Source of the DNA: an uncultured Paracoccaceae bacterium
GTDB taxonomy: Bacteria; Pseudomonadota; Alphaproteobacteria; Rhodobacterales; Rhodobacteraceae
NCBI GenBank assembly: GCA_947489705.1
Contig: CANLEQ010000005.1
Coordinates: 124,001 to 188,000 of the forward strand
Direction: 5' to 3'
DNA length: 64,000 bases
Shown here piece by piece: positions 1 to 64,000 of this stretch. Each line of letters begins with the position of its first letter. The first letter of the stretch is position 1. The notes under the pieces were generated by a model. It made no database searches. It saw nothing but the letters and a program-made list of their open reading frames with translations, and was not told where the DNA came from. The position numbers and the translations under genes are program-made.

Positions 1-255
1 GGCCGCGTCGAGCCCGTATTGCTGGACCTGCGCGAAGGTCATCCGCTGGCCGGTCTGCTGCTCGATATTGCGGATCTCCTGCTGCAAGGCGCGGGCGTAA
101 TCGTCGATCTCGATCTCGGTATCGCCGACGCTGCCCGCCTGGCGGACCGTGCCGCCGAAATTGGTCGCGCCGAACCCGGCGAGGCCGACGATCAGGAGCA
201 GCAGGACGACCCAGACGAGCCCCCTCGAAATCGCTTTGCCCGTGCTTTTCGCCAT
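1..255 (-). CDS. PpiD/SurA-N-like membrane-anchored periplasmic foldase (partial, N-terminus only)
   Basis: The first 85 codons are in the window; the rest lies beyond its left edge. The start is ATG at 255-253. The N-terminus has a short basic stretch, one transmembrane helix at about residues 12-29, then a soluble segment with VGDTEIEIDDYARALQQEI and GQRMTFAQVQQYGLDAA. That pattern (one N-in helix followed by a SurA_N-type helical chaperone domain) is typical of PpiD-like peptidyl-prolyl isomerases, which sit in the inner membrane and help outer-membrane and exported proteins fold. The PPIase domain itself is not visible, so the family call rests only on this N-terminus. Confidence 0.7.
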   Translation of the reverse strand, partial: MAKSTGKAISRGLVWVVLLLLIVGLAGFGATNFGGTVRQAGSVGDTEIEIDDYARALQQEIRNIEQQTGQRMTFAQVQQYGLDAA

Positions 256-329
256 ACCGCTCGCTCCGCCGCAATGAGTGTCGTCGCGGGTCTACAGGCG
301 CATGACGCATCCCGCAAGATCGCCCGGTT

Positions 330-890
330 TCAGGGGATGATGCGGGTGTATTTGGTCCCTTCGAGGGTCGCGCCCGCGATGAGGCCCGCCTGTCCAAAGA
401 TCACGCCGATCACCGGCGTCAGCGACGTCGTGGTCGTCGCCGACAGGTTGCCGCCACGATCGCGCACCGCGTATTCGATGTCGGCGCCCGCCTCGTAACC
501 GCTCGAATTGCGGAAATCGTAGAGTGCGTCGTTGGTCATGAAGAACAGGACATGCGCATATTGCTGCGCCCCGATCTGCAGGCCCACATTGGCCGTCGCC
601 GCGGAATAGTAGTCGATGGGCATGCCGTCGACCACCAGGGCACCGCGACCGTAGCTTCCGCCGACGCCGAAGCCGGCCTTGGTGATGAGCGGCATCACCA
701 GGATACCCGAGGCCTTGTCGCGCAGGTCACGGGTCGAAGGATAGTTGGAATAAAGATATTCGAGCGTGGAGGCCACGCGCGCATCTATGTTCTGGCTGCC
801 GCGGCTCGAAAGGCCGTTGCTGCACCCGGCGGTGGCGAGGATCGTCGCGCCGCCCCCTGCCAGAAATGCCCGGCGGGTTGAAAATGTCAT
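330..890 (-). CDS. YSC84-like (Ysc84 domain) lipoprotein
   Basis: 186 aa. The N-terminus reads STRRAFLAGGGATILATAGC: a twin-arginine-like motif (TRRAFL) followed by a hydrophobic stretch ending in a Cys at about residue 23. This suggests Tat export and lipidation, although the residue at -3 is Thr rather than the usual Leu. The rest resembles bacterial proteins with the Ysc84/SYLF lipid-binding domain: KASGILVMPLITKAGFGVGG near the N-terminus and GLIAGATLEGTKYTRI at the C-terminus. The molecular role in bacteria is not defined; the inferred location is the cell envelope. It is a single gene whose start lies about 140 bp from the hemB stop. Nothing obvious lies in the 891-1033 gap. Confidence 0.75.
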   Translation of the reverse strand: MTFSTRRAFLAGGGATILATAGCSNGLSSRGSQNIDARVASTLEYLYSNYPSTRDLRDKASGILVMPLITKAGFGVGGSYGRGALVVDGMPIDYYSAATANVGLQIGAQQYAHVLFFMTNDALYDFRNSSGYEAGADIEYAVRDRGGNLSATTTTSLTPVIGVIFGQAGLIAGATLEGTKYTRIIP

Positions 891-1033
891 TGGGAAGGTC
901 CCTCTATACTGCCGATTGCCTGCTTGGACGGCGGCCTTTCGCGACCGCTCTGGAAATACCTATATCCACAGGCGCGCATGCTGTCATCCTTTGCGATGAA
1001 CCGAAGCGGGGAATTGCCGCTCCGGCGCCGGAT

Positions 1034-2026
1034 TCACCCGTTGAGAAGCCGTGCCGCATCGCGGGCGAAATAGGTCAGGATGCCGTCGCATCCCGCGCGT
1101 TTGAAACCCTGCAGGGTTTCGAGCATCACGGCCTCACCGTCGAGCCAGCCCCGCTCGGCCGCGCCCTTGAGCATCGCGTACTCGCCGCTGACCTGATAGG
1201 CGAAGGTCGGTACGCCGAAATCGCGTTTCACACGGGTGCAGATGTCGAGATAGGGCATGCCCGGTTTGACCATCACCATGTCGGCGCCCTCGCCGAGGTC
1301 GCGCTCGACCAGGCGCATGGCTTCGTCGGTATTGCCCGGATCCATCTGGTAGGTCTTCTTGTCGCCGGTGAGCGCACCCGACGCGCCCACGGCGTCGCGG
1401 AACGGGCCGTAGAAGGCCGAGGCGTATTTGGCGGTGTATGACATGATAGCGACGTCCTTGAAGCCGTCGGCCTCGAGTGCCGCGCGCATGGCCCCGATCC
1501 GTCCGTCCATCATGTCGGACGGGCCGAGAATGTCGGCGCCGGCACGCGCCTGCGCCAGGGCCATCCGGACCAGCGCCGCGACGCTTTCGTCGTTGACGAT
1601 CACGCCATCGCGCACAATCCCGTCATGGCCGTTCGCGTTGTAGGGGTCAAGCGCCACGTCGGTCATCACCGCGATGTCGATCCCGGCCTCCTTGATCGCG
1701 CTGACCGCGCGGTTCGACAGGTTGTCGGGGTTCCACGCCTCCTCGCAGGTCTCGGTCTTGAGCGAGGCATCGGTGTAGGGAAAGATGCAGATCGCGGGAA
1801 TGCCCAGATCCGCCGCCTCGCGCGCCGCCTCCACCAACAGATCGACGCTCAGCCGTTCGACGCCCGGCATCGAGGGCACGTCGTCGCGTTCGCCGGTCCC
1901 GCCGCGCACGAAGGTCGGCCAGATGAAGTCACTCGTTTGGAGCCCTGTCTCACGAACCAGTCGGCGAAGCGGCTCGGTGCGGCGCAGCCGCCGGAATCTG
2001 GTGGCGGGAAAGGGGCCTTGAGTCAT
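1034..2026 (-). CDS. hemB: Delta-aminolevulinic acid dehydratase (porphobilinogen synthase)
   Basis: 330 aa from ATG 2026; an in-frame TTG at 2047 would add seven residues, and neither start has a strong RBS. The enzyme condenses two 5-aminolevulinate molecules into porphobilinogen, the first common step of heme, siroheme and bacteriochlorophyll synthesis, in the cytosol. The two Schiff-base lysine regions are visible (SYTAKYASAFYGPFRDA and MVMVKPGMPYLD). The segment that carries a cysteine triad in zinc-dependent enzymes reads DVALDPYNANGHDG here, so this is the non-zinc class known from Rhodobacter. C-terminal GILTYFARDAARLL is also typical. It is divergent from the next gene, with a short inverted repeat between them. 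Confidence 0.97.
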   Translation of the reverse strand: MTQGPFPATRFRRLRRTEPLRRLVRETGLQTSDFIWPTFVRGGTGERDDVPSMPGVERLSVDLLVEAAREAADLGIPAICIFPYTDASLKTETCEEAWNPDNLSNRAVSAIKEAGIDIAVMTDVALDPYNANGHDGIVRDGVIVNDESVAALVRMALAQARAGADILGPSDMMDGRIGAMRAALEADGFKDVAIMSYTAKYASAFYGPFRDAVGASGALTGDKKTYQMDPGNTDEAMRLVERDLGEGADMVMVKPGMPYLDICTRVKRDFGVPTFAYQVSGEYAMLKGAAERGWLDGEAVMLETLQGFKRAGCDGILTYFARDAARLLNG

Positions 2027-2086
2027 GTCGGTCTGGTCCAATTGCAACGGATGGGCGGTCGCCTACCTGCGTCGCATGGATTATTC

Positions 2087-2100
2087 ACACTCTCAAGTGT
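2087..2100. promoter_or_regulatory. Inverted repeat in the hemB upstream region
   Basis: ACACT-CTCA-AGTGT, a perfect 5-bp inverted repeat with a 4-bp spacer, sits between the divergent starts of hemB and the 2136 membrane protein. The size fits a dimeric regulator operator, but no regulator is encoded nearby and the repeat is short enough to be chance. Confidence 0.25.
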
Positions 2101-2135
2101 AAGCCCCGCCAGGCATCATCGACGAAGAGGCCCCC

Positions 2136-2660
2136 TTGGATTGGTACCAGACCGTCTTCGAGCTCATCGACATGCGCTCCTTCTCGAACCTGTGGTTCTG
2201 GCTGGCGCTTGCGGCCATCTGGTCCTCGGCCACCCATTACGTGCTCGGGGCGCCCTACGACATGGTTCCGCGTGCCGCACGGCTCGGCGGCCAGAGCGAG
2301 CGCGACCTCGACGAACTGGTCCGGATCCGGATCAGCAGGCTTCTTCATATCGCGGATGTTTCGGGGATCTGGCTCGTGGCGCTGCTGGCCGCCGCGCTGT
2401 CGGGCCTCTTGATCCTCGGGTTCTGGTACGATGTGGAATTCGCGCAGGCGACGTTCCTCATCGGCGCCCCGATGACGATCGTGCAGCTTCACGCGCTCTC
2501 CACGGCGCGCCTGATCGAGATGGCGGATCTGCGCGGCGCGGCGCTCCGGGACCGTCTGAGCCGCCACCGGCACCTCACGCAGGCGATCGGCATCGTGTCG
2601 ATCTTCGTCACCGCGATATGGGGCATGTACCGCAACATGAGCGTGGGTCCGTTCGGCTGA
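2136..2660 (+). CDS. Uncharacterised multi-pass membrane protein
   Basis: 174 aa. The start is TTG at 2136, chosen because AAGAGG (2125-2130) lies five bases upstream and no better in-frame ATG exists nearby. About four hydrophobic segments are visible: near residues 18-38, 75-98, 102-120 and 148-165, with a polar arginine/aspartate-rich loop (GGQSERDLDELVRIRISRLL) between the first two. I do not recognise a catalytic motif, and the function is unknown. It is convergent with the cytochrome gene that ends at 2689 and has its own promoter region shared with hemB. Confidence 0.7.
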   Translation: MDWYQTVFELIDMRSFSNLWFWLALAAIWSSATHYVLGAPYDMVPRAARLGGQSERDLDELVRIRISRLLHIADVSGIWLVALLAAALSGLLILGFWYDVEFAQATFLIGAPMTIVQLHALSTARLIEMADLRGAALRDRLSRHRHLTQAIGIVSIFVTAIWGMYRNMSVGPFG

Positions 2661-2688
2661 TCCCCGCGTGAGCGGCGGCGGCGGTGGT

Positions 2689-3588
2689 TCAGCCGGCATC
2701 TTCGTGCGAGGGAACCGCGTTCAGATAGGACACGATCGCATCGATATCCTCGGGGGGCAATTGCGCGAGCTTGTCGATGACGGCCACCATCTCGCCGCCG
2801 GCGCTGTCGTAATCGGGCGTGAGACCCGTGGTGAGATACGCCGCGATATCTCCGTCCGACCAGTCGAGCGTTCCGGGGGCAATGCCAGGGATCCGGCCCT
2901 CACCCGAAGGATTGGCCGCGCCGGTCAACCATGCCCCCGTTTCGAGGCCGCCCAAAGCGTTGCGCGGCGTGTGGCATTCGCCGCAATGGGCCAGCGCCTC
3001 GACCAGTTCGCGGCCGCGCTGAAGCTCGGGCGTCGGGGCGTCCTGCAGGACCCAGTCATCGCGCAGATAGAGTAGCTTCCAGAAACCGAGGGAGCGGCGG
3101 ATGTTGAACGGAAAACCGAGCTCGTGGGCAGAACTCGGCGTATCCGACGCGGGCAGGGTGCGCAGATAGGCCACGAGGTTCATCATCTCCGCCGGATCCG
3201 CCTTGTTGTAAGCGGCATAAGGCAGGGCGGGATAGTAATGCCGGCCATCGGGCGACACGCCGCGCATCACCGCATTGACGATGTCGTAATCGCTCCACGC
3301 TCCGATCCCGTGTTCTGGGTCGGGCGAGATGTTGGGCGCGACGAAGGTCCCGAACGACGTTGCGAACCTCTGCCCGCCCGCCAGGACCGGGGGGCCGTCG
3401 TCTTCGGCGTCCGGGGCCGTGTGGCACGACGCGCAGCCCGCGGCGAGGAATACCCGCTCGCCGGCCTGCGCATCGCCCGCCGCGCCCGCGATCGCCGCGC
3501 GGGGCAATGGGGAGGGCGCGCTCAGTATCCATGCCGCCCCGGCCGCGGCAACGAGGACGGCCGCTCCGATCGGCCAGCCGATATTCAC
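2689..3588 (-). CDS. Membrane-anchored diheme cytochrome c
   Basis: 299 aa from GTG 3588, which lies five bases after the stop of the upstream cytochrome c' gene; longer in-frame extensions run through that gene and are rejected. An uncleaved-looking N-terminal helix (about residues 3-22) anchors two cytochrome c domains in the periplasm. Heme sites are CASCH at about 52-56 and CGECH at about 202-206. The layout resembles the cytochrome subunits that accept electrons from periplasmic dehydrogenases, but no dehydrogenase gene is adjacent, so its donor is unknown. Translational coupling to the cytochrome c' gene suggests a shared electron-transfer role. Confidence 0.88.
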   Translation of the reverse strand: MNIGWPIGAAVLVAAAGAAWILSAPSPLPRAAIAGAAGDAQAGERVFLAAGCASCHTAPDAEDDGPPVLAGGQRFATSFGTFVAPNISPDPEHGIGAWSDYDIVNAVMRGVSPDGRHYYPALPYAAYNKADPAEMMNLVAYLRTLPASDTPSSAHELGFPFNIRRSLGFWKLLYLRDDWVLQDAPTPELQRGRELVEALAHCGECHTPRNALGGLETGAWLTGAANPSGEGRIPGIAPGTLDWSDGDIAAYLTTGLTPDYDSAGGEMVAVIDKLAQLPPEDIDAIVSYLNAVPSHEDAG

Positions 3589-3592
3589 GACG

Positions 3593-4063
3593 TCAGTCGT
3601 CGGATTCGCGGTAGAGTTCGTGACAGGCGCCGCAGGATTGGCCGAGCGCCTGCATTTCGCCCTGCACCGCCTCGAGGCCGTTTCCGGCGACGGAGGCCAT
3701 TTGCGCGGCGGCATCCGCAAGCTTGCCCGTCAGTTCGTCGTAATTTTCCCGCTCGTCCCAGAGCAGCGGCAGCGCGCGGGAGCCCTCGATCTCGGACGCA
3801 CTGGTGCCGTCGGGATAATATCCGACCTGACTGAGTTCGGCGAGCGCCGCCAACCGATCAGCCGCGGCCCGGGCAAGCGCCGCATCGTAATCGGTATTGC
3901 CGCGCACCATGTCGCCCAGGACCCCGAGGTTAAACGCATAGAGCTGCATATGATGCTGGCGGGCCTCGACGGGGGGCGGCAGGTCGGATTGCCCGAAGGC
4001 GGTCGTCGTCGCGCCGACAATCGAGAGAAGTGCCAGGGCGGGGCCAAAACGGTGGATCTGCAT
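3593..4063 (-). CDS. Cytochrome c' family protein
   Basis: 156 aa from ATG 4063, preceded by AAAGGAA at good spacing. A Sec signal peptide (about residues 1-24, ending AFG) directs it to the periplasm. The body is a helical bundle with conserved QxHHMQLYAFNLGVLGDMVRG near the mature N-terminus and a single C-terminal heme motif CGACH at about 144-148, the arrangement that defines the class II cytochromes c'. Family members bind NO or CO, or act in electron transfer. It is the first gene of a two-gene unit with the diheme cytochrome. Confidence 0.88.
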   Translation of the reverse strand: MQIHRFGPALALLSIVGATTTAFGQSDLPPPVEARQHHMQLYAFNLGVLGDMVRGNTDYDAALARAAADRLAALAELSQVGYYPDGTSASEIEGSRALPLLWDERENYDELTGKLADAAAQMASVAGNGLEAVQGEMQALGQSCGACHELYRESDD

Positions 4064-4130
4064 TGCGCCGGTTCCTTTCTGGGGGTCACCTTTCGAGCCT
4101 ATCACCGAAAGCCGTGCGACCTAGCAAAAC

Positions 4131-4667
4131 TTACGTGAACCGGACGGTGCCGATATAGGGCAGGTTCCTGTCGCGCTGCGCGTAGTCGATGCCGTAGCCG
4201 ACCACGAATTCGTCCGGAATCTCGAAGCCGGTCCAGGTGGCCTTGATGTCGACCTCACGGCGCGACGGCTTGTCGAGCAGGGCGATCGTCTCGAGCCTTG
4301 CCGGACCGCGCGACCGAAGCAACCCGAGGACGTGGTGCAGGGTGAACCCCGTGTCGACGATATCCTCGACGACCAGAACGTCGCGGCCCCCGATCTCGCC
4401 GCTCAGATCCTTGAGAATCCGCACCTCCCGCCGGCTTTCCATCGCGTCGCCATAGGACGAGGCCTCGAGGAAATCGACTTCCACGGGCAGGTCGAGTTCC
4501 CGCACCAGATCGGCGATGAAGACGAACGAGCCGCGCAGAAGGCCGACGACGACGAGCTGGTCGGTCCCCGCGAACGTGTCGCAGATTTCGCGGCTCAGCC
4601 CCTCGATCCGAGCGGCGATGCGCTTGGCCGAAATCAGCTCGTCTATCTCGTAGTCACGTGGCGACAT
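4131..4667 (-). CDS. hpt: Hypoxanthine phosphoribosyltransferase
   Basis: 178 aa from ATG 4667, with AAGAGGA just upstream. It converts hypoxanthine (and guanine) plus PRPP to IMP/GMP in purine salvage. The PRPP-binding loop is [14 protein letters not shown], the N-terminal core has [20 protein letters not shown], and the C-terminal end [20 protein letters not shown] is the family's base-recognition segment. It is divergent from the START-domain gene at 4733 with only 65 bp between the start codons, so the promoters must be close or overlapping. Confidence 0.96.
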
Positions 4668-4732
4668 CGCATCCTCTTGAATTTTCGAGCGCGCTGTCGG
4701 ACATGATGTGGCAGACAAACGCGAAGGACGTT

Positions 4733-5176
4733 ATGCCCACCCATCACGAAACCCGCAAGTTGCCCTATACCGCGCAGCAGATGTACGATCTCGTGGCGGA
4801 TGTGGAGAGCTATCCCCAATTTCTGCCCTGGACCGCGGCGGCGCGTGTCCGCGACCGGCGCGAGACGCGGGAGGGTGAAGTGATGGAGGCCGATCTGGTG
4901 ATCAGCTTCAAGGTCTTTCGCGAACGCTTCCGCAGCGAGGTGACCCTTCGCCCCGACGACATGCGGATCGATACCAGATACGTGACGGGGCCGTTCCGGC
5001 ACATGAACTCGACCTGGACCTTCTTCGAGCGGGAGCAGGGATGCGAAGTCAGGTTCGACGTTGATTTCGAGTTCAAGAGCCGGATCCTCGGATCGGCCGC
5101 CTCGATGTTCTTCAACGACGCCATGCAGCGGATCGTGCGGGCGTTCGAGCGCCGGGCGGCGACACTCTACGGCTGA
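4733..5176 (+). CDS. Coq10/RatA-type START-domain protein (ubiquinone-binding)
   Basis: 147 aa from ATG 4733, with AAGGA seven bases upstream; the upstream in-frame codons overlap the hpt leader and are unlikely to be translated. It begins THHETRKLPYTAQQMYDLVA with VESYPQFLPW, the signature of the polyketide_cyc/START family shared by mitochondrial Coq10 and bacterial RatA. In alphaproteobacteria this is usually taken as a Coq10-like quinone chaperone; the toxin (RatA) annotation seen in databases is based on E. coli and is weaker. The stop overlaps the convergent cinA stop region by 10 bp. Confidence 0.9.
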   Translation: MPTHHETRKLPYTAQQMYDLVADVESYPQFLPWTAAARVRDRRETREGEVMEADLVISFKVFRERFRSEVTLRPDDMRIDTRYVTGPFRHMNSTWTFFEREQGCEVRFDVDFEFKSRILGSAASMFFNDAMQRIVRAFERRAATLYG

Positions 5177-5652
5177 TCCGGACGTCCTCCGAGAGCCGAC
5201 AATAGCAGTTCCAGAGCGTGGTCACGGCTCTCGCGCCTGACGGCGTCCCGCCCGAGCGCGCCGAAATCGCGGGTTTCCGACGAGACCGTGCCCTCTGACG
5301 CGATGGCGAAGCAGACGCGGCCCTCGGGTTTCGCCTCGGTTCCGCCGGGCCCGGCAATCCCGGTGACGGCGACGGAGAGGGTGGCGCCCGACGCGGCGAG
5401 GGCGCCCTTCGCCATTTCGCGCGCCACCTGCTCGCTGACGGCGCCGAATGCCGCGAGCGTGTCTTCCTTGACCCCGAGCATCGCGACCTTGGCGGCGTTG
5501 GAATAGGTGACGAAGCCCCGGTCGAAGATCGCGGAGGCGCCGGCGGGATCGGTGAGCGCCGCGGCCACCATGCCCGCGGTGCAGCTTTCCGCCGTTGCGA
5601 TGGTGGCGTTCCTCTCCTTGGCGAGAGCGAGTATCTGCCGGGATCGCGTCAT
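5167..5652 (-). CDS. cinA: CinA C-terminal domain protein (NMN amidohydrolase, PncC type)
   Basis: 161 aa from ATG 5652. It is the stand-alone C-terminal CinA domain, which deamidates nicotinamide mononucleotide to nicotinic acid mononucleotide in NAD recycling. The catalytic segment TAESCTAGMVAAALTD lies near residue 20, followed by GFVTYSNAAKVAMLGV and the AVTGIAGPGGTEAKPEGRV block. The ATG overlaps the pgpA stop (ATGA), so it is the last cistron of ispDF-pgpA-cinA. It converges on and slightly overlaps the Coq10-like gene. Confidence 0.93.
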   Translation of the reverse strand: MTRSRQILALAKERNATIATAESCTAGMVAAALTDPAGASAIFDRGFVTYSNAAKVAMLGVKEDTLAAFGAVSEQVAREMAKGALAASGATLSVAVTGIAGPGGTEAKPEGRVCFAIASEGTVSSETRDFGALGRDAVRRESRDHALELLLSALGGRPDQP

Positions 5653-6137
5653 ATCAGAAATACATGCCAGATAACCGCGAGGAGGACGACGCAGACGGCC
5701 GTAATCGCTCCCGCGATCACATCGTCGAGCATTACGCCGAGGGGATCGCCCCTCCGGTCGGCCCAGCCCACGGGGCCGGGCTTGCGGATGTCGAACAGCC
5801 GGAAGAGCCCGAAGGCCGCGATCCATCCCGGCCAGAGCGCGAGGATGTCCGCGCCGACATGCCAGGCCCCGATGCTGATCGGCAGGATTGCAAGCCACTG
5901 GCCCGCCACCTCGTCGAGGACGATCTCCGAGGGGTCCTCGACACCCGTGCGCGCCACTTCGGCCGCCGTGACGCGCAATCCCAGAAGAAAGCTCGCGACG
6001 ATGCCGACCACCAGCGCAAGCGGGCCACCCAAGACGTGCAACAGCCATCCCGTGGGCAGCGCGGCCAGCGAGCCCCAGGTCCCCGGGCCAGGCCGCAGCA
6101 GGCCCACATAGAAGAACGTGGCGATGAACCGGTTCAT
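5649..6137 (-). CDS. pgpA: Phosphatidylglycerophosphatase A
   Basis: 162 aa from ATG 6137, overlapping the ispDF stop by ATGA. It dephosphorylates phosphatidylglycerol phosphate in the inner membrane, the last step of phosphatidylglycerol synthesis. Characteristic elements are [13 protein letters not shown] near the N-terminus, [16 protein letters not shown] (acidic active site) in the middle and [15 protein letters not shown] near the C-terminus, separated by several hydrophobic helices. It ends in an ATGA overlap with cinA. Confidence 0.95.
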
Positions 6138-7297
6138 CGGCCCACCAGGGTCACGGTCGCAAGCGCCGCGATTCCCTCCTCCCGGCCGGCAAATCCCAGC
6201 CGCTCGGTTGTCGTGGCCTTCACGCTCACCCGGTCGCGGTCGATCTCGAGGAACTCGGCGACGCGCGCGGACATGGCAAGGGCGTGCGGGCCGATCTTGG
6301 GGCGCTCGCAGATCAGGGTCAGATCGACATTGCCGATCGCGAAGCCGCGGCTGGCCGAAAGGTCGCGGGCATGGATCAGGAAGACGTCGCTTTCCATCCC
6401 CTTCCAGCGTGGATCCGAGGGCGGGAAATGCGTGCCGATATCGCCCGCGGCGAGCGCTCCGTAGATCGCGTCGGTGATCGCATGCAGGCCAACATCCGCG
6501 TCGGAATGCCCCAGCAACGCGCGGTTGTGCGGGACCGAGATCCCGCACAGCATCACGTCGCGCCCCTCCGTGAAGGCGTGGACGTCGAACCCGTTTCCGA
6601 GCCTTATATCGGGAATGTTCGTCATGCGCCGCTCCAGTACGCTTTCGGCTCGTGCAAAATCCTGCGGTCCGGTGATCTTGAAGTTGTCTTCGTCGCCCTC
6701 GACGATGGCGACGTCTATTCCGGCTGCATGGGCGACCGCAACGTCATCCGCCGCCTCGCCCTGATGTCGCCGGTGCGCGTCGAGGATCGGGTGGAAGTGG
6801 AAGCCCTGCGGCGTTTGTGCCCGAAAAATATGCGATCGATCAATGAACTGCGCAACCCGTCCTTCTTCCCCGCGCCACAAGGCGTCCGTGACGGCCAGGG
6901 CAGGGGCCGCGCCCCGGCTCATGTCGAGCGCATGGATCACCCGCCGGATCGTGTCGGGACGCACGAGCGGTCGGGCGACGTCGTGGATCAGGACGCGATC
7001 CGGCGGATCCACGGCCAGCGCCTCGAGGCCCAGTCTGACCGAGTGCGATCGCGACGTCCCGCCTTCGGCAACTGCGACGTCCCCCAAAGCGCGGTAACCC
7101 TCGGCCAGGGCCATGTCGTCGGGGTGGAGGACGAGAAGCACCCGGGCGACCTCGTCCACGGTCCGGAACGTCTCCAGGGTACGCGCAAGCACGGTCTTTT
7201 CACCAATCTTGCGCCATTGCTTCGGCAACCCCGGACCTGCGCGCGTACCGCGACCCGCGGCCACGATAATGGCCGCAGTGCGTATCGTACCTGACAT
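6134..7297 (-). CDS. ispDF: Bifunctional IspD/IspF enzyme of the MEP isoprenoid pathway
   Basis: 387 aa from ATG 7297, preceded by GGTGGGA. The N-terminal half (about 1-225) is 2-C-methyl-D-erythritol 4-phosphate cytidylyltransferase: [14 protein letters not shown], then [11 protein letters not shown]. The C-terminal half (about 230-387) is MECDP synthase: [31 protein letters not shown] and [16 protein letters not shown], with the metal-binding Asp/His residues present. Such fusions are usual in alphaproteobacteria and join two non-consecutive steps (IspE acts between them). It is the first gene of the ispDF-pgpA-cinA operon and divergent from dusB across about 205 bp. Confidence 0.97.
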
Positions 7298-7502
7298 GAA
7301 AATATCCCACCGTCTTTGACCCAATTTTCTAGGGTCACGGGCCGATGGTGACAATCCCACGCTTTGCCGAAGTACAGGCGATTAAATTTTAATCAGTGTC
7401 GGTTTTTCGCCGACCGGCGCATTCGATAGGTTTGAAGTCAGCCGAAGGCGGAGATACTGCTTTAGGCAATTGCACATTGTTTGCGCACAGCACAGGCGTC
7501 TC

Positions 7503-8477
7503 ATGATTCCGCTGCCACTCGACATCTCGCCGCCCGTCCTGCTCGCTCCGATGGCCGGGATCACGGATCTGCCATTCCGTGAGATCGTCTCGGACTTCGG
7601 CGCGGGCCTCGTGGTGTCGGAAATGGTCGCGAGCCAGGAAATCCTCGGTCGGAGCGACGCTTCGCTCGCGCGCGCGGTACCGGGGCATGGCCATGCGCAG
7701 GGGGCGGTGCAGATCGCCGGGCGCGAGGCGCACTGGATGGCGGAGGCCGCGCGACGGATCGAAGGCGCGGGCGCCAGGCTGATCGACATCAACATGGGGT
7801 GTCCTGCCAAGAAGGTCGTCAGCGGATATTCCGGATCGGCGCTGATGCGGGATCTCGACCACGCCCTGCGCCTCATCGACGCGGTCGTCGCGGCGGTCGA
7901 TGTTCCCGTGACGCTGAAGACCAGACTGGGATGGGACGACGCGGCGCTCAATGCCCCTGATCTCGCGCAACGGGCCGAGCGGGCGGGGATCGCCATGATC
8001 ACGATTCACGGTCGCACCCGGTGCCAGTTCTACAAGGGCCGTGCGGATTGGACGGCCATCCGGCGCGTTTCCGAGGCGGTGTCGATCCCCGTCATCGCAA
8101 ACGGCGATATCACCGACGCGGCGACCGCCCGCGCAGCACTCGCTGCCTCGGGCGCGCGCGGCGTCATGATCGGGCGCGGCGCGCAGGGACGTCCGTGGGT
8201 TCCGGCGCAGATCGCACATGCGCTTTTCGGGACGCCCGCGCCGGTGGTCCCGACCGGACCCGCACTGGCGCGACTGGCCGAGCGGCATGTCGATGCGGCC
8301 TGCCGGTTCTACGGGGCCCGGATCGGGGCGAGGGTCGTGCGCAAGCATCTGGGGTGGTACATGGATGCCGCCGGAACGCCCGCGACAGCGCGTCGCGCGC
8401 TGCTGACGGCGGAAGAGCCGCGCGGGATGGGGCCCCTGATCGACGCGGCGTTCGATCCGGAAAGGCTCGCGGCATGA
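7503..8477 (+). CDS. dusB: tRNA-dihydrouridine synthase B (NifR3 family)
   Basis: 324 aa from ATG 7503. This flavoenzyme reduces uridines to dihydrouridine in the tRNA D-loop. Conserved blocks are LLAPMAGITDLPFREI (FMN), DINMGCPAKKV with the catalytic Cys, ITIHGRTRCQFYKG, and NGDI...GVMIGRGAQGRPW. It heads the ntr cluster, as nifR3 does in Rhodobacter; its stop overlaps the ntrB start (ATGA). The coupling is positional and does not imply a direct role in nitrogen control. Confidence 0.96.
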   Translation: MIPLPLDISPPVLLAPMAGITDLPFREIVSDFGAGLVVSEMVASQEILGRSDASLARAVPGHGHAQGAVQIAGREAHWMAEAARRIEGAGARLIDINMGCPAKKVVSGYSGSALMRDLDHALRLIDAVVAAVDVPVTLKTRLGWDDAALNAPDLAQRAERAGIAMITIHGRTRCQFYKGRADWTAIRRVSEAVSIPVIANGDITDAATARAALAASGARGVMIGRGAQGRPWVPAQIAHALFGTPAPVVPTGPALARLAERHVDAACRFYGARIGARVVRKHLGWYMDAAGTPATARRALLTAEEPRGMGPLIDAAFDPERLAA

Positions 8478-9550
8478 ACGATCCCGGCGCCCTGGTCTGG
8501 GCCTCGATGCCGGTTCCCGCCATTCTCGTGGATGCCGACGATCTGATCACGGATGCCAATTCCGAGGCCGAGGACTTTCTGATGACCTCGATCAGGAGTT
8601 TGCGCGGGCAGCCGCTTTTCGACCGGATTGCGGTCGATGCGCCGCTCGAGGAGGCATTCACGCGCGTGCGGGCCAACCGGGCGCCGCTCTTCATCAACAA
8701 TGTCGATGTCAGCGGCGGCAACCGCCCTCCGGAAAGCTGCAACATCCAGATCGCGCCGCTGCTGGACGACAGCGGCGGTATCCTGGTGATGATGACCCCG
8801 CGTTACATGGCCGGACGCCTGTCGCAGGCGGGCACCGCGCGATCCTCGGCACGCTCTGCGATCGGCATGTCGGAGATGCTGGCGCACGAGATCAAGAACC
8901 CGCTCGCCGGCATCACCGGTGCGGCGCAGCTGCTCTCGATGGGCCTTTCGGGGGGGGATCTGGAACTTACCGACCTGATCGTGGCCGAAAGCCGGAGGAT
9001 CGTCGCGCTGCTGGAGCAGGTGGAGCATTTCGGCAATCTGCGTCCGCCCGAGCGGCAGGCGATCAACGTCCACGACATCACCGACCGCGCTTTGCGGACG
9101 GCGGCGCTTGGATTCGCGGCGCATATGAGGCTGCGACAGGATTACGATCCGTCCCTGCCGACGACCTATGTCGACGAGGACCAGATGCAGCAGGTCTTCC
9201 TCAACCTTATCCGCAACGCGACCGAAGCGGCCGCGCCCGAGGGGGGCACCATCACGATCCGCACATTCTACGACCACGCCTTGCGGTTGCGCCGGGAGGA
9301 CGGCTCGGGCGCGCCGCTGCCCCTGCAGGTCGAGGTAATCGATGATGGCGCGGGCCTGCCCCCGGAACTGGCCGAGGTGATCTTCGATCCGTTCGTGTCG
9401 GGCCGCGAGAACGGTACGGGGCTTGGCCTCGCGCTGGTCAGCAAGATCGTCAGCGAACATGACGGCCTGATCTCGGTCGAGTCTCATCCGGGCCGCACGG
9501 CGTTTCGCATCTCGCTGCCGCTGGCCCCGAAATCCACGCAGAAGGAATGA
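8474..9550 (+). CDS. ntrB: Nitrogen regulation sensor kinase NtrB
   Basis: 358 aa from ATG 8474, overlapping the dusB stop. It is a soluble histidine kinase/phosphatase that, under PII (GlnB) control, phosphorylates NtrC when nitrogen is limiting. A PAS-like sensor region spans about 1-110 (PVPAILVDADDLITDANSEA). The phospho-acceptor box is MLAHEIKNPLAGI with His at about 138, followed by the N box LNLIRNATEAA and GTGLGLALV of the ATPase domain. No transmembrane segment is visible, as expected. ntrC follows after three bases. Confidence 0.96.
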   Translation: MNDPGALVWASMPVPAILVDADDLITDANSEAEDFLMTSIRSLRGQPLFDRIAVDAPLEEAFTRVRANRAPLFINNVDVSGGNRPPESCNIQIAPLLDDSGGILVMMTPRYMAGRLSQAGTARSSARSAIGMSEMLAHEIKNPLAGITGAAQLLSMGLSGGDLELTDLIVAESRRIVALLEQVEHFGNLRPPERQAINVHDITDRALRTAALGFAAHMRLRQDYDPSLPTTYVDEDQMQQVFLNLIRNATEAAAPEGGTITIRTFYDHALRLRREDGSGAPLPLQVEVIDDGAGLPPELAEVIFDPFVSGRENGTGLGLALVSKIVSEHDGLISVESHPGRTAFRISLPLAPKSTQKE

Positions 9551-9553
9551 TCC

Positions 9554-10924
9554 ATGGATGGCACTGTCCTGGTCGCAGATGACGACCGCACGATCCGCAC
9601 CGTTCTGACCCAGGCGCTGACCCGCGCGGGATGCAAGGTGCATGCGACCAGCTCGATGGTGACGCTGATGCGCTGGGTCGACGAGGGCAAGGGGGATCTG
9701 GTGATCTCGGACGTGATCATGCCCGATGGCAACGGGCTCGAGGCCCTGCCGCAGATCGGCACGAGGCGGCCCGGCCTTCCGGTGATCGTCATCTCGGCGC
9801 AGAACACCATCATGACCGCGATCCAGGCCGCGGAGGCCGAAGCCTACGACTACCTTCCGAAACCGTTCGATCTTCCCGACCTCATGAAACGCGCCGCGCG
9901 AGCGCTTGATACTCCGAGACGGACAGCCCCGGCCGTGCCTGCCCGCGATTTCGACGCGGGCGAGGGCGATCTGCCGCTGGTCGGGCGCACCCCGGGCATG
10001 CAATCGCTCTACCGTCTGGTCGCGCGGGTGATGAACACCGATCTGCCGGTCCTCATCACCGGCGAATCCGGCACTGGAAAGTCGCTCATCGCGCGCGCGG
10101 TGCACGATTTCTCCGATCGGCGCTCGCGACCCTTCATCGTCGCGACCGCGTCGGACCTCGCGGGCGCGGACGGACCCACCGGAATCCTCGGTCGGGCTCG
10201 CGGCGGCACCATCCTCTTCGACGAGGTGGGCGATCTCGACGACGAGGCGCAAGCACGGATCGTGCGGATGCTCGACGGGCTCGGCGAGGACGCGCCGCGC
10301 GTCATGGCCACGAGCCAGAGCGACCTTGCGCAGCATATCGAGCTTGGCGGTTTCCGGGCCGACCTCTTCTATCGGTTGGGCGGGGTCCAGATCAACGTCC
10401 CCGCCTTGCGCGACCGGGTCGAGGATATTCCGCTTCTGGCGGAGCATTTCCTGGCGCGCGCCGAGCGGGAGGGTCTCAGCGCGCGGCTTCTCGGCGACGA
10501 GGCGCTGGCGCTCATCCGCCGCTATTCGTGGCCCGGTAACGTGCGGCAGCTCGAGAACACGATCCGGCGGCTGGTGCTTACGGGAACGGACGAGACCATC
10601 ACCCGCGAAGAAGCCGAGACCGTGCTTGGCAATCAACCTGCGATGGAGCCGTTGCAGAATGGCGGGCAGGGGGATCGCCTCCAGGCCTCCGTCGCGCAGC
10701 ATCTTCGGCGGTATTTCGACCTGCATGGAGGCGTGCTTCCGCCGCCTGGCCTCTATCAGCGGATCCTGCGCGAGGTGGAGACGCCGCTGATCGAGATCGC
10801 GCTCGACGCGACCGGCGGCAATCAGGCGAAATGCGCCGATCTTCTTGGAATCAACCGCAATACGCTTCGCAAAAAGATCACCGACCTCGATATCCGCGTG
10901 ACACGGCGGCGCAAGTTGATGTAA
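9554..10924 (+). CDS. ntrC: NtrC response regulator lacking the GAFTGA motif
   Basis: 456 aa. It has a receiver domain (about 1-120, phospho-acceptor Asp about 53 in [12 protein letters not shown]), an AAA+ domain with Walker A GESGTGKS and Walker [13 protein letters not shown], the [17 protein letters not shown] segment, and a Fis-type HTH ([21 protein letters not shown]). Between the Walker motifs it runs [22 protein letters not shown]: the roughly 25 residues that normally carry ESELFG...GAFTGA are missing, and the second loop after Walker B is also shortened. Rhodobacter capsulatus NtrC has the same loss and activates RNA polymerase with the housekeeping sigma factor rather than sigma54, so this protein probably does the same. 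Target genes are expected to be nitrogen assimilation operons elsewhere. Confidence 0.95.
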
Positions 10925-11030
10925 AACCGCAACATAAGCGTGGCGGCGAGGCATAGGTTTTCGCACAAGATCACGCGGCAGAGCGGTCGGCGTCTCCTCG
11001 GGCACGCCAACATCATCGGAGGTTTTGCCC

Positions 11031-13304
11031 ATGGCGCATCCGGCAAGGATGCTCAACTGGGACACGATTGCGCGTCTGCGCCGTCAACGTCGGTTGCAGA
11101 ATGCGGCCACGATGGGGTTGGGCATCCTCGGTCCGGCGCTGGCTCTCGCGACCTATCTGGTGCTCGGACCGCTCAATCAGGCGCAATCCTCCAACCTGCT
11201 CCGCCTCGTGCTTCTAGCGGACCTGATCTACGTGATCGTACTCGCCACCCTGGTGCTCAGCGCGCTCGTTCGCGTCGTGGCCGCGCGCCGTGCGCAATCG
11301 GCGGGATCGCGGCTCCATCTGCGTCTTACGGGCGTCTTCGCGCTCATGGCGCTCGTTCCGACCGTGACGGTCGCCGTCTTCGCCGCGATGTCCATCAATT
11401 TTGGCCTCGAAGGATGGTTCTCCGAACGGGTGAGCCGCGTCGTGGGTGCGTCGCTCGCCGCCGCGGAGGCCTACGAGGAAGAGAAGCGCAGGGACCTTTC
11501 CGCGGATGCCGAAGCGCTCGCGACGTACCTCGAGAACACCCAGCCCAACACTTTCCTCATCTCCGACGGAGAGCTGCGCCAGTTCCTCAGCCAGGGACAG
11601 AGCCAGATCCAGCGCGGCCTGCGCGAAGCCTACATCATCGACAGTGCGGGCGAGATCCAGGCGCGCGGCGAGCGATCGTATCTCTTCGACTACGAAAAGC
11701 CGTCCGCCGAGGCGATCGGGCGCGCCCTCGACGGGGAAACGGTGGTGATCGAGGATTGGGCCATTAACGAGTTTCGCGCGCTCGTGCGCCTGACCGGGCT
11801 TGGCGACCGCTATCTCTATGTCAGCCGAGCGGTCGACGGAGAGCTTCTCGCCCTGCTCGACGACACGCAGGAATCGGTCCAGCTCTACAATCAGCTCGAG
11901 ACGGATCGCGGTCGCATCCTGTTCGAGTTCGGACTGCTTTACCTCGGTTTTGCCGTGATCCTGATCCTCGCCGCGATCTGGGTCGGGCTCTGGTTTGCGG
12001 AGCGTCTGTCGCGCCCCGTCGGCCGTCTGGCGGGTGCGGCGCAGCGCGTGGGCGCGGGCGATCTCGACGTGCGGGTCCGCGAGGAAGACGGCGATGACGA
12101 GATCTCGATGCTGGGACGGATCTTCAACCAGATGACGCAGCAATTGAAGGTGCAGCGCGAGACGCTCATGGCCACCACCGACCAGATCGAGCGTCGGCGG
12201 CGCCTGTTCGATTCCGTTCTGGCCTCGGTCACTTCTGGTGTCGTCGGGCTCGACCCCGAGGGACGCGTGACCTTCGTGAACCGCTCGGCGGAGCGGCTCT
12301 TGCAGCTCGACGAAGGCGCGGGGCAGTCGGTTCTGCTGAGCGTCGCGGTCCCGGAATTCGGTGCCATGTTCGCCAAGCTGCTCGGCGGCGGCAGCAGCGT
12401 CGTGCAGGGCGAGGTCAAGGTCAGCCGTGCGGGCGCGCTGGAATCGCTGCTCGTGCGGATGTCGACCCGCGAAAGCGAGGACGGAACGCTCGAAGGTTAC
12501 GTCGTGGCTTTCGACGACGTCAGCGATCTCGTCGCGGCGCAGCGGATGGCCGCCTGGGGCGACGTGGCGCGCCGCATCGCCCACGAGATCAAGAACCCGC
12601 TGACCCCGATCCAGCTGAGCGCGGGACGGATCCGCCGCAAGTTCGGGCCGGAGGTCAAGGATCCCGAAGCCCTTGGCCAGATGACCGACATCATCGTGCG
12701 CCAGACCGACGGACTGCGCCGGATCGTCGACGAGTTCAGCCATTTTGCCCGCATGCCCCAGCCCGACCGCCGCCCTCACGACCTCGTGGCCCTGGTCCGC
12801 GATGCGGTCTTGTTGCAGCAATCGGGCCAAACCGACGTGAAGATCACGGCCGACCTTCCCGATGCGCCCGTCCTTGCCGATCTCGACGATGCCATGATCG
12901 GGCAGGCCCTCACCAACCTCATCAAGAATGCGGGGGAGGCGATCAGGACGCTGATCGAGCGGGGGGCGCCGGAAGATTACAGGCCGCAGATCCGCGTGGT
13001 GTTGACCAGATCGGAAGACGGCGTCCTGCTCAGCATTTCCGACAACGGGATCGGATTGCCGGAAGATCGCGCGCGTCTTTTCGAGCCATACGTGACCACC
13101 CGGGAGGAGGGCACCGGGCTGGGACTGCCGATCGTGCGCAAGATCATCGAGGAGCATGGCGGCACGCTGGTCCTGACCGACGCCGCCCGTTTCCGCCAGG
13201 GAGCGCATCGCGGGGCCCGCGCGGAGATCCGCCTCCCGCTTCCGACCGCCGATGAGGCCGCACCGGACACAACAAGAACCGAAGACAGAGAGGACGCAGA
13301 ATAA
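11031..13304 (+). CDS. ntrY: Membrane sensor kinase NtrY
   Basis: 757 aa from ATG 11031, chosen because GGAGG (11018-11022) is correctly spaced; an in-frame TTG at 11025 is too close to it. The order is two N-terminal helix pairs (about 30-55, 65-90, 100-122), a periplasmic loop, another helix near 295-320, a HAMP-like linker (SRPVGRLAGAAQRVGAGDL), a PAS segment (VTSGVVGLDPEGRVTFVNRS), the His box RRIAHEIKNPLTPIQLSAGR and a C-terminal ATPase domain with LTNLIKNAGEAI and GTGLGLPIV. It is partner of NtrX. The NtrYX pair responds to nitrogen and, in related species, to redox state. The 106-bp gap after ntrC could hold its own promoter. Confidence 0.95.
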   Translation: MAHPARMLNWDTIARLRRQRRLQNAATMGLGILGPALALATYLVLGPLNQAQSSNLLRLVLLADLIYVIVLATLVLSALVRVVAARRAQSAGSRLHLRLTGVFALMALVPTVTVAVFAAMSINFGLEGWFSERVSRVVGASLAAAEAYEEEKRRDLSADAEALATYLENTQPNTFLISDGELRQFLSQGQSQIQRGLREAYIIDSAGEIQARGERSYLFDYEKPSAEAIGRALDGETVVIEDWAINEFRALVRLTGLGDRYLYVSRAVDGELLALLDDTQESVQLYNQLETDRGRILFEFGLLYLGFAVILILAAIWVGLWFAERLSRPVGRLAGAAQRVGAGDLDVRVREEDGDDEISMLGRIFNQMTQQLKVQRETLMATTDQIERRRRLFDSVLASVTSGVVGLDPEGRVTFVNRSAERLLQLDEGAGQSVLLSVAVPEFGAMFAKLLGGGSSVVQGEVKVSRAGALESLLVRMSTRESEDGTLEGYVVAFDDVSDLVAAQRMAAWGDVARRIAHEIKNPLTPIQLSAGRIRRKFGPEVKDPEALGQMTDIIVRQTDGLRRIVDEFSHFARMPQPDRRPHDLVALVRDAVLLQQSGQTDVKITADLPDAPVLADLDDAMIGQALTNLIKNAGEAIRTLIERGAPEDYRPQIRVVLTRSEDGVLLSISDNGIGLPEDRARLFEPYVTTREEGTGLGLPIVRKIIEEHGGTLVLTDAARFRQGAHRGARAEIRLPLPTADEAAPDTTRTEDREDAE

Positions 13305-14710
13305 TGGGCGACATCCTGATCGTAGACGACGAGCGCGACATTCGAGAGCTGATATCCGACATCCTGAAGGACGAGGGATATACGACGCGCCTGGCCTCGA
13401 ATTCCGGTGAATGCATGGCCGAGATCGAGACGGCGCCGCCGGCGCTGATGATCCTCGATATCTGGCTCAAGGACAGCGATATGGACGGGATCGATATCCT
13501 CAAGATCGCCAAGCGCGACTATCCCGGCGTTCCCGTCATCATCATCTCGGGCCACGGCAATATCGAGATCGCGGTAGCCGCGATCAAGCAGGGTGCCTAC
13601 GACTACATCGAGAAGCCGTTCAACATCGACCAGCTCATGGTCGTGATCGCCCGCGCGATGGAGACGTCGCGGCTGCGCCAGGAGAACGTGAAACTGCGCA
13701 GGCGCGATGCGGAGCCCGCGATCCTCGTCGGCCAGAGCGCCGCGTTCAAGACGCTGAAGGCGGCGCTCGACAAGGTCACCAAATCCAACGGTCGCGTCAT
13801 GCTGACCGGCGGTGCGGGCGTCGGCAAGGAACTCGCCGCGCGCTATATCCACGCCAATTCGGGGCGCTCGGACAAGCCGTTCGTCACCGTGGGGGCCGCG
13901 AGCGTCGCGCCCGACCGCATGGAAGAGGTGCTTTTCGGCCGCGAGAGCCGCGACGGTGGGGTGGAACCCGGCCTGCTCGAACAGGCGGATGGCGGCGTGC
14001 TTTTCTTCGATGAAGTCGCCGACATGCCCTTCGGCACACAATCGAAGATCCTCAGGGTCCTCGTGGATCAGGCGTTTCAGCGCGTCGGCGGCACCGAGAA
14101 GGTGCAGGTGGATATCCGCGTGATCAGTTCGACCAACCGCGATCTCGCGGCCGAAATCTCGGCGGGATCCTTCCGGCAGGAGCTCTATCACCGTCTGGCC
14201 GTGGTGCCCGTCGCCGTGCCGTCGCTCGACGATCGCCGCGAGGATATTCCCCTCCTGGCGGAGTTCTTCCTCGAGATGTTCAACAAGTCGCAGGGACTTC
14301 CCGCGCGCCGATTGAGCGACGAGGCCATCGCCCTGCTGCAGACGATGGTCTGGCCCGGCAACGTGCGTCAGCTCAAGAACATGATGGAGCGGGTCCTGAT
14401 CCTCGGAGATGGCAAGGGCGAGATCGCGGCGAGCGAGCTTCCGGGTACCGATACCCCCGACGAGGGCGTGGGCGACCGTGTCGTGCTGTCGGGCAGCCTT
14501 GCAACACTGCCCTTGCGCGAGGCGCGCGAACTCTTCGAGCGGGAATACCTGCTGACCCAGATCAATCGCTTCGGCGGCAATATCTCCCGAACGGCCAGTT
14601 TCGTGGGCATGGAGCGCAGCGCGCTGCACCGCAAGCTGAAATCGCTCGGTGTCGTCACGTCGAACAAGCAGGGCGCCCGTCTTGCCTATCTCGGATCGGA
14701 GCCGGGGTGA
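13304..14710 (+). CDS. ntrX: Response regulator NtrX lacking the GAFTGA motif
   Basis: 468 aa; ATG 13304 shares one base with the ntrY TAA. Receiver domain (Asp about 52 in LMILDIWLKDSDMDG), AAA+ region and Fis-type HTH (GGNISRTASFVGMERSALHRK). The Walker A position reads TGGAGVGKE rather than the usual GESGTGKE. The segment before Walker B is VLFGRESRDGGVEPGLLEQ, so LFG is kept but GAFTGA is gone; the second loop (QAFQRVGGTEKVQVDIR) is intact. Loss of GAFTGA argues against sigma54 contact. Partner kinase is NtrY, with which it is translationally coupled. Confidence 0.94.
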   Translation: MGDILIVDDERDIRELISDILKDEGYTTRLASNSGECMAEIETAPPALMILDIWLKDSDMDGIDILKIAKRDYPGVPVIIISGHGNIEIAVAAIKQGAYDYIEKPFNIDQLMVVIARAMETSRLRQENVKLRRRDAEPAILVGQSAAFKTLKAALDKVTKSNGRVMLTGGAGVGKELAARYIHANSGRSDKPFVTVGAASVAPDRMEEVLFGRESRDGGVEPGLLEQADGGVLFFDEVADMPFGTQSKILRVLVDQAFQRVGGTEKVQVDIRVISSTNRDLAAEISAGSFRQELYHRLAVVPVAVPSLDDRREDIPLLAEFFLEMFNKSQGLPARRLSDEAIALLQTMVWPGNVRQLKNMMERVLILGDGKGEIAASELPGTDTPDEGVGDRVVLSGSLATLPLREARELFEREYLLTQINRFGGNISRTASFVGMERSALHRKLKSLGVVTSNKQGARLAYLGSEPG

Positions 14711-14714
14711 TCCG

Positions 14715-15560
14715 TTGCCGTCTCTCTATCGTCACGTCACGGTCGAGGGGCGTTCCGTAGCGTTCGTCGACCGAGGCCCGCGCGAGGCGCCGCCGCTGGT
14801 TCTGCTGCACGGGGCGGGCTTCGATCATGCGCGCCTGACCTGGCGGATCACGACCGGAGCCCTCTGCGGCGACTTTCGGGTCGTCGTCCCCGACCTTCCC
14901 GGATACGGCCGCAGCAAGGGGCTCGATGATCCGCATGACCTTCCCCGTCTGGGACAATGGTTGGTGCACTTCCTCGACGCCGTCGATCTGGACCGGGCCG
15001 ACGTCGCGGGTGTCTCGATGGGGGGGGGCATGGCGCTCTGGCTGGCGGTGAATCATCCCGCGCGCGTGCGTCGGCTGGTTCTCGTGGGTACCTACGGGAT
15101 CATGGCGCGGTTACCGTTGCACCCGCTCGCGCATCTCGCGGCCGAGGCGGGCGGCATGGCGCTGGCCTATGCCGGGGCGGGACGGTCGCGGATGCTGACC
15201 CGGCTCGGTCTCGCCGCATCATACGGGCCGAAGGCGCGCATCACGCCGCGCATCGTGGCCGAGGTCATGGCCGTCGCGCGAGATCAATTGACCCGGCGCA
15301 GCTTCGACGCGTTCCTGCACGGTGAATTGCGCCGTAACGGCCTGAAATCCGACCTGCGGAGCCGCCTCGGTGATATTCGCCAGCCGACGCTCGTGGTGCA
15401 CGGAAGGTCGGATCGGGTCGTCCCGGTCCGTCACGCGCGGGCTGCGGCCGCACGCATCTCTGGCGCGGAATATCTTGAACTTCCGGCGGGTCATTGGCCG
15501 ATGCAGGAATGCCCGAAATGCTTCAACGCGGCGTTGCGCCAGTTTTTGACCGAGAACTGA
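14715..15560 (+). CDS. Alpha/beta-fold hydrolase
   Basis: 281 aa if translation begins at TTG 14715, five bases after the ntrX stop; a longer reading frame overlaps ntrX and is less likely. It has the oxyanion motif LLHGAGFDH, the nucleophile elbow VAGVSMGGGMAL (Ser about 107), a late Asp in VVHGRSDRVVPV and a late His in PAGHWPMQECP, completing the catalytic triad. The substrate cannot be inferred. It lies where many relatives carry trkA and hfq downstream of ntrX, so the conserved gene order is interrupted here. A C-terminal pair of cysteines is near ECPKC. Confidence 0.85.
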   Translation: MPSLYRHVTVEGRSVAFVDRGPREAPPLVLLHGAGFDHARLTWRITTGALCGDFRVVVPDLPGYGRSKGLDDPHDLPRLGQWLVHFLDAVDLDRADVAGVSMGGGMALWLAVNHPARVRRLVLVGTYGIMARLPLHPLAHLAAEAGGMALAYAGAGRSRMLTRLGLAASYGPKARITPRIVAEVMAVARDQLTRRSFDAFLHGELRRNGLKSDLRSRLGDIRQPTLVVHGRSDRVVPVRHARAAAARISGAEYLELPAGHWPMQECPKCFNAALRQFLTEN

Positions 15561-15563
15561 GCC

Positions 15564-16013
15564 TCAGGCGCAGGCGCTCTCCTCGGCCTGGGCAAATGCT
15601 TCGGCGGCGGCCTCGATGGCCAGCAGGATCGAGGCGTGGCGGTTCTTGTAATCCTTTGCGGGGCTCAGCACTTCCAGACCGTCGAACGGGGCATCGGGCG
15701 CCGGACCGTCGGATTTGAGCATGTCGCGAAGCTGGTCGCGGGCGGTCTCGATCTCATGCCGCGTCCGCCCGATGATCGCCTGTCCCACCACCGCGGCAGA
15801 TGCCTGGCCGAGTGCGCAGGCCTTCACGTCCTGGCCGAACAGGGCGACGCGGCCATTCTCGACCGACAGATCCACGATGACCGAAGAGCCACAGAGTGGC
15901 GATCGCTTGCGCACGGTGGCATCCGGGGCCTCAAGCCGCCTCGTATGCGGGATGCTGGTGGTCAATTCCAGGATCCGCCCGGAATAGAGCTTGATCATGT
16001 CGCTGTCGGCCAT
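15564..16013 (-). CDS. NifU-like iron-sulfur scaffold protein (SufU/IscU-type)
   Basis: 149 aa from ATG 16013, with GAGGAAA upstream. It resembles the N-terminal NifU domain, which assembles Fe-S clusters on three cysteines. Visible are SPLCGSSVIVDLSVENGRV (first Cys), VKACALGQASAAVV (second Cys) and a C-terminal Cys in the last residues (EESACA), rather than the usual internal third site. It lacks the strict IscU spacing, so scaffold activity is plausible but unproven. No suf/isc genes are adjacent. It is divergent from hisI. Confidence 0.8.
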   Translation of the reverse strand: MADSDMIKLYSGRILELTTSIPHTRRLEAPDATVRKRSPLCGSSVIVDLSVENGRVALFGQDVKACALGQASAAVVGQAIIGRTRHEIETARDQLRDMLKSDGPAPDAPFDGLEVLSPAKDYKNRHASILLAIEAAAEAFAQAEESACA

Positions 16014-16080
16014 GGCTTTTCCTCTTCGATCGTTCTCCCTAGATAGGGCGGACCGCCCCGTTCGAAAAGGAACCCCGCGC

Positions 16081-16440
16081 ATGTCCTTCGACCCCGAAAG
16101 TCTCACCTATGACGCGAACGGTCTGCTGCCCGCCATCGCGCAGGACGCCGACAGCGGAGCGGTGCTGATGCTCGCCTGGATGAACGCAGACGCCGTGGCG
16201 CGGACGCTGGACACCGGGCGCGTCACCTATTGGAGCCGGTCGCGCAAGAGCTTCTGGATCAAGGGAGAGAGCAGCGGCCATGTTCAGGAACTTGTCGAGA
16301 TGCGGGTCGATTGCGATCGGGATTGCCTTCTGGTGCTGGTGAAACAGACCGGGCCCGCGTGCCATACCAATCGCCGATCCTGCTTCTATACCGCGCTTCG
16401 CAATGGTGAAGAGGTCGAGATCATGTCGCCCATCGACTGA
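16081..16440 (+). CDS. hisI: Phosphoribosyl-AMP cyclohydrolase
   Basis: 119 aa from ATG 16081, with AAAGGAA upstream. It opens the purine ring of phosphoribosyl-AMP in the third step of histidine biosynthesis. Family motifs are AWMNADAVARTLDTGRVTYWSRSR, the metal-binding DCDRDCLL and the C-terminal PACHTNRRSCFY with zinc-ligand cysteines. It is a stand-alone HisI without the HisE domain. Its stop is close to and convergent with the gluQ stop (the genes overlap by 20 bp at their 3' ends). Confidence 0.96.
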   Translation: MSFDPESLTYDANGLLPAIAQDADSGAVLMLAWMNADAVARTLDTGRVTYWSRSRKSFWIKGESSGHVQELVEMRVDCDRDCLLVLVKQTGPACHTNRRSCFYTALRNGEEVEIMSPID

Positions 16441-17308
16441 TCGGCAGGGGCGGAAGCAAGGCGCGCAGGTCGCCGGCATTCAGCCCCTCTTCGCGGTATC
16501 GCGCGATGGCCTTCGATCGATCCACCTTGGCGAGCCGTCGTCCGTTCCCATCGCGGACGAGGGCGTGGTGGAAATAGGACGGCACAGGCCAGCCCATGAC
16601 CGTCTGGATGAGGACATGCAGCGCGGTGTTGTGCCACAGATCCTCGCCGCGGATCACATGCGTCACCCCGATCGCCGCATCGTCATGCGTACAGGCAAGA
16701 TCATACGCAATGTCGCCGCTTTCCCGCCGGCGCAGGACAGGATCACCCATGCCAGCGACCAGGTCCGAGACATCGAGCCTGTGCGTGCCGGCGTTCAGCG
16801 GACCGAATTCGGCAAAGGCGGGCAGGGGACCGATCTCCGCCAGCGCTCGCCGCAGATCGAGGCGGATCGCATCGCCCGCACATTCGTCGCTCAAAGGGCG
16901 GCCGCGGCACGTTCCGGGATAGACCATGCCCATCCGTCCGATTGCGGCGCCCGCCTCGATGATATCGCGCCGCGTGCAGGAGCAGGGATAGGTCAGGCCC
17001 CGCTCTCCGAGGGCGTGCAAGGCGGCATCGTGTGCAACACGATTGTCGGACTGGTTTTCCGGCTCACCCGCCCAGGCGAATCCGAGCCAGGTGAGGTCCT
17101 CGACGATCTGCGCCGCATATTCGGGCCGGGATCGTGCGCTGTCGGCATCCTCGATGCGCAGGTGAACCCGGCCGTCGCCCGCAAGCGATTGGATCGTCAG
17201 CGCGGAATAGGCATGGCCGAGATGCAGCGGCCCGGTGGGCGAAGGCGCGAACCGCGTGACGATCACGATTGCCGAGCGGTCATCACTCGGCCGCCGCCCG
17301 TCCGGCAT
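16421..17308 (-). CDS. gluQ: Glutamyl-Q tRNA(Asp) synthetase
   Basis: 295 aa from ATG 17308, overlapping the end of trmFO by 26 bp; an in-frame GTG at 17266 giving [12 protein letters not shown] is an alternative start. It attaches glutamate to queuosine in tRNA-Asp. The HIGH-type segment is [17 protein letters not shown], zinc-site residues are in [10 protein letters not shown] and the later YPGTCRGR (Cys-X-Cys ... Tyr-X3-Cys), and the KMSKS equivalent is [13 protein letters not shown]. It lacks the anticodon-binding half of GluRS, which distinguishes it from gltX. Confidence 0.93.
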
Positions 17309-18644
17309 GCCCCGCGTTCAGCCATTGCGACCAGTCGGCTTTCGCGCGATCGGTATAGGCCTTGTAGCGCGCGGGTCGATTGCGACGCCCGCCCTTGAGA
17401 TCCACCGGCGGGAACAGTCCGAAATTCACGTTCATCGGTTGAAACGTCTTGGCGTCGGCACCGCCCGTGATGTGGGTGACAAGTGCGCCCGTCGCGGTGG
17501 TGGCGGGAATGGCGGGCAAATCCCACCCCGCCGCCTCGGCCACCGCCAAACGCCCGGCCAGAAGCCCCATCGCCGCGGATTCGACATACCCCTCGACGCC
17601 GGTGATCTGGCCCGCGAACCGGATATGCGGTCGGGAACGCAGTCTCAGACGATCGTCGAGCAAGGTCGGGGAATTCAGGAACGTGTTGCGATGGATCCCG
17701 CCGAGCCTGGCGAACCGCGCATTCTCCAGCCCGGGAATGGTCCGAAAAACATCGGTTTGGGCGCCGTATTTCATCTTGGTTTGAAAGCCGACGATATTGT
17801 AGAGCGTGCCGAGTTTGTTGTCGCGCCTGAGTTGAACGACGGCATGCGCCTTGATGTCCGGCTGGTGCGGGTTGGTGAGGCCCACGGGCTTCATCGGTCC
17901 GTGGCGGAGAGTTTCCCGGCCGCGCTCCGCCATGACCTCGATCGGCAGGCAGCCGTCGAAATAACCCGCCGTCTCGCCCTCGTGGAACTCGGTCTTCTCG
18001 GCGGCGAGAAGCGCGTCGATGAAAGCCTCGTACTGGTCGCGATCCATCGGACAGTTGAGATAGGCGGTCCGCTCCTCTTCGGTCTCGCCCTTGTCGTATC
18101 GCGACTGCATCCAGGCCTTGGACATGTCTACGCTGTCGTGATGCACGATCGGCGCGATCGCGTCGAAAAAGGCCAGCGCGTCGGCGCCCGTCTCGGTCCG
18201 GATCGCCTCGGCCAGAGCGCCCGAGGTCAGCGGACCCGTCGCGATGATCCACGCGCCATCGTCGGGCAGGGCAGTGATCTCGCCGGTTTCCACGCGGACA
18301 TTCGGAAGCGCCGTCAGCGTTTGCGTCACGTCGCGGGCGAAGGCCTCGCGGTCGACGGCAAGCGCACCGCCCGCGGGAAGGCGATGTCGGTCTGCCATCG
18401 CCATGATCAGACCGCCGGCCGCGCGCATTTCCCAATGCAGCAGGCCCACCGCATTTTGTTCGTCGTCATCGGACCGGAACGAGTTCGAACACACCATCTC
18501 GGCCAGATCGCCGCTCTGATGGGCAAAGGTCTCGACCAAGGGCCGCATCTCGTGGATCACGACGTCGAGGCCGGCCTGCGCTGCTTGCCAGGCCGCCTCA
18601 GATCCGGCCATGCCGCCGCCGACGATATGTAGGGTCTCGGCCAT
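17283..18644 (-). CDS. trmFO: Methylenetetrahydrofolate-tRNA (uracil-5-)-methyltransferase
   Basis: 453 aa. It uses FAD and methylene-THF to make m5U54 (ribothymidine) in the T-loop of tRNA. The N-terminal FAD site is [28 protein letters not shown] holds a conserved Cys; the middle contains [22 protein letters not shown] and the C-terminus [11 protein letters not shown]. This length and motif set fit the family. It is transcribed with gluQ, another tRNA modification gene, with overlapping ends. The 157-bp gap before gyrA (18645-18801) contains only a weak GTTAGG/CCTAAC dyad and no gene. Confidence 0.96.
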
Positions 18645-18801
18645 CTTTGGGTCTCCCGGCTCGGTTAGGCGTCGCGAACACCAATTCGGAAAGCGGAACC
18701 TAACGAGTTATCGAAGATCCGGCAAGATCGTGACGGTCGTTGCAGGCCGCCAGGCGAATTCTCTTTCCTCGGGCCCGACGGAAAACGACGATCTGGAACT
18801 C

Positions 18802-21573
18802 TCATGTCGTAGGAGCGTCTCCGTCACCGCCTTCGGCGATATCTTCCTCGGCCTGTTCTGCGATCCAGGCGACGGAGACGACTTCCTCGCCGGCGCCGGT
18901 GTTAAACACGCGCACGCCGCCTGCGCCGCGCGAGCGGAAGGAAATGCCCTCGATCGGCACGCGGATCGACTGGCCCCGCGACGTGGCGAGCATGATCTGG
19001 TCGTCCATCTCGACCGGGAAGCTTGCCACGAGCCGCCCACCGCGCATCGCCTTGTCCATTGCCATGACGCCCTGTCCGCCACGGCCCCGAACAGGATAAT
19101 CGTGCGACGACGAGAGCTTGCCGGCACCGCCTGACGTGACGGTGAGGATCAGGTCCTCTGCGGCCGACATCTGCGCGTAGCGTTCCTGCGTGAAATCGGC
19201 GGCCTGTCCCGTACCCTCGTCCTCGTCGATCTCCATCTCGGCATCGTCGCCGAGACCGGCCATGGCGCGGCGCATCTTAAGATAGGTCGTACGTTCCTCG
19301 GGGGTCGCGTCGAAATGCCGGATGACGGCCATCGACACGACCTCGTCACCCCGTCCAAGGCGGATCCCGCGTACCCCGAGCGACGCGCGGCTGTTGAAGA
19401 TCCGCACGTCGGTCGACGGGAACCGGATCGCGCGACCCTGCGCGGTCACCAGCATGACGTCATCGTCGGGCGAGGCGATGCGCGCATTGATGAGGCGCGT
19501 CCCGTCATCCTCGCCCTCGAACTTCATCGCGATCTTGCCGGCGCGGTTGACGTTGGTGAAATCGCTGAGCTTGTTGCGGCGGACTGTGCCGGCGGAGGTG
19601 GCGAAGACGATCTGAAGCTCGTCCCAATCGGCCTCCTCCCGGTCCACCGGCATGATCGCCGCAATGGAGACGCCGTTGGGGATCGGCAGGATGTTGACGA
19701 TCGCCTTGCCCTTCGAAGTGCGCCCGCCAAGCGGTAGGCGCCAGGTCTTGAGCTTGTAAGCCATGCCGTCGGTGGTGAAAAAGAGGAGCTGCGTATGCGT
19801 GTTGGCCACGAAGAGCGTGGTGACCACGTCGTCGTCTTTCAATCCGCCGCCGGAAACACCCTTGCCGCCCCGCCGCTGGGAGCGGAAATCGGCGAGAGCC
19901 GTGCGCTTGATGTATCCCGATTGCGTGATGGTGACGACCATGTCCTCACGCTCGATGAGATCCTCGTCCTCCATGTCGCCGGCCCAGTCGACGATCTCGG
20001 TCCGGCGCGGCACGGCGAATTGCTCGCGCACCTCGCGCAGCTCATCCGAGATGATCGCCATGATCCGGTCGCGCGAGCGCAGGATATCGAGGTAATCCTT
20101 GATCTTGCCGGCCAGATCCTCGAGTTCGTCGGTCACTTCCTTGACGCCCAGCTGCGTCAGACGTTGCAGGCGCAGCTCGAGGATTGCGCGGGCCTGTATC
20201 TCAGAGAGGTTGTAGGTGCCGTCGTCGTTCATCGTATGGCCGGGATCGTCGATCAGGCGGATGAAGGGGGCGATCTCTTCGGCCGGCCAGCGGCGCTCCA
20301 TCAGCTTGACGCGTGCCTCGGGCGCGTCGGCCGAGGCCCGGATGGTCGCCACGACTTCGTCCACATTGCTGACGGCGACGGCGTAGCCACACAGAACATG
20401 GCTCCGCTCGCGTGCCTTGCGAAGGTCGTAAGCCGTGCGGCGCGCGACGACATCCTCGCGGAAGGTGATGAAATGCGTGAGAAAATCGCGCAAGGTCAAC
20501 TGCTCCGGGCGACCGCCGTGCAGCGCAAGCATGTTACAGCCGAAGCTCGTCTGCATCGGCGTGAAGCGATAGAGTTGGTTCAGAACGACGTCGGGCGTCG
20601 CGTCCTTCTTGAGCTCGATCACCACGCGCACACCGACCCGGTCGGATTCGTCCTGAACGGCGGAGATGCCTTCGAGGCGCCGCTCCTTGGCCAGATCGGC
20701 GATGCGCTCGACCAGGGTGGCCTTGTTCACCTGATAGGGGATTTCGTCCAGAACGATGGCGAAACGGTCCTTGCGAATCTCCTCGATGCGGACCTTCGCG
20801 CGCAGGATGACCGAACCGCGACCCTCCAGATAGGCCTTGCGGGCGCCGGAGCGTCCGAGCATCACGCCGCCGGTCGGAAAATCCGGCCCCGGAACGATTT
20901 CCATCAACCGTTCGGAGCTGAGATCGGGATCCTCGATCAGTGCAAGTGTCGCGTCGACGACTTCGCCGAGATTGTGGGGCGGAATGTTCGTGGCCATGCC
21001 GACCGCGATGCCACCCGCGCCGTTGACCAGCATGTTCGGGAACCGCGCCGGCAGGACCGTCGGCTCCTGTTGCTTGCCGTCGTAATTGTCCTGGAAATCG
21101 ACGGTTTCCTTCTCGATATCCGCGAGAAGGGCGCGCGCGGGTCGGTCCATGCGCACCTCGGTATAGCGCATGGCGGCCGCGTTATCGCCGTCCATCGAGC
21201 CGAAATTGCCCTGTCCGTCGAGAAGGGGCAGGGACATCGAGAAATCCTGCGCCATCCGCACCAACGCCTCGTAGATCGCGCTGTCGCCATGCGGGTGATA
21301 CTGACCCATCACGTCGCCCACGGGACGCGCGGATTTGCGATAGGGCTTGTCGAACGTGTTTCCGGTCTCGTGCATCGCATAGAGGATGCGGCGATGGACA
21401 GGTTTCAGGCCGTCGCGAAGATCGGGGATCGCCCGGCTGACGATGACCGACATGGCGTAATCGAGGAACGACGTGCGCATCTCGTCGGAAATGTCGATTC
21501 CGGGGCCCGTATGCCGCGGGCCTTCCGGGCCATTTTCTTCAACGTCTTCAGGGGGATCCGGGCGGTCGCTCAC
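18802..21573 (-). CDS. gyrA: DNA gyrase subunit A
   Basis: 923 aa. It is the cleavage/rejoining subunit of gyrase, acting with GyrB to introduce negative supercoils. The active-site Tyr is in [10 protein letters not shown]; the quinolone-determining region reads [17 protein letters not shown], with the Ser present and Glu where E. coli has Asp87. The GyrA box QRRGGKG at the start of the C-terminal beta-pinwheel separates it from ParC. The C-terminus is acidic ([11 protein letters not shown]). A plausible promoter lies at 21619-21648. Confidence 0.98.
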
Positions 21574-21618
21574 GTAATGGCCTTTTCTGGTCGGGGCACA
21601 CTATATCTTGTTGATCGT

Positions 21619-21648
21619 TCTATACCAGCACATGCATCTTGCGCGCAA
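21619..21648 (-). promoter_or_regulatory. Candidate sigma70 promoter of gyrA
   Basis: Read leftward: -35 TTGCGC (21648-21643), 18-base spacer, -10 TATAGA (21624-21619). Transcription would begin near 21611, leaving a leader of about 40 bases before the gyrA ATG at 21573. Both hexamers are close to the alphaproteobacterial consensus. Confidence 0.5.
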
Positions 21649-21755
21649 TGGCAGCTTGTCCACAGCGTCCTCGCGACCGGATTTCTTGTAGTTGCTTTTT
21701 TTCGCGGGGGCGCCAAGCTGATTCCGGGGAAGGGCAGACAGGCAGGAGGTCGATC

Positions 21756-22019
21756 ATGTCTGAAACGGAATTGATGCTGAAGGGATACGGGCTTACCACG
21801 GCGGAATTCTTCTATCACATGCCGGATTACCGCCGTGTCCTGAACAGCTATGTGTGGCAGGGTTACGATCTGGCACCCGACCATCCGAAACTGTTCGAGT
21901 TCGTGGAGTTCTGGCAGCGCGAAATCGACGGGCCGCTCCATTCCGTGCGGTTCACGCATCGCAAGATGATCGCACCGGGCGAGTGGCGCAACGTCACGGG
22001 CGAATTCACGCTTCACTAA
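21756..22019 (+). CDS. Usg family protein
   Basis: 87 aa from ATG 21756 with GGAGG upstream. The sequence (LMLKGYGLTTAEFFYHMPD, QGYDLAPDHPKLFEFVEFW) matches the small Usg family of alphaproteobacteria, named from an ORF found near trp genes. Its biochemical role is not known. It is soluble, aromatic-rich, and divergent from gyrA. Its 3' end nearly meets the speE stop (14 bp between them). Confidence 0.85.
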   Translation: MSETELMLKGYGLTTAEFFYHMPDYRRVLNSYVWQGYDLAPDHPKLFEFVEFWQREIDGPLHSVRFTHRKMIAPGEWRNVTGEFTLH

Positions 22020-22032
22020 GACGGCAGCGACC

Positions 22033-22884
22033 TCATCTGAGCAGTTCACGGACATAGCCGGGAAGGGCGAAGGCCGCCTTGTGGACGTCCGCGGTATAAT
22101 ACCCGAAGGCAAGCCCGCTTGCGGCGACGCGCGCCTGCAGCACGTCGATCGGTACGTGCCGGGCATCGCCATCCGTGCCCCAACCGAATGCCATCGGCCC
22201 CCCGGCATAGGTCGGCACGGTCGCAAGGAAGCAGCTGGCGTCCGAGAAGAGGCTGCGGAAGGCCCGCATCGTTCCGCCAAGCTCTGCGCCCTGCATGAAC
22301 GGGACGCCGTTCTGCGTCACGATGATCCCGCCCGGCGCGAGGGCGCGGGCCGCGTGGCCGTAGAAATGATCGGTGAAGAGCACTTCCCCCGGGCCGACAG
22401 GATCCGTCGAATCGATGATGATGACGTCGAAACCGCCTTCGGTGTCGCGCATGAAGTCCGCGCCATCGGCAATTCGAAGGTCGAGCCGCGGATCGTCGAA
22501 CGCTCCGGCCGAGATCTCGGGCAGGTAGTGCTTGCTGAACTCCACGACGCCGGCGTCGATCTCGACCATCACGACCTTTTCGACGGGATGACGCAGGGCT
22601 TCCCGCGCCATGCCGCCGTCTCCTCCGCCGACAATGAGAACACGCCGAACCGCACCGTGGGCGAAGATCGGAACGTGTGTCATCATCTCGTGATAGATGA
22701 AATTGTCGCCCTCGGTTACCTGCACGACCCCGTCCAGCGTGAGAACCCTTCCGAACGTCTCGTTCTCAAATACGCGGAGGCGCTGGTGATCCGTCTCGCT
22801 GTCGTAGATCACGCGGCTTTCTCGGAGCGCCTGCGAATGATGCTCGTGAAGCCGTTCGACGCTCCATCCGGTCATGTCGGTCAT
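22033..22884 (-). CDS. speE: Spermidine synthase
   Basis: 283 aa from ATG 22884, preceded by GGAG six bases away; an ATG at 22896 also exists but has no RBS. It transfers aminopropyl groups from decarboxylated SAM to putrescine. The dcSAM site is VLIVGGGDGGMAREALRHP followed by VVMVEIDAGVVEFSK, then IIIDSTDPVGPGEVLFT with the catalytic Asp, and the C-terminal YYTADVHKAAFALPGYV. It follows speD, which supplies the substrate, after 176 bp of GC-rich spacer that holds no ORF. Confidence 0.96.
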   Translation of the reverse strand: MTDMTGWSVERLHEHHSQALRESRVIYDSETDHQRLRVFENETFGRVLTLDGVVQVTEGDNFIYHEMMTHVPIFAHGAVRRVLIVGGGDGGMAREALRHPVEKVVMVEIDAGVVEFSKHYLPEISAGAFDDPRLDLRIADGADFMRDTEGGFDVIIIDSTDPVGPGEVLFTDHFYGHAARALAPGGIIVTQNGVPFMQGAELGGTMRAFRSLFSDASCFLATVPTYAGGPMAFGWGTDGDARHVPIDVLQARVAASGLAFGYYTADVHKAAFALPGYVRELLR

Positions 22885-23060
22885 CGCGATCTCCATAAGG
22901 TCTCGGGGCCACCCGCGACTTTGCTGTGGTGACGCGCCGGCGCCCGCCCTGCGGGGGCTGAGAGGGGGGCCGTCGAGGCCGCCCTCGCCGTCGGATGCCC
23001 CGGCGGTATGGGCCTCGCCCGGGGAGGTTGTGATCGCCTCCGAGCGGGACCGCCTTCGGA

Positions 23061-23549
23061 TCAGGCCGCGGCGACCTCGGTCACGAGCCCGTCGCCGCGA
23101 AGCAACTCCTTCACCCGCACGTCGGGTGTTGCGAAGGCTTCCTTCAACACGTCTACGGCCAGCCAGGGCCGCGCATCGCCGCACATGAAGACGTCGAACG
23201 CGCCGTAGCCGATCTCGGGCCATGTGTGGACACTGATATGGCTCTCGGCGAGCACGGCCACGCCGCTCACCCCCTGGGGCGAGAACTTGTGCGTATGGAT
23301 GTGCAGCAACGTCGCGCCACAGGTGTCGACGCAATCGCGGAACGCCTGCTGGATGCGCGCCTCGTCGTCGAGACCGTGACCGTTCACCACCTCGATGATG
23401 AGATGGCGGCCCGCGAAAACGCGGCCTTCGTCGTCGCGGATGAAGTGATCGTCGCGATCCTCGGCAAAGATATCGCGTGCAGTGGAATCTTCCGTTTGGG
23501 CGCCTGTCTCCAGACCGATCCCCAGTTGGAAGAGGTTGGCTCCGTCCAT
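23061..23549 (-). CDS. speD: S-adenosylmethionine decarboxylase proenzyme
   Basis: 162 aa from ATG 23549, with AGGGGAG upstream. It is a pyruvoyl enzyme that makes decarboxylated SAM for SpeE. The self-cleavage site is LAESHISVHTWPE (cleavage before the Ser), and FDVFMCGDARPW follows it, as in the bacterial class 1B type. The processed protein gives beta and alpha chains. It begins the speD-speE unit; the leader upstream appears structured (see findings). Confidence 0.95.
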   Translation of the reverse strand: MDGANLFQLGIGLETGAQTEDSTARDIFAEDRDDHFIRDDEGRVFAGRHLIIEVVNGHGLDDEARIQQAFRDCVDTCGATLLHIHTHKFSPQGVSGVAVLAESHISVHTWPEIGYGAFDVFMCGDARPWLAVDVLKEAFATPDVRVKELLRGDGLVTEVAAA

Positions 23550-23718
23550 AGGAACTCCCCTTTCAGCCAGTAGATTGAATCCGTGGGTCCTTAGCGCCCC
23601 CCCAGGTCGTATCGCATAACGTCGCCTGAAGTTGGGATCGTCCCCGCTCGTAATGCGCACCTATTGTCTCACGGGCGGTGGCGCAAGGGATTTCGGCCCC
23701 GATCGGAGAATTCCCCGC

Positions 23719-23808
23719 ATGAGTGAGATCACGGTGCCGCGGTCGTTCTTCTACAAAATAGCTGAAAATTCGGACAACCCGTTCTCTGAAGGCCCCGACT
23801 CGCGCTAA
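23719..23808 (+). CDS. Possible 29-codon small ORF upstream of the anchor-A protein
   Basis: ATG 23719 to TAA 23808 with GGAGA eight bases upstream would encode a 29-residue polar peptide starting MSEITVPRSFFYKI. It falls in the 299-bp divergent gap between speD and the 23849 gene. The AT-richer middle may instead be promoter DNA for 23849. There is no homology evidence, so it is listed as a candidate only. Confidence 0.2.
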   Translation: MSEITVPRSFFYKIAENSDNPFSEGPDSR

Positions 23809-23848
23809 AGGAGCATCCCGTAAAGATCTTGTTAAGAATGGTGATCCC

Positions 23849-24901
23849 ATGTTTCCCAAGAAATCCTTCTGTTTCGGTGCCTTGGCGGCGGCCATCGTTG
23901 CGGCTCCTGCGGCGTCCGCAACGCTGTCGGTCGAATCCCTGCTCGGTACCTATAACGCCGTGACCAGCGGCGACTTCCGCAGCAACCAGGAAGTCGAGGG
24001 CCGGCTCTATGTGGGCGGCAATCTGACCGGCAATGCCGTCCAGACGGGGCTTCGCACGCTCCCCGCGGGCCCGGCCCAGAACGTCGTGGTCAAGGGCAAT
24101 GCGACCATCGGCAAGATCTCCGGCAACGGGCAGATCGTGATCGGGGGCAATGCGACCAGCAATATCGAGAATCAGTCGGGGCAGGGCGGATCGGCCCCGC
24201 TCGACGTTTTCGTCGGCGGAGCCTACACCGGCAACTACAACGCCAACCCCGGCACTTCGACCGCGATCGATGTGCAGGACGGTCTTGCCGGCGATGCCGG
24301 CTTCGAGGCGCGTTTCCCGGAAGTGGATTACCAAGCTGTCCGCGATTACTCCCGCTATCTCTCGACGCTCACGGGATCGGATTTCGCCTTCTCCGACGCC
24401 AACAACCGGCGCATCACGGCGACCGGAAACGCGGTTGCCAACGAAGGAAACGACTGGGACGCGTCGAATGTGTCGGTGTACCACGCGACGCTCGACGATT
24501 TCGTGAACGGTGGCTACGCGCTTGATTTCGGGTCCGACCAGACGATCATCATGAATGTGGCCGGTACTTCGGGCACGTTCTCGGCCAATCCGCTCGGCGG
24601 AACGTTTGGGGCGGAGAACATCCTCTGGAACTTCTATGAGGCCACCGGCACAATCAACGTCAACTCGGTCATCGCGGGCTCGGTTCTCGCACCATGGGCG
24701 GACCTGAGAGGCTTCAACGGGTCGACCGAAGGATCGGTTTTCGCGCAGAGCATCACCCTCGACAACGGGGAACTTCATCTGCGACCCTTCGAGGGCGATC
24801 TCCCGGAAATTTCCGCAGTGCCGGTCCCCGCAAGCCTGCCGCTGCTCCTCGCGGGGCTCGGGGGATTGTGGATCAGCCGGCGGCGCATGGGCGCTGCCTG
24901 A
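23849..24901 (+). CDS. Secreted choice-of-anchor A protein with C-terminal VPxPA sorting signal
   Basis: 350 aa. A Sec signal peptide (about 1-24, AAPAASA) precedes a choice-of-anchor A domain: LLGTYNAVTSGDFRSNQEVEG, RLYVGGNLTGNAV, repeated glycine/asparagine-rich strands (KGNATIGKISGNGQIVIGGN) and INVNSVIAGSVLAPWADL. The C-terminus has VPVPASLPLLLAGLGG, a hydrophobic helix, and a terminal SRRR cluster, the layout of a VPLPA/PEP-CTERM sorting tag read by an exosortase/archaeosortase-type transpeptidase. The mature protein should be exported and processed at that tag, perhaps into an extracellular matrix. No exosortase gene is in this window. A terminator follows at 24932-24956. Confidence 0.88.
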   Translation: MFPKKSFCFGALAAAIVAAPAASATLSVESLLGTYNAVTSGDFRSNQEVEGRLYVGGNLTGNAVQTGLRTLPAGPAQNVVVKGNATIGKISGNGQIVIGGNATSNIENQSGQGGSAPLDVFVGGAYTGNYNANPGTSTAIDVQDGLAGDAGFEARFPEVDYQAVRDYSRYLSTLTGSDFAFSDANNRRITATGNAVANEGNDWDASNVSVYHATLDDFVNGGYALDFGSDQTIIMNVAGTSGTFSANPLGGTFGAENILWNFYEATGTINVNSVIAGSVLAPWADLRGFNGSTEGSVFAQSITLDNGELHLRPFEGDLPEISAVPVPASLPLLLAGLGGLWISRRRMGAA

Positions 24902-24931
24902 TCCGGAGCCGCACTGCCATATTCCGGTAAA

Positions 24932-24956
24932 GAGGCCGCCACGAGTGGCCTTTTTT
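24932..24956 (+). terminator. Rho-independent terminator after the anchor-A gene
   Basis: GC-rich hairpin (AGGCC ... GGCCT, or the alternative GCCA-CGAG-TGGC) followed directly by six T residues, 31 bp after the stop at 24901. It separates this gene from rplM. Confidence 0.8.
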
Positions 24957-25032
24957 CATCGCGTATTTGGGGTATCTAAATACCATATTCTCAAGCCGTT
25001 GATATGCAATAGATAATTTGCATAGGTCACCA

Positions 25033-25060
25033 TTGACTGCGCGCGCTGCATGATTAGAAC
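25033..25060 (+). promoter_or_regulatory. Candidate promoter of rplM-rpsI
   Basis: TTGACT (25033-25038), 16-base spacer, TAGAAC (25055-25060). The -35 is good and the -10 only fair. It would give a leader of roughly 45-50 bases before the rplM ATG. Confidence 0.35.
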
Positions 25061-25113
25061 CTGCTCATCCGAATTGACCGGGCGCCGATGCCCGCGAACC
25101 TACAGGACCAGAT

Positions 25114-25578
25114 ATGAAAACCTTCACCGCTAAACCGGCGGATATCGAGAAGAAATGGATCGTGATCGATGCCGACGGCATCGTTCTGGGCCGTCTCGCC
25201 TCGATCATCGCCATGCGTCTGCGCGGCAAGCACAAGCCGTCTTTCACGCCTCACATGGACATGGGCGACAACGTCATCGTGATCAATGCCGACAAGGTCC
25301 AGTTGACCGGCAAGAAGCGCGACAAGCCGAATTACTGGCACACCGGGTATCCCGGTGGGATCAAGTCGCGAACCACTCGTCAGATCCTCGAAGGCGCGCA
25401 TCCCGAACGTGTCGTCATGCAGGCCGTCAAGCGGATGCTGCCGGGCGGCCCGCTCAGCCGCCAGCAGATGACCCATCTGCGCGTCTATGCGGGGACCGAG
25501 CACGGTCATGACGCCCAGAGCCCTGAGGCGCTGGACGTGAAATCCATGAACAAGAAGAACACGCGGGAGGCTTACTGA
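25114..25578 (+). CDS. rplM: 50S ribosomal protein L13
   Basis: 154 aa, early-assembly protein of the large subunit. It begins [19 protein letters not shown] and contains [24 protein letters not shown]-equivalent [12 protein letters not shown] and [16 protein letters not shown], all standard L13 blocks. It shares one base with the rpsI start codon, so the two are translationally coupled. In E. coli this operon is autoregulated by L13; no equivalent was identified here. Confidence 0.98.
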
Positions 25579-26066
25579 TGGCCGAAGAAGTCACCTCTCT
25601 TGAAGAGCTGAACCAGGCGGTTTCCGGCGGTGCTGCCGAAACGGCGATGGAAGCCCCGCGCGAGCCCGTCCGCGACGAGCTTGGCCGGGCCTACGCGACC
25701 GGCAAGCGCAAGGACGCCACCGCTCGGGTCTGGATTCGTCCCGGATCGGGCAAGGTCACCGTCAACGGCAAGGATGTGAACACCTATTTCGCGCGTCCCG
25801 TGCTGCAGATGATCCTGAGGCAGCCGTTCTCGGTCGCCGGCGTCGAAGGCCAGTTCGACGTAATGGCCACCGTCAAGGGCGGCGGCCTGTCCGGCCAGGC
25901 GGGTGCGGTGAAGCATGGCGTCAGCAAGGCGCTTCAGCTTTACGATCCGACCCTGCGCGGTGCGCTCAAGGCGGCCGGGTTCCTGACCCGCGACAGCCGC
26001 GTTGTCGAGCGCAAGAAATACGGCAAGGCCAAGGCGCGCAAAAGCTTCCAGTTCTCCAAGCGCTGA
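25578..26066 (+). CDS. rpsI: 30S ribosomal protein S9
   Basis: 162 aa. The conserved S9 core starts at about residue 35 ([20 protein letters not shown]) and ends with the positively charged tail [23 protein letters not shown], which contacts P-site tRNA in the ribosome. The first about 30 acidic residues are an extension common in alphaproteobacteria. It is followed by two hairpins, the second a clear terminator. Confidence 0.98.
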
Positions 26067-26080
26067 TCCCGCGGCGCCCG

Positions 26081-26104
26081 ACTGCCGAAGCGATGCTTCG
26101 GCAG
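26081..26104 (+). terminator. Perfect hairpin downstream of rpsI, no U tract
   Basis: ACTGCCGAAGC, short GAT loop, GCTTCGGCAGT: an 11-bp perfect stem 15 bp after the rpsI stop. It lacks a T run, so it may protect the 3' end or act with the second hairpin at 26131 rather than terminate alone. Confidence 0.5.
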
Positions 26105-26130
26105 TCCCACCGGACCGCTTGCGACACATC

Positions 26131-26167
26131 GCCTGCCCTCGGAAACGACGGCAGGCTTTCTTTTTTT
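26131..26167 (+). terminator. Rho-independent terminator of rplM-rpsI
   Basis: GCCTGCC pairs with GGCAGGC around an inner TCG-GAAA-CGA hairpin, followed by TTTCTTTTTTT. It is placed about 65 bp after rpsI and before the convergent decarboxylase gene. Confidence 0.9.
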
Positions 26168-26308
26168 GGCACGCTTCGAAGCCGGACACCTCCGCGGCCT
26201 TCTCTCAGTGCGCCCAGCTCATACGAATACGGGCGGCGGCAAAGCCGTCGCCCGTCATTCATCGAGTGCAGCAAGGAATCGCCGCGGGGCCGGCGGCCCG
26301 CGTGCAGG

Positions 26309-27478
26309 TCAGATGACCATGACGTCGAGCGGCGGAAAACCGTTGAAGCCGACGCTGGCATAGCTCGAAGTGTAGGCGCCGCAATTGCGGATCACGACAC
26401 GGTCGCCGGCGCGCAGCGACAGCGGGAGCGATACGGGCCGCTTCTCGTAAAGGACGTCGACCGAATCGCACGATGGCCCGGCCAGGATGCAGGGGCCGGA
26501 TTCTTCGCCGTCGAGCGCGGTCTCGAACTGATAGCGAATCGCCTCGCCCTCCGTCTCAGCAAGACCGGAGAACCGGCCGACATCGAGATAGACCCAGCGA
26601 TGCAGGTCGTCCTCGCTCTTGCGGCTGACGAGCAGGATCTCCGACGCGATCGCGCCGGCATCCGCCACCATGCCGCGACCGGGCTCGGCCATCACGTCGA
26701 CGCCACCGAACCGGGCGCGTACCTCGGCCATGACGTCGCGCGCATAGGTCTCGAGCGGGTCGACATGCTCACCGTGAAAGGCGGGGAAACCGCCGCCGAT
26801 ATTGATGAGGTCGAGACCGTGACCGGCCGCACGCGCCTCGTCCCAGACCCGCGCCACTTGATCGAGCGTATGGGTCCACATCGCGGCATGACGGGTCTGC
26901 GAGCCGACATGGAACGACAGGCCGCGGGCATCGAGACCCAGATCGCGCGCCAGCGACAGAAGCGCCTGAACGCGGGACGCCGCACAGCCGAACTTGCGCG
27001 TGAGCGGCCAGTCGGCACCGCTCGGCTCGACGATGACGCGCAGATAGACGGAGGCGCCTGGTGCGTTCTCGGCGATCTTCTCGAGCTCCGCTTCGGCATC
27101 CGCGGCGAAGAGCGTGATCCCGGCGCGGTACGCGAACGCAATGTCGGTCGCCCGTTTGATCGTGTTTCCGAAACTCACATGCTCGGGCCGCGCGCCCATC
27201 GAGAGGCACAGCTCGATCTCGCCGCGCGAGGCGGCATCGAACCGGCAACCGATCGACGCGAGACGCTCGATCACCTGGGGGGTGGGGTTGGCCTTGACGG
27301 CATAGTGAATCGCCGCATCCCCCAATCCACGCTCGAGCGCGCGGAAATTGTCCTCGACGAGGTCGAGATCCATGACCAGCGTGGGCCGGTCGAAGGTTGC
27401 GGACGCAATTGCCGCGTCGAGTTTCAGGGTGCGGGATTCGGAACCGCGCGGCGCGCGATCTGAGGCAAAGGCGGTCAT
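26309..27478 (-). CDS. Type III PLP ornithine/lysine decarboxylase
   Basis: 389 aa from ATG 27478, preceded by GGAGAT. It is a fold III (alanine-racemase-like) decarboxylase that makes putrescine from ornithine or cadaverine from lysine. The PLP lysine is in HYAVKANP (about residue 62), the phosphate site includes NIGGGFPAFHG and AEPGRGMVADAG, and the substrate site GPSCDSVDVLYE carries the Cys and Asp of eukaryotic-type ODCs. Its length matches short ODCs and excludes arginine decarboxylase. It lies near speD and speE, consistent with putrescine supply. A possible short leader ORF precedes it. Confidence 0.92.
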   Translation of the reverse strand: MTAFASDRAPRGSESRTLKLDAAIASATFDRPTLVMDLDLVEDNFRALERGLGDAAIHYAVKANPTPQVIERLASIGCRFDAASRGEIELCLSMGARPEHVSFGNTIKRATDIAFAYRAGITLFAADAEAELEKIAENAPGASVYLRVIVEPSGADWPLTRKFGCAASRVQALLSLARDLGLDARGLSFHVGSQTRHAAMWTHTLDQVARVWDEARAAGHGLDLINIGGGFPAFHGEHVDPLETYARDVMAEVRARFGGVDVMAEPGRGMVADAGAIASEILLVSRKSEDDLHRWVYLDVGRFSGLAETEGEAIRYQFETALDGEESGPCILAGPSCDSVDVLYEKRPVSLPLSLRAGDRVVIRNCGAYTSSYASVGFNGFPPLDVMVI

Positions 27479-27536
27479 GGGATCATCTCCAGTGGACCCG
27501 AGGGACGCAAATCCCCCGAAAGTGACAACGGAGACG

Positions 27537-27599
27537 TTACCGTCGCTGCTTGAGGGTTTCCCCCAACAGAGGCGCGTGCGTTGGCGTCTTGGCGCGCAT
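27537..27599 (-). CDS. Possible 20-codon leader peptide upstream of the decarboxylase
   Basis: ATG 27599 to TAA 27537 would encode MRAKTPTHAPLLGETLKQRR, ending in two arginine codons (CGA, CGG) just before the stop. It sits 58 bp upstream of the decarboxylase start. Arginine-containing leader peptides control ODC genes in enterobacteria, and an RNA motif (speF) is known upstream of alphaproteobacterial ODC genes; this could be analogous, but no convincing RBS is seen. Confidence 0.25.
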   Translation of the reverse strand: MRAKTPTHAPLLGETLKQRR

Positions 27600-27687
27600 A
27601 TGGGGCCCAACGTCCATCCAAGCAAGAAGTATTTCGCCCCGCGCTGCAGATTCTTCCAGCATGGTGTCGCAGCCCCCGCGGAAGCGA

Positions 27688-27715
27688 TTGACACCGCCCC
27701 CCATCTCCTTACCTG
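27688..27715 (+). promoter_or_regulatory. Candidate mfd promoter giving a near-leaderless mRNA
   Basis: A perfect -35 TTGACA (27688-27693) is followed after 16 bases by TACCTG (27710-27715), a weak -10. A start site seven bases on falls at about 27722, next to the mfd ATG at 27724. No Shine-Dalgarno sequence precedes that ATG. Confidence 0.35.
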
Positions 27716-27723
27716 ACAGCCTC

Positions 27724-30700
27724 ATGTCAGAGCGGAATTTCATCACCATGGGCGGCGCGCCGGAAGGTTTCGACGCGCGGCTCGTCCTGTCGGAACTGGC
27801 CAAGTCGGATGGCGCGTTGATCCATGTCGCGCGCGACGACAAGCGGTTGGCGGCGATGCAGCTGGCGCTCGCCTTCTACGATCCCGGGCTGCCGGTCTTC
27901 ACCTTCCCCGCCTGGGATTGCCTTCCATACGACAGGGTTTCGCCCAACGCCGACATCTCGGCCCAGAGAATGGCCACGCTCGCGGCACTCGTCCACGGGA
28001 TGCCGAAGCGGTTCGTGCTGCTGACGACCGTCAACGCGGCGACGCAGCGGATCCCGGCGCGCGAGGTCCTCGAGGACGCGGCCTTCGTGGCCGAGGTCGG
28101 CAAGCGGGTGGACGAGGCGGCGCTTCGCGATTTCTTCGTGCGGATGGGCTTCACCCAGTCGCCGACCGTGCTCGAACCGGGCGATTACGCGATCAGGGGC
28201 GGCATCATCGACGTCTGGCCGCCGGGCGACGGCGGTCCGGTGCGGATGGATTTCTTCGGCGACACGCTCGACGGGGCGCGGCGGTTCGATCCCGGCTCCC
28301 AGCGCACGACCGAAAAGCTCGATCTGGTCGAGCTCGCTCCGGTGAGCGAGGTCATCCTCGACGAGGCGGCGATCACTCGGTTCCGCCAGGCCTATCGCAT
28401 CGAGTTCGGCGCCGCGGGAACCGACGATCCGCTCTACGAGGCGGTGAGCGCGGGAAAGAAGCACGCCGGGATCGAGCACTGGCTGGGTTTCTTCCATGAA
28501 CGGCTCGAGACGATCTTCGACTACATGCCCAAGGCGACGATCTGCCTCGACGATCAGGTAACGCCCGCGCGTCTTGCGCGCTGGGAAGGGGTGAGCGACC
28601 AGTACGACAACCGCCACGACGCGATGACCAAGAAGGGGCGTGTCGATTCGGTCTACAAGCCCGCACCGCCGGGGCTGCTCTATCTCGACGACGATGCCTG
28701 GGAGGCGGCGACGGGCGGACACCGCATGATCGCCTTTCATCCTCTGGCGCAGGCCACGGGGCCCAAGGTGGTCGACGCGGGCGGGCGGATCGGCCGCAAC
28801 TTCGCGCCCGAGCGGCAGCAGGAATCCGTGAGCCTCTTCGGTGCGCTGGCCGCCCATATCTCGGCCAAGCGGAAGGAGGGCCAGGTGATCGTCGCCTCCT
28901 ATTCCGACGGCGCGCGAGAGCGGCTTTCGGGTCTTCTCGAGGACGAGGACGTCTCGGGCATGACCGAGATCCGTGATTTCCGCGACGTGCCAGACGCGAA
29001 GGGCGGTCTGTTTCTCGCCGTCTGGGGCCTCGACCACGGATTCGAGGGCGTGTCGGACGGCACCCGGATCACGGTCATCTCGGAGCAGGACGTGCTGGGC
29101 GATCGGCTGGTGCGCAAGACGCCCAGGAAGCGCCGCGCCGAGAATTTCCTCAGCGAAGCGCAATCGCTGACACCGGGCGACCTCATCGTGCACGTGGATC
29201 ACGGTGTCGGCCGCTACAAGGACCTCGAAGTGGTCACGGCACTCGGGGCGGCGCATGAATGCATCCTGCTCGAATATGCGGGCGGCGACCGGTTGTATCT
29301 GCCCGTCGAGAACATCGAACTCCTGAGCCGCTATGGCCACGAAGAAGGAATGCTCGACAAGCTCGGCGGCGGTGCCTGGCAGGCCAAGAAGGCCAAGCTC
29401 AAGGAGCGCATCCGCGAGATCGCCGACCGGCTGATCCGCGTGGCCGCCGAACGACTTTTGCGCAAGGCACCGTCCTTCGATCCGCCGGATCACGCCTGGG
29501 AGGATTTTTCGGCCCGCTTCCCCTACGACGAGACCGACGACCAGATGAAGGCCATCGAGGACGTGATGGCCGATCTGTCATCGGGCACGCCGATGGACCG
29601 TCTGATCGTGGGCGATGTCGGCTTCGGCAAGACCGAGGTCGCGATGCGCGCGGCCTTCATCGCCGCCATGTCGGGCGCTCAGGTGGCGGTCATCGCCCCG
29701 ACGACCCTGCTTGCGCGGCAGCATTACAAATCCTTTGCCGAGCGGTTTCGCGGGTTTCCGATCGAGGTGCGGCAATTGTCTCGCTTCGTGTCGAAGAAGG
29801 AGAGCGACCTCGCCCGTGAACGCATGGCGAATGGCGGCTGCGACATCGTGATCGGCACGCATGCGCTTCTGTCGAAAAGCGCGAAGTTCAAGAATCTCGG
29901 CCTTCTCGTGATCGACGAGGAGCAGCATTTCGGTGTCACGCACAAGGAACGGTTGAAGCAGATGCGCACCGACGTGCATGTCCTGACGCTCACCGCGACG
30001 CCGATCCCGCGGACGTTGCAGCTCAGCCTCACAGGTGTGCGCGATCTCAGCATCATCGGCACGCCGCCGGTCGACCGCCTGGCGATCCGCACCTATGTAA
30101 GCGAGTTCGACGCCCTCACGATCCGGGAGGCGCTTCTGCGCGAGCATTATCGCGGCGGACAGAGTTTCATCGTCGTGCCGCGGATCAAGGATCTGCCCGA
30201 GATGGAGGAGTTCCTCAAGAACGAGGTTCCCGAGATCACCTATGTCACGGCCAACGGGCAGATGGCCGCTGGCACGCTCGACGACCGGATGAACGCCTTC
30301 TACGACGGGGCCTACGACGTGCTGCTTGCCACGACGATCGTGGAATCCGGCCTCGACATCCCGACGGCCAACACCATGGTGGTGCACCGCGCCGACATGT
30401 TCGGCCTGTCGCAGCTCTATCAGATCCGCGGTCGGGTCGGGCGCGCCAAGACACGCGCCTATGCCTATCTCACCACCAAGCCACGCGCCAAGCTGACCGA
30501 CACGGCGCAGAAGCGTCTGCGCGTCCTCGGATCGCTCGACAGCCTCGGGGCCGGCTTCGCGCTCGCCTCGCAGGATCTCGACATCCGCGGGGCCGGCAAT
30601 CTGGTCGGCGAGGAACAGTCGGGCCAGATCCGCGAAGTCGGTTACGAACTTTACCAGTCGATGCTGGAAGAGACGATCGCCAAGCTCAAATCGGGCGAGC

Positions 30701-31194
30701 TCGAAGGTGTCGACGGCTTGGGCGACATGGGAGAATGGAGCCCGCAGATCAATCTCGGCGTGGCCGTCCTGATCCCCGAAGACTACGTCCCCGATCTCGA
30801 CGTCCGGCTTGGCCTCTATCGTCGTTTGTCGGAACTGACCTCGAAGGTCGAACTCGAAGGGTTCGCGGCCGAGCTCATAGACCGGTTCGGCAAGTTGCCC
30901 AAGGAGGTCAACACGCTCCTTCTGGTCGTGCGCATCAAGGCCGAATGCAAGCGCGCGGGCATCTTCAAGCTCGATGCGGGACCCAAGGGCGCGACGATCC
31001 AGTTCTGGGGCGACAAGTTCGGCAGCCCCGAAGGACTCGTGAAGTTCATCAACGATCAGGACGGGCTGGCCCGCGTCAAGGACAACAAGATCGTCGTGCG
31101 CCGCGACTGGGCCAAGGAATCCGACAAGATCAAGGGCGCCTTCGCAATCGCGCAGGATCTGCGCCGCGCCCTCGACGTCGGCAAGTCGGGCTAG
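27724..31194 (+). CDS. mfd: Transcription-repair coupling factor
   Basis: 1156 aa from ATG 27724; an ATG at 27748 is an alternative. Mfd removes stalled RNA polymerase from DNA lesions and recruits UvrA. Order: N-terminal UvrB-homology modules (PVFTFPAWDCLPYDRVSPN, IRGGIIDVWPPGD), RNA polymerase-interacting domain (GDLIVHVDHGVGRYKDLE near residue 485), RecG-like translocase with Walker A GDVGFGKTEVAMRAA, DEEQHFGV (DExx box) and LTATPIPRTLQLS, SGLDIPTANT and QIRGRVGRAKTRAYAYL, then the C-terminal UvrA-binding domain (RLGLYRRLS). It is divergent from the decarboxylase and convergent with the MFS gene only 10 bp away. Confidence 0.98.
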   Translation: MSERNFITMGGAPEGFDARLVLSELAKSDGALIHVARDDKRLAAMQLALAFYDPGLPVFTFPAWDCLPYDRVSPNADISAQRMATLAALVHGMPKRFVLLTTVNAATQRIPAREVLEDAAFVAEVGKRVDEAALRDFFVRMGFTQSPTVLEPGDYAIRGGIIDVWPPGDGGPVRMDFFGDTLDGARRFDPGSQRTTEKLDLVELAPVSEVILDEAAITRFRQAYRIEFGAAGTDDPLYEAVSAGKKHAGIEHWLGFFHERLETIFDYMPKATICLDDQVTPARLARWEGVSDQYDNRHDAMTKKGRVDSVYKPAPPGLLYLDDDAWEAATGGHRMIAFHPLAQATGPKVVDAGGRIGRNFAPERQQESVSLFGALAAHISAKRKEGQVIVASYSDGARERLSGLLEDEDVSGMTEIRDFRDVPDAKGGLFLAVWGLDHGFEGVSDGTRITVISEQDVLGDRLVRKTPRKRRAENFLSEAQSLTPGDLIVHVDHGVGRYKDLEVVTALGAAHECILLEYAGGDRLYLPVENIELLSRYGHEEGMLDKLGGGAWQAKKAKLKERIREIADRLIRVAAERLLRKAPSFDPPDHAWEDFSARFPYDETDDQMKAIEDVMADLSSGTPMDRLIVGDVGFGKTEVAMRAAFIAAMSGAQVAVIAPTTLLARQHYKSFAERFRGFPIEVRQLSRFVSKKESDLARERMANGGCDIVIGTHALLSKSAKFKNLGLLVIDEEQHFGVTHKERLKQMRTDVHVLTLTATPIPRTLQLSLTGVRDLSIIGTPPVDRLAIRTYVSEFDALTIREALLREHYRGGQSFIVVPRIKDLPEMEEFLKNEVPEITYVTANGQMAAGTLDDRMNAFYDGAYDVLLATTIVESGLDIPTANTMVVHRADMFGLSQLYQIRGRVGRAKTRAYAYLTTKPRAKLTDTAQKRLRVLGSLDSLGAGFALASQDLDIRGAGNLVGEEQSGQIREVGYELYQSMLEETIAKLKSGELEGVDGLGDMGEWSPQINLGVAVLIPEDYVPDLDVRLGLYRRLSELTSKVELEGFAAELIDRFGKLPKEVNTLLLVVRIKAECKRAGIFKLDAGPKGATIQFWGDKFGSPEGLVKFINDQDGLARVKDNKIVVRRDWAKESDKIKGAFAIAQDLRRALDVGKSG

Positions 31195-31204
31195 TCGGTC
31201 CGCG

Positions 31205-32431
31205 TCAGCGGTGGGGCGCGACCTGATCGGCCGGCGCGCCCTCCGCCTCCACAGTGCGGCGCATCAGGGCGAAGGCCAGCGCGGAGCAGACCATCGTGCC
31301 GATATAGAGCGGGACCGGAGTGCCATCGAAGGCGAGCCCGATCGGGACCGCCAGCACCACGCCCAGGATGGTCGAGATCGCCCCGACGACGGAGGCGGCC
31401 ATGCCGGCGATATGCCCGAGCGGCTGGAGCGCCAGCGCGTTGAGGTTGCCGAAGGTCAGACCGACCATGAAGAACACCGAAACCGACCACCCGAAGAACG
31501 TGACCAAAGCCAGGCCCGGCGGGACGAGCCCCGCCAATTCCGTGAGAACCAGAACGCCCGAGATCAGGCACTGCACGCCGTAGGCGCAGATCGCGATGCG
31601 CCGCATCCCCAGCCGCATCACCAGCGCCGCGTTGACGATCGTGCCGGTGCCCGCAAGAAGTGCCGTCGCCATGAACCACCACTGGAACACGTCGCCCTGA
31701 CCGAGATAGACGTCGTAGATCTGCTGCACGGACGAGATCAGCGCGAACATCTGTCCCGTGCCGAGGGTCAGGACGCCGATATAGATGCGCACGTCGGGGC
31801 GCCGCACGACCTCGCTTGCAGCGAGCCGCATGAGGGCCGGGCGCATGCCGTGTCGGCTCTCGGGCGGCAGGGTCTCGGGCTGTCGCATGGCGAGCCAGAG
31901 CCCCCCGCAGAGCGCGAAGACGATGAACGCCGCAAAGATCGAGCGCCATCCGAACGCGCCGATGATCAGGCTGCCAAAGGCGGGTGCCATCGCCGGTACC
32001 AGGAGAAACACCATCATCACGAAGGACATGATCTGCGCCATGTGACGCCCTTCGAAGCGGTCGCGGATCATCGCGTTGGTCACGATCCGCGGGCCCGCGG
32101 CTCCGAGGCCCTGGACCATGCGCGCGACCAGCAGCGTCTCGAGGCTTTGGGCCTGGCTCGCCAGTGCCGCGCCGGCGATATAGAGGGCGAGGCCGCCGAG
32201 GATCGCGGGCTTGCGTCCCGTCGCATCCGAGATCGGACCCGCGAGGAAGGTTCCAAGGCCCATGCCGAAGACGAAGGAGGTCACGACGAGTTGCGCGTTG
32301 TTGGGCGCCTCGGGGACCAGCGTTCGCGCGATCTCGGGCAGGGCGGGCAACATGGCGTCGATGGAAAAGGCGATGGTGGCGAGCAGAACCGCCATCATCG
32401 CGACAAATTCGACCCGGCCGGGCTGTTGCAT
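31205..32431 (-). CDS. MFS drug/metabolite exporter (Bcr/CflA type)
   Basis: 408 aa from ATG 32431, which shares a base with the TGA of the upstream methyltransferase-like remnant. Twelve hydrophobic segments are visible. It begins with AFSIDAMLPALPEIARTLVP and has FVFGMGLGTFLAGPISDATGRKP (motif A, loop 2-3) and VARMVQGLGAAGPRIVTNAMIRD, hallmarks of the Bcr/CflA drug-H+ antiporter branch. The substrate is unknown. It is convergent with mfd, with no terminator between them. Confidence 0.88.
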   Translation of the reverse strand: MQQPGRVEFVAMMAVLLATIAFSIDAMLPALPEIARTLVPEAPNNAQLVVTSFVFGMGLGTFLAGPISDATGRKPAILGGLALYIAGAALASQAQSLETLLVARMVQGLGAAGPRIVTNAMIRDRFEGRHMAQIMSFVMMVFLLVPAMAPAFGSLIIGAFGWRSIFAAFIVFALCGGLWLAMRQPETLPPESRHGMRPALMRLAASEVVRRPDVRIYIGVLTLGTGQMFALISSVQQIYDVYLGQGDVFQWWFMATALLAGTGTIVNAALVMRLGMRRIAICAYGVQCLISGVLVLTELAGLVPPGLALVTFFGWSVSVFFMVGLTFGNLNALALQPLGHIAGMAASVVGAISTILGVVLAVPIGLAFDGTPVPLYIGTMVCSALAFALMRRTVEAEGAPADQVAPHR

Positions 32432-32712
32432 CAGTAAAATCCCACACGCGCCGCCCAGGCCCGGTGGCCGGGTTGCGAGCGTGCCAAAAACCTGTCCTCC
32501 ACCCGGCTCGCATAGACCAGCGCCGCGGAACCCACAACCGCCGCAGGCCCGGCACGGGCAGATCCACCCAGTCGTGCGAGCCACAGCGGCGAGAGGATCT
32601 GCTTGGCATAATGCGGGTGCCGAGGGCGCTCATAGGCGCCGCTTGTGACAAGTCCGATGTTCCTGCCGCTGGTGCCTCCACGGCGCCGATCCAGCACGCC
32701 CTGGCCTTGCAC
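32431..32712 (-). pseudogene. C-terminal remnant of an ICMT/PEMT-like membrane methyltransferase
   Basis: A 93-codon frame whose last about 75 residues look like the C-terminal half of isoprenylcysteine carboxyl methyltransferase-type proteins: LVTSGAYERPRHPHYAKQIL, a hydrophobic stretch with GPAAVVGSAALVYASRVEDRFL, and GHRAWAARVGF at the end. In intact members the first feature is G-x-Y-x-x-x-R-H-P-x-Y and N-terminal helices precede it; none are present here, and the 120 bp before it hold no in-frame continuation. The start is therefore arbitrary. Its stop is fused to the MFS start by TGATG, so it may still be translated. Confidence 0.5.
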
Positions 32713-32832
32713 TTAGGCGGCCGCCGCGCTCTACCCGACGCCGCCGCTCCTCTAGTGCATCCATGCGGGCAGATGCGGCGGGGTCCAGTGGCCGCGGCCG
32801 TTTGTCCGGCCCGCGAGGCCCGAATGCGACGA

Positions 32833-33480
32833 TTACGCGCTGCCGACGCCGGCCTGACGCTCAAGATCGTCGAGCACGTCGTGCCAGAGCTGCGGCGGCT
32901 GCGCGCCTGGAACCGCATGCCGGTTCGCCACGATGAAGGTCGGAACCCCGGTGATCCCGCGCTCGCGCGCATGAACGTCACGGGCGACGATATCCTCGCG
33001 GTCCGCGTCACTTGCGAGCAGTCTCGCACAAATATCGCGGTCCATCCCCACATCGGTGCCAAGATCGACGAGGACCTGCGCATCGCCTATGTCGCGCCCC
33101 TCGCGGAAATACCCGTGAAAGAGCACGGCGACCATCGCGGCCTGCCGCCCTTCCAGGCCCGCCCAATGGATCATCCGGTGGGCATCGAGCGTGTTGGGCG
33201 TCCGCGTGATCCGCTCGAACGCGATCTTGAGCCCCGCCGCGTCCGCCGCCTCGACGATCGGTGCATAGGCGGATGCCGCAGCGTCGCGGCCTCCGAACTT
33301 TCGCTCCAGATAGGTCTGCCGGTCCATCCCGCTTTCGGGCATTTCGGGGTTGAGCTGGAACGGATGCCACTCAATGCGGAACGGGTGATCCGGACGCGCC
33401 TGCAGGGCAGCGTCGAGATTGGCCTTGCCGATGAAGCACCAGGGGCAGATCGGATCAGACAGGATATCGAGCTTGATCAC
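32833..33480 (-). CDS. DsbA-family (FrnE-like) oxidoreductase
   Basis: 215 aa. It has no signal peptide, so is probably cytosolic. The active site is DPICPWCFIGKANLDAA at about residues 9-25 (CPWC), followed by a helical insertion and GITGVPTFIVANRHAVPGAQPP, containing the cis-Pro of thioredoxin folds. FrnE relatives act as disulfide isomerases or in polyketide synthesis, and some are stress-linked. The gene ends within about 120 bp of the methyltransferase remnant and starts close to the CsbD-like gene (31 bp). Confidence 0.93.
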   Translation of the reverse strand: MIKLDILSDPICPWCFIGKANLDAALQARPDHPFRIEWHPFQLNPEMPESGMDRQTYLERKFGGRDAAASAYAPIVEAADAAGLKIAFERITRTPNTLDAHRMIHWAGLEGRQAAMVAVLFHGYFREGRDIGDAQVLVDLGTDVGMDRDICARLLASDADREDIVARDVHARERGITGVPTFIVANRHAVPGAQPPQLWHDVLDDLERQAGVGSA

Positions 33481-33511
33481 GCGGCCTCCATGCGCTGCAC
33501 GGCGCAGCGCT

Positions 33512-33859
33512 TCACGTGTCGCGCCCGATCGGACGGTCCACCTTGTCGTCGTCGCCGAAATCGCGATCCTCGGAATAGACGTCTTCGCCCGGCGGAATAT
33601 GCGCCGCTGAAGCGCGGATGTTCACACTGTCGCGCGTCTCGTCCATCACGACATCGGCGGGTGCGGCACCTTCAAGCCATTCATTGACCTGATCCCGCGT
33701 CTCGGGTGCTGCAAGCCCCTCGCGTTCGGCCAGGTAGGCCTCGAACCGCTCGCGGTCCCCGTCGAGCGTCAGAAGGTCGTTCTCGTCGGTATTTTCCCAG
33801 CGCTGCATGATAGGCGCCACGAAAGCGGGCCAGTTCTGTCTCACGGCATCCCATTGCAT
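33512..33859 (-). CDS. CsbD-like stress protein with acidic C-terminal extension
   Basis: 115 aa from ATG 33859, with AAGAGGA upstream. The first about 63 residues (MQWDAVRQNWPAFVAPIMQRW, EAYLAEREGLAAPETRDQVNEWL) follow the CsbD pattern of an N-terminal WD..NW segment and a C-terminal EAE..V..W helix. The remaining about 50 residues are polar and acidic, and are not part of CsbD. CsbD proteins accumulate under general stress with unknown mechanism. Family assignment is by pattern and not certain. Confidence 0.6.
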   Translation of the reverse strand: MQWDAVRQNWPAFVAPIMQRWENTDENDLLTLDGDRERFEAYLAEREGLAAPETRDQVNEWLEGAAPADVVMDETRDSVNIRASAAHIPPGEDVYSEDRDFGDDDKVDRPIGRDT

Positions 33860-34008
33860 CGGCGTTGTCCTCTTGCCTCGTCATTTCGCGGGGCCAATGC
33901 CCGCGGCGTCGGGTTGTTCCGGACCGAATGGCAGCTTTGCCGATCCTCTCGCACCCGCCATGCCGGAGCGGTTGCTCGAAAGGCCCGCGGCAAGCCGCCG
34001 CTCGAATG

Positions 34009-35823
34009 CTATCCCTCCTCATGCCACCAGACCTCGGGCAGGAAGCCGAGGTAGTCGCCATAGGCCGGAAGCTGCTCGGGATATTTGAGGTTCGCATCGT
34101 GGGCGAGGAAACTGTCGGGGCGGAACCAGATCGGAATGACATAGCGACCGGCCGTCAGGATCCGGTCGAGCGCGCGGGTGGCGGCGACGAAATCCTCGTT
34201 GCTCTCGGCCGTCAGCATTGCCTCGATCATCGCATCGACGGCCGGGCTCTCGACGCCCATCCAGTTCAGCGACCCGTCCTGGCTCGCAGCATCGGAGCCC
34301 CAGTAATATCGCTGTTCGGTGCCTGGGCTCAGGGACAGGCCGCGCTCGTAATCGGTCATGTCGAAGTCGAAAACCTGCGTCCGCTCGTTGTATTGCGCCT
34401 CGTCGACCAGCGTCACGCGCGGCTCGATCCCGAGCCGCTGCAGAGCCGAAAGGTAGATGTCGATGATCTGCTGATCCTGCGTGTCGCCCTGACGCAGAAG
34501 GATCTCGAATGTCACGGCACGGCCGTCCGGATCCACCAGCGCACCGCCCTCGACCGTGTAGCCCGCGTCGTTCAGGTGTCCCATGGCGCGGCGCAGGGCC
34601 TTTCGGTTGCGCTCGGACCCGTCGCCTTCCGGCTGGGAATACCCTTCGATCGCGCCGGGCGGCAGCGTGTCCGCGAACGGCTGGAGCAACTCCAAGACGC
34701 GACCCTCGGCGGGGCCGTCTCGCTTGCCGAGGATTGAATTCGAGAAATACGACGTGACCCGCGGCAACTTGCCGCCATTCAGCGTTTGGTTGATGAACTC
34801 GAAGTTGAAGGCCTCCGCCAGGGCCTGGCGGACGCGCCAATCGTCGAACGGCGCGCGGCGCGTGTTCATCACGAAACCCCAGATTCCCGAAGGACGCTCG
34901 TGCGGGATCACCGACTTCACCATTTCGCCCGAGCGGATTGCGGGGAAGTCGTACTGGGTTTCCCATTTCTCGGCATTGGTCTCGCGGTTGACGGTCAGAA
35001 GCCCGCCCTTGAACGCCTCGAACATGGCGGTCTCGTCGCCGAAGAATTCCATCCGGATCTCGTCGAGATTGGCCTGGCCCTGCATGAAGGGCACGTCCTC
35101 GCCCCAGTAAGCGGGATCGCGCTTGAGCGAGAGATACCGGCCGGGCTCGAAACTCTCGATGACGTAGGGTGCGGTGGTGATCGGAATGGTGTCGAGCCCG
35201 GAGCGGGTGAAGTCCTTGCCTTCCCATTGGGCCTTTTTCAGGATCGGCCGCATACCCATGATCAGGGCAAGCTCGTCGTTGTTTTCGGTAAAGGTGAACC
35301 GCACCGTCCTCTCGCCGGTCTTCTCGACACTTTCGACCATCTGCCAGCTATTGGCGTATCTGGGATGGCCTTGCGTGCCCAGCGTTTCGTAGGACCAGAT
35401 CACGTCCTCGACGGTGACGGGTGTGCCGTCTGAAAACCGTGCCTCGGGGCGAAGCGTGTACTCGACCCAGGAACGGTCGGGCGCGGTCTCCACCGTTTCG
35501 GCAAGCAGACCGTAAAGCGTGAAGGGCTCGTCGTAGGACCGGCCCATCAGCGACTCGTAGGCCAGCGAGCGCAGCTGCCAGGGCACCTTTCCCTTGAGAA
35601 TATGGGGATTGAGCGAGTCGAACGTGCCGACCTCGCCCAACACGATCCGTCCGCCGTGCGGCGCATCCGGATTGGCATAGGGGAGCGATGTGAAATCGGC
35701 GGGCAGGGCAGGGTCGCCATACATCGCGATGCCGTGCCGGGGTTCGGCCATGGCCTGCTGGCCCGCGACCGCCCCGACAAGCGCCGCGATCGCTGCGACG
35801 CGCCGGAAATAGTTCGTTTCCAT
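34009..35823 (-). CDS. Extracellular solute-binding protein family 5 (YejA-like oligopeptide binder)
   Basis: 604 aa with a Sec signal peptide (about 1-26, ending QAMA). It carries the family 5 layout: PHGGRIVLGEVGTFDSLNPHI near the mature N-terminus, VTVEDVIWSYETLGTQGHP, ERPSGIWGFVMNTRRAPFDDWRVRQALAEAFNFEFIN and a C-terminal WWHEEG. It resembles YejA, the binding protein of an ABC importer for oligopeptides. No permease or ATPase gene is adjacent: the next gene leftward is the CsbD-like protein after about 150 bp with no ORF. It may be an orphan that shares a transporter encoded elsewhere. Confidence 0.9.
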   Translation of the reverse strand: METNYFRRVAAIAALVGAVAGQQAMAEPRHGIAMYGDPALPADFTSLPYANPDAPHGGRIVLGEVGTFDSLNPHILKGKVPWQLRSLAYESLMGRSYDEPFTLYGLLAETVETAPDRSWVEYTLRPEARFSDGTPVTVEDVIWSYETLGTQGHPRYANSWQMVESVEKTGERTVRFTFTENNDELALIMGMRPILKKAQWEGKDFTRSGLDTIPITTAPYVIESFEPGRYLSLKRDPAYWGEDVPFMQGQANLDEIRMEFFGDETAMFEAFKGGLLTVNRETNAEKWETQYDFPAIRSGEMVKSVIPHERPSGIWGFVMNTRRAPFDDWRVRQALAEAFNFEFINQTLNGGKLPRVTSYFSNSILGKRDGPAEGRVLELLQPFADTLPPGAIEGYSQPEGDGSERNRKALRRAMGHLNDAGYTVEGGALVDPDGRAVTFEILLRQGDTQDQQIIDIYLSALQRLGIEPRVTLVDEAQYNERTQVFDFDMTDYERGLSLSPGTEQRYYWGSDAASQDGSLNWMGVESPAVDAMIEAMLTAESNEDFVAATRALDRILTAGRYVIPIWFRPDSFLAHDANLKYPEQLPAYGDYLGFLPEVWWHEEG

Positions 35824-35902
35824 ATTCGGTCCTGTCTGCTGTGCCCGTTTGTTCTTTGGCCCAGATTACGGGGGCTTGCGAGTGACAGCAAACATTTAGG
35901 AT

Positions 35903-35930
35903 TTGATCCGCCCGCGGAATCGCTTATAAC
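35903..35930 (+). promoter_or_regulatory. Strong sigma70-like promoter of the candidate sRNA
   Basis: -35 TTGATC (35903-35908), 16-base spacer, -10 TATAAC (35925-35930). It is the best promoter match in the window and is followed within about 55 bp by a terminator, not by a gene. Confidence 0.65.
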
Positions 35931-35936
35931 AAGGGC

Positions 35937-36011
35937 ACTGCTCGATAGGTTTCTTGCCTGTATGAAACCTGCCTCAATGACTTGACGCCCGCCTTGTGCG
36001 GGCGTTTTTTT
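35937..36011 (+). ncRNA. Candidate small RNA, about 75 nt
   Basis: The 327-bp gap between the divergent yejA-like and bdhA genes holds a complete transcription unit with no ORF of note. From the promoter at 35903-35930, transcription should start near 35937. Stem-loop 1 is AGGTTTC (35947-35953), loop TTGCCTGTAT, GAAACCT (35964-35970). A single-stranded linker follows, then terminator hairpin CGCCCGC (35986-35992), CTTGT, GCGGGCG (35998-36004) and seven Ts (36005-36011). This two-hairpin, U-tailed structure fits trans-acting, possibly Hfq-binding, sRNAs. A seven-codon frame (ATG 35962 to TGA 35985) is inside but lacks an RBS. I do not recognise the RNA family. Confidence 0.6.
35986..36011 (+). 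terminator. Rho-independent terminator of the candidate sRNA
   Basis: Seven-base GC stem (CGCCCGC/GCGGGCG), five-base loop and seven Ts. It points rightward, yet no rightward gene ends upstream of it: the nearest gene on the left reads away. Confidence 0.9.
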
Positions 36012-36150
36012 ATTGGGGATCGCGGGGGTCTAACCTGCTCTCACCGTGGTGATTCTCTGGTTAAGGAATCATTAACGGCAGAGTTGATTGCGGACGGTCC
36101 TGCCGTGTGCGCATAGTCCCGAAAATCGCGGACAGCATGGAAAGATCGTC

Positions 36151-36924
36151 ATGGAACTCAGAGGCAAGACCGCCATCGTCACGGGATCGAATTCCGGCAT
36201 CGGGCTCGGCATCGCGCGCGAAATGGCACGGGCCGGCGCGGATGTGGTGCTGAACTCGTTCACCGATCGCGACGAGGATCACGCGCTGGCCTCCGAACTT
36301 GCCGACGCGCACGGGGTGAACGTACGCTACATCAAGGCGGATCTCTCGAAGGCCGACGAGGCGCGCGCGCTCGTCGAACAGGCGGGGCGATGCGATATCC
36401 TGATCAACAATGCCGGCATCCAGCATGTCGCTCCGGTGGAGAAGTTCCCGATCGAGAAATGGGACGCAATCATCGCGATAAATCTCAGCTCGGCCTTCCA
36501 TACGACCGCCGCCGCATTGCCGATGATGCGCGACGCGGGGTGGGGCAGGGTGATCAACATCGCGTCGGCGCACGGACTGACGGCGTCGCCCTACAAGGCG
36601 GCGTATATCGCGGCCAAGCACGGCATCGTGGGATTGTCCAAGACCGTGGCCCTCGAAACGGCGCGCGAGCCGATCACCTGCAATGCGGTCTGCCCGGGCT
36701 ACGTGCTGACGCCGCTCGTGGAATCCCAGATCCCCGACACGATGAAGGAATACGGCATGGGCCGCGACGAGGTCATCGAGAAGGTTTTGCTCGACCGGCA
36801 GCCGTCGAAGGAATTCGCCACCGTCGAGCAGTTGGGCGGTACCTGCCTCTTCCTGTGCTCGGACGCCGCGACGCAGATCACCGGCACGACGATCAGCGTG
36901 GATGGCGGCTGGACGGCACTTTGA
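36151..36924 (+). CDS. bdhA: 3-hydroxybutyrate dehydrogenase (SDR family)
   Basis: 257 aa from ATG 36151 with GGAAAG upstream. It oxidises (R)-3-hydroxybutyrate to acetoacetate with NAD, linking polyhydroxybutyrate breakdown to central metabolism. SDR motifs: TGSNSGIGLGIA (NAD), DILINNAGIQHVAPVE, catalytic Ser/Tyr/Lys in NIASAHGLTASPYKAAYIAAKHG, and the specificity segment NAVCPGYVLTPLVESQI with LLDRQPSKEF, which is diagnostic for D-beta-hydroxybutyrate dehydrogenases. It is followed after 31 bp by a patatin gene. Confidence 0.95.
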   Translation: MELRGKTAIVTGSNSGIGLGIAREMARAGADVVLNSFTDRDEDHALASELADAHGVNVRYIKADLSKADEARALVEQAGRCDILINNAGIQHVAPVEKFPIEKWDAIIAINLSSAFHTTAAALPMMRDAGWGRVINIASAHGLTASPYKAAYIAAKHGIVGLSKTVALETAREPITCNAVCPGYVLTPLVESQIPDTMKEYGMGRDEVIEKVLLDRQPSKEFATVEQLGGTCLFLCSDAATQITGTTISVDGGWTAL

Positions 36925-36955
36925 CCGCACGAGGGTGCGTCGCGAAGGCCCCGCG

Positions 36956-37990
36956 ATGACGCGGCCGAAGATCAACCTCGCCTTGCAGGGCGGCGGCGCG
37001 CACGGGGCGTTCACCTGGGGCGTCCTAGATCGCCTGCTCGAAGGCGGCGAGGTCGAGATCGCGGCGATCTCCGGCACTTCCGCGGGAGCGCTCAACGGCG
37101 CGGCGGTCAAGTCCGGCATGGTACAGGCCGGGCCCGATGGCGCGCGCGAGACGCTCGACTGGATCTGGAGCCGGGTCGGCAAGCTCAGCAATCTCGCGAC
37201 GCCGGACTGGATGCAGGCTTTCCTCCCGACGAGCCCGCAGGTCAGCCACGCGATCGAGAATTCTCCGCCCTATGCCGCGGGCGATTTCTTCGCGCGGATG
37301 ACCAGCCCCTATTCCTACGGTCCGTTCTACCGCAATCCGCTCGAGCCGATCCTGCGCGACATGCAATTCGGCGACATATGCGCCGCCGACGGACCGGCGC
37401 TCTTCATTTGTGCCACGAACGTGCGGTCCGGCAAGATTCGGATCTTCGACGGCGATGAGATCTCGCCTGAAGCGATCATGGCATCCGCCTGTCTTCCGAC
37501 GCTTTTCAAGGCCGTCGAGATCGCCGAGCCCGACGGGTCGATCGAAGCTTACTGGGATGGCGGATATTCGGGAAACCCCGCGCTTTTCCCGCTCTTCCGG
37601 CCCGATCTTCCATCGGATGTGGTCGTGGTCAACATTAACCCTCTTGAACGCAAGGCACTGCCCTATGCGCCGCAGGAAATCCTGAACCGGATCAACGAGA
37701 TCAGCTTTAACTCTTCGCTCCTGCGCGAATTGCGGTCGATCCATTTCGTGCAGCGCCTTCTCGACGACGGCACAATACCCGAAGGTGCCATGAAGCGCGT
37801 GCACATTCACATGATCGCCGATGACGACCTGATGGCGGATCTGTCCGTGGCGACCAAGACCATCCCCTCGGCCCTGATCATCCGACGCCTGAAGGAGGCG
37901 GGTCGAAATGCCGCGGAGCAATTCCTCGCCGCGCATATCCATACCCTCGGACAGGCATCCTCCGTCGATCTGCGCGCGATGTTCGGCTGA
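36956..37990 (+). CDS. Patatin-like phospholipase/esterase
   Basis: 344 aa from ATG 36956, with GAAGG upstream. Patatin features: oxyanion hole LALQGGGAHGAFTWGVLD at about residues 8-25, nucleophile AISGTSAGALNG (Ser about 43) and the dyad Asp in YWDGGYSGNP (about 200). No signal peptide, so likely cytosolic. It is placed directly after bdhA, so a role in turnover of polyhydroxybutyrate granules or acyl lipids is a reasonable guess; the substrate is unproven. Its stop abuts the stop of the convergent DUF502 gene with zero spacing. Confidence 0.9.
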   Translation: MTRPKINLALQGGGAHGAFTWGVLDRLLEGGEVEIAAISGTSAGALNGAAVKSGMVQAGPDGARETLDWIWSRVGKLSNLATPDWMQAFLPTSPQVSHAIENSPPYAAGDFFARMTSPYSYGPFYRNPLEPILRDMQFGDICAADGPALFICATNVRSGKIRIFDGDEISPEAIMASACLPTLFKAVEIAEPDGSIEAYWDGGYSGNPALFPLFRPDLPSDVVVVNINPLERKALPYAPQEILNRINEISFNSSLLRELRSIHFVQRLLDDGTIPEGAMKRVHIHMIADDDLMADLSVATKTIPSALIIRRLKEAGRNAAEQFLAAHIHTLGQASSVDLRAMFG

Positions 37991-38698
37991 TCATTCGGCC
38001 GCGGCGGCAGGATGGCTCGAGTCGGTCTGCGCCGGGATCTTGGGGTGCGGGTAGACGAGACCGGCCGAGATGACAAGTTTCGCGGCGTCCTCCACGCTCA
38101 TGTCGAGCTCGATCACGTCGCTCCTGAGTACGAAAAGGAGGAATCCCGAGGTCGGGTTGGGCGTCGTCGGCATGAAGACTGCGAGCTTCTCCTCGGAGGC
38201 GGGAATGCGGCTGTCGATCTCGCCCTTTGCGTCGGTCGAGATGAACGCGATCGCCCAAAGCCCCTTGCGCGGGTATTCCACCAGCACCGCCTTGTCGAAC
38301 GAGCTGTCGGATTGCGCGAAGACGGTCTCGGCGATCTGCTTGAGCCCGTTATAGACCGACCGGACGATCGGCATCCGATCGACCAGCCCCTCGCCCCAGC
38401 GCAGGAGCGACCGCCCGATCAGGCCCTTGGCGAGCCAACCCACGATCACTGTGAAGATCAGGAAGAAGATGACGCCGACGCCGCGCAGGTTGATCCCGAT
38501 ATATTGCTCGGGCTTGAACCGATTCGGCACGAAGGGAAGAACGAATCCGTCGACCCAGCCGATCACCGCCCAGATCAGCCAGATGGTCAGGCCGATCGGC
38601 GCGATCACCACGAGGCCCGTCAGGAAATTGGCGCGAAGCCCCCCGAAAAAGGAGCGACGCTTCTGGGGCTCGTCTTTGGGCAAGATCGTGTCCGGCAA
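37991..38698 (-). CDS. DUF502 family membrane protein
   Basis: 235 aa. Two hydrophobic helices (about 22-50 and 70-95) flank WVDGFVLPFVPNRF, followed by the family core GEGLVDRMPIVRSVYNGLKQIAETV, FDKAVLVEYPRKGLWAIAFIS and VFMPTTPNPTSGFLLFV. DUF502 proteins are widespread in bacteria and plants (COV1-like) but have no defined enzymatic role. It is expressed alone; psuG ends 44 bp from its start. Confidence 0.9.
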   Translation of the reverse strand: MPDTILPKDEPQKRRSFFGGLRANFLTGLVVIAPIGLTIWLIWAVIGWVDGFVLPFVPNRFKPEQYIGINLRGVGVIFFLIFTVIVGWLAKGLIGRSLLRWGEGLVDRMPIVRSVYNGLKQIAETVFAQSDSSFDKAVLVEYPRKGLWAIAFISTDAKGEIDSRIPASEEKLAVFMPTTPNPTSGFLLFVLRSDVIELDMSVEDAAKLVISAGLVYPHPKIPAQTDSSHPAAAAE

Positions 38699-38742
38699 TG
38701 GGATTGAGCAGTCGACGTCAATCTATCCGGTCGGTCACCGCG

Positions 38743-39690
38743 CTACAATGACAAGTCATCCGTCGCCTTCGATTCCCGTCGGATCACGCTAATTTCATGG
38801 GCGATTCCCGCCGCGAGGCGCGCATTGTTCAGCACGAGCGCGACATTCGCCTCGAGCGAGCGTCCCTCGGTCATCTCGAAGATCCGTGTCAGCAGGAACG
38901 GCGTCACGGATTTTGCGGAGATGCCCTGATCGCGGGCCTCGCCGACGGCGGCCTCGATCACCGGGGCGAGCTCTTCGGCCGCGATTTCGTCCTGCGACGG
39001 GATCGGATTGGCCACCAGCTGGCCGCCAGGCACGCCCAGTGTGCCGCGCATCACATGGGAGGCCGCGATGTCGCGCGCGCGATCGAGCCGGAGCGGCGCT
39101 GGATAGGGCGATGTCGCCGACCAGAAGGCCGGGATCGTGTCCTGGCCGTAGGCGATGACGGGAACGCCCAGCGTTTCCAGCACCTCCCACGTTTTGGGCA
39201 GGTCGAGGATCGCCTTGGCGCCTGCCGCGACCACGGTCACGGGGGTCTCGCTCAATTCGCGCAGATCGGCCGATATGTCGAAAGTGCTTTCCGCGCCGCG
39301 ATGCACACCGCCGATGCCGCCCGTGGCAAACACCTCGATCCCGGCAAGTCGCGCTGCGATCATCGTGGCCGCGACCGTGGTCGCGCCGGTCGCGCCTGTC
39401 GCGATCGCCACCGCGAGATCGGCGCGCGACAGCTTTGCCACGTTCTGCGAGTCGGCGAGTGCGTCGAGCTGCGCGTCCGTGAGGCCGACATGCAGCATGC
39501 CATCGAGCACGGCGATGGTGGCCGGAACGGCGTCGGCCGCGCGGATCTCGGCCTCGACCAGCCGGGCGGTCTCGACATTGCGGGGCCGGGGCATGCCGTG
39601 CGTGATGATCGTCGATTCGAGGGCGACGACGGGGCGTCCGGCCTCCATGGCGCTTGCGACTTCGGGGGACAGGGAAAGGGGGAGGGTCAT
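38743..39690 (-). CDS. psuG: Pseudouridine-5'-phosphate glycosidase
   Basis: 315 aa. It cleaves pseudouridine 5'-phosphate to uracil and ribose 5-phosphate, a C-C glycosidic bond cleavage. Family blocks: ALESTIITHGMPRPRNVETA, PATIAVLDGMLHVGL, ATTVAATMIAARLAGIEVFATGG, GGVHRGAESTFDISADLREL and VVAAGAKAILDLPKTWEVLETLGV (Schiff-base lysine region). Its ATG overlaps the psuK stop by ATGA, so the kinase and glycosidase are coupled. Confidence 0.95.
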   Translation of the reverse strand: MTLPLSLSPEVASAMEAGRPVVALESTIITHGMPRPRNVETARLVEAEIRAADAVPATIAVLDGMLHVGLTDAQLDALADSQNVAKLSRADLAVAIATGATGATTVAATMIAARLAGIEVFATGGIGGVHRGAESTFDISADLRELSETPVTVVAAGAKAILDLPKTWEVLETLGVPVIAYGQDTIPAFWSATSPYPAPLRLDRARDIAASHVMRGTLGVPGGQLVANPIPSQDEIAAEELAPVIEAAVGEARDQGISAKSVTPFLLTRIFEMTEGRSLEANVALVLNNARLAAGIAHEISVIRRESKATDDLSL

Positions 39691-40574
39691 GAAGGGCTTT
39701 CTCCGGATACATGTGCGGCGGCGGCGACGAGGGCGGAGCGCAGCGCGCGCTCTCCCCGTTCGCCACGAAGTTCTGCGGCGATATGAGCGGCCATGAAGCT
39801 GTCGCCCGCACCGGTGACGCGCGTGACGGCCACGCGTGGCGGTGCAGCCTCGATCACGCCGTCCGCACCGGCCATGGCGCAGGTCATGCCGCCATTCGTG
39901 ACGAGAGCCCGGAACGCGCCGCGATCCACGAGCGCGCGGGCCGCCGCGCCGGCATCAAGCGGTTTCGCCCCGAGCAGCAGCCCGGCCTCTTCGAGATTGA
40001 CGTAGAATACCGCGCGCGGGTGACGCAGGAGCGGCAACAGGCGCACCGCCTTGCCCGGCGAGGCAGGCGCCACGCGCAGATCGGCGGCAGAGAGCCAGGG
40101 GCCCGTCGCGATCGCGGCCAGCAGGTCCTCCGACAGGTTGCCGTCGAGGGCGGCGACACCGTCGAACGGGGTCTCGCCCGACCCCAGACGGCCGTCGCGA
40201 AGCGGCTCGAGGATCTTGTCGCCGGCATTTTCGAGGGAATGCGCGTCGGCGATCGCGGCGATCAGGCCATTGCCGCCCTCGATCGCCATGTAGCGATCCG
40301 TCGGAAGATCGTCCGAGACATAGACCATATCGGTGCCGATCCCCCGGGATCGCGCGAGGGCGAGGATCGCGTCGCCGTCCGCGTCGCGGCCGACCGCACT
40401 CAGCAGGTCGGTCGCGACGCCGAACCGCGTGAGGCCGAGAGCGACGTTCAGCGCGACACCGCCCGGATCGCGGCTGATGCGACCGGCGACGTCCTGGCCC
40501 GCCCCCATGGTTCTGGGGGTGCGTCCGATCACGTCCCAGAGGACCGATCCGATCGAGATCACGCGCATGCTCAT
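39687..40574 (-). CDS. psuK: PfkB-family kinase, probable pseudouridine kinase
   Basis: 295 aa from ATG 40574; GTG 40577 and ATG 40568 are neighbouring options. PfkB motifs: [11 protein letters not shown]-like [26 protein letters not shown] near residue 30, and [19 protein letters not shown] near the C-terminus (anion hole and catalytic Asp). Coupling to psuG makes pseudouridine the likely substrate, giving complete pseudouridine salvage. The family alone could not fix the sugar. Confidence 0.88.
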
Positions 40575-40729
40575 CACCGCGGCTCATTGAGGCAGATGGC
40601 GCACGCGCGCAAGTCCCGGGCGCGGCCTCGGGCGAAGATGTGGTCGTTTCGCGCGCCCGCCAGCCGCAACGCCTTGCACTCGCGCGCGATAGGATGTAAC
40701 GGAGCCGCACTTCACAGGCGGAACTCGGG

Positions 40730-40750
40730 TCCGCGGGGGAGACATCCCCG
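40730..40750 (+). promoter_or_regulatory. Hairpin in the rpsB leader
   Basis: CGCGGGG, seven-base loop, CCCCGCG lies about 70 bp before the rpsB ATG in the 246-bp gap after psuK. There is no T run, so it is a leader structure rather than a terminator; S2 represses its own operon in other bacteria, but no match to a known leader was made. Confidence 0.3.
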
Positions 40751-40820
40751 CGAATCCACCGGTTGGGGCATTGCCCTCAAACAGTTTCGCCGAGGATTGA
40801 AACCGGAAAAGGATAGGCAA

Positions 40821-41690
40821 ATGGCTCTTCCCGAGTTCTCTTTGCGTCAGCTTCTCGAGGCTGGCGTGCATTTCGGCCACCAGACCCAGCGGTGGAATCC
40901 GCGCATGGGTCAGTACATCTACGGTGACCGCAACGGCATCCACATTCTCGATCTGACGCAGACCGTGCCGATGCTCGATCAGGCACTGCAAGTGATCCGC
41001 GACACCGTGGCCAAGAACGGCCGCATCCTCTTCGTCGGCACCAAGCGCCAGGCGCAGAAGCCGATCGCGGACGCGGCCGAACGCTGCGCGCAGTATTACA
41101 TGAACCACCGTTGGCTGGGCGGCACGCTCACTAACTGGAAGACCGTCTCGCAGTCGATCAACCGCCTCAAGGAAATCGACGAACGCATGACCGAAGGCGC
41201 CGAGGGCCTCACCAAGCGCGAGCGTCTGTCGCTCGAGCGTGACCAGGCCAAGCTCGAGGCCTCGCTCGGCGGGATCCGCGACATGGGCGGCGTGCCCGAC
41301 CTGATCTTCGTCATCGACGTGAACAAGGAAGACCTGGCGATCGCCGAAGCGCGCAAGCTGGGCATCCCCGTCGTCGCTGTGGTCGACACCAACTGTGCGC
41401 CCGACGGCATCGACTACGTGATCCCCGGCAACGACGACGCGGCCCGCGCCATCGCACTCTATTGCGATCTCGTCAGCCGCGCGGCCCTCGACGGCATGTC
41501 CGCACAGCTCGGCGCCGCAGGCGTTGACATGGGCGCCATGGAAGATGCCGGCGAAGAGGTCGAGGAGATCGTCGAGACCCCGGCCAATGCCGAGGAAACG
41601 CTGGCCGTGACCGAGGAAGCCACCTCGAACGACGCGGTCGCCAAGGATGCGCCCTACGATCTCGACAACAAGGAAAAGGGAGAGGCGTGA
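40821..41690 (+). CDS. rpsB: 30S ribosomal protein S2
   Basis: 289 aa from ATG 40821, with AAAAGGA upstream. Standard S2 signatures are [49 protein letters not shown] and [16 protein letters not shown]...[21 protein letters not shown]. About 45 acidic C-terminal residues ([22 protein letters not shown]) extend it beyond E. coli S2. It is followed by tsf after 110 bp, the usual pair. Confidence 0.98.
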
Positions 41691-41800
41691 GCCTCTCCGT
41701 TCCGAAACATTGAACTGATATCGGGGCGGTCGCGATGCGCCGTCAGGCGACGCCCGCCGAGCCGCCCCGAACCTGTGAACGACCTACGAGGAGAGCCAAG

Positions 41801-42676
41801 ATGGCGATCACCGCTGCAGATGTGAAACAACTCCGCGAAGCCACCGGCGCGGGCATGATGGATGCCAAGAAGGCGCTGACCGAAACCGACGGCGACATGG
41901 ATGCGGCCGTCGACTGGCTCCGCACCAAGGGTCTGGCCAAGGCCGCCAAGAAGGCGGACCGCACCGCCGCAGACGGCCTCGTGGCCGTTCGGGTCTCGGG
42001 CGGCAAGGGCGTCGCCGTCGAGGTGAATTCGGAAACGGATTTCGTCGCCAAGAACGAGGAATTCCAGTCGCTCGTCGGCCGGATCGCGGATGCGGGCCTT
42101 GAGGTGGACAACGTGGCCGCCTTGGCCGAGGCCGATATGGGCGGCAAGCCGGTGAAGGAGCAGATCACCAGCGCGATCGCCAAGATCGGCGAGAACCTGA
42201 CGTTGCGCCGGATGGAGACCCTCGAAGGCGAGAACGTGACGGCCTACGTGCACAACGCCGCGACCGAGGGCATGGGCAAGATTGGCGTCCTCGTCGCCTA
42301 TACCGGCAGCGACGCGACCGTAGCTCGCCAGATCGCGATGCATATCGCCGCCGTGAAGCCAGCCGCACTCAACGAGAACGAACTCGACGCGTCGATCGTC
42401 GAGAAGGAAAAGCGGGTCCAGATGGACATCGCGCGCGAAAGCGGCAAGCCCGAGCAGGTCATCGAGAAGATGATCGAGGGACGGATGAAGAAGTTCCTGT
42501 CCGAGGTGACACTTGTCAACCAGGCCTTCGTCGTGGATCCCGACAAGACCGTCGGCGATGCCGCGAAGGATGCCGGGATCGAGATCACCGGCTTCGTGCG
42601 CGTCGAAGTGGGAGAGGGGATCACGGTGGAGAAGGAAGACTTCGCCGCCGAGGTCGCCAAGGCCGCTCAGGGCTGA
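41801..42676 (+). CDS. tsf: Elongation factor Ts
   Basis: 291 aa from ATG 41801, preceded by GAGGAGAG. It is the guanine nucleotide exchange factor for EF-Tu. N-terminal UBA-like [18 protein letters not shown], then [31 protein letters not shown], and the C-terminal module [19 protein letters not shown]. The length is normal for the family. A terminator follows 58 bp downstream. Confidence 0.98.
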
Positions 42677-42734
42677 TCCGCGCCCATGCCGCGTTCGACC
42701 GGTCCATCCCTCGGATCGTGACGCTTCGAGACGA

Positions 42735-42762
42735 GAAAGCCGGCGCGAAAGCGCCGGCTTTC
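42735..42762 (+). terminator. Terminator after tsf (possibly bidirectional)
   Basis: GAAAGCCGGCGC, GAAA tetraloop, GCGCCGGCTTTC: a 12-bp perfect stem followed by TTG. The A-rich 5' arm gives a T-rich tail in the opposite direction too, so it can also stop leftward aroQ transcription, whose stop is at 42819. Confidence 0.8.
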
Positions 42763-42818
42763 TTGACGACCCCGGGTCGCGGATGGGGCAACCTACAGTT
42801 CAACTGAAACAAGCGTTC

Positions 42819-43268
42819 TTAACGGGTTGTGCCGTTCAGAACGTGTGCCAGCTGCCGCAGGGCAAGCAAATAGCCATGGCTTCCGCAGCCGACGATGATC
42901 CCGCTCGCCCGCGACGAGATGAACGAATGGTGCCGGAACGCCTCGCGCTTGTGAATGTTCGACAGGTGAACTTCGATGACGTCGCCGTCGAAACTGTTGA
43001 GTGCATCGAGAATCGCCACCGATGTATGGCTGTAGGCGCCCGCATTGATGATGATGGCATCTGCCGAAGCGCGCGCTTCCTGGATCAGATCGACAAGCGT
43101 TCCTTCGTGGTTCGACTGTTCCGCGCGGAGCCCGAGATCGAGTTCGGACGCAAGCTTGCGGCAGGCGTCCACGATATCGTCGAGACTTTCGACGCCATAG
43201 ATATCGGGCTGCCGCGATCCCAGCAGGTTCAAATTGGGGCCGTTCAACAGCAATACGTTCTTTTGCAT
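42819..43268 (-). CDS. aroQ: Type II 3-dehydroquinate dehydratase
   Basis: 149 aa. It dehydrates 3-dehydroquinate in the shikimate pathway. Conserved: [20 protein letters not shown] (catalytic Tyr at its end), [35 protein letters not shown] (Asn, His region) and [19 protein letters not shown] with the active-site His. Small dodecameric type II enzyme. It lies downstream of the AI-2E family transporter gene with 112 bp of AT-rich spacer, so it likely has its own promoter. Confidence 0.97.
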
Positions 43269-43350
43269 GTGGATCTCGCTAAGGCATTGGGTCTGTGGTG
43301 AGATGGACGATCCGCCGCGGGCAGCGCGAACACCGGATATCCGCGAGTCG

Positions 43351-43366
43351 CATAATCTGCATTATG
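43351..43366. promoter_or_regulatory. AT-rich inverted repeat upstream of aroQ
   Basis: CATAAT-CTGC-ATTATG, a perfect 6-bp inverted repeat, within a conspicuously AT-rich 40-bp stretch (43345-43385) in otherwise GC-rich DNA. It is suitable as an operator or the promoter of aroQ, but no protein can be assigned. Confidence 0.3.
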
Positions 43367-43380
43367 TAATATTTACGGTT

Positions 43381-44472
43381 TTATTGTATGAAGTCCGTGG
43401 CAAGGTCGTCGCTCTGGGCATCCTCGATATCCGCCGTCTTGTTGTTTCCGCTCATATTGGCGAGCACCATGATCCAGAGAACGAGCGGAATGGCAATGAA
43501 GCCTCCCAGCGGGCCCCAGAGCCAGAGGAAGAAGACCAGCGCCACGAAGACCAGCAAAGGATTGAGCGACAAGGATGCGCCAATCGCCGTCGGAGTGACG
43601 AATTGAGCCTCGATGAGGTTGAGCGAAAGGAATGCCAGAGCCGGAAGCGCGGCATAAGCGCCATCGAACACCACCAGCCCGGCGACACCGAGCGCAAGGA
43701 ACAGGATCGCCGGCCCGAGATACAAAACGAAGTTCATGACGGTCGTCGCCACACCCCAGAGATAGAAGCTCGGCATCTCGATGAAATAAAGGACGAACGC
43801 GACGCAGCATCCAAAGACGACGTTGACCACGGTGATCGTCAGGAAATACGTCGCCACTTGACGTTCGGCCAGGAGAAGACGCAGCGCCGTCGTCTCTTCC
43901 GCGCCTTTCGGAGCGAGCCGACGCGCGACCCAGCCGTAAATCTCGCGCCGGGTCAGAACGAAGAAGAAGAGCACGCCCACGAAGGTGATCGTCTGGCCCG
44001 CGACGGCCGGAGCGAGAAACAAGGCATCCGTGGTCGAGGGTATGGAAAAGCCGCCCGCATTGCCCTCTGATCCGGGCACGCCGGATCCCATGGCGCGCTG
44101 CATTTCTTCACCCGCGGTTTCGATCCCGCTCAGCGCGTTCTGGACCTGGACGAGCGTGCCGCGCAATTCGTTGCGAATGTCGGGCCACGCATCCATGATC
44201 TGTTCGGCCACCGGAAGCGCGAGCGACGCGATCAGGACGATGATCGCCAGCGCGATCAGAAGCGATGCGAGCGCGCCGATCGTTCTCGGTGCGCCGATCC
44301 TTTCCCAGAAATCCGAGATCGGAGACAGAACGATCCCCACGACGATTGCCAGCAATGTCGGCGCGAGGATGGTCTGCGCGAGACTCATTCCGATCGCAGC
44401 GGCGACGACTCCGGCGCCGATCAACGCGATATTGGCGGCGGCCTGGATCCGCTCGGCTTGAGTGTGATGCAT
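43381..44472 (-). CDS. AI-2E family (PerM-like) membrane transporter
   Basis: 363 aa, about eight hydrophobic segments. Family elements: the double helix near the N-terminus (IALIGAGVVAAAIGMSLAQTILAPTLLAIVVG), a long hydrophilic central region (residues about 100-150), then AAERQVATYFLTITVVNVVFG-type core (LLLAERQVATYFLTITVVN), and the C-terminal WGPLGGFIAIPLVLWIM. Members export diverse small solutes; one exports autoinducer-2, but most have no known substrate. It begins 36 bp after phoB in the same direction and could be transcribed with it. Confidence 0.88.
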   Translation of the reverse strand: MHHTQAERIQAAANIALIGAGVVAAAIGMSLAQTILAPTLLAIVVGIVLSPISDFWERIGAPRTIGALASLLIALAIIVLIASLALPVAEQIMDAWPDIRNELRGTLVQVQNALSGIETAGEEMQRAMGSGVPGSEGNAGGFSIPSTTDALFLAPAVAGQTITFVGVLFFFVLTRREIYGWVARRLAPKGAEETTALRLLLAERQVATYFLTITVVNVVFGCCVAFVLYFIEMPSFYLWGVATTVMNFVLYLGPAILFLALGVAGLVVFDGAYAALPALAFLSLNLIEAQFVTPTAIGASLSLNPLLVFVALVFFLWLWGPLGGFIAIPLVLWIMVLANMSGNNKTADIEDAQSDDLATDFIQ

Positions 44473-44508
44473 ATATTACGAACGGCAGCGGACGGTCATC
44501 GGTTCCGC

Positions 44509-45192
44509 CTATCCAAGAGAGTACCCTGCCCCGCGAACCGTCCGGATCGGATCCGCGCCGCCATGCACCCCGAGCGCCTTTCGCAACCGCCCCACATGGA
44601 CGTCTACGGTACGGCTGTCGACATAGATGTCGCGCCCCCAGACCCGATCGAGAAGCTGTTCCCGGCTGAAGACCCGGCCGGGCTTCTCCATGAAGGTCGC
44701 GAGAAGCCGAAATTCCGTCGGCCCGAGCTTGATCTCCCGAGTGTCGCGATGGACGCGATAGCTCTCGGGATCGAGCGAGATGTCGTCATAGGTCAGCGTC
44801 TGTCCCACCGAGCCGGGTCGCGAGCGCCGAAGCTGCGCCCGCACGCGCGCCATCAATTCGGCGACGGAATAGGGCTTCGTCACGTAATCGTCCGCCCCGG
44901 TTTCCAGTCCCCGCACGCGATCCTGCTCCTCGGTTCGGGCAGAAAGCATGATCACGGGTACTGCGCGCCCCTCCCCGGCACGCTTGAGCTGGCGGCAGAT
45001 CTCGATGCCCGATACACCCGGCAACATCCAGTCGAGCACGACGAGATCGGGCTGCGACTCGCGAAAGAGGGTCAGCGCCTCGTCGCCGGTCTCGGCGCGC
45101 GTGACGCCATATCCCTCGGCCGCGAGGTTGTAGGCAAGGATTTCGCGCTGCGAGGCCTCGTCTTCGACGATCAGAACGTGTGGCGCGGCCAT
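44509..45192 (-). CDS. phoB: Phosphate regulon response regulator PhoB
   Basis: 227 aa. The receiver domain (LIVEDEASQREIL, phospho-Asp about 54 in LVVLDWMLPG, Lys in DDYVTKPYSVAELMARV) joins an OmpR-type winged-helix DNA-binding domain (GPTEFRLLATFMEKPGRVFSREQLLDRVWG, RTVDVHVGRLRKAL). Phosphorylated by PhoR under phosphate limitation, it binds Pho boxes such as the one before pstS. It is the last gene of the pst cluster, three bases after phoU. Confidence 0.97.
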   Translation of the reverse strand: MAAPHVLIVEDEASQREILAYNLAAEGYGVTRAETGDEALTLFRESQPDLVVLDWMLPGVSGIEICRQLKRAGEGRAVPVIMLSARTEEQDRVRGLETGADDYVTKPYSVAELMARVRAQLRRSRPGSVGQTLTYDDISLDPESYRVHRDTREIKLGPTEFRLLATFMEKPGRVFSREQLLDRVWGRDIYVDSRTVDVHVGRLRKALGVHGGADPIRTVRGAGYSLG

Positions 45193-45194
45193 GC

Positions 45195-45908
45195 TCAGTC
45201 CTCGATCGGGGCGATGGAGGTGATGTCGCGCTTCTTGCGGGTTTCCCCGGGCGCCTGTCCCGTCACCGAATAGACGATCTGGTCGGCGATGGAGGTTACG
45301 TGATCGCCCATCCGCTCGATGTTCTTGGCGATGAAGTGCAGGTGCATGCAGGCCGTGATGTTGCGTGGATCCTCCATCATGAAGGTCAGGAACTCGCGGA
45401 AGAGCGCGTTGTACATCTGGTCGACATCCGCATCGCGGTCGCGCACTTCGAGCGCAAGTTCCGCGTCGCGCTGCATGTAGGCGTCGAGCACGTCATGCAG
45501 CATCCGTTGCACCTCGCGCGCCATGCGGCGGATGGATTGCGGAGCGCCTTCCTGGACCGGCAACTTGTTGAGCACGGTCGTCCGCTTGGCGAGGTTCTTG
45601 GAGTAGTCTCCCACGCGTTCGAGATTGGTGCTGATCTTGATCACGCTCAGGATCAGGCGCATGTCCGACGCGATGGGTGCGCGCAACGCCACGAGTTTCG
45701 CGGCTTCCTCGTTGATCCGCTCTTCGAGCTGGTCGACAACCTTGTCGCGCTCCCGGACCTTCATCGCGAGGTCCTCGTCGCGCGTCTCAAGCGACTTGGC
45801 CGCGTCCATGATCGCCTCTTCGACGAGACCGCCCATCTTCATCAGGAGCGCCTGGAGCGCCTCGAGATCCCGATCGAAGGAGGAGGAAATATGGGATGAC
45901 TGGTTCAT
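45195..45908 (-). CDS. phoU: Phosphate transport regulator PhoU
   Basis: 237 aa. It is an all-helical protein with two PhoU repeats: ALLMKMGGLVEEAIMDAA, ADSMRLILSVIKISTNLERVGDYSKN-type (DMRLILSVIKISTNLERVGD) and the second copy ITACMHLHFIAKNIERMGDH, with the acidic metal-binding E/DxxxD motifs. It relays PstSCAB status to PhoR and represses the regulon in high phosphate. It lies 10 bp downstream of pstB. Confidence 0.96.
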   Translation of the reverse strand: MNQSSHISSSFDRDLEALQALLMKMGGLVEEAIMDAAKSLETRDEDLAMKVRERDKVVDQLEERINEEAAKLVALRAPIASDMRLILSVIKISTNLERVGDYSKNLAKRTTVLNKLPVQEGAPQSIRRMAREVQRMLHDVLDAYMQRDAELALEVRDRDADVDQMYNALFREFLTFMMEDPRNITACMHLHFIAKNIERMGDHVTSIADQIVYSVTGQAPGETRKKRDITSIAPIED

Positions 45909-45918
45909 AAGCGCATTC

Positions 45919-46719
45919 CTATCCGATCCGGCCGGTAATGTAGCTTTCCGTCCGCTTGTCCTTGGGATTGGTGAAAATCTCGTCCGTGTCGTCGAACTCG
46001 ACCATGTCGCCCAGATGGAAGAACGCGGTCTTCTGGCTCACCCGCGCGGCCTGCTGCATCGAATGCGTCACGATGACCACCGAATATTCGCGCCTGAGCT
46101 CGTCGATCAGTTCCTCGACCTGGCCCGTCGCGATCGGGTCGAGCGCCGAGCACGGCTCGTCCATCAGGAGCACCTCCGGCTCGGTCGCGACCGCGCGGGC
46201 GATGCAGAGGCGCTGCTGCTGGCCACCCGACAGGCCCGTACCCGGCGCGTCGAGGCGGTCCTTCACCTCGTCCCAGATGGCGCCGCGGCGCAGGGCGCGT
46301 TCGACGATATCGTCGAGATCGGCCTTGTTCCGCGAGAGCCCGTGAATCTTGGGACCGTAGGCCACGTTGTCGTAGATCGATTTCGGGAACGGGTTGGGCT
46401 TCTGGAAGACCATGCCGACCTTCGCGCGAAGCTGCACGGGATCGACGCGCTTGTCGTAGATATCCTCGCCGTCGATGCGGATCTCGCCCGTTACGCGGCA
46501 GACGTCGATCGTGTCGTTCATGCGGTTGAGGCACCGCAGGAACGTGGATTTGCCGCAGCCCGACGGACCGATGAAGGCGGTCACGGTCTTGTCCTGGATA
46601 TCGACACTGACATCCTTGATCGCATGGTTCGCACCGTACCTGACATTGACGTCCTTCGTGGCGATCTTGATGTCTTGCGCGCTGCCCACGGCTTTCTCCG
46701 AATATTGGGTGTCGTACAT
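45919..46719 (-). CDS. pstB: Phosphate ABC transporter ATPase
   Basis: 266 aa from ATG 46719, with AGAGGG upstream. It energises high-affinity phosphate import. Walker A is [21 protein letters not shown], signature [16 protein letters not shown], Walker [18 protein letters not shown] with the family-specific Cys, and a C-terminal [17 protein letters not shown]. The first about 25 residues are an extension before the conserved start. It is preceded by pstA with a 13-bp gap. Confidence 0.97.
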
Positions 46720-46732
46720 ATGCTTACCCTCT

Positions 46733-48079
46733 CTACCAGCGGCGCTCAAACTTGCGACGAAGAAGAATCGCGATGGCGTTCATTGCGAAAAGAAAGACCA
46801 GAAGGATGATGATGCCGCCCCAGGCGCGTTCGTAATAGGCCGGATCGGCCCGCTTGGCCCATTCGTAGATCTGCGCGGGCATGGCCGAATTTGGGTCCAT
46901 GAACCCCGAGGCGATCCCGTCGGGATAGTTCGTGGCGACATATCCCACCATCCCGATCAGCAGGAGCGGTGCCGTCTCGCCCAGGGCCTGCGCAAGACCG
47001 ATGATCGTGCCGGTCAGGATCCCCGGCATGGCGAGCGGCAGGACATGGTGGAACACCGACTGCATCTTGCTCGCCCCGACGCCCAGAGCCGCGTCGCGGA
47101 TGCTGGGCGGGACTGATTGCAGTGCCGCGCGCGTGGCGATGATGATCGTGGGCAGCGTCATCAGCGTCAGGACGAGCCCGCCCACCAACGGCGCGGATTG
47201 CGGAAACTCCATGAACTGGATGAAGACGGCGAGCCCCAGGATCCCGAACACGATCGAGGGCACGGCGGCGAGGTTCGAGATGTTGACCTCGATGATATCG
47301 GTCAGCCGGTTCTTGGGCGCGAATTCCTCCAGATAGATCGACGCGAACACCCCGATCGGCAGCGAAAGTCCCAGCACCACCAGCATCATGTAGAGCGACC
47401 CCATCATCGCGACGCCCATGCCCGCCTGTTCGGGGCGCGATTCGGACGCGTCGGATCCGGTGATGAAGGCGAGATTGAAACGCTTGACGACGCTTCCCTC
47501 CTCACGCAACGCATCGACGATATCGAGATGTTCGGCATCGATGCTCCGGTCGCGCGCGATGCTCTCGCGGCTGACGCGGCCTTTGAAATAGCCGTCGACC
47601 CGGCTCGTGGCGAGGATGTTGAAATCGATCGTCTGTCCCAGCAGGTCGGGATTGGAAAGCACACGGTTGCGCAGTTGCGCCGCGGCCGAGGACGAGAAGA
47701 GCGCGTCGAGCCCGTCGGGTTCGACGTCGGTTTCGATGCCTTGCGCCTCGATCATCGATGCCATCGAGTTTTCCAGGATCGGCGCATAGCCGAAGGTCGA
47801 GACCTTCGCCATTTCGGCAGGATCGCGGTTGCCCTCGGGATCGAGCGTCATCGGATTGAGATAGATCGGCACCTGGATGAAGGTCTGCTGGAACGCCGTG
47901 ACGCCGTTGAAGAGGATCGATCCCAGCAGGAAGATCAGGAAGAACACGCCCGTCGCGATGGCCGCGATCCCGTAGGCCTGGAACCGCTTTTCGGCCGCGT
48001 GGCGCTTCTTCGTCCGGTCGTCGACGGAGATGATCGACTTTGCGGGGACCATCGATCCGGCTTGGGTCGCGTCGGTCAT
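46733..48079 (-). CDS. pstA: Phosphate ABC transporter permease PstA (long form)
   Basis: 448 aa from ATG 48079, overlapping the pstC stop by ATGA. One helix near residue 37-60 is followed by a large soluble region (about 60-230) and then the five-helix permease core with [38 protein letters not shown] and the EAA-loop [31 protein letters not shown]. coli PstA is about 150 residues shorter; this inserted periplasmic segment is usual in alphaproteobacteria. Confidence 0.95.
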
Positions 48080-49539
48080 TCGTACTGCTCCCGGTATGTG
48101 CGCACGATGTAGAGCGCGAAGACATTGAGCCCGAGCGTCAGGACGAAGAGCGTCATGCCGAGCGCGAAGGCCACGAGGGCCTCGGGAGAGCCGAAATCGG
48201 CGTCCCCCGTCAGTTGGCTGACGATCTTGGCGGTGACGGTCGTCATCGATTCGAAGGGATTGCCGCTGATCCGGGCCGCGGCCCCTGCCCCGAGAACCAC
48301 AATCATCGTCTCGCCGATGGCGCGGCTGGCCGCCAAAAGGACGGCACCGACGATTCCCGGCAAGGCGGCAGGCAGGATGACCTGCCGGATCGTCTCGGAT
48401 TGCGTGGCACCCAGACCGTAGGAGCCGTCGCGCATGCTCTGCGGTACCGCGTTGATCACGTCGTCGCTGAGCGAGCTCACGAAGGGGATGAGCATGATGC
48501 CCATGACGAGGCCCGCGGTCATCACGGCCGTGCTTGCCTGCATCCAGCCGAGCCCCCCGTCGCCGAAGATCCGCATCAGGAGCGGCCCCACCGTCAGCAA
48601 CGCGAAGAGGCCGTAGACGATCGTGGGAATGCCCGCGAGGATCTCGAGCGCGGGCTTGGCGATGCCTCGGACTTCCTTGCTGGCATATTCGGCAAGGTAG
48701 ATCGCCGCGAAGAGCCCGATCGGAACGGCGACGATCAGCGCGATGAGCGAGATATAGAGCGTGCCCCAGATCAGCGGCAGGATTCCGAGCTGCGATCCGC
48801 CTCCGAAAGACGGCCGCCAGGTGGTGGACAAAAAGAATTCCGACGCGGGATAGATGCGGAAGAACTCGACCGTGTTGAAGACCAGCGACAGCACGATGCC
48901 CAGCGTCGTCAGGATCGCGATGCAAGCGGCCGAGATGAGGATCAGGTGAACCGCGCGCTCGACAACGTTTCGCGCGCGAAACTCCGCGTCGGTCTGGCGC
49001 ATCGCCAGAAGGAACCCGCCGCCCGCGAGAAGGAGCACGGCGACGCTCATCGCCCAGGCGCCCCGCGTCGCCAGTAGGCGGTATTGCTGCGCCGCGCGCA
49101 GCACCTGCTCCGTCACTTCCGAGCCGAGCGCGACACCGGCCTGCCCAAGAGTGCTGCGGATCGCCCCGGGATCGACCTGGAGCTGCGCAGCCTCGCTTGA
49201 CGTAAGAACGCCCTGATCGATCGCGCGGTCGAGGCCGAAGGCCAGCCTGCGGACGTCCGACATGACCAGATCCGCATTGCGAGAGTCCGATATGGCGGCC
49301 CCGTCGATCATGCCCGTGACCCGCATCTCCACGAAGATCGGCTGCGCGATGAGCCACACGATCATGAGCGTGAGGGCCGGCACGGCGACCTTCAGCGTCA
49401 CGTTCATGCCGTAATAGCTGGGAAGGGAATGGAGCCGGCGCCGGTCGCCGTCGACGCCGGAAACCGCGCGTCCGCGGCCCAGAACGTATCCCGCGGCGGC
49501 CATGAGCGCGACAATTCCAATCAGCCAGAATAGGGGCAT
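48076..49539 (-). CDS. pstC: Phosphate ABC transporter permease PstC (long form)
   Basis: 487 aa from ATG 49539, with AAGGGAAG upstream. N-terminal additions (two extra helices and a soluble region, about residues 1-220) precede the permease core: LGILPLIWGTLYISLIALIVAVPIG, AEYASKEVRGIAKPALEILAGIPTIVYG and the EAA-loop MRDGSYGLGATQSETIRQVILPAALPGIVG. It is far longer than E. coli PstC (319 aa). A hairpin at 49577-49605 separates it from pstS. Confidence 0.95.
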   Translation of the reverse strand: MPLFWLIGIVALMAAAGYVLGRGRAVSGVDGDRRRLHSLPSYYGMNVTLKVAVPALTLMIVWLIAQPIFVEMRVTGMIDGAAISDSRNADLVMSDVRRLAFGLDRAIDQGVLTSSEAAQLQVDPGAIRSTLGQAGVALGSEVTEQVLRAAQQYRLLATRGAWAMSVAVLLLAGGGFLLAMRQTDAEFRARNVVERAVHLILISAACIAILTTLGIVLSLVFNTVEFFRIYPASEFFLSTTWRPSFGGGSQLGILPLIWGTLYISLIALIVAVPIGLFAAIYLAEYASKEVRGIAKPALEILAGIPTIVYGLFALLTVGPLLMRIFGDGGLGWMQASTAVMTAGLVMGIMLIPFVSSLSDDVINAVPQSMRDGSYGLGATQSETIRQVILPAALPGIVGAVLLAASRAIGETMIVVLGAGAAARISGNPFESMTTVTAKIVSQLTGDADFGSPEALVAFALGMTLFVLTLGLNVFALYIVRTYREQYE

Positions 49540-49576
49540 CGGACGCACTTCCCTTGCTTGGAACTTACAAAGAGAA

Positions 49577-49605
49577 GCAGGGCGGCACATGTAACACCGC
49601 CCTGC
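49577..49605 (-). terminator. Intercistronic hairpin between pstS and pstC
   Basis: GCAGGGCGG, 11-base loop, CCGCCCTGC, 20 bp after the pstS stop. Leftward the stem is followed by TTCTCTTTG, a partial U tract, so it probably terminates a fraction of transcripts and protects the pstS 3' end. This would make PstS more abundant than the permease subunits. Confidence 0.65.
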
Positions 49606-49625
49606 ATCAGTGAGATCTGGTCAGC

Positions 49626-50672
49626 TCACGAGCCGTTGCCCATCACCGTCTCGTTGGCGACCGCTTCCTGCGTCGAAGCCAGTTCCGGATCCGGCACGAG
49701 GCCGTAATCGGCGAGCGGACCGCCCTCGCCTGCCAGATCGTCGGAGACGAAGAACTGCGCGTATTCCTTGAGCCCCGGGATCACGCCCAGATGCGCCTTC
49801 TTGATATAGAAGTAGAGCGGACGCGAGACCGGATACTCACCCGTGGAGATCGTCTCGACCGAGGGCTCGACGCCGCCCATCGTGGCGACTTTCAGCGAAT
49901 CGGTGTTGTTCTCGTAAAAGGCCAGCCCGAACACGCCGACGCCGTCGGGGTTCGAGCTGATCCGGGCGAGCGTCTCGGTATAGTCGCCGTCGATATCGAC
50001 CGCCGCTCCGTCCGCGCGTACCTTCATGCAGGCCTCTTCGGCTTCGTCCTCGGACATGCCCATCTCGGTCATCGACTGCATCGCGCCGATATCCTCGCAT
50101 CCCTGCAGCAGGACCTGCTCCTCGAACACTTCGCGGGTGCCGTGGCGGGTGCCGGGGATGAAGGCCGCGATCTCGACATCGGGCAGATCGCCGTTCACGT
50201 CGGCCCAGCTGGCATTCGGGTTCGACACCATCGCGCCGTCCTGCGGGATCTCGGACGCCATGGCGAGATACCAGTCGGAGGGCTTGAACGCGGTGAATTC
50301 GGGGCCGTCGATCTGGCTCGCGAAGACGATCCCGTCATAGCCGATGCGCACTTCGATGATCTCATTCACGCCGTTCTGGGCGCAGGTCTCGATCTCGCTT
50401 TCGCCGATCGGGCGGCTCGCATTGGCAATGTCGATCGTGTTCTCGCCGACGCCTTCGCAGAAGCGGCTCAGACCAGCGGAGGAGCCACCCGATTCGACGA
50501 CCGGCGTGGGATAGTCGAAATTCTCGCCGAACGCTTCGGCGACGATCGAGGCATAGGGCAGCACGGTGGACGAGCCTGCGACCTGCACGTTGTCGCGGCT
50601 CTGCGCCAGGGAGGGCCCGGCGGCGGCGATCATCACGGCAGCGGACGCGGCGGTGAGCTTGTAGATGGACAT
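49626..50672 (-). CDS. pstS: Periplasmic phosphate-binding protein
   Basis: 348 aa with a Sec signal peptide (about 1-23, PSLA). It is the high-affinity receptor of the Pst importer. Phosphate-contact blocks: VAGSSTVLPYASIVAEAF (Ser/Thr loop), VESGGSSAGLSRFCEGVG, DIANASRPI and PGTRHGTREVFEEQVL. Two internal disulfide pairs look possible (the Cys in FCEGVG with that in ETCAQ; QGCED with EEACMKV). It is the first gene after the Pho box and the presumptive highest expressed of the operon. Confidence 0.96.
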   Translation of the reverse strand: MSIYKLTAASAAVMIAAAGPSLAQSRDNVQVAGSSTVLPYASIVAEAFGENFDYPTPVVESGGSSAGLSRFCEGVGENTIDIANASRPIGESEIETCAQNGVNEIIEVRIGYDGIVFASQIDGPEFTAFKPSDWYLAMASEIPQDGAMVSNPNASWADVNGDLPDVEIAAFIPGTRHGTREVFEEQVLLQGCEDIGAMQSMTEMGMSEDEAEEACMKVRADGAAVDIDGDYTETLARISSNPDGVGVFGLAFYENNTDSLKVATMGGVEPSVETISTGEYPVSRPLYFYIKKAHLGVIPGLKEYAQFFVSDDLAGEGGPLADYGLVPDPELASTQEAVANETVMGNGS

Positions 50673-50743
50673 GATGTCTCCTGTGTCAGCACGAGGCCGC
50701 TAGGGCCTTCGGCGCCTGTCTAGGTGCGGCGCGAGTCGCTTCT

Positions 50744-50772
50744 GTAACAACCATGTAACGGTTTGATGACAA
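50744..50772 (-). promoter_or_regulatory. Pho box upstream of pstS
   Basis: Read leftward: TTGTCAT-CAAA-CCGTTAC-ATGG-TTGTTAC, three heptamers with an 11-bp period (ends at 50772, 50761 and 50750). They fit the CTGTCAT-N4-CTGTCAC type element bound by PhoB in tandem. The box sits about 70 bp upstream of pstS, just past the phoR stop (50782), so it drives pstSCAB-phoUB but not phoR. Confidence 0.8.
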
Positions 50773-50781
50773 TCGCCGGGG

Positions 50782-51810
50782 TCAGGCGGATTTCAGCGGC
50801 AGCAACACCGAGAACCGGCTGCCCTTTCCGGGCGTCGACGCGATGCGCAGGCGCCCGCGATGCCGCGACAAGATGTGCTTGACGATGGCGAGGCCCAACC
50901 CCGTGCCGCCAACCTCGCGCGAGCGATGCGCGTCGACGCGATAGAAGCGCTGCGTCAGCCGCGGCAGGTGCAGCGGATCGATGCCGGGCCCGTCATCGAC
51001 GATGTCCACGCACACGCCCGGACCGTGCAGCATCCGCATCTGCGGCTCGACGCGCATCTCGATCCGGACGGTTCCGGCGCCGTACTTGATCGCGTTCTCA
51101 AGCAGGTTGATGAAAACCTGGCGCAGCTGGTCGTTCTCGCCCTGCACGATCACCTGCTCAGGCGGCGGCAGGAACGTGATCCGCGCCCGGTTCTCGCCGG
51201 CGATAGCACTGAGCAGCGCCACCACCTGGGGCAGGAGCTGGACCAGATCCACGTCGTCGGTCGGACGGACACGCGCCGCGGCCTCGACCCGGCTCAGCGA
51301 CAGCAGGTCCTGGACCAGCCTGTTCATCCGCTGCGCCTCGCGCGCCATCGTGCCGAGAAACCGCTCTCGCGCGGCCGGGTCCTGCCGGGCGGGGCCCTGC
51401 AACGTCTCGATATACCCCATCAGCGCGGTCAGCGGCGTGCGCAATTCGTGACTGACATTGGCCACGAAATCGCGCCGCATCTGGTTCGCCTCTTCGGCGA
51501 AGGTGCGATCCTCGAAGCTGATCAGCAGGCCGGTTCCCGCGACCGCAACGTTGGCGGCCCAAACCGTGTCGCGATCGCCGTCATGCGCGAGATAGTCGAC
51601 ATTGCGGGCCCGTCCGTCCGCGCGCACCGCCTCGATCGCGTCGAGCAATCCCGGCTGTCGCAGCGCGGCGACGTAGTGACGGCCCTCGAGCCGCGCCCCG
51701 AGCAGCGTGGCCGCCGGCGCGTTGGTCGCCAGCACCCGCTCCCCCTGCCCGATGACGAGCGCCGGGATCGGCAGTGCCGCCAGAACCTCTCGCAGCTCGC
51801 CTTCGGTCAC
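50782..51810 (-). CDS. phoR: PhoR histidine kinase without transmembrane segments
   Basis: 342 aa from GTG 51810. It is the sensor kinase/phosphatase partner of PhoB. A PAS-like region (about 1-105, LPIPALVIGQGERVLATNAPA) precedes the His box RRDFVANVSHELRTPLTALMGY (His about 119) and the ATPase domain with INLLENAIKYGAGTVRI, DDGPGIDPLHLPRLTQRFYRVD and GGTGLGLAIVKHIL. Unlike E. coli PhoR, the protein has no N-terminal membrane helices. It starts six bases after the stop of the upstream lyase gene, so it is likely transcribed with that operon rather than with phoB. Confidence 0.94.
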   Translation of the reverse strand: MTEGELREVLAALPIPALVIGQGERVLATNAPAATLLGARLEGRHYVAALRQPGLLDAIEAVRADGRARNVDYLAHDGDRDTVWAANVAVAGTGLLISFEDRTFAEEANQMRRDFVANVSHELRTPLTALMGYIETLQGPARQDPAARERFLGTMAREAQRMNRLVQDLLSLSRVEAAARVRPTDDVDLVQLLPQVVALLSAIAGENRARITFLPPPEQVIVQGENDQLRQVFINLLENAIKYGAGTVRIEMRVEPQMRMLHGPGVCVDIVDDGPGIDPLHLPRLTQRFYRVDAHRSREVGGTGLGLAIVKHILSRHRGRLRIASTPGKGSRFSVLLPLKSA

Positions 51811-51816
51811 GAAAGA

Positions 51817-52998
51817 TCACCCCGCTGCGGCGGCACGGATCGCGGCCTCGAATTCGGAGCGGAGCAACGCGTCCGGCTCCACCCCGACCGAGATCCGGAA
51901 CGACCCTTCGGACAAACCGAGCTCGGCGCGCGCCTCCGCGCTCAGCGCGCGATGCGACGACGTCGCCGGGTGGCTCAGGGTGGTGCCGATATCGCCCAGC
52001 GTCGGTGCGAAGGCGATGTTCTCCGCGGCGCGCACCAGCCGGTTCGCGGCGTCGCGGCCGCCCTCGATCTCGAACGTCACCATGTTGCCCGTGCGTTCGC
52101 CCAGAAGGTGGCGCGCGCGGGCATGGTCGGGGTGGTCGGACCGGCCGGGATAGATCACCCGCCGCACGCCCGGAAGCCCGTCGAGATGGTCGGCCAGCGC
52201 GCGGGCGTTTGCCTCCGCGCGGTCGTAGCGCAGTTCGAACGAGAAGAGGCCCCGCTCGGCCAGCCAGCAATCGAACGGGCTCGCCGTCAGCCCGAACGTC
52301 GTGGCGAGGCCCAGCATGGCCTCCCCGAGCGCCGCATCGCGCGCACCGACATAGCCGAGCGTCGCGTCGGAATGCCCGGCCAGCAGCTTAGTCACGGAAT
52401 GCACCACGATATCGGCCCCGTGGTCGAGCGGCCGCACCGCGCGCGGCGTGGTGAAGGTGTTGTCGACGACGAGCAGAAGGCCCCGCCGTTTCGCAAGCTC
52501 CGCGATTCCGTCGAGATCGGCGATCCGCAGCGTCGGGTTGGAGACGATCTCGATCAGGATCATCCGCGTCTCGGGCCGGATCGCGGCCTCCATCGCCGCG
52601 GGATCGCAGGCATCGGCGACCGACGTCGCGATCCCCATCCGCGGCAGTTCCGTCGACATCATCCGCAGCGACCGCCCGTAGAGCTGGTTACCGCCCAGAA
52701 GATGGTCGCCGGCCTTCAGCACGCCGAGGATCGCCGCCGTCACCGCAGCCATGCCGGAGCCCACGACGAAGCCGCCCGTGGCCCCTTCGAGCCCGTCGAT
52801 CTTGCGGGCCAGCACGTCGGCATTGGGATGCGCCTCGCGCGCATAGGAATAGCCCGCCTCGCGACCTTCGTAGATATCGTCGAGCGCGTCGGGCGATTCC
52901 GACGCATAGACGACGGAGGGCTGCAGGGGCGTTCCGACGGGCCAGCTCGTCCCGCGGGGCCAGGGCGTGCGGCGCACCAGCGTTTGGTCGCCGCTCAT
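51817..52998 (-). CDS. Cys/Met-metabolism PLP enzyme (cystathionine lyase type)
   Basis: 393 aa from ATG 52998, overlapping the carbonic anhydrase stop (ATGA). The fold I PLP enzyme has [23 protein letters not shown], the PLP stacking region [21 protein letters not shown], and the Schiff-base Lys in [19 protein letters not shown]. The sequence near [19 protein letters not shown] and the C-terminal [27 protein letters not shown] fit cystathionine beta/gamma-lyase or a homocysteine/homoserine pathway enzyme; the reaction cannot be separated by reading alone. Confidence 0.85.
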
Positions 52999-53531
52999 CG
53001 AGGCGCGTCCATCGGCGTCAGGCCCGCCATGAACCGGGCCGCATTCTCCTGGTAATGCCGCGCGGATGCCGCGAGGCCTTCGATCGCCGCATCGTCGAGC
53101 TCGCGCACGACCTTGCCGGGCGCGCCGACGACCAGCGATCCGTCGGGGATCTCCTTTCCTTCCGTCACGAGCGCGCAGGCGCCGATCAGGCAGTTGCGCC
53201 CGATCCTGGCCCCGTTGAGGATCGTGGCCCCCATGCCGACCAGCGAATTGTCCCCGATCGTGCAGCCGTGCAGCATGGCCTTGTGGCCGATCGTGCAGTT
53301 GCGCCCGATGCTCAGCGGAAAGCCCATATCGGTGTGCAGGACGGCGTTCTCCTGCACGTTCGACCCCTCTCCCACGCGAATTTCCTCGTTGTCGCCGCGC
53401 AGGGTCGCGCCGAACCAGATCGAGGATCGGGCCTCGAGGATGATCTTGCCGATGACGTTGGCATCGGGTGCGACCCAGACGGTGCCGTCGGGGTCGAGAA
53501 GCGGGGTGTGGTCGTTCAGGGCATAGATCAT
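52995..53531 (-). CDS. Gamma-carbonic anhydrase-like hexapeptide protein
   Basis: 178 aa from ATG 53531. It forms a left-handed beta-helix from repeated hexapeptides: [66 protein letters not shown]. The zinc histidines of the gamma-CA class are represented by [14 protein letters not shown]. Many such proteins (YrdA/PaaY-like) bind metal with weak or no carbonic anhydrase activity. Overlaps gmk upstream and the PLP enzyme downstream by ATGA each. Confidence 0.9.
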
Positions 53532-54178
53532 GCGCGATCCTCGAATTCGGATTGCAGCGCGCGGACATGCTGCAACAGGTTGGGTTGCTGTGCGCGGCGC
53601 AGCCGCGCGGCGGTGATGATGGTCTTGAGGCGCGACTCGGTCTGGTCGAGATCGTCGTTGACGAGGACGAAGTCGTAGCCGTCCCAATGGCTGATCTCGT
53701 CCCAGCTCTTGTCCATGCGCTTGGCGATGGTGGCCGGATCGTCCTGCCCGCGCTGCTCCAGCCGATGCTTGAGCTCGGCCATCGACGGCGGCAGCAGGAA
53801 GATCGACAAGGTATGCGTGGTGAGCGGCGAATTGCGGATCTGCTGCGCGCCCTGCCAGTCGATGTCGAAGAGCACGTCCTTGCCTGCCTCGATCGCGCGT
53901 TCCACCGGACGCCTGGGCGATCCGTAGAAATTCCCGAAGACATGCGCATGTTCGAGCATGTCGCCATCCGCCACGTGCTTGCGGAACTCGTCGTCGGACA
54001 CGAAGTAGTAATCGCGCCCCTCGACCTCGCTCGCCCGCGGTGCCCGGGTGGTTGCCGAGATCGAGAAGAGGATCGACGGGTCCCACGCGTTCAACCGCCG
54101 CGCAAGCGTCGATTTTCCCGCTCCCGACGGCGAGCTGAGGATGATCAGGAGGCCGCGGCGGGTCAAAGTTTGCATCAT
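53528..54178 (-). CDS. gmk: Guanylate kinase
   Basis: 216 aa, start ATG 54178 (ATG 54175 next to it). It phosphorylates GMP to GDP. P-loop [16 protein letters not shown] at about 14-29, GMP-binding [21 protein letters not shown] and [18 protein letters not shown] region [24 protein letters not shown]. It lies four bases after the yicC stop, the usual pair in proteobacteria. Confidence 0.97.
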
Positions 54179-54182
54179 CGGG

Positions 54183-55076
54183 TCATTCCACGTTCTGGAC
54201 CTGCTCGCGCATCTGGTCGATCGCAGCCTTCAGCGCGAGCCCCGTCGCACCGAGATCCGCATCGTTGGATTTGGCGCAGAGCGTGTTGGCCTCGCGATTG
54301 AATTCCTGAGTGAGGAAGTCGAGCTTGCGACCGATCGGCCCGCCATCGGAGAGATGCTCCCGCGCGGCCACGACATGCACGCGCAGCCTGTCGATCTCTT
54401 CGGTGACGTCGGCCCTGACGGCCAGCAGGGCCAGTTCCTGCGCCAGGCGTCCGGGCTCGACCGCGTCGGCATTCTCCGTCACCCGTGCGAGGGCCGCGCG
54501 CAGATCGTCGCGCATCTTCGGCGCGCGCGCCTCGGCCTGTGACGCCGCGGTCTCGACGAGGCGCGCGATCTCGTCGAGATGGTCGGATAGGATGGCGGCG
54601 AGCGCCGCCCCCTCCGCCTGCCGCATTGCCTGGAACGGGGCCAGGATCTCGGCGCCGAAATGCGCGATGAGCTCGTCCCGCAGCGTCTCGGTCTCGTCCG
54701 TACCCTCATGGCCAGCGCCCTGCCCCGTGGCCATGCCGAGAATGTCCACGGCCGTGCAGGGGGCGAGCGTCATTCCCTGCTGGGCCGCGCGCGCATGGAT
54801 TGCCGCGACCTGCCGCAGTGCCTGATCGACCGCCTCCGGATCCGCGCCGGTCCGGTCCTCGGCGGCGCGCGCGAGCCGCAGGGTGAGCGAGACCGCCCCC
54901 CTGCCCGCGGTATCGCGGATCGCGGATCGCAACGCAGGCTCCAGACCCTCGATCCAGTCGGGTAGCCGCAGCCGCAGGTCGAGCCCGCGGGCATTGACCG
55001 AGCGAAGCTCCCAGCTCCATGACCAGCTTCCCGACGTTCCGGTCGCGGAGGCATAGGCGGTCATAGATCGAACCAT
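54183..55076 (-). CDS. yicC: YicC/YloC family endoribonuclease
   Basis: 297 aa from ATG 55076, matching the family start [10 protein letters not shown]. It has the N-terminal YicC domain ([20 protein letters not shown]) and a DUF1732 C-terminal domain ending [21 protein letters not shown] and [23 protein letters not shown], both hallmarks of this RNA-degrading family. It heads the leftward yicC-gmk-CA-lyase-phoR run. Divergent from the PAS gene with a 146-bp gap. Confidence 0.95.
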
Positions 55077-55222
55077 GGAACGTTAACCTTTGTGTCAAAT
55101 TGCGGCAGATTTTCGGCAGCCGACATAGTATGACCACATTCGGGGAATGAACGGTCGGCCAAGCGTTACCAGAGGCGTCGGATGACGACAACGCAGGGCC
55201 GGACGAAAGGTAGAGGTGAGCC

Positions 55223-55906
55223 ATGTTCGGATCTGAGGGCGACCGTATCGTGTCGTTGGCGACGCGCAAGCGGTCGACGTCGCGCGAGGAATGTTTCGTC
55301 GAACTCGACGCGTACTGGACGGCGCTCGCCGCCGGCCGCATCGTCCCGCTGCGCGACGAGGTCGATCCACGCGGCATCAAGGGCTCGCTCGACAAGGTGT
55401 TCCTGATCGAGCGGATCGCCCCCGGGATCGCCCGGTTTCGTATCGCGGGACATCACCTGACAGACCTCATGGGGATGGAGATGCGGGGCATGCCGCTTTC
55501 GGCTGCGTTCACGCCGGCCGCCCGGGAGCAGCTCGGCGATACGTTGCGCGCGCTTTTCAGCGAACCTGCGCGGGTCGAGCTGACGCTCGAGGGGCAGCGG
55601 CAGGGGCTGCGCGGCCGGATCGGCGCGCGAGCGCTGTTCCTTCCGCTGCGCAACCGCGACGGCGGGATCGACCGTGCGATCGGCATGCTGTCGTCCACGG
55701 GCCGGCGCGGGACCGCACCGCAACGATTCGATATCGTGGGCGAAGAGCGGCGGACCCTCGTGGGATATGGCGAATATCCGCTCGGGCCCTCCGGACCGAC
55801 GGAGACCGAAATCTTCGTTCCGGCGGAAACGGCTCGTGCGAGGATTCGCAACAGGGAAGAGCTTCGGGCGTCGCTTCGCGTCGTCTCGTCGAATGCGGGC
55901 GAGTGA
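55223..55906 (+). CDS. PAS_5-like (DUF/PF07310-type) protein
   Basis: 227 aa. A basic N-terminus is followed by AYWTALAAGRIVPLRDEVDPRGIKG and RFRIAGHHLTDLMGMEMRGMPLSAAF, the arrangement of PAS_5 proteins common in alphaproteobacteria, which are PAS folds without a linked output domain. It may be a soluble signal-sensing adaptor. It is not linked to a kinase gene here. The C-terminus ends RIRNREELRASLRVVSSNAGE, with no further domain. Confidence 0.75.
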   Translation: MFGSEGDRIVSLATRKRSTSREECFVELDAYWTALAAGRIVPLRDEVDPRGIKGSLDKVFLIERIAPGIARFRIAGHHLTDLMGMEMRGMPLSAAFTPAAREQLGDTLRALFSEPARVELTLEGQRQGLRGRIGARALFLPLRNRDGGIDRAIGMLSSTGRRGTAPQRFDIVGEERRTLVGYGEYPLGPSGPTETEIFVPAETARARIRNREELRASLRVVSSNAGE

Positions 55907-55944
55907 TCGCCCGCTGTTACGAGTGTATTTCGTAACGAGTGCGG

Positions 55945-55970
55945 ATGGGGCGCGGACGATCGCGCCCCAT
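55945..55970. terminator. Bidirectional terminator between the PAS_5 gene and the DAHP synthase gene
   Basis: ATGGGGCGCG, GACGAT loop, CGCGCCCCAT: a 10-bp perfect stem between convergent genes, with TTGTGTG to its right. A second hairpin GTTACGA ... TCGTAAC precedes it at about 55916-55936. Confidence 0.65.
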
Positions 55971-55980
55971 TTGTGTGCCT

Positions 55981-57348
55981 TCAGACCGCGACGCGGGCCT
56001 GCGCGGCGCCGCGATTGCGCAATTCCTCCGCTACGAGGAATGCCAGTTCCAACGCCTGACTGGCGTTCAGGCGGGGATCGCACGCGGTATGATAGCGATC
56101 CGACAGATCGCCATCGGTGACGGCGCGCACGCCGCCGGTGCATTCCGTCACGTCCTTGCCCGTCATCTCGACATGGACGCCCCCGGGAATGGTGCCTTCG
56201 GCATTATGGACGGCGAAGAATTCCTGGACCTCGCGCAGCACCGATTCGAACGGCCGCGTCTTGTATCCCGAGGCGGATTTGATCGTGTTGCCGTGCATCG
56301 GATCGCATGACCAGACGACATTCGCGCCGACTTCGCGAACCGCGCCGATGAGTTCGGGCAGATGGTCGCCCACCGTCCCGGCCCCGAACCGCGCGATCAG
56401 GGTCAGTCGACCCGCTTCGTTGCCCGGATTGAGGATCTCGATCAGCTGCTTGAGCTCGGACGGCGTCATCGAGGGCCCGCATTTCACGCCGATCGGATTG
56501 GCGACGCCCCGGCAGAATTCCACATGCGCGCCGTCCGGCTGCCGGGTGCGGTCGCCGATCCAGATCATGTGCCCGGAACCGGCGATGTTCTGACCGGTAA
56601 GCGAATCCACCCGCGCCAGCGCTTCCTCGTATTCCAGAAGCAGCGCCTCGTGTGACGTATAGAAATCGACGGTCGAAAGCTCGGCATTCCGGTCCGACGT
56701 GATCCCCGCGGCGGTAATGAAGTCGAGCGTGTCCTGAATCCGGTTGGCCATGTCGCGGTACTTGCCCGCCTCGTCGGCATCGGTGAATCCGAGCGTCCAG
56801 GCATGGACACGGTGCACATCTGCGAAACCGCCCTTGGAGAAGGCGCGCAGGAGGTTCAACGTCGCGGCGGCCTGTGTATAGGCCTCGAGCATGCGGTTGG
56901 GATCGGGGATCCGCGCCTCCGGCGTGAAATCGAACCCGTTGATGATGTCGCCACGATAGGAGGGCAGCTCCTGGCCGTTCACGGTCTCGGTGGGCGCGCT
57001 GCGCGGCTTGGCGAATTGCCCGGCCATCCGCCCGACCTTCACCGTCGGGACCTTTGCGCCATAGGTCAGCACCATCGCCATCTGGAGCAGAACCTTGAAC
57101 GTATCGCGGATCGTGTCGCCGGAAAACTCGGCGAAACTCTCGGCGCAATCGCCACCCTGCAGCAGGAACGCCTCGCCGCGCGACACGGCGGCCAGTTCGG
57201 ATTTCAACGTGCGCGCCTCGCCCGCGAAGACGAGCGGCGGAAATTTCGACAGCCGTGTCTCTACGGTCTTGAGCGCATCGGCGTCGGTATAATCCGGCAT
57301 TTGCACGCGCGGATGTCCGCGCCACGACGATTTCTGCCAATCGGCCAT
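55981..57348 (-). CDS. aroF: Class II 3-deoxy-7-phosphoheptulonate synthase
   Basis: 455 aa from ATG 57348, preceded by a GGAGGG. It condenses PEP and erythrose 4-phosphate at the entry to the shikimate pathway. This is the plant/actinobacterial (class II) type: [63 protein letters not shown], and [21 protein letters not shown] with the metal-binding residues. It is unrelated to E. coli AroFGH by length and motif. A good promoter lies at 57380-57407. aroQ, another shikimate gene, is elsewhere in the window (42.8 kb). Confidence 0.96.
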
Positions 57349-57379
57349 CGGATAGCCCTCCTCTCGATCAAGGAATTCG

Positions 57380-57407
57380 TGTATATGGGCATCTTGTCGT
57401 GTTGCAA
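57380..57407 (-). promoter_or_regulatory. Candidate promoter of the class II DAHP synthase gene
   Basis: Read leftward: -35 TTGCAA (57407-57402), 16-base spacer, -10 TATACA (57385-57380). It predicts a start near 57373 and a 25-base leader containing the RBS. Confidence 0.55.
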
Positions 57408-57638
57408 ACCGCCAAAATCCGCCGGATCGGATTCGGCACGCCGCAGGCTGGCCGTCGTTGCGTGCCGATGCGATCTCCCCGCCTCGAGGGATGCGACCCT
57501 TTGCTGCCGGCACCTACCCGGAATCGCTGCGGAAACACGCGCCGGAGGTGCCGCAGGGGAAAGCCCGAGGCGATTGCAAATGCGCCGCGCTCCTGTCAGA
57601 TATCCCCGCATAACGGAGAAAGACAGGGAGTCTCGCCG

Positions 57639-58829
57639 ATGAAAAAGTTCCTAATGGCCTCTGCAGCAAGCGTGCTCGCCGCCGGCGGCGCCATGGCGCA
57701 GGACGATCCGATCAAGCTCGGCATCATCCTGGGCTTCACCGGCCCGATCGAGTCGATCACCCCCAACATGTCCTCCTCGGCGCAGCTCGCCGCGTCGGAA
57801 ATCAACGAGGCGGGCGGGTTGCTCGACGGTCGCATGCTCGAAGCCGTCACCGCCGACAGTACCTGCATCGACGCGGCGGCCGCGACGGCCGCGGCCGAGC
57901 GGCTGATCACGTCCGAGGGCATATCGGGCATCATGGGTGCGGATTGCTCGGGCGTCACGGGCGCGATCCTGGCCAATGTCGCCGTGCCGAACGGCATGGT
58001 GATGATTTCGCCGTCGGCGACGTCGCCGGGCCTTTCCGAAGCCGAAGACAACGACTTCTTCTTCCGGACCGCGCCTTCGGATGCGCGTCAGGGCGAGGTG
58101 CTGGCGAACATCCTGATGGATCGCGGCATCGAGGAAGTGGCCGTGACCTATACCAACAACGATTACGGACAGGGGCTGAGCGACAGCTTCATCTCGTCGT
58201 TCGAGGAAGCCGGCGGTACTGTGACGCTCAACGCGTCGCACGAAGATGGCCGCGGCGACTACTCGGCCGAGGTCGGCGCGCTCGCATCGGCGGGCGGCGA
58301 TGCGCTCGTCGTTCTGGGTTATGCCGACCAGGGCGGCCTCGGGATCATCCGCGGCGCCCTCGATTCGGGTGCGTTCGACATGTTCGCGATGGGCGACGGG
58401 ATGTATTCCCAGTCGCTTCTCGACACGCTCGGCAGTTCGATGAACGGATCGGTCGGCGCGGTTCCGTGGTCCGAAGGCGAAGGGTCCGAGGCGTTCGCCG
58501 GACTGACCGAGGAGGCCGGGTTCGACGCGGCGACCTCCTATACCCGCGAGAGCTATGACGCGGCGGCGCTGATCGCGCTGGCGATGCAGGCCTCGGGATC
58601 GACCGATCCCAACGAGTACAAGACGGCGATCATGGAAGTCGCCAACGCTCCGGGCGAGGAGATCCTGCCGGGCGAGCTCGGCAAGGCCATCGGCATCCTC
58701 CAGGACGGCGGCGATATCGACTATGTCGGCGCCACCAATGTCGAACTGATCGGCGGCGGCGAGGCGGCCGGCACCTATCTCGAATACGTCGTCGAGGACG
58801 GCACGTTCGAACAGGTCGAGATCCGCTGA
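57639..58829 (+). CDS. Branched-chain amino acid-type ABC transporter substrate-binding protein
   Basis: 396 aa from ATG 57639, with AGGGAG at good spacing. A Sec signal (about 1-21, GAMAQ) precedes a LivK/peripla_BP_6 fold: IKLGIILGFTGPIESITPNMSSS, EAVTADSTCIDAAAATAAAERLI and SPLLDSAVP-like segment (MVMISPSATSPGLSEAEDND). The family binds leucine, isoleucine, valine or related amides, urea or aromatics; the ligand cannot be read. It heads the five-gene operon and is followed by a strong hairpin. The gap before it (57349-57638, divergent from the DAHP synthase gene) holds only promoters. Confidence 0.92.
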   Translation: MKKFLMASAASVLAAGGAMAQDDPIKLGIILGFTGPIESITPNMSSSAQLAASEINEAGGLLDGRMLEAVTADSTCIDAAAATAAAERLITSEGISGIMGADCSGVTGAILANVAVPNGMVMISPSATSPGLSEAEDNDFFFRTAPSDARQGEVLANILMDRGIEEVAVTYTNNDYGQGLSDSFISSFEEAGGTVTLNASHEDGRGDYSAEVGALASAGGDALVVLGYADQGGLGIIRGALDSGAFDMFAMGDGMYSQSLLDTLGSSMNGSVGAVPWSEGEGSEAFAGLTEEAGFDAATSYTRESYDAAALIALAMQASGSTDPNEYKTAIMEVANAPGEEILPGELGKAIGILQDGGDIDYVGATNVELIGGGEAAGTYLEYVVEDGTFEQVEIR

Positions 58830-58852
58830 CAACCCGACGCGTCGATGCTACG

Positions 58853-58880
58853 AAGCCCGGCGTGGAAACGCGCCGGGCTT
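58853..58880 (+). terminator. Intercistronic hairpin after the substrate-binding protein gene
   Basis: AAGCCCGGCG, TGGAAACG loop, CGCCGGGCTT: a 10-bp perfect stem 23 bp after the stop. Followed by TGGC, so it is a weak terminator at most; probably an mRNA stabiliser or attenuator giving excess binding protein over the ATPases and permeases. Confidence 0.6.
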
Positions 58881-58936
58881 TGGCATGATACCGGGTGTCG
58901 CGGCGGCGAGAAATCCGAGCACTGAAAGATGGCAAC

Positions 58937-59713
58937 ATGATCGTCGTGAAGGACGTCCATAAACATTTCGGCGGCTTCCGCGCGGTCGACGGGGCGAGTT
59001 TCGAGATCCGCGAAGGGTCCATCACCGGTCTGATCGGCCCGAACGGGGCGGGAAAGACCACGCTTTTCAACGTGATCGCGGGCGTTCTGCCGCCGACATC
59101 CGGCACCGTGACGATGGCGGGCGAGGACGTCACCGGCCTGCCGCCGCACGCGCTTTTCCACAAGGGATTGCTGCGGACGTTCCAGATCGCGCACGAATTC
59201 GGCTCGATGAGCGTTCGCGAGAACCTGATGATGGTCCCGGCGCGGCAATCCGGCGAGACGCTGATCTCCACCTGGTTTCGCAGGGGCCGCATCCGCGACG
59301 AGGAGAAGGCCCTCCTCAAGAAGGCGGACGAGGTGCTGGAATTCCTGACCATCGACCATCTCAAGGACGAAAAGGCCGGCAATCTCTCCGGCGGCCAGAA
59401 GAAGCTGCTCGAGCTCGGGCGCACGATGATGGTCGACGCGCGCATCGTCTTTCTCGACGAGGTCGGCGCTGGCGTGAACCGCACGCTGCTCAACACGATC
59501 GGCGACGCGATCCTGCGGCTCAACCGCGAACGCGGCTACACCTTCTGCATGATCGAGCATGACATGGACTTCATCGGCCGGCTCTGCGATCCGGTTATCG
59601 TGATGGCCGAGGGCCGGGTTCTGGCGCAAGGGACCATCGACGAGATCAAGAACAACGACGCGGTGATCGAGGCCTATCTCGGGACCGGTCTCAAGAACGA
59701 GGTGCCCGCGTGA
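58937..59713 (+). CDS. livG: Branched-chain-type ABC transporter ATPase LivG
   Basis: 258 aa from ATG 58937. Walker A GLIGPNGAGKTTLFNVIAG, signature LSGGQKKLLELGRTMM, Walker B VFLDEVGAGVNRTLLN (the usual LDEP is LDEV here), and the LivG C-terminus AQGTIDEIKNNDAVIEAYLG. One of the two ATPases of the importer. Its stop overlaps the GTG start of livF. Confidence 0.93.
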   Translation: MIVVKDVHKHFGGFRAVDGASFEIREGSITGLIGPNGAGKTTLFNVIAGVLPPTSGTVTMAGEDVTGLPPHALFHKGLLRTFQIAHEFGSMSVRENLMMVPARQSGETLISTWFRRGRIRDEEKALLKKADEVLEFLTIDHLKDEKAGNLSGGQKKLLELGRTMMVDARIVFLDEVGAGVNRTLLNTIGDAILRLNRERGYTFCMIEHDMDFIGRLCDPVIVMAEGRVLAQGTIDEIKNNDAVIEAYLGTGLKNEVPA

Positions 59714-60447
59714 GAGACGCTGCGGCCAATGCGGCGAGCGAGCCGTTCCTGATCGGCGATGCCATGACGGGTGGCTATGGCGCGGGTGCGGATATCCTGC
59801 ACGACTGCACCATCGCGGCGCCGGATGGCGAGATCACCGTGATCGTCGGCCCCAACGGCGCGGGCAAGTCGACCGCCATGAAGGCGGTGTTCGGCATGCT
59901 GAACCTGCGCAAGGGGGCCGTGCGCCTGGGCGGAGAGGACATCACCGCCCTCAAGCCGCAGGAGCGTGTCGCCAAGGGCATGGCCTTCGTCCCGCAGACG
60001 TCCAACATCTTCACGTCGATGAGCGTAGAGGAGAACCTCGAAATGGGGGCCTTCCTGCGCCGCGACGATATCGCAGAGACGATGAGTCAGGTCTATGACC
60101 TCTTTCCGATTCTGCGCGACAAGCGCCGCCAGGCGGCGGGCGAGCTTTCGGGCGGGCAGCGTCAGCAGGTCGCCGTGGGTCGGGCGTTGATGACCCGACC
60201 ACGGGTCCTGATGCTCGACGAGCCCACGGCGGGAGTCAGTCCGATCGTCATGGACGAGCTCTTCGACCGGATCATCGAGGTGGCGCGGACCGGGATCTCG
60301 ATCCTGATGGTCGAGCAGAATGCACGCCAGGCCCTGGCGATCGCGCATCGCGGATACGTACTGGTCCAGGGCGCCAACGCCTTTACCGGGACGGGGCGCG
60401 AATTGCTGGCCGACGAGCAAGTGCGCCGCTCGTTCCTGGGGGGCTGA
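59710..60447 (+). CDS. livF: Branched-chain-type ABC transporter ATPase LivF
   Basis: 245 aa from GTG 59710 (overlapping livG by GTGA). Walker A VIVGPNGAGKSTAMKAVFG, Q-loop VPQTSNIFTSMSVEENLEMG, signature LSGGQRQQVAVGRALM, Walker B VLMLDEPTAGVSPIVMD and MVEQNARQALAIAHRGYVLVQG. Short LivF type, partner of LivG. Confidence 0.94.
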   Translation: MRDAAANAASEPFLIGDAMTGGYGAGADILHDCTIAAPDGEITVIVGPNGAGKSTAMKAVFGMLNLRKGAVRLGGEDITALKPQERVAKGMAFVPQTSNIFTSMSVEENLEMGAFLRRDDIAETMSQVYDLFPILRDKRRQAAGELSGGQRQQVAVGRALMTRPRVLMLDEPTAGVSPIVMDELFDRIIEVARTGISILMVEQNARQALAIAHRGYVLVQGANAFTGTGRELLADEQVRRSFLGG

Positions 60448-60497
60448 GGCATGAAACCGGCGAGGGCGCGAACCCAACACGGGGGCAAGGTAATACG

Positions 60498-61508
60498 ATG
60501 GATTTCCTGAACGGCTTCGTGGCCCTTCTCAACTTCGTTGTGATTCCCGCCACGGCCTACGGGGCGCAACTGGCTCTCGGGGCCCTGGGTGTCACGCTGA
60601 TCTACGGGATCCTGCGGTTCTCCAACTTCGCGCATGGCGATACGATGGCGTTCGGCGCGATGGCCACGATCCTCGTGACATGGGCGTTCCAGTCGATGGG
60701 GCTGCACCTCTGGGGGCTTCCGACGGCGCTTCTCGCCCTGCCCTTCGGGATCGTGGTGGCGGCCTTGCTCGTCCTCGGGACCGACCGCGTCGTCTATCGC
60801 TTCTATCGCCGTCACAAGGTTTCGCCCGTCATCCTCGTCATCGTGTCGATGGGGGTCATGTTCGTCTATAACGGCCTCGTGCGGTTCGTCATCGGGCCCG
60901 ACGACCAGAATTTCGCCGACGGCGCGCGGTTCCTGATCAACGCGCGCGACTTTCGCGAGATGACCGGGCTCGACGAGGGGCTCGCCTTCCGGACCTCGCA
61001 GGCGATGACCATCATCACCGCGGTGATCGTGGTCGCGATCCTCTTCTGGTTCCTCAACCGCACCCGGACGGGCAAGTCGATGCGCGCCTTTTCCGACAAC
61101 GAGGATCTGGCGCTGCTCTCGGGCATCAATCCCGAACGCGTCGTGGCGATCACCTGGATCATCGTGGCCGCCCTCGCGACCGTTGCGGGGGTACTCTACG
61201 GGCTCGATAAGTCGTTCAAGCCATTCACCTATTTCCAGCTTCTGCTGCCGATCTTCGCGGCCGCCATCGTCGGCGGCCTCGGCAGTCCGGTGGGGGCCAT
61301 TGTCGGCGGCTTCGTCGTGGCCTTCTCCGAGGTCACGATCACCTATGCGTGGAAGAAGGTTCTGGAATACTGGCTTCCCGCCGCGCTGGAGCCGGAGGGC
61401 CTGGTTCAGCTTCTGAGCACGGACTACAAGTTCGCCGTCAGCTTCGCGATCCTCGTGATCGTGCTGCTCTTCCGTCCGACGGGTCTCTTCAAGGGAAAAT
61501 CGGTATGA
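60498..61508 (+). CDS. livH: Branched-chain-type ABC transporter permease LivH
   Basis: 336 aa, eight or so hydrophobic helices. The conserved N-terminal LGALGVTLIYGILRFSNFAHGDTMAFGAM and the EAA-like RTGKSMRAFSDNEDLALLSGINPERV and YFQLLLPIFAAAIVGGLGSPVGAIVGGFVV are as in LivH. Ends in ATGA overlap with livM. It starts 50 bp after livF. Confidence 0.93.
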   Translation: MDFLNGFVALLNFVVIPATAYGAQLALGALGVTLIYGILRFSNFAHGDTMAFGAMATILVTWAFQSMGLHLWGLPTALLALPFGIVVAALLVLGTDRVVYRFYRRHKVSPVILVIVSMGVMFVYNGLVRFVIGPDDQNFADGARFLINARDFREMTGLDEGLAFRTSQAMTIITAVIVVAILFWFLNRTRTGKSMRAFSDNEDLALLSGINPERVVAITWIIVAALATVAGVLYGLDKSFKPFTYFQLLLPIFAAAIVGGLGSPVGAIVGGFVVAFSEVTITYAWKKVLEYWLPAALEPEGLVQLLSTDYKFAVSFAILVIVLLFRPTGLFKGKSV

Positions 61509-62797
61509 GGGTCATTCTGCTCTTCGCCATCGTTTTCGGCCTCATCCTTCTGACCGGCTTCACGCAGAGCTGGAACGTCGCGCTGGGGATCGTGAACATG
61601 GGGCTCGTCAGCGCGATCATGGCGCTCGGCGTCAACCTTCAATGGGGCTATGCGGGCCTCTTCAACGTCGGCGTGATGGGCTTCGTGGCACTGGGCGGTC
61701 TGGCGGCGGTCCTGATCGGGCAGCCGCCCGTCGGCGCCGCCTGGGAGGCGGGCGGCGCGCGCATCCTGGGGGGGCTCGCGGTCGGCATTGCCGTGATCGT
61801 GGCGGCCGTCCTTCTGTGGAAGCGGCTCCCGGTGGGACGCGCCCGGGCCATCGCGATGGTCGTTCTGCTCATCGCGGGGTTCTTCGTCTATCGCGGCGTG
61901 TTCGATCCCGCGGTGGAGGCGATCGAGTCGGTCAATGCGGCGACCGAAGGGTATCTCGGCGGGCTCGGTCTGCCGATCCTGATCGCCTGGCCTGTCGGCG
62001 GCCTGCTTGCGGCGGGTGCTGCCTGGGCGATCGGCAAGACCGCATTGGGGCTGAGATCGGACTATCTCGCGATCGCCACCCTCGGCATCGCCGAAATCAT
62101 CATCTCGGTCATGCGCAACGAGGATTGGCTGGCGCGCGGCGTCAAGAACGTGATCGGCCTGCCCCGCCCCGTTCCCTACGAGGTGGACCTGCAACAGAGC
62201 CAGGCCTTCGTGGAGCGGGCCGCGGGGGCCGGGCTCGATCCGGTCATGGCGTCGACGCTGGCGGTCAAGCTTGCCTATGCCGGCTTCTTCGTCGTGGTCC
62301 TGTTGGTGCTCTTGTGGCTCGCGCAGGCGGCGCTGGCCTCACCCTGGGGCCGGATGATGCGCGCGATCCGCGACAACGAGGTCGCCGCCGAGGCGATGGG
62401 CAAGGACGTCAAGGCGCGGCACCTGCAGATCTTCGTCTTGGGCTCGGCCGTCTGCGGGCTGGCGGGCGCGATGATGACGACGCTCGACGGGCAGTTGACG
62501 CCGTCGAGCTACCAGCCGCTGCGCTTTACCTTTCTCGTATGGGTCATGGTGATCGTGGGCGGCTCGGGCAACAATTACGGCGCCATCCTGGGCGGGTTCC
62601 TGATCTGGTTCCTGTGGGTCCAGGTCGAGCCGGTGGGGATCTGGCTGATGGAGACGCTGAGCGCGGGGCTCGACCCTGCAAGTCCGCTCCGGGCACATCT
62701 TCTGGCATCGGCGGCGCATATGCGGCTCTTCACCATGGGCCTGCTGTTGCTTCTGGTTCTGAGGTTCTCGCCGCGCGGCCTGATCCCGGAACGCTAG
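61505..62797 (+). CDS. livM: Branched-chain-type ABC transporter permease LivM
   Basis: 430 aa from ATG 61505. N-terminal ILLFAIVFGLILLTG and LGVNLQWGYAGLFNVGVMGFVALGG, the LivM signature; ALGLRSDYLAIATLGIAEIIISVMRNEDWLARG and GRMMRAIRDNEVAAEAMGKDVKARHLQIFVLGSAVCGLAGA (EAA loop); GGSGNNYGAILGGFLIWFLW. A longer loop with a soluble segment separates the early and late helices. Last gene of the import operon; the nucleotidyltransferase follows 17 bp later. Confidence 0.93.
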   Translation: MRVILLFAIVFGLILLTGFTQSWNVALGIVNMGLVSAIMALGVNLQWGYAGLFNVGVMGFVALGGLAAVLIGQPPVGAAWEAGGARILGGLAVGIAVIVAAVLLWKRLPVGRARAIAMVVLLIAGFFVYRGVFDPAVEAIESVNAATEGYLGGLGLPILIAWPVGGLLAAGAAWAIGKTALGLRSDYLAIATLGIAEIIISVMRNEDWLARGVKNVIGLPRPVPYEVDLQQSQAFVERAAGAGLDPVMASTLAVKLAYAGFFVVVLLVLLWLAQAALASPWGRMMRAIRDNEVAAEAMGKDVKARHLQIFVLGSAVCGLAGAMMTTLDGQLTPSSYQPLRFTFLVWVMVIVGGSGNNYGAILGGFLIWFLWVQVEPVGIWLMETLSAGLDPASPLRAHLLASAAHMRLFTMGLLLLLVLRFSPRGLIPER

Positions 62798-62814
62798 ACG
62801 GCGCCGCGCCAGCG

Positions 62815-63426
62815 ATGCGGTTCGAGAACAAAGAGCATGCGGATCCGGTCATCGCGATCCTCGCGGCGGGCCGATCCGCGCGCATGCGCGGTGGCGACAA
62901 GCTTCTCGAACCGGTCCATGGCGCGCCGTTGCTGCGCCGCGCGGCCGAACGGTGCCTTGCCTGTGCCCTGCCGGTCGTCGTGACCCTGCCCGCCGGCGGC
63001 GCGCGATGGGAAGCGCTGGACGATCTGGACGTCACCCGGGTCGCGGTCCTCGACGCCGCGGAGGGAATGGCGGCGTCCTTCCGCGCGATCGGGCGGGTGG
63101 TGCAGGCAGGGCCGGTGCTGTGCCTGCTCGCTGACATGCCGGAAATCGACGAAACTGATCTGCGCCGAGTGCTCGCGGCCTATCGCTCGGATCCCGAGCG
63201 GGTCCATCGGGGTGCGACGATGACGGGCGCCCCCGGACAGCCCGTGGCCTTCCCCGCCCGCATCGTCGCGCAATTCGCGACATTGAAGGGGGATTGCGGC
63301 GCGCGATCGCTCCTGCGGGACGAGGATGTCGGCCTGGTCCCTCTGGCCGAAGCCCACGCCGTCACCGATCTCGATACGCCGGAGGACTGGGCCGACTGGC
63401 GCCGGCGGACCGGGATCGGAAGCTGA
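62815..63426 (+). CDS. MobA-like nucleotidyltransferase family protein
   Basis: 203 aa from ATG 62815. N-terminal VIAILAAGRSARMRGGDKLLEPVHGAPLLRR is the NTP-binding loop of MobA/MocA/GlmU-like enzymes, with Lys in the third conserved position. LLADMPEIDETDLRRVLAAY carries the Mg-binding Asp, and a C-terminal DLDTPEDWADWRRR segment is typical. The family includes molybdenum cofactor cytidylyl-/guanylyltransferases; no moco genes are adjacent, so the nucleotide and substrate are unknown. It follows livM by 17 bp and may be co-transcribed. Confidence 0.85.
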   Translation: MRFENKEHADPVIAILAAGRSARMRGGDKLLEPVHGAPLLRRAAERCLACALPVVVTLPAGGARWEALDDLDVTRVAVLDAAEGMAASFRAIGRVVQAGPVLCLLADMPEIDETDLRRVLAAYRSDPERVHRGATMTGAPGQPVAFPARIVAQFATLKGDCGARSLLRDEDVGLVPLAEAHAVTDLDTPEDWADWRRRTGIGS

Positions 63427-63438
63427 TTCCGCGTCGGA

Positions 63439-63870
63439 TCAGGCGATCACGCCTTCCTTGTGCATCGCCCGCGCATAGAGCCACAGAAGCATCGTGACGA
63501 TCACCGAGCAGACGATCACCGCAAGCGCCGTCGCTCCGGACACGCTGACGAGCGGGGGGGTCGCAAAGAATAGCAACCAAAGCGTCAGGGCCAGCATGGC
63601 GATGAAGCTGATCGCGAGGATCAACGGCGCGAAGCCCACTCGCAACGCCATCAGGATCACCCCGAGCAATCCGCCCCAGACCGCGATCGCCCATGCGCCG
63701 TCGATCCAGTCCGGCATCGTCTCGATGAACCCTTCCTGGCGGTCGGTCGCCATCGACATCCAGAAATCGAGGTCGAATTGCGTGGCGGTGTAGTCGATCA
63801 CACCGATCAGGTGCCAGACGAAGGCGACGACCACGACGAGCCAGAAATGCCAGGGAGTTGGGTGAAACAT
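63439..63870 (-). CDS. Uncharacterised membrane protein (four helices)
   Basis: 143 aa. Hydrophobic segments near residues 8-26, 60-80, 84-103 and 110-130, and a loop DYTATQFDLDFWMSMATDRQEGF after the first. The motif WHFWLVVVVAFVWHLIGVIDYTAT resembles small uncharacterised sensory or transporter-like membrane proteins of marine alphaproteobacteria, but I do not recognise a named family. It is convergent with the nucleotidyltransferase (12 bp between stops). The last 130 bp of the window (63871-64000) hold no supportable gene. Confidence 0.6.
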   Translation of the reverse strand: MFHPTPWHFWLVVVVAFVWHLIGVIDYTATQFDLDFWMSMATDRQEGFIETMPDWIDGAWAIAVWGGLLGVILMALRVGFAPLILAISFIAMLALTLWLLFFATPPLVSVSGATALAVIVCSVIVTMLLWLYARAMHKEGVIA

Positions 63871-64000
63871 GAAGTCGCTCCGATCTGAATTGCGACCAAT
63901 CTGCCCCTTGCCGCGGGGAAGGTCCAGTGCCGCCGCGACTGCGGACCCGGCAAGCCGTGCCGATCTGCCACATGTGCGGTACGCGCGGTGTCGGGGTGGT

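Follow-up and report, generated by a model that had tools for sequence, protein, structure and literature searches.

The window, a 64,000-nt stretch of contig CANLEQ010000005.1 from an uncultured Paracoccaceae bacterium, was found to encode a small RNA (sRNA) of about 75 nt at positions 35937−36011 of the forward strand. This sRNA is real, with folding and conservation that both exceed chance, and the probability that it is the orthologue of StsR is put at about 90%. StsR of Rhodobacter sphaeroides is described, in the parts of two reports drawn on here, as a 72-nt, RpoHI/RpoHII-dependent and Hfq-associated sRNA whose binding partners are UpsM and the 5' UTR of dcw (PMC11354728, PMC8625941). 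The assignment is based on anatomy, promoter and target, with published descriptions of StsR taking the place of a direct sequence comparison, and it was made because of the target, a match in the mraZ/dcw leader.

The unit is intergenic. A promoter of its own is followed by an upper hairpin and then by an intrinsic terminator, and each part lies where the initial annotation had placed it. The promoter boxes, TTGATC (35903−35908) and TATAAC (35925−35930), are separated by 16 bp and precede a predicted start at 35937 (±1). The upper hairpin (35946−35971) consists of the arms AGGTTTC (35947−35953) and GAAACCT (35964−35970) around a 10-nt loop (35954−35963), TTGCCTGTAT in the DNA and UUGCCUGUAU in the RNA. 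The terminator (35984−36011) has a nine-pair stem (35984−36006) that runs into the seven Ts already noted (36005−36011). The minimum free energy of the sRNA was -25.4 compared to -14.6 ± 2.65 for dinucleotide shuffles (z -4.06), none of 200 being as stable. Two overlapping sites were called at the unit by a terminator scan, which proves nothing alone since shuffles of the 2-kb region gave an average of 1.6 sites. Among relatives, the sequence identity starts at the predicted 5' end (35936/35937) in many rows.

The boxes had been described as a good sigma70 promoter. Their positions were correct, but a sigma70 scan of 35000−37000, using a strict rule that demands T as the final −10 base, returned no promoter. 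The family consensus was CTTGGA...TATAA, with a spacer one base longer than that of the window; in the named loci, TTG was present in 115/115, CTTG in 101/115 and TATA in 109/115. With the TTG numbered −36 to −34 after Dufour et al. (PMC3441632), a C falls at −37, a T at −13 and an A at −12, which are bases reported for RpoHI/RpoHII promoters in the part of that study used here. The C-14 and T-9 of the RpoH logos were not conserved in the family promoters. The RpoHI/RpoHII promoter of rsp_0557 is given with TTG at −35 and TAT at −12 in an excerpt of a further report (PMC10673084). Of two such proteins encoded in the window's own genome, one RpoH scored above the family cut-off, at 369 bits, and the other, RpoH-like, fell short of it with 268 of 323 bits. 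From its sequence, we infer that the sRNA promoter is probably better explained as an RpoHI/RpoHII type than as a sigma70 promoter.

Lack of conservation in close relatives had been named as an outcome that would speak against the sRNA; instead, a match was found in 384 of 394 family genomes, representing 383 of 393 genera, and in 345 of the 347 near-complete genomes. Eight of the ten genomes lacking a match were less than 90% complete, and a single copy per genome was the rule. When a 141-bp query was searched against 60 relatives, all 36 family genomes were matched, own genome included, and the only match outside the family was to the terminator alone. Similarly, a class sample of 289 genomes yielded four matches that included the sRNA body, all from Rhodobacteraceae, and five to the terminator only. 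At each position of a gapless overlay, the block ACTGCTC...CCTCA was shared by 142 or all of the 143 loci, a figure that is biased by the selection of loci, since 118 of the initial 148 were picked by an exact 41-mer and the remaining 30 came from the top matches to the 141-bp query (five of the 148 were dropped for lying too close to an end). Weak-scoring copies that were picked deliberately mostly retained the core.

A covarying stem-loop had also been proposed as a check. In 16 sequences hand-picked for diversity, the terminator stem exhibited changes on both sides in five of eight counted pairs; five changed pairs were reached in 39 of 500 shuffles, and the covariation score in none of 500. 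The upper hairpin was almost invariant, with 98.4% of cells paired, and has no covariation support because the stem hardly varies. No carriage by phages was detected, as no IMG/VR contig contained the exact 22-mer and no phage record was found. In Paracoccus, the sRNA was also seen on secondary replicons of 1.5−2.2 Mb that are listed as plasmids (NZ_CP035287.1, CP038202.1, NZ_CP038196.1 and NZ_CP038206.1). No feature is listed beneath the match in these four records, which says little, since the one whose gene table was examined is almost unannotated (two features).

The mraZ gene is the first gene of the division and cell-wall (dcw) cluster. In the window species, the leader of this gene contains a site antisense to the sRNA about 200 nt upstream of mraZ. 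Nucleotides 18−34 of the sRNA, comprising the loop and the 3' arm of the upper hairpin, form a perfect 17-bp complement to this leader, and the full pairing region (nt 18−34 and 35−39; 35954−35975) faces positions G000:C12:25435−25458 of the own genome. In the duplex, leader GAGGC-UU-AGGUUUCAUACAGGCAA is joined to nt 18−39 by 17 bp, a 2-nt bulge on the leader side and a further 5 bp. A second leader block, CGAGCAG, lies about 35 nt further on and pairs over 7 bp with nt 2−8 of the sRNA (CUGCUCG, 35938−35944). Of the two seeds that had been suggested, the loop was thus confirmed computationally as a pairing region, while the linker contributes no more than GCCTC to the duplex with the target in the own genome.

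The exact 15-mer complement occurs at only two places in the own genome, the sRNA itself and the mraZ leader. With up to three mismatches, GGTTTCATACAGGCA was found at 32 places compared to 22 for the reversed control pattern, and the next-best place after the sRNA and the mraZ leader had two mismatches. The cofolding gain with the own leader was −27.4, compared to −6.3 ± 2.9 (minimum −15.1) for 57 control stretches, each lying upstream of an ATG triplet picked at random from the window.

The same site was then surveyed across the family. With up to three mismatches allowed, 37 of 50 family leaders contained it and none of the 13 leaders from other families did, in a sample that leans against the hypothesis, as 20 of the 50 leaders were added for a weak or unfound sRNA. 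For the 15-mer AGGTTTCATACAGGC, 21 of the 50 leaders showed no mismatch, 6 showed one, 4 two, 6 three and 13 more than three, and the best match in the 13 other-family leaders had five; leader G030 was covered for 93 nt only. The CGAGCAG block was present within 450 nt upstream of the mraZ motif in 29/50 family leaders and 0/13 others. Among the relatives G000−G023, excluding G003 which had no mraZ match, 21 of 23 carried the site with up to three mismatches. Genome-wide, the 15-mer complement occurred exactly at least twice in 218 of the 394 family genomes; the reversed control gave one hit across all 394.

With 21 family mraZ leaders, the energies of the best duplexes lay between −37.4 and −51.4 kcal/mol (z between −1.7 and −5.7, with mononucleotide shuffles as reference), compared to −21.2 to −39.1 (z +2.0 to −2.6) for 10 leaders of other families. 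The family set comprised 22 leaders, of which L221 was unscored; L164 and seven leaders of the Cereibacter group were left out here and counted in the 50-leader survey, and the 13 leaders from other families were reduced to 10 because the rule applied gave no gene start for three. As the energies of the two groups overlap, it is the site itself that decides. For L180 and L182, the best duplex lay elsewhere than the site.

When each genome's own sRNA and leader were paired, the longest ungapped run, with G-U counted as a pair, exceeded every run in 20 shuffles of each (15) for 18 of 39 pairs and failed to do so for 21 (G402 skipped). Genomes G021, G612 and G636 have an unchanged 33-nt core (nt 8−40) and a leader without ungapped pairing above shuffles. 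In G665 (L248, L273), the own run was about 21−22 Watson–Crick pairs in a slid register that reached the lineage-specific linker; the G665 leader formed 15−18 pairs with the sRNAs of 11 other genomes. This single case is suggestive of co-evolution between the G665 linker and leader sequences. A changed 5' end in G331 was also compared to its own leader and was dropped, as the match was no better than those of shuffles and its position was upstream of where the site normally lies. Since the core is kept where no ungapped leader pairing exceeds the shuffles and the register can slide, dcw pairing alone seems insufficient to account for arms and a 5' end that are invariant over hundreds of genera. 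A tentative possibility, rated somewhat below even odds, is that the sRNA acts as a hub throughout the family and has one or more core targets in addition to dcw.

UpsM is described in part of an earlier study as the terminated dcw leader, with a long leader form throughout Rhodobacteraceae (PMC5089854). In the window species, the mraZ leader (L217 1124−1215, G000:C12) contains a long, GC-rich hairpin, conserved in its apical part GTGGCAGC, and a short T tract; folding of seven family leaders (L217, L155, L153, L175, L179, L184 and L166) showed this strong hairpin and short T tract in every one. The leader resembles that of R. sphaeroides in its strong hairpin and in the antisense site upstream of mraZ. 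It differs in that no terminator was called by the scan, either in the own leader L217 or in the Cereibacter leader stretch L155, and separate release of an UpsM is unsupported in the window species. With no terminator called, the sRNA may act there on the dcw leader itself.

A difference from StsR concerns its published target rpoE, which was unsupported in the window's genus. The model TIGR02451 for ChrR, the anti-sigma partner of RpoE, had no match in the own genome and 13 congeners (0/14), whereas 7 of 10 further genomes of the family gave a score above cut-off; rpoE-like genes may still be present where ChrR is missing. Pairing of the sRNA with five of seven family rpoE starts that could be scored, one from a doubtful gene, gave z values of −1.6 to +1.4, compared to −1.0 to +0.7 for the controls (n=7). 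With no ChrR match in the own genus and no pairing above shuffles in the five starts, rpoE was rejected as a general target. The 0/14 result for TIGR02451 is also an observation on the stress network of this genus, from which the RpoE-ChrR branch may be missing.

The genes on either side of the unit were considered as alternative partners. To the left lies a gene for a solute-binding protein of family 5, termed yejA-like in the initial annotation (34009−35823, reverse strand; PF00496, 213.7 bits), and to the right bdhA, encoding 3-hydroxybutyrate dehydrogenase (36151−36924, forward strand; TIGR01963, 362.4 bits, above cut-off). As had been claimed, the former points away from the unit, and the unit ends about 140 bp before the start of bdhA. 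These neighbours are conserved, the solute-binding protein gene adjoining the sRNA in 105 of 111 named loci and bdhA lying within 700 nt in 86 of 98, as would be expected if the sRNA regulated either gene or were the leader of bdhA. Against this, the terminator stands ahead of bdhA, the sRNA is kept in loci that lack the solute-binding neighbour (6/111) or bdhA (12/98), and its exact complement sits in the mraZ leader. A role tied to the neighbours is accordingly very improbable; a bdhA leader was rejected on account of the terminator and the loci with other neighbours, and the earlier view of an independent, trans-acting sRNA is upheld. The link to carbon or nitrogen uptake that had been drawn from the neighbours found no support, since the conserved target, the mraZ/dcw leader, lies elsewhere. 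A small coding RNA, with a frame of seven codons read from an ATG in the loop, is less probable still, to the point of being negligible. The ATG and the next codons fall within the invariant core, but the frame stops after seven codons in 61 of 118 loci, 55 of the 118 have no stop in the next 20 codons or in the sequence covered, and no ribosome-binding site is evident in the sequence; the mini-ORF was rejected, as its frame is not conserved.

Just upstream of the −35 box, at 35889−35898, a further conserved element was observed with the consensus CAAACTTTT and homologous places in loci L031−L148. It was present in 102 of 105 loci with the solute-binding neighbour and in one of the six without, and may belong to the promoter of that divergent gene.

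The sRNA had been called unannotated, which holds for Rfam: the whole window gave no match to Rfam 15 at gathering score. The best sub-threshold match was to Hrs13 (RF02631; 23.8 bits against a threshold of 52), and SorY (RF02651) reached 18.8 of 111 bits. Both families resemble the sRNA in size and in hairpin-terminator layout, but scores so far below threshold led to rejection of Rfam family membership. Strings of the sRNA core had no match in the open-paper texts searched. Two conserved sRNAs of Paracoccus denitrificans, ‘intergenic 134’ and ‘intergenic 60’, are of similar size in the portion of the report used (PMC5107571), a likeness by description alone from which no identity is claimed.

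Among described sRNAs, however, StsR fits the unit. Under its former name, RSs0827, StsR has earlier induction data in sections of two studies (PMC3413700, PMC3688512); it is also listed for R. sphaeroides in part of a 2026 review (PMC13414033) and cited in PMC11089165. The literature searched, which did not extend to the defining paper (NAR 2021), contained no report of the sRNA outside R. sphaeroides. The two RNAs are alike in being orphan sRNAs of 75 and 72 nt with their own promoter and a Rho-independent end; the promoter of the window sRNA is compatible with RpoHI/RpoHII apart from C-14 and T-9, and computation places its target, like that of StsR, in the dcw leader ahead of mraZ. For the window sRNA this predicted pairing involves two leader blocks. 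The sRNA of Cereibacter flavus likewise measures 75 nt to the seventh T.

It could be argued that the unit is no orthologue of StsR but another, so far undescribed sRNA of the Rhodobacteraceae with the same target in the dcw leader, given that StsR was compared by its description only and not by its letters, and that rpoE targeting was not reproduced. We consider this unlikely, as the unit agrees with StsR in its size, its RpoH-like promoter, its orphan position and its UpsM/dcw target, and genomes as a rule carry a single copy. A member of Cereibacter, the genus in which R. sphaeroides is now placed, has the sRNA together with an exact leader site. The preferred reading remains that the window sRNA is the StsR orthologue.

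For this orthologue, a course of events can be proposed. The sRNA would be transcribed by RpoHI/RpoHII under stress and in stationary phase, as suggested by the R. sphaeroides literature. Its loop UUGCCUGUAU may contact AUACAGGCAA of the dcw leader first, an order that we infer. The hairpin would then open, the 3' arm GAAACCU pairing with leader AGGUUUC, and the free 5' end could pair with the second block, which lies downstream at a distance of about 35 nt. Refolding would expose the leader to RNase E, again by analogy with R. sphaeroides, where Hfq association and RNase E-dependent cleavage of the target are reported for StsR in the parts of two papers used (PMC11354728, PMC8625941). Expression of dcw would drop and division would slow, making the sRNA a stress-induced brake.

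The sRNA is ordinary in kind and useful in reach, being very probably the known regulator StsR. It is near-invariant across 383 of 393 sampled genera and yet has no matching Rfam 15 model. The results suggest that the dcw leader, and not rpoE, is its general target, and the genomes with an eroded dcw site named above are places to seek others. An RNA circuit from stress to cell division that was known from one species would thereby extend to nearly the whole family, with a computed duplex that is open to testing.
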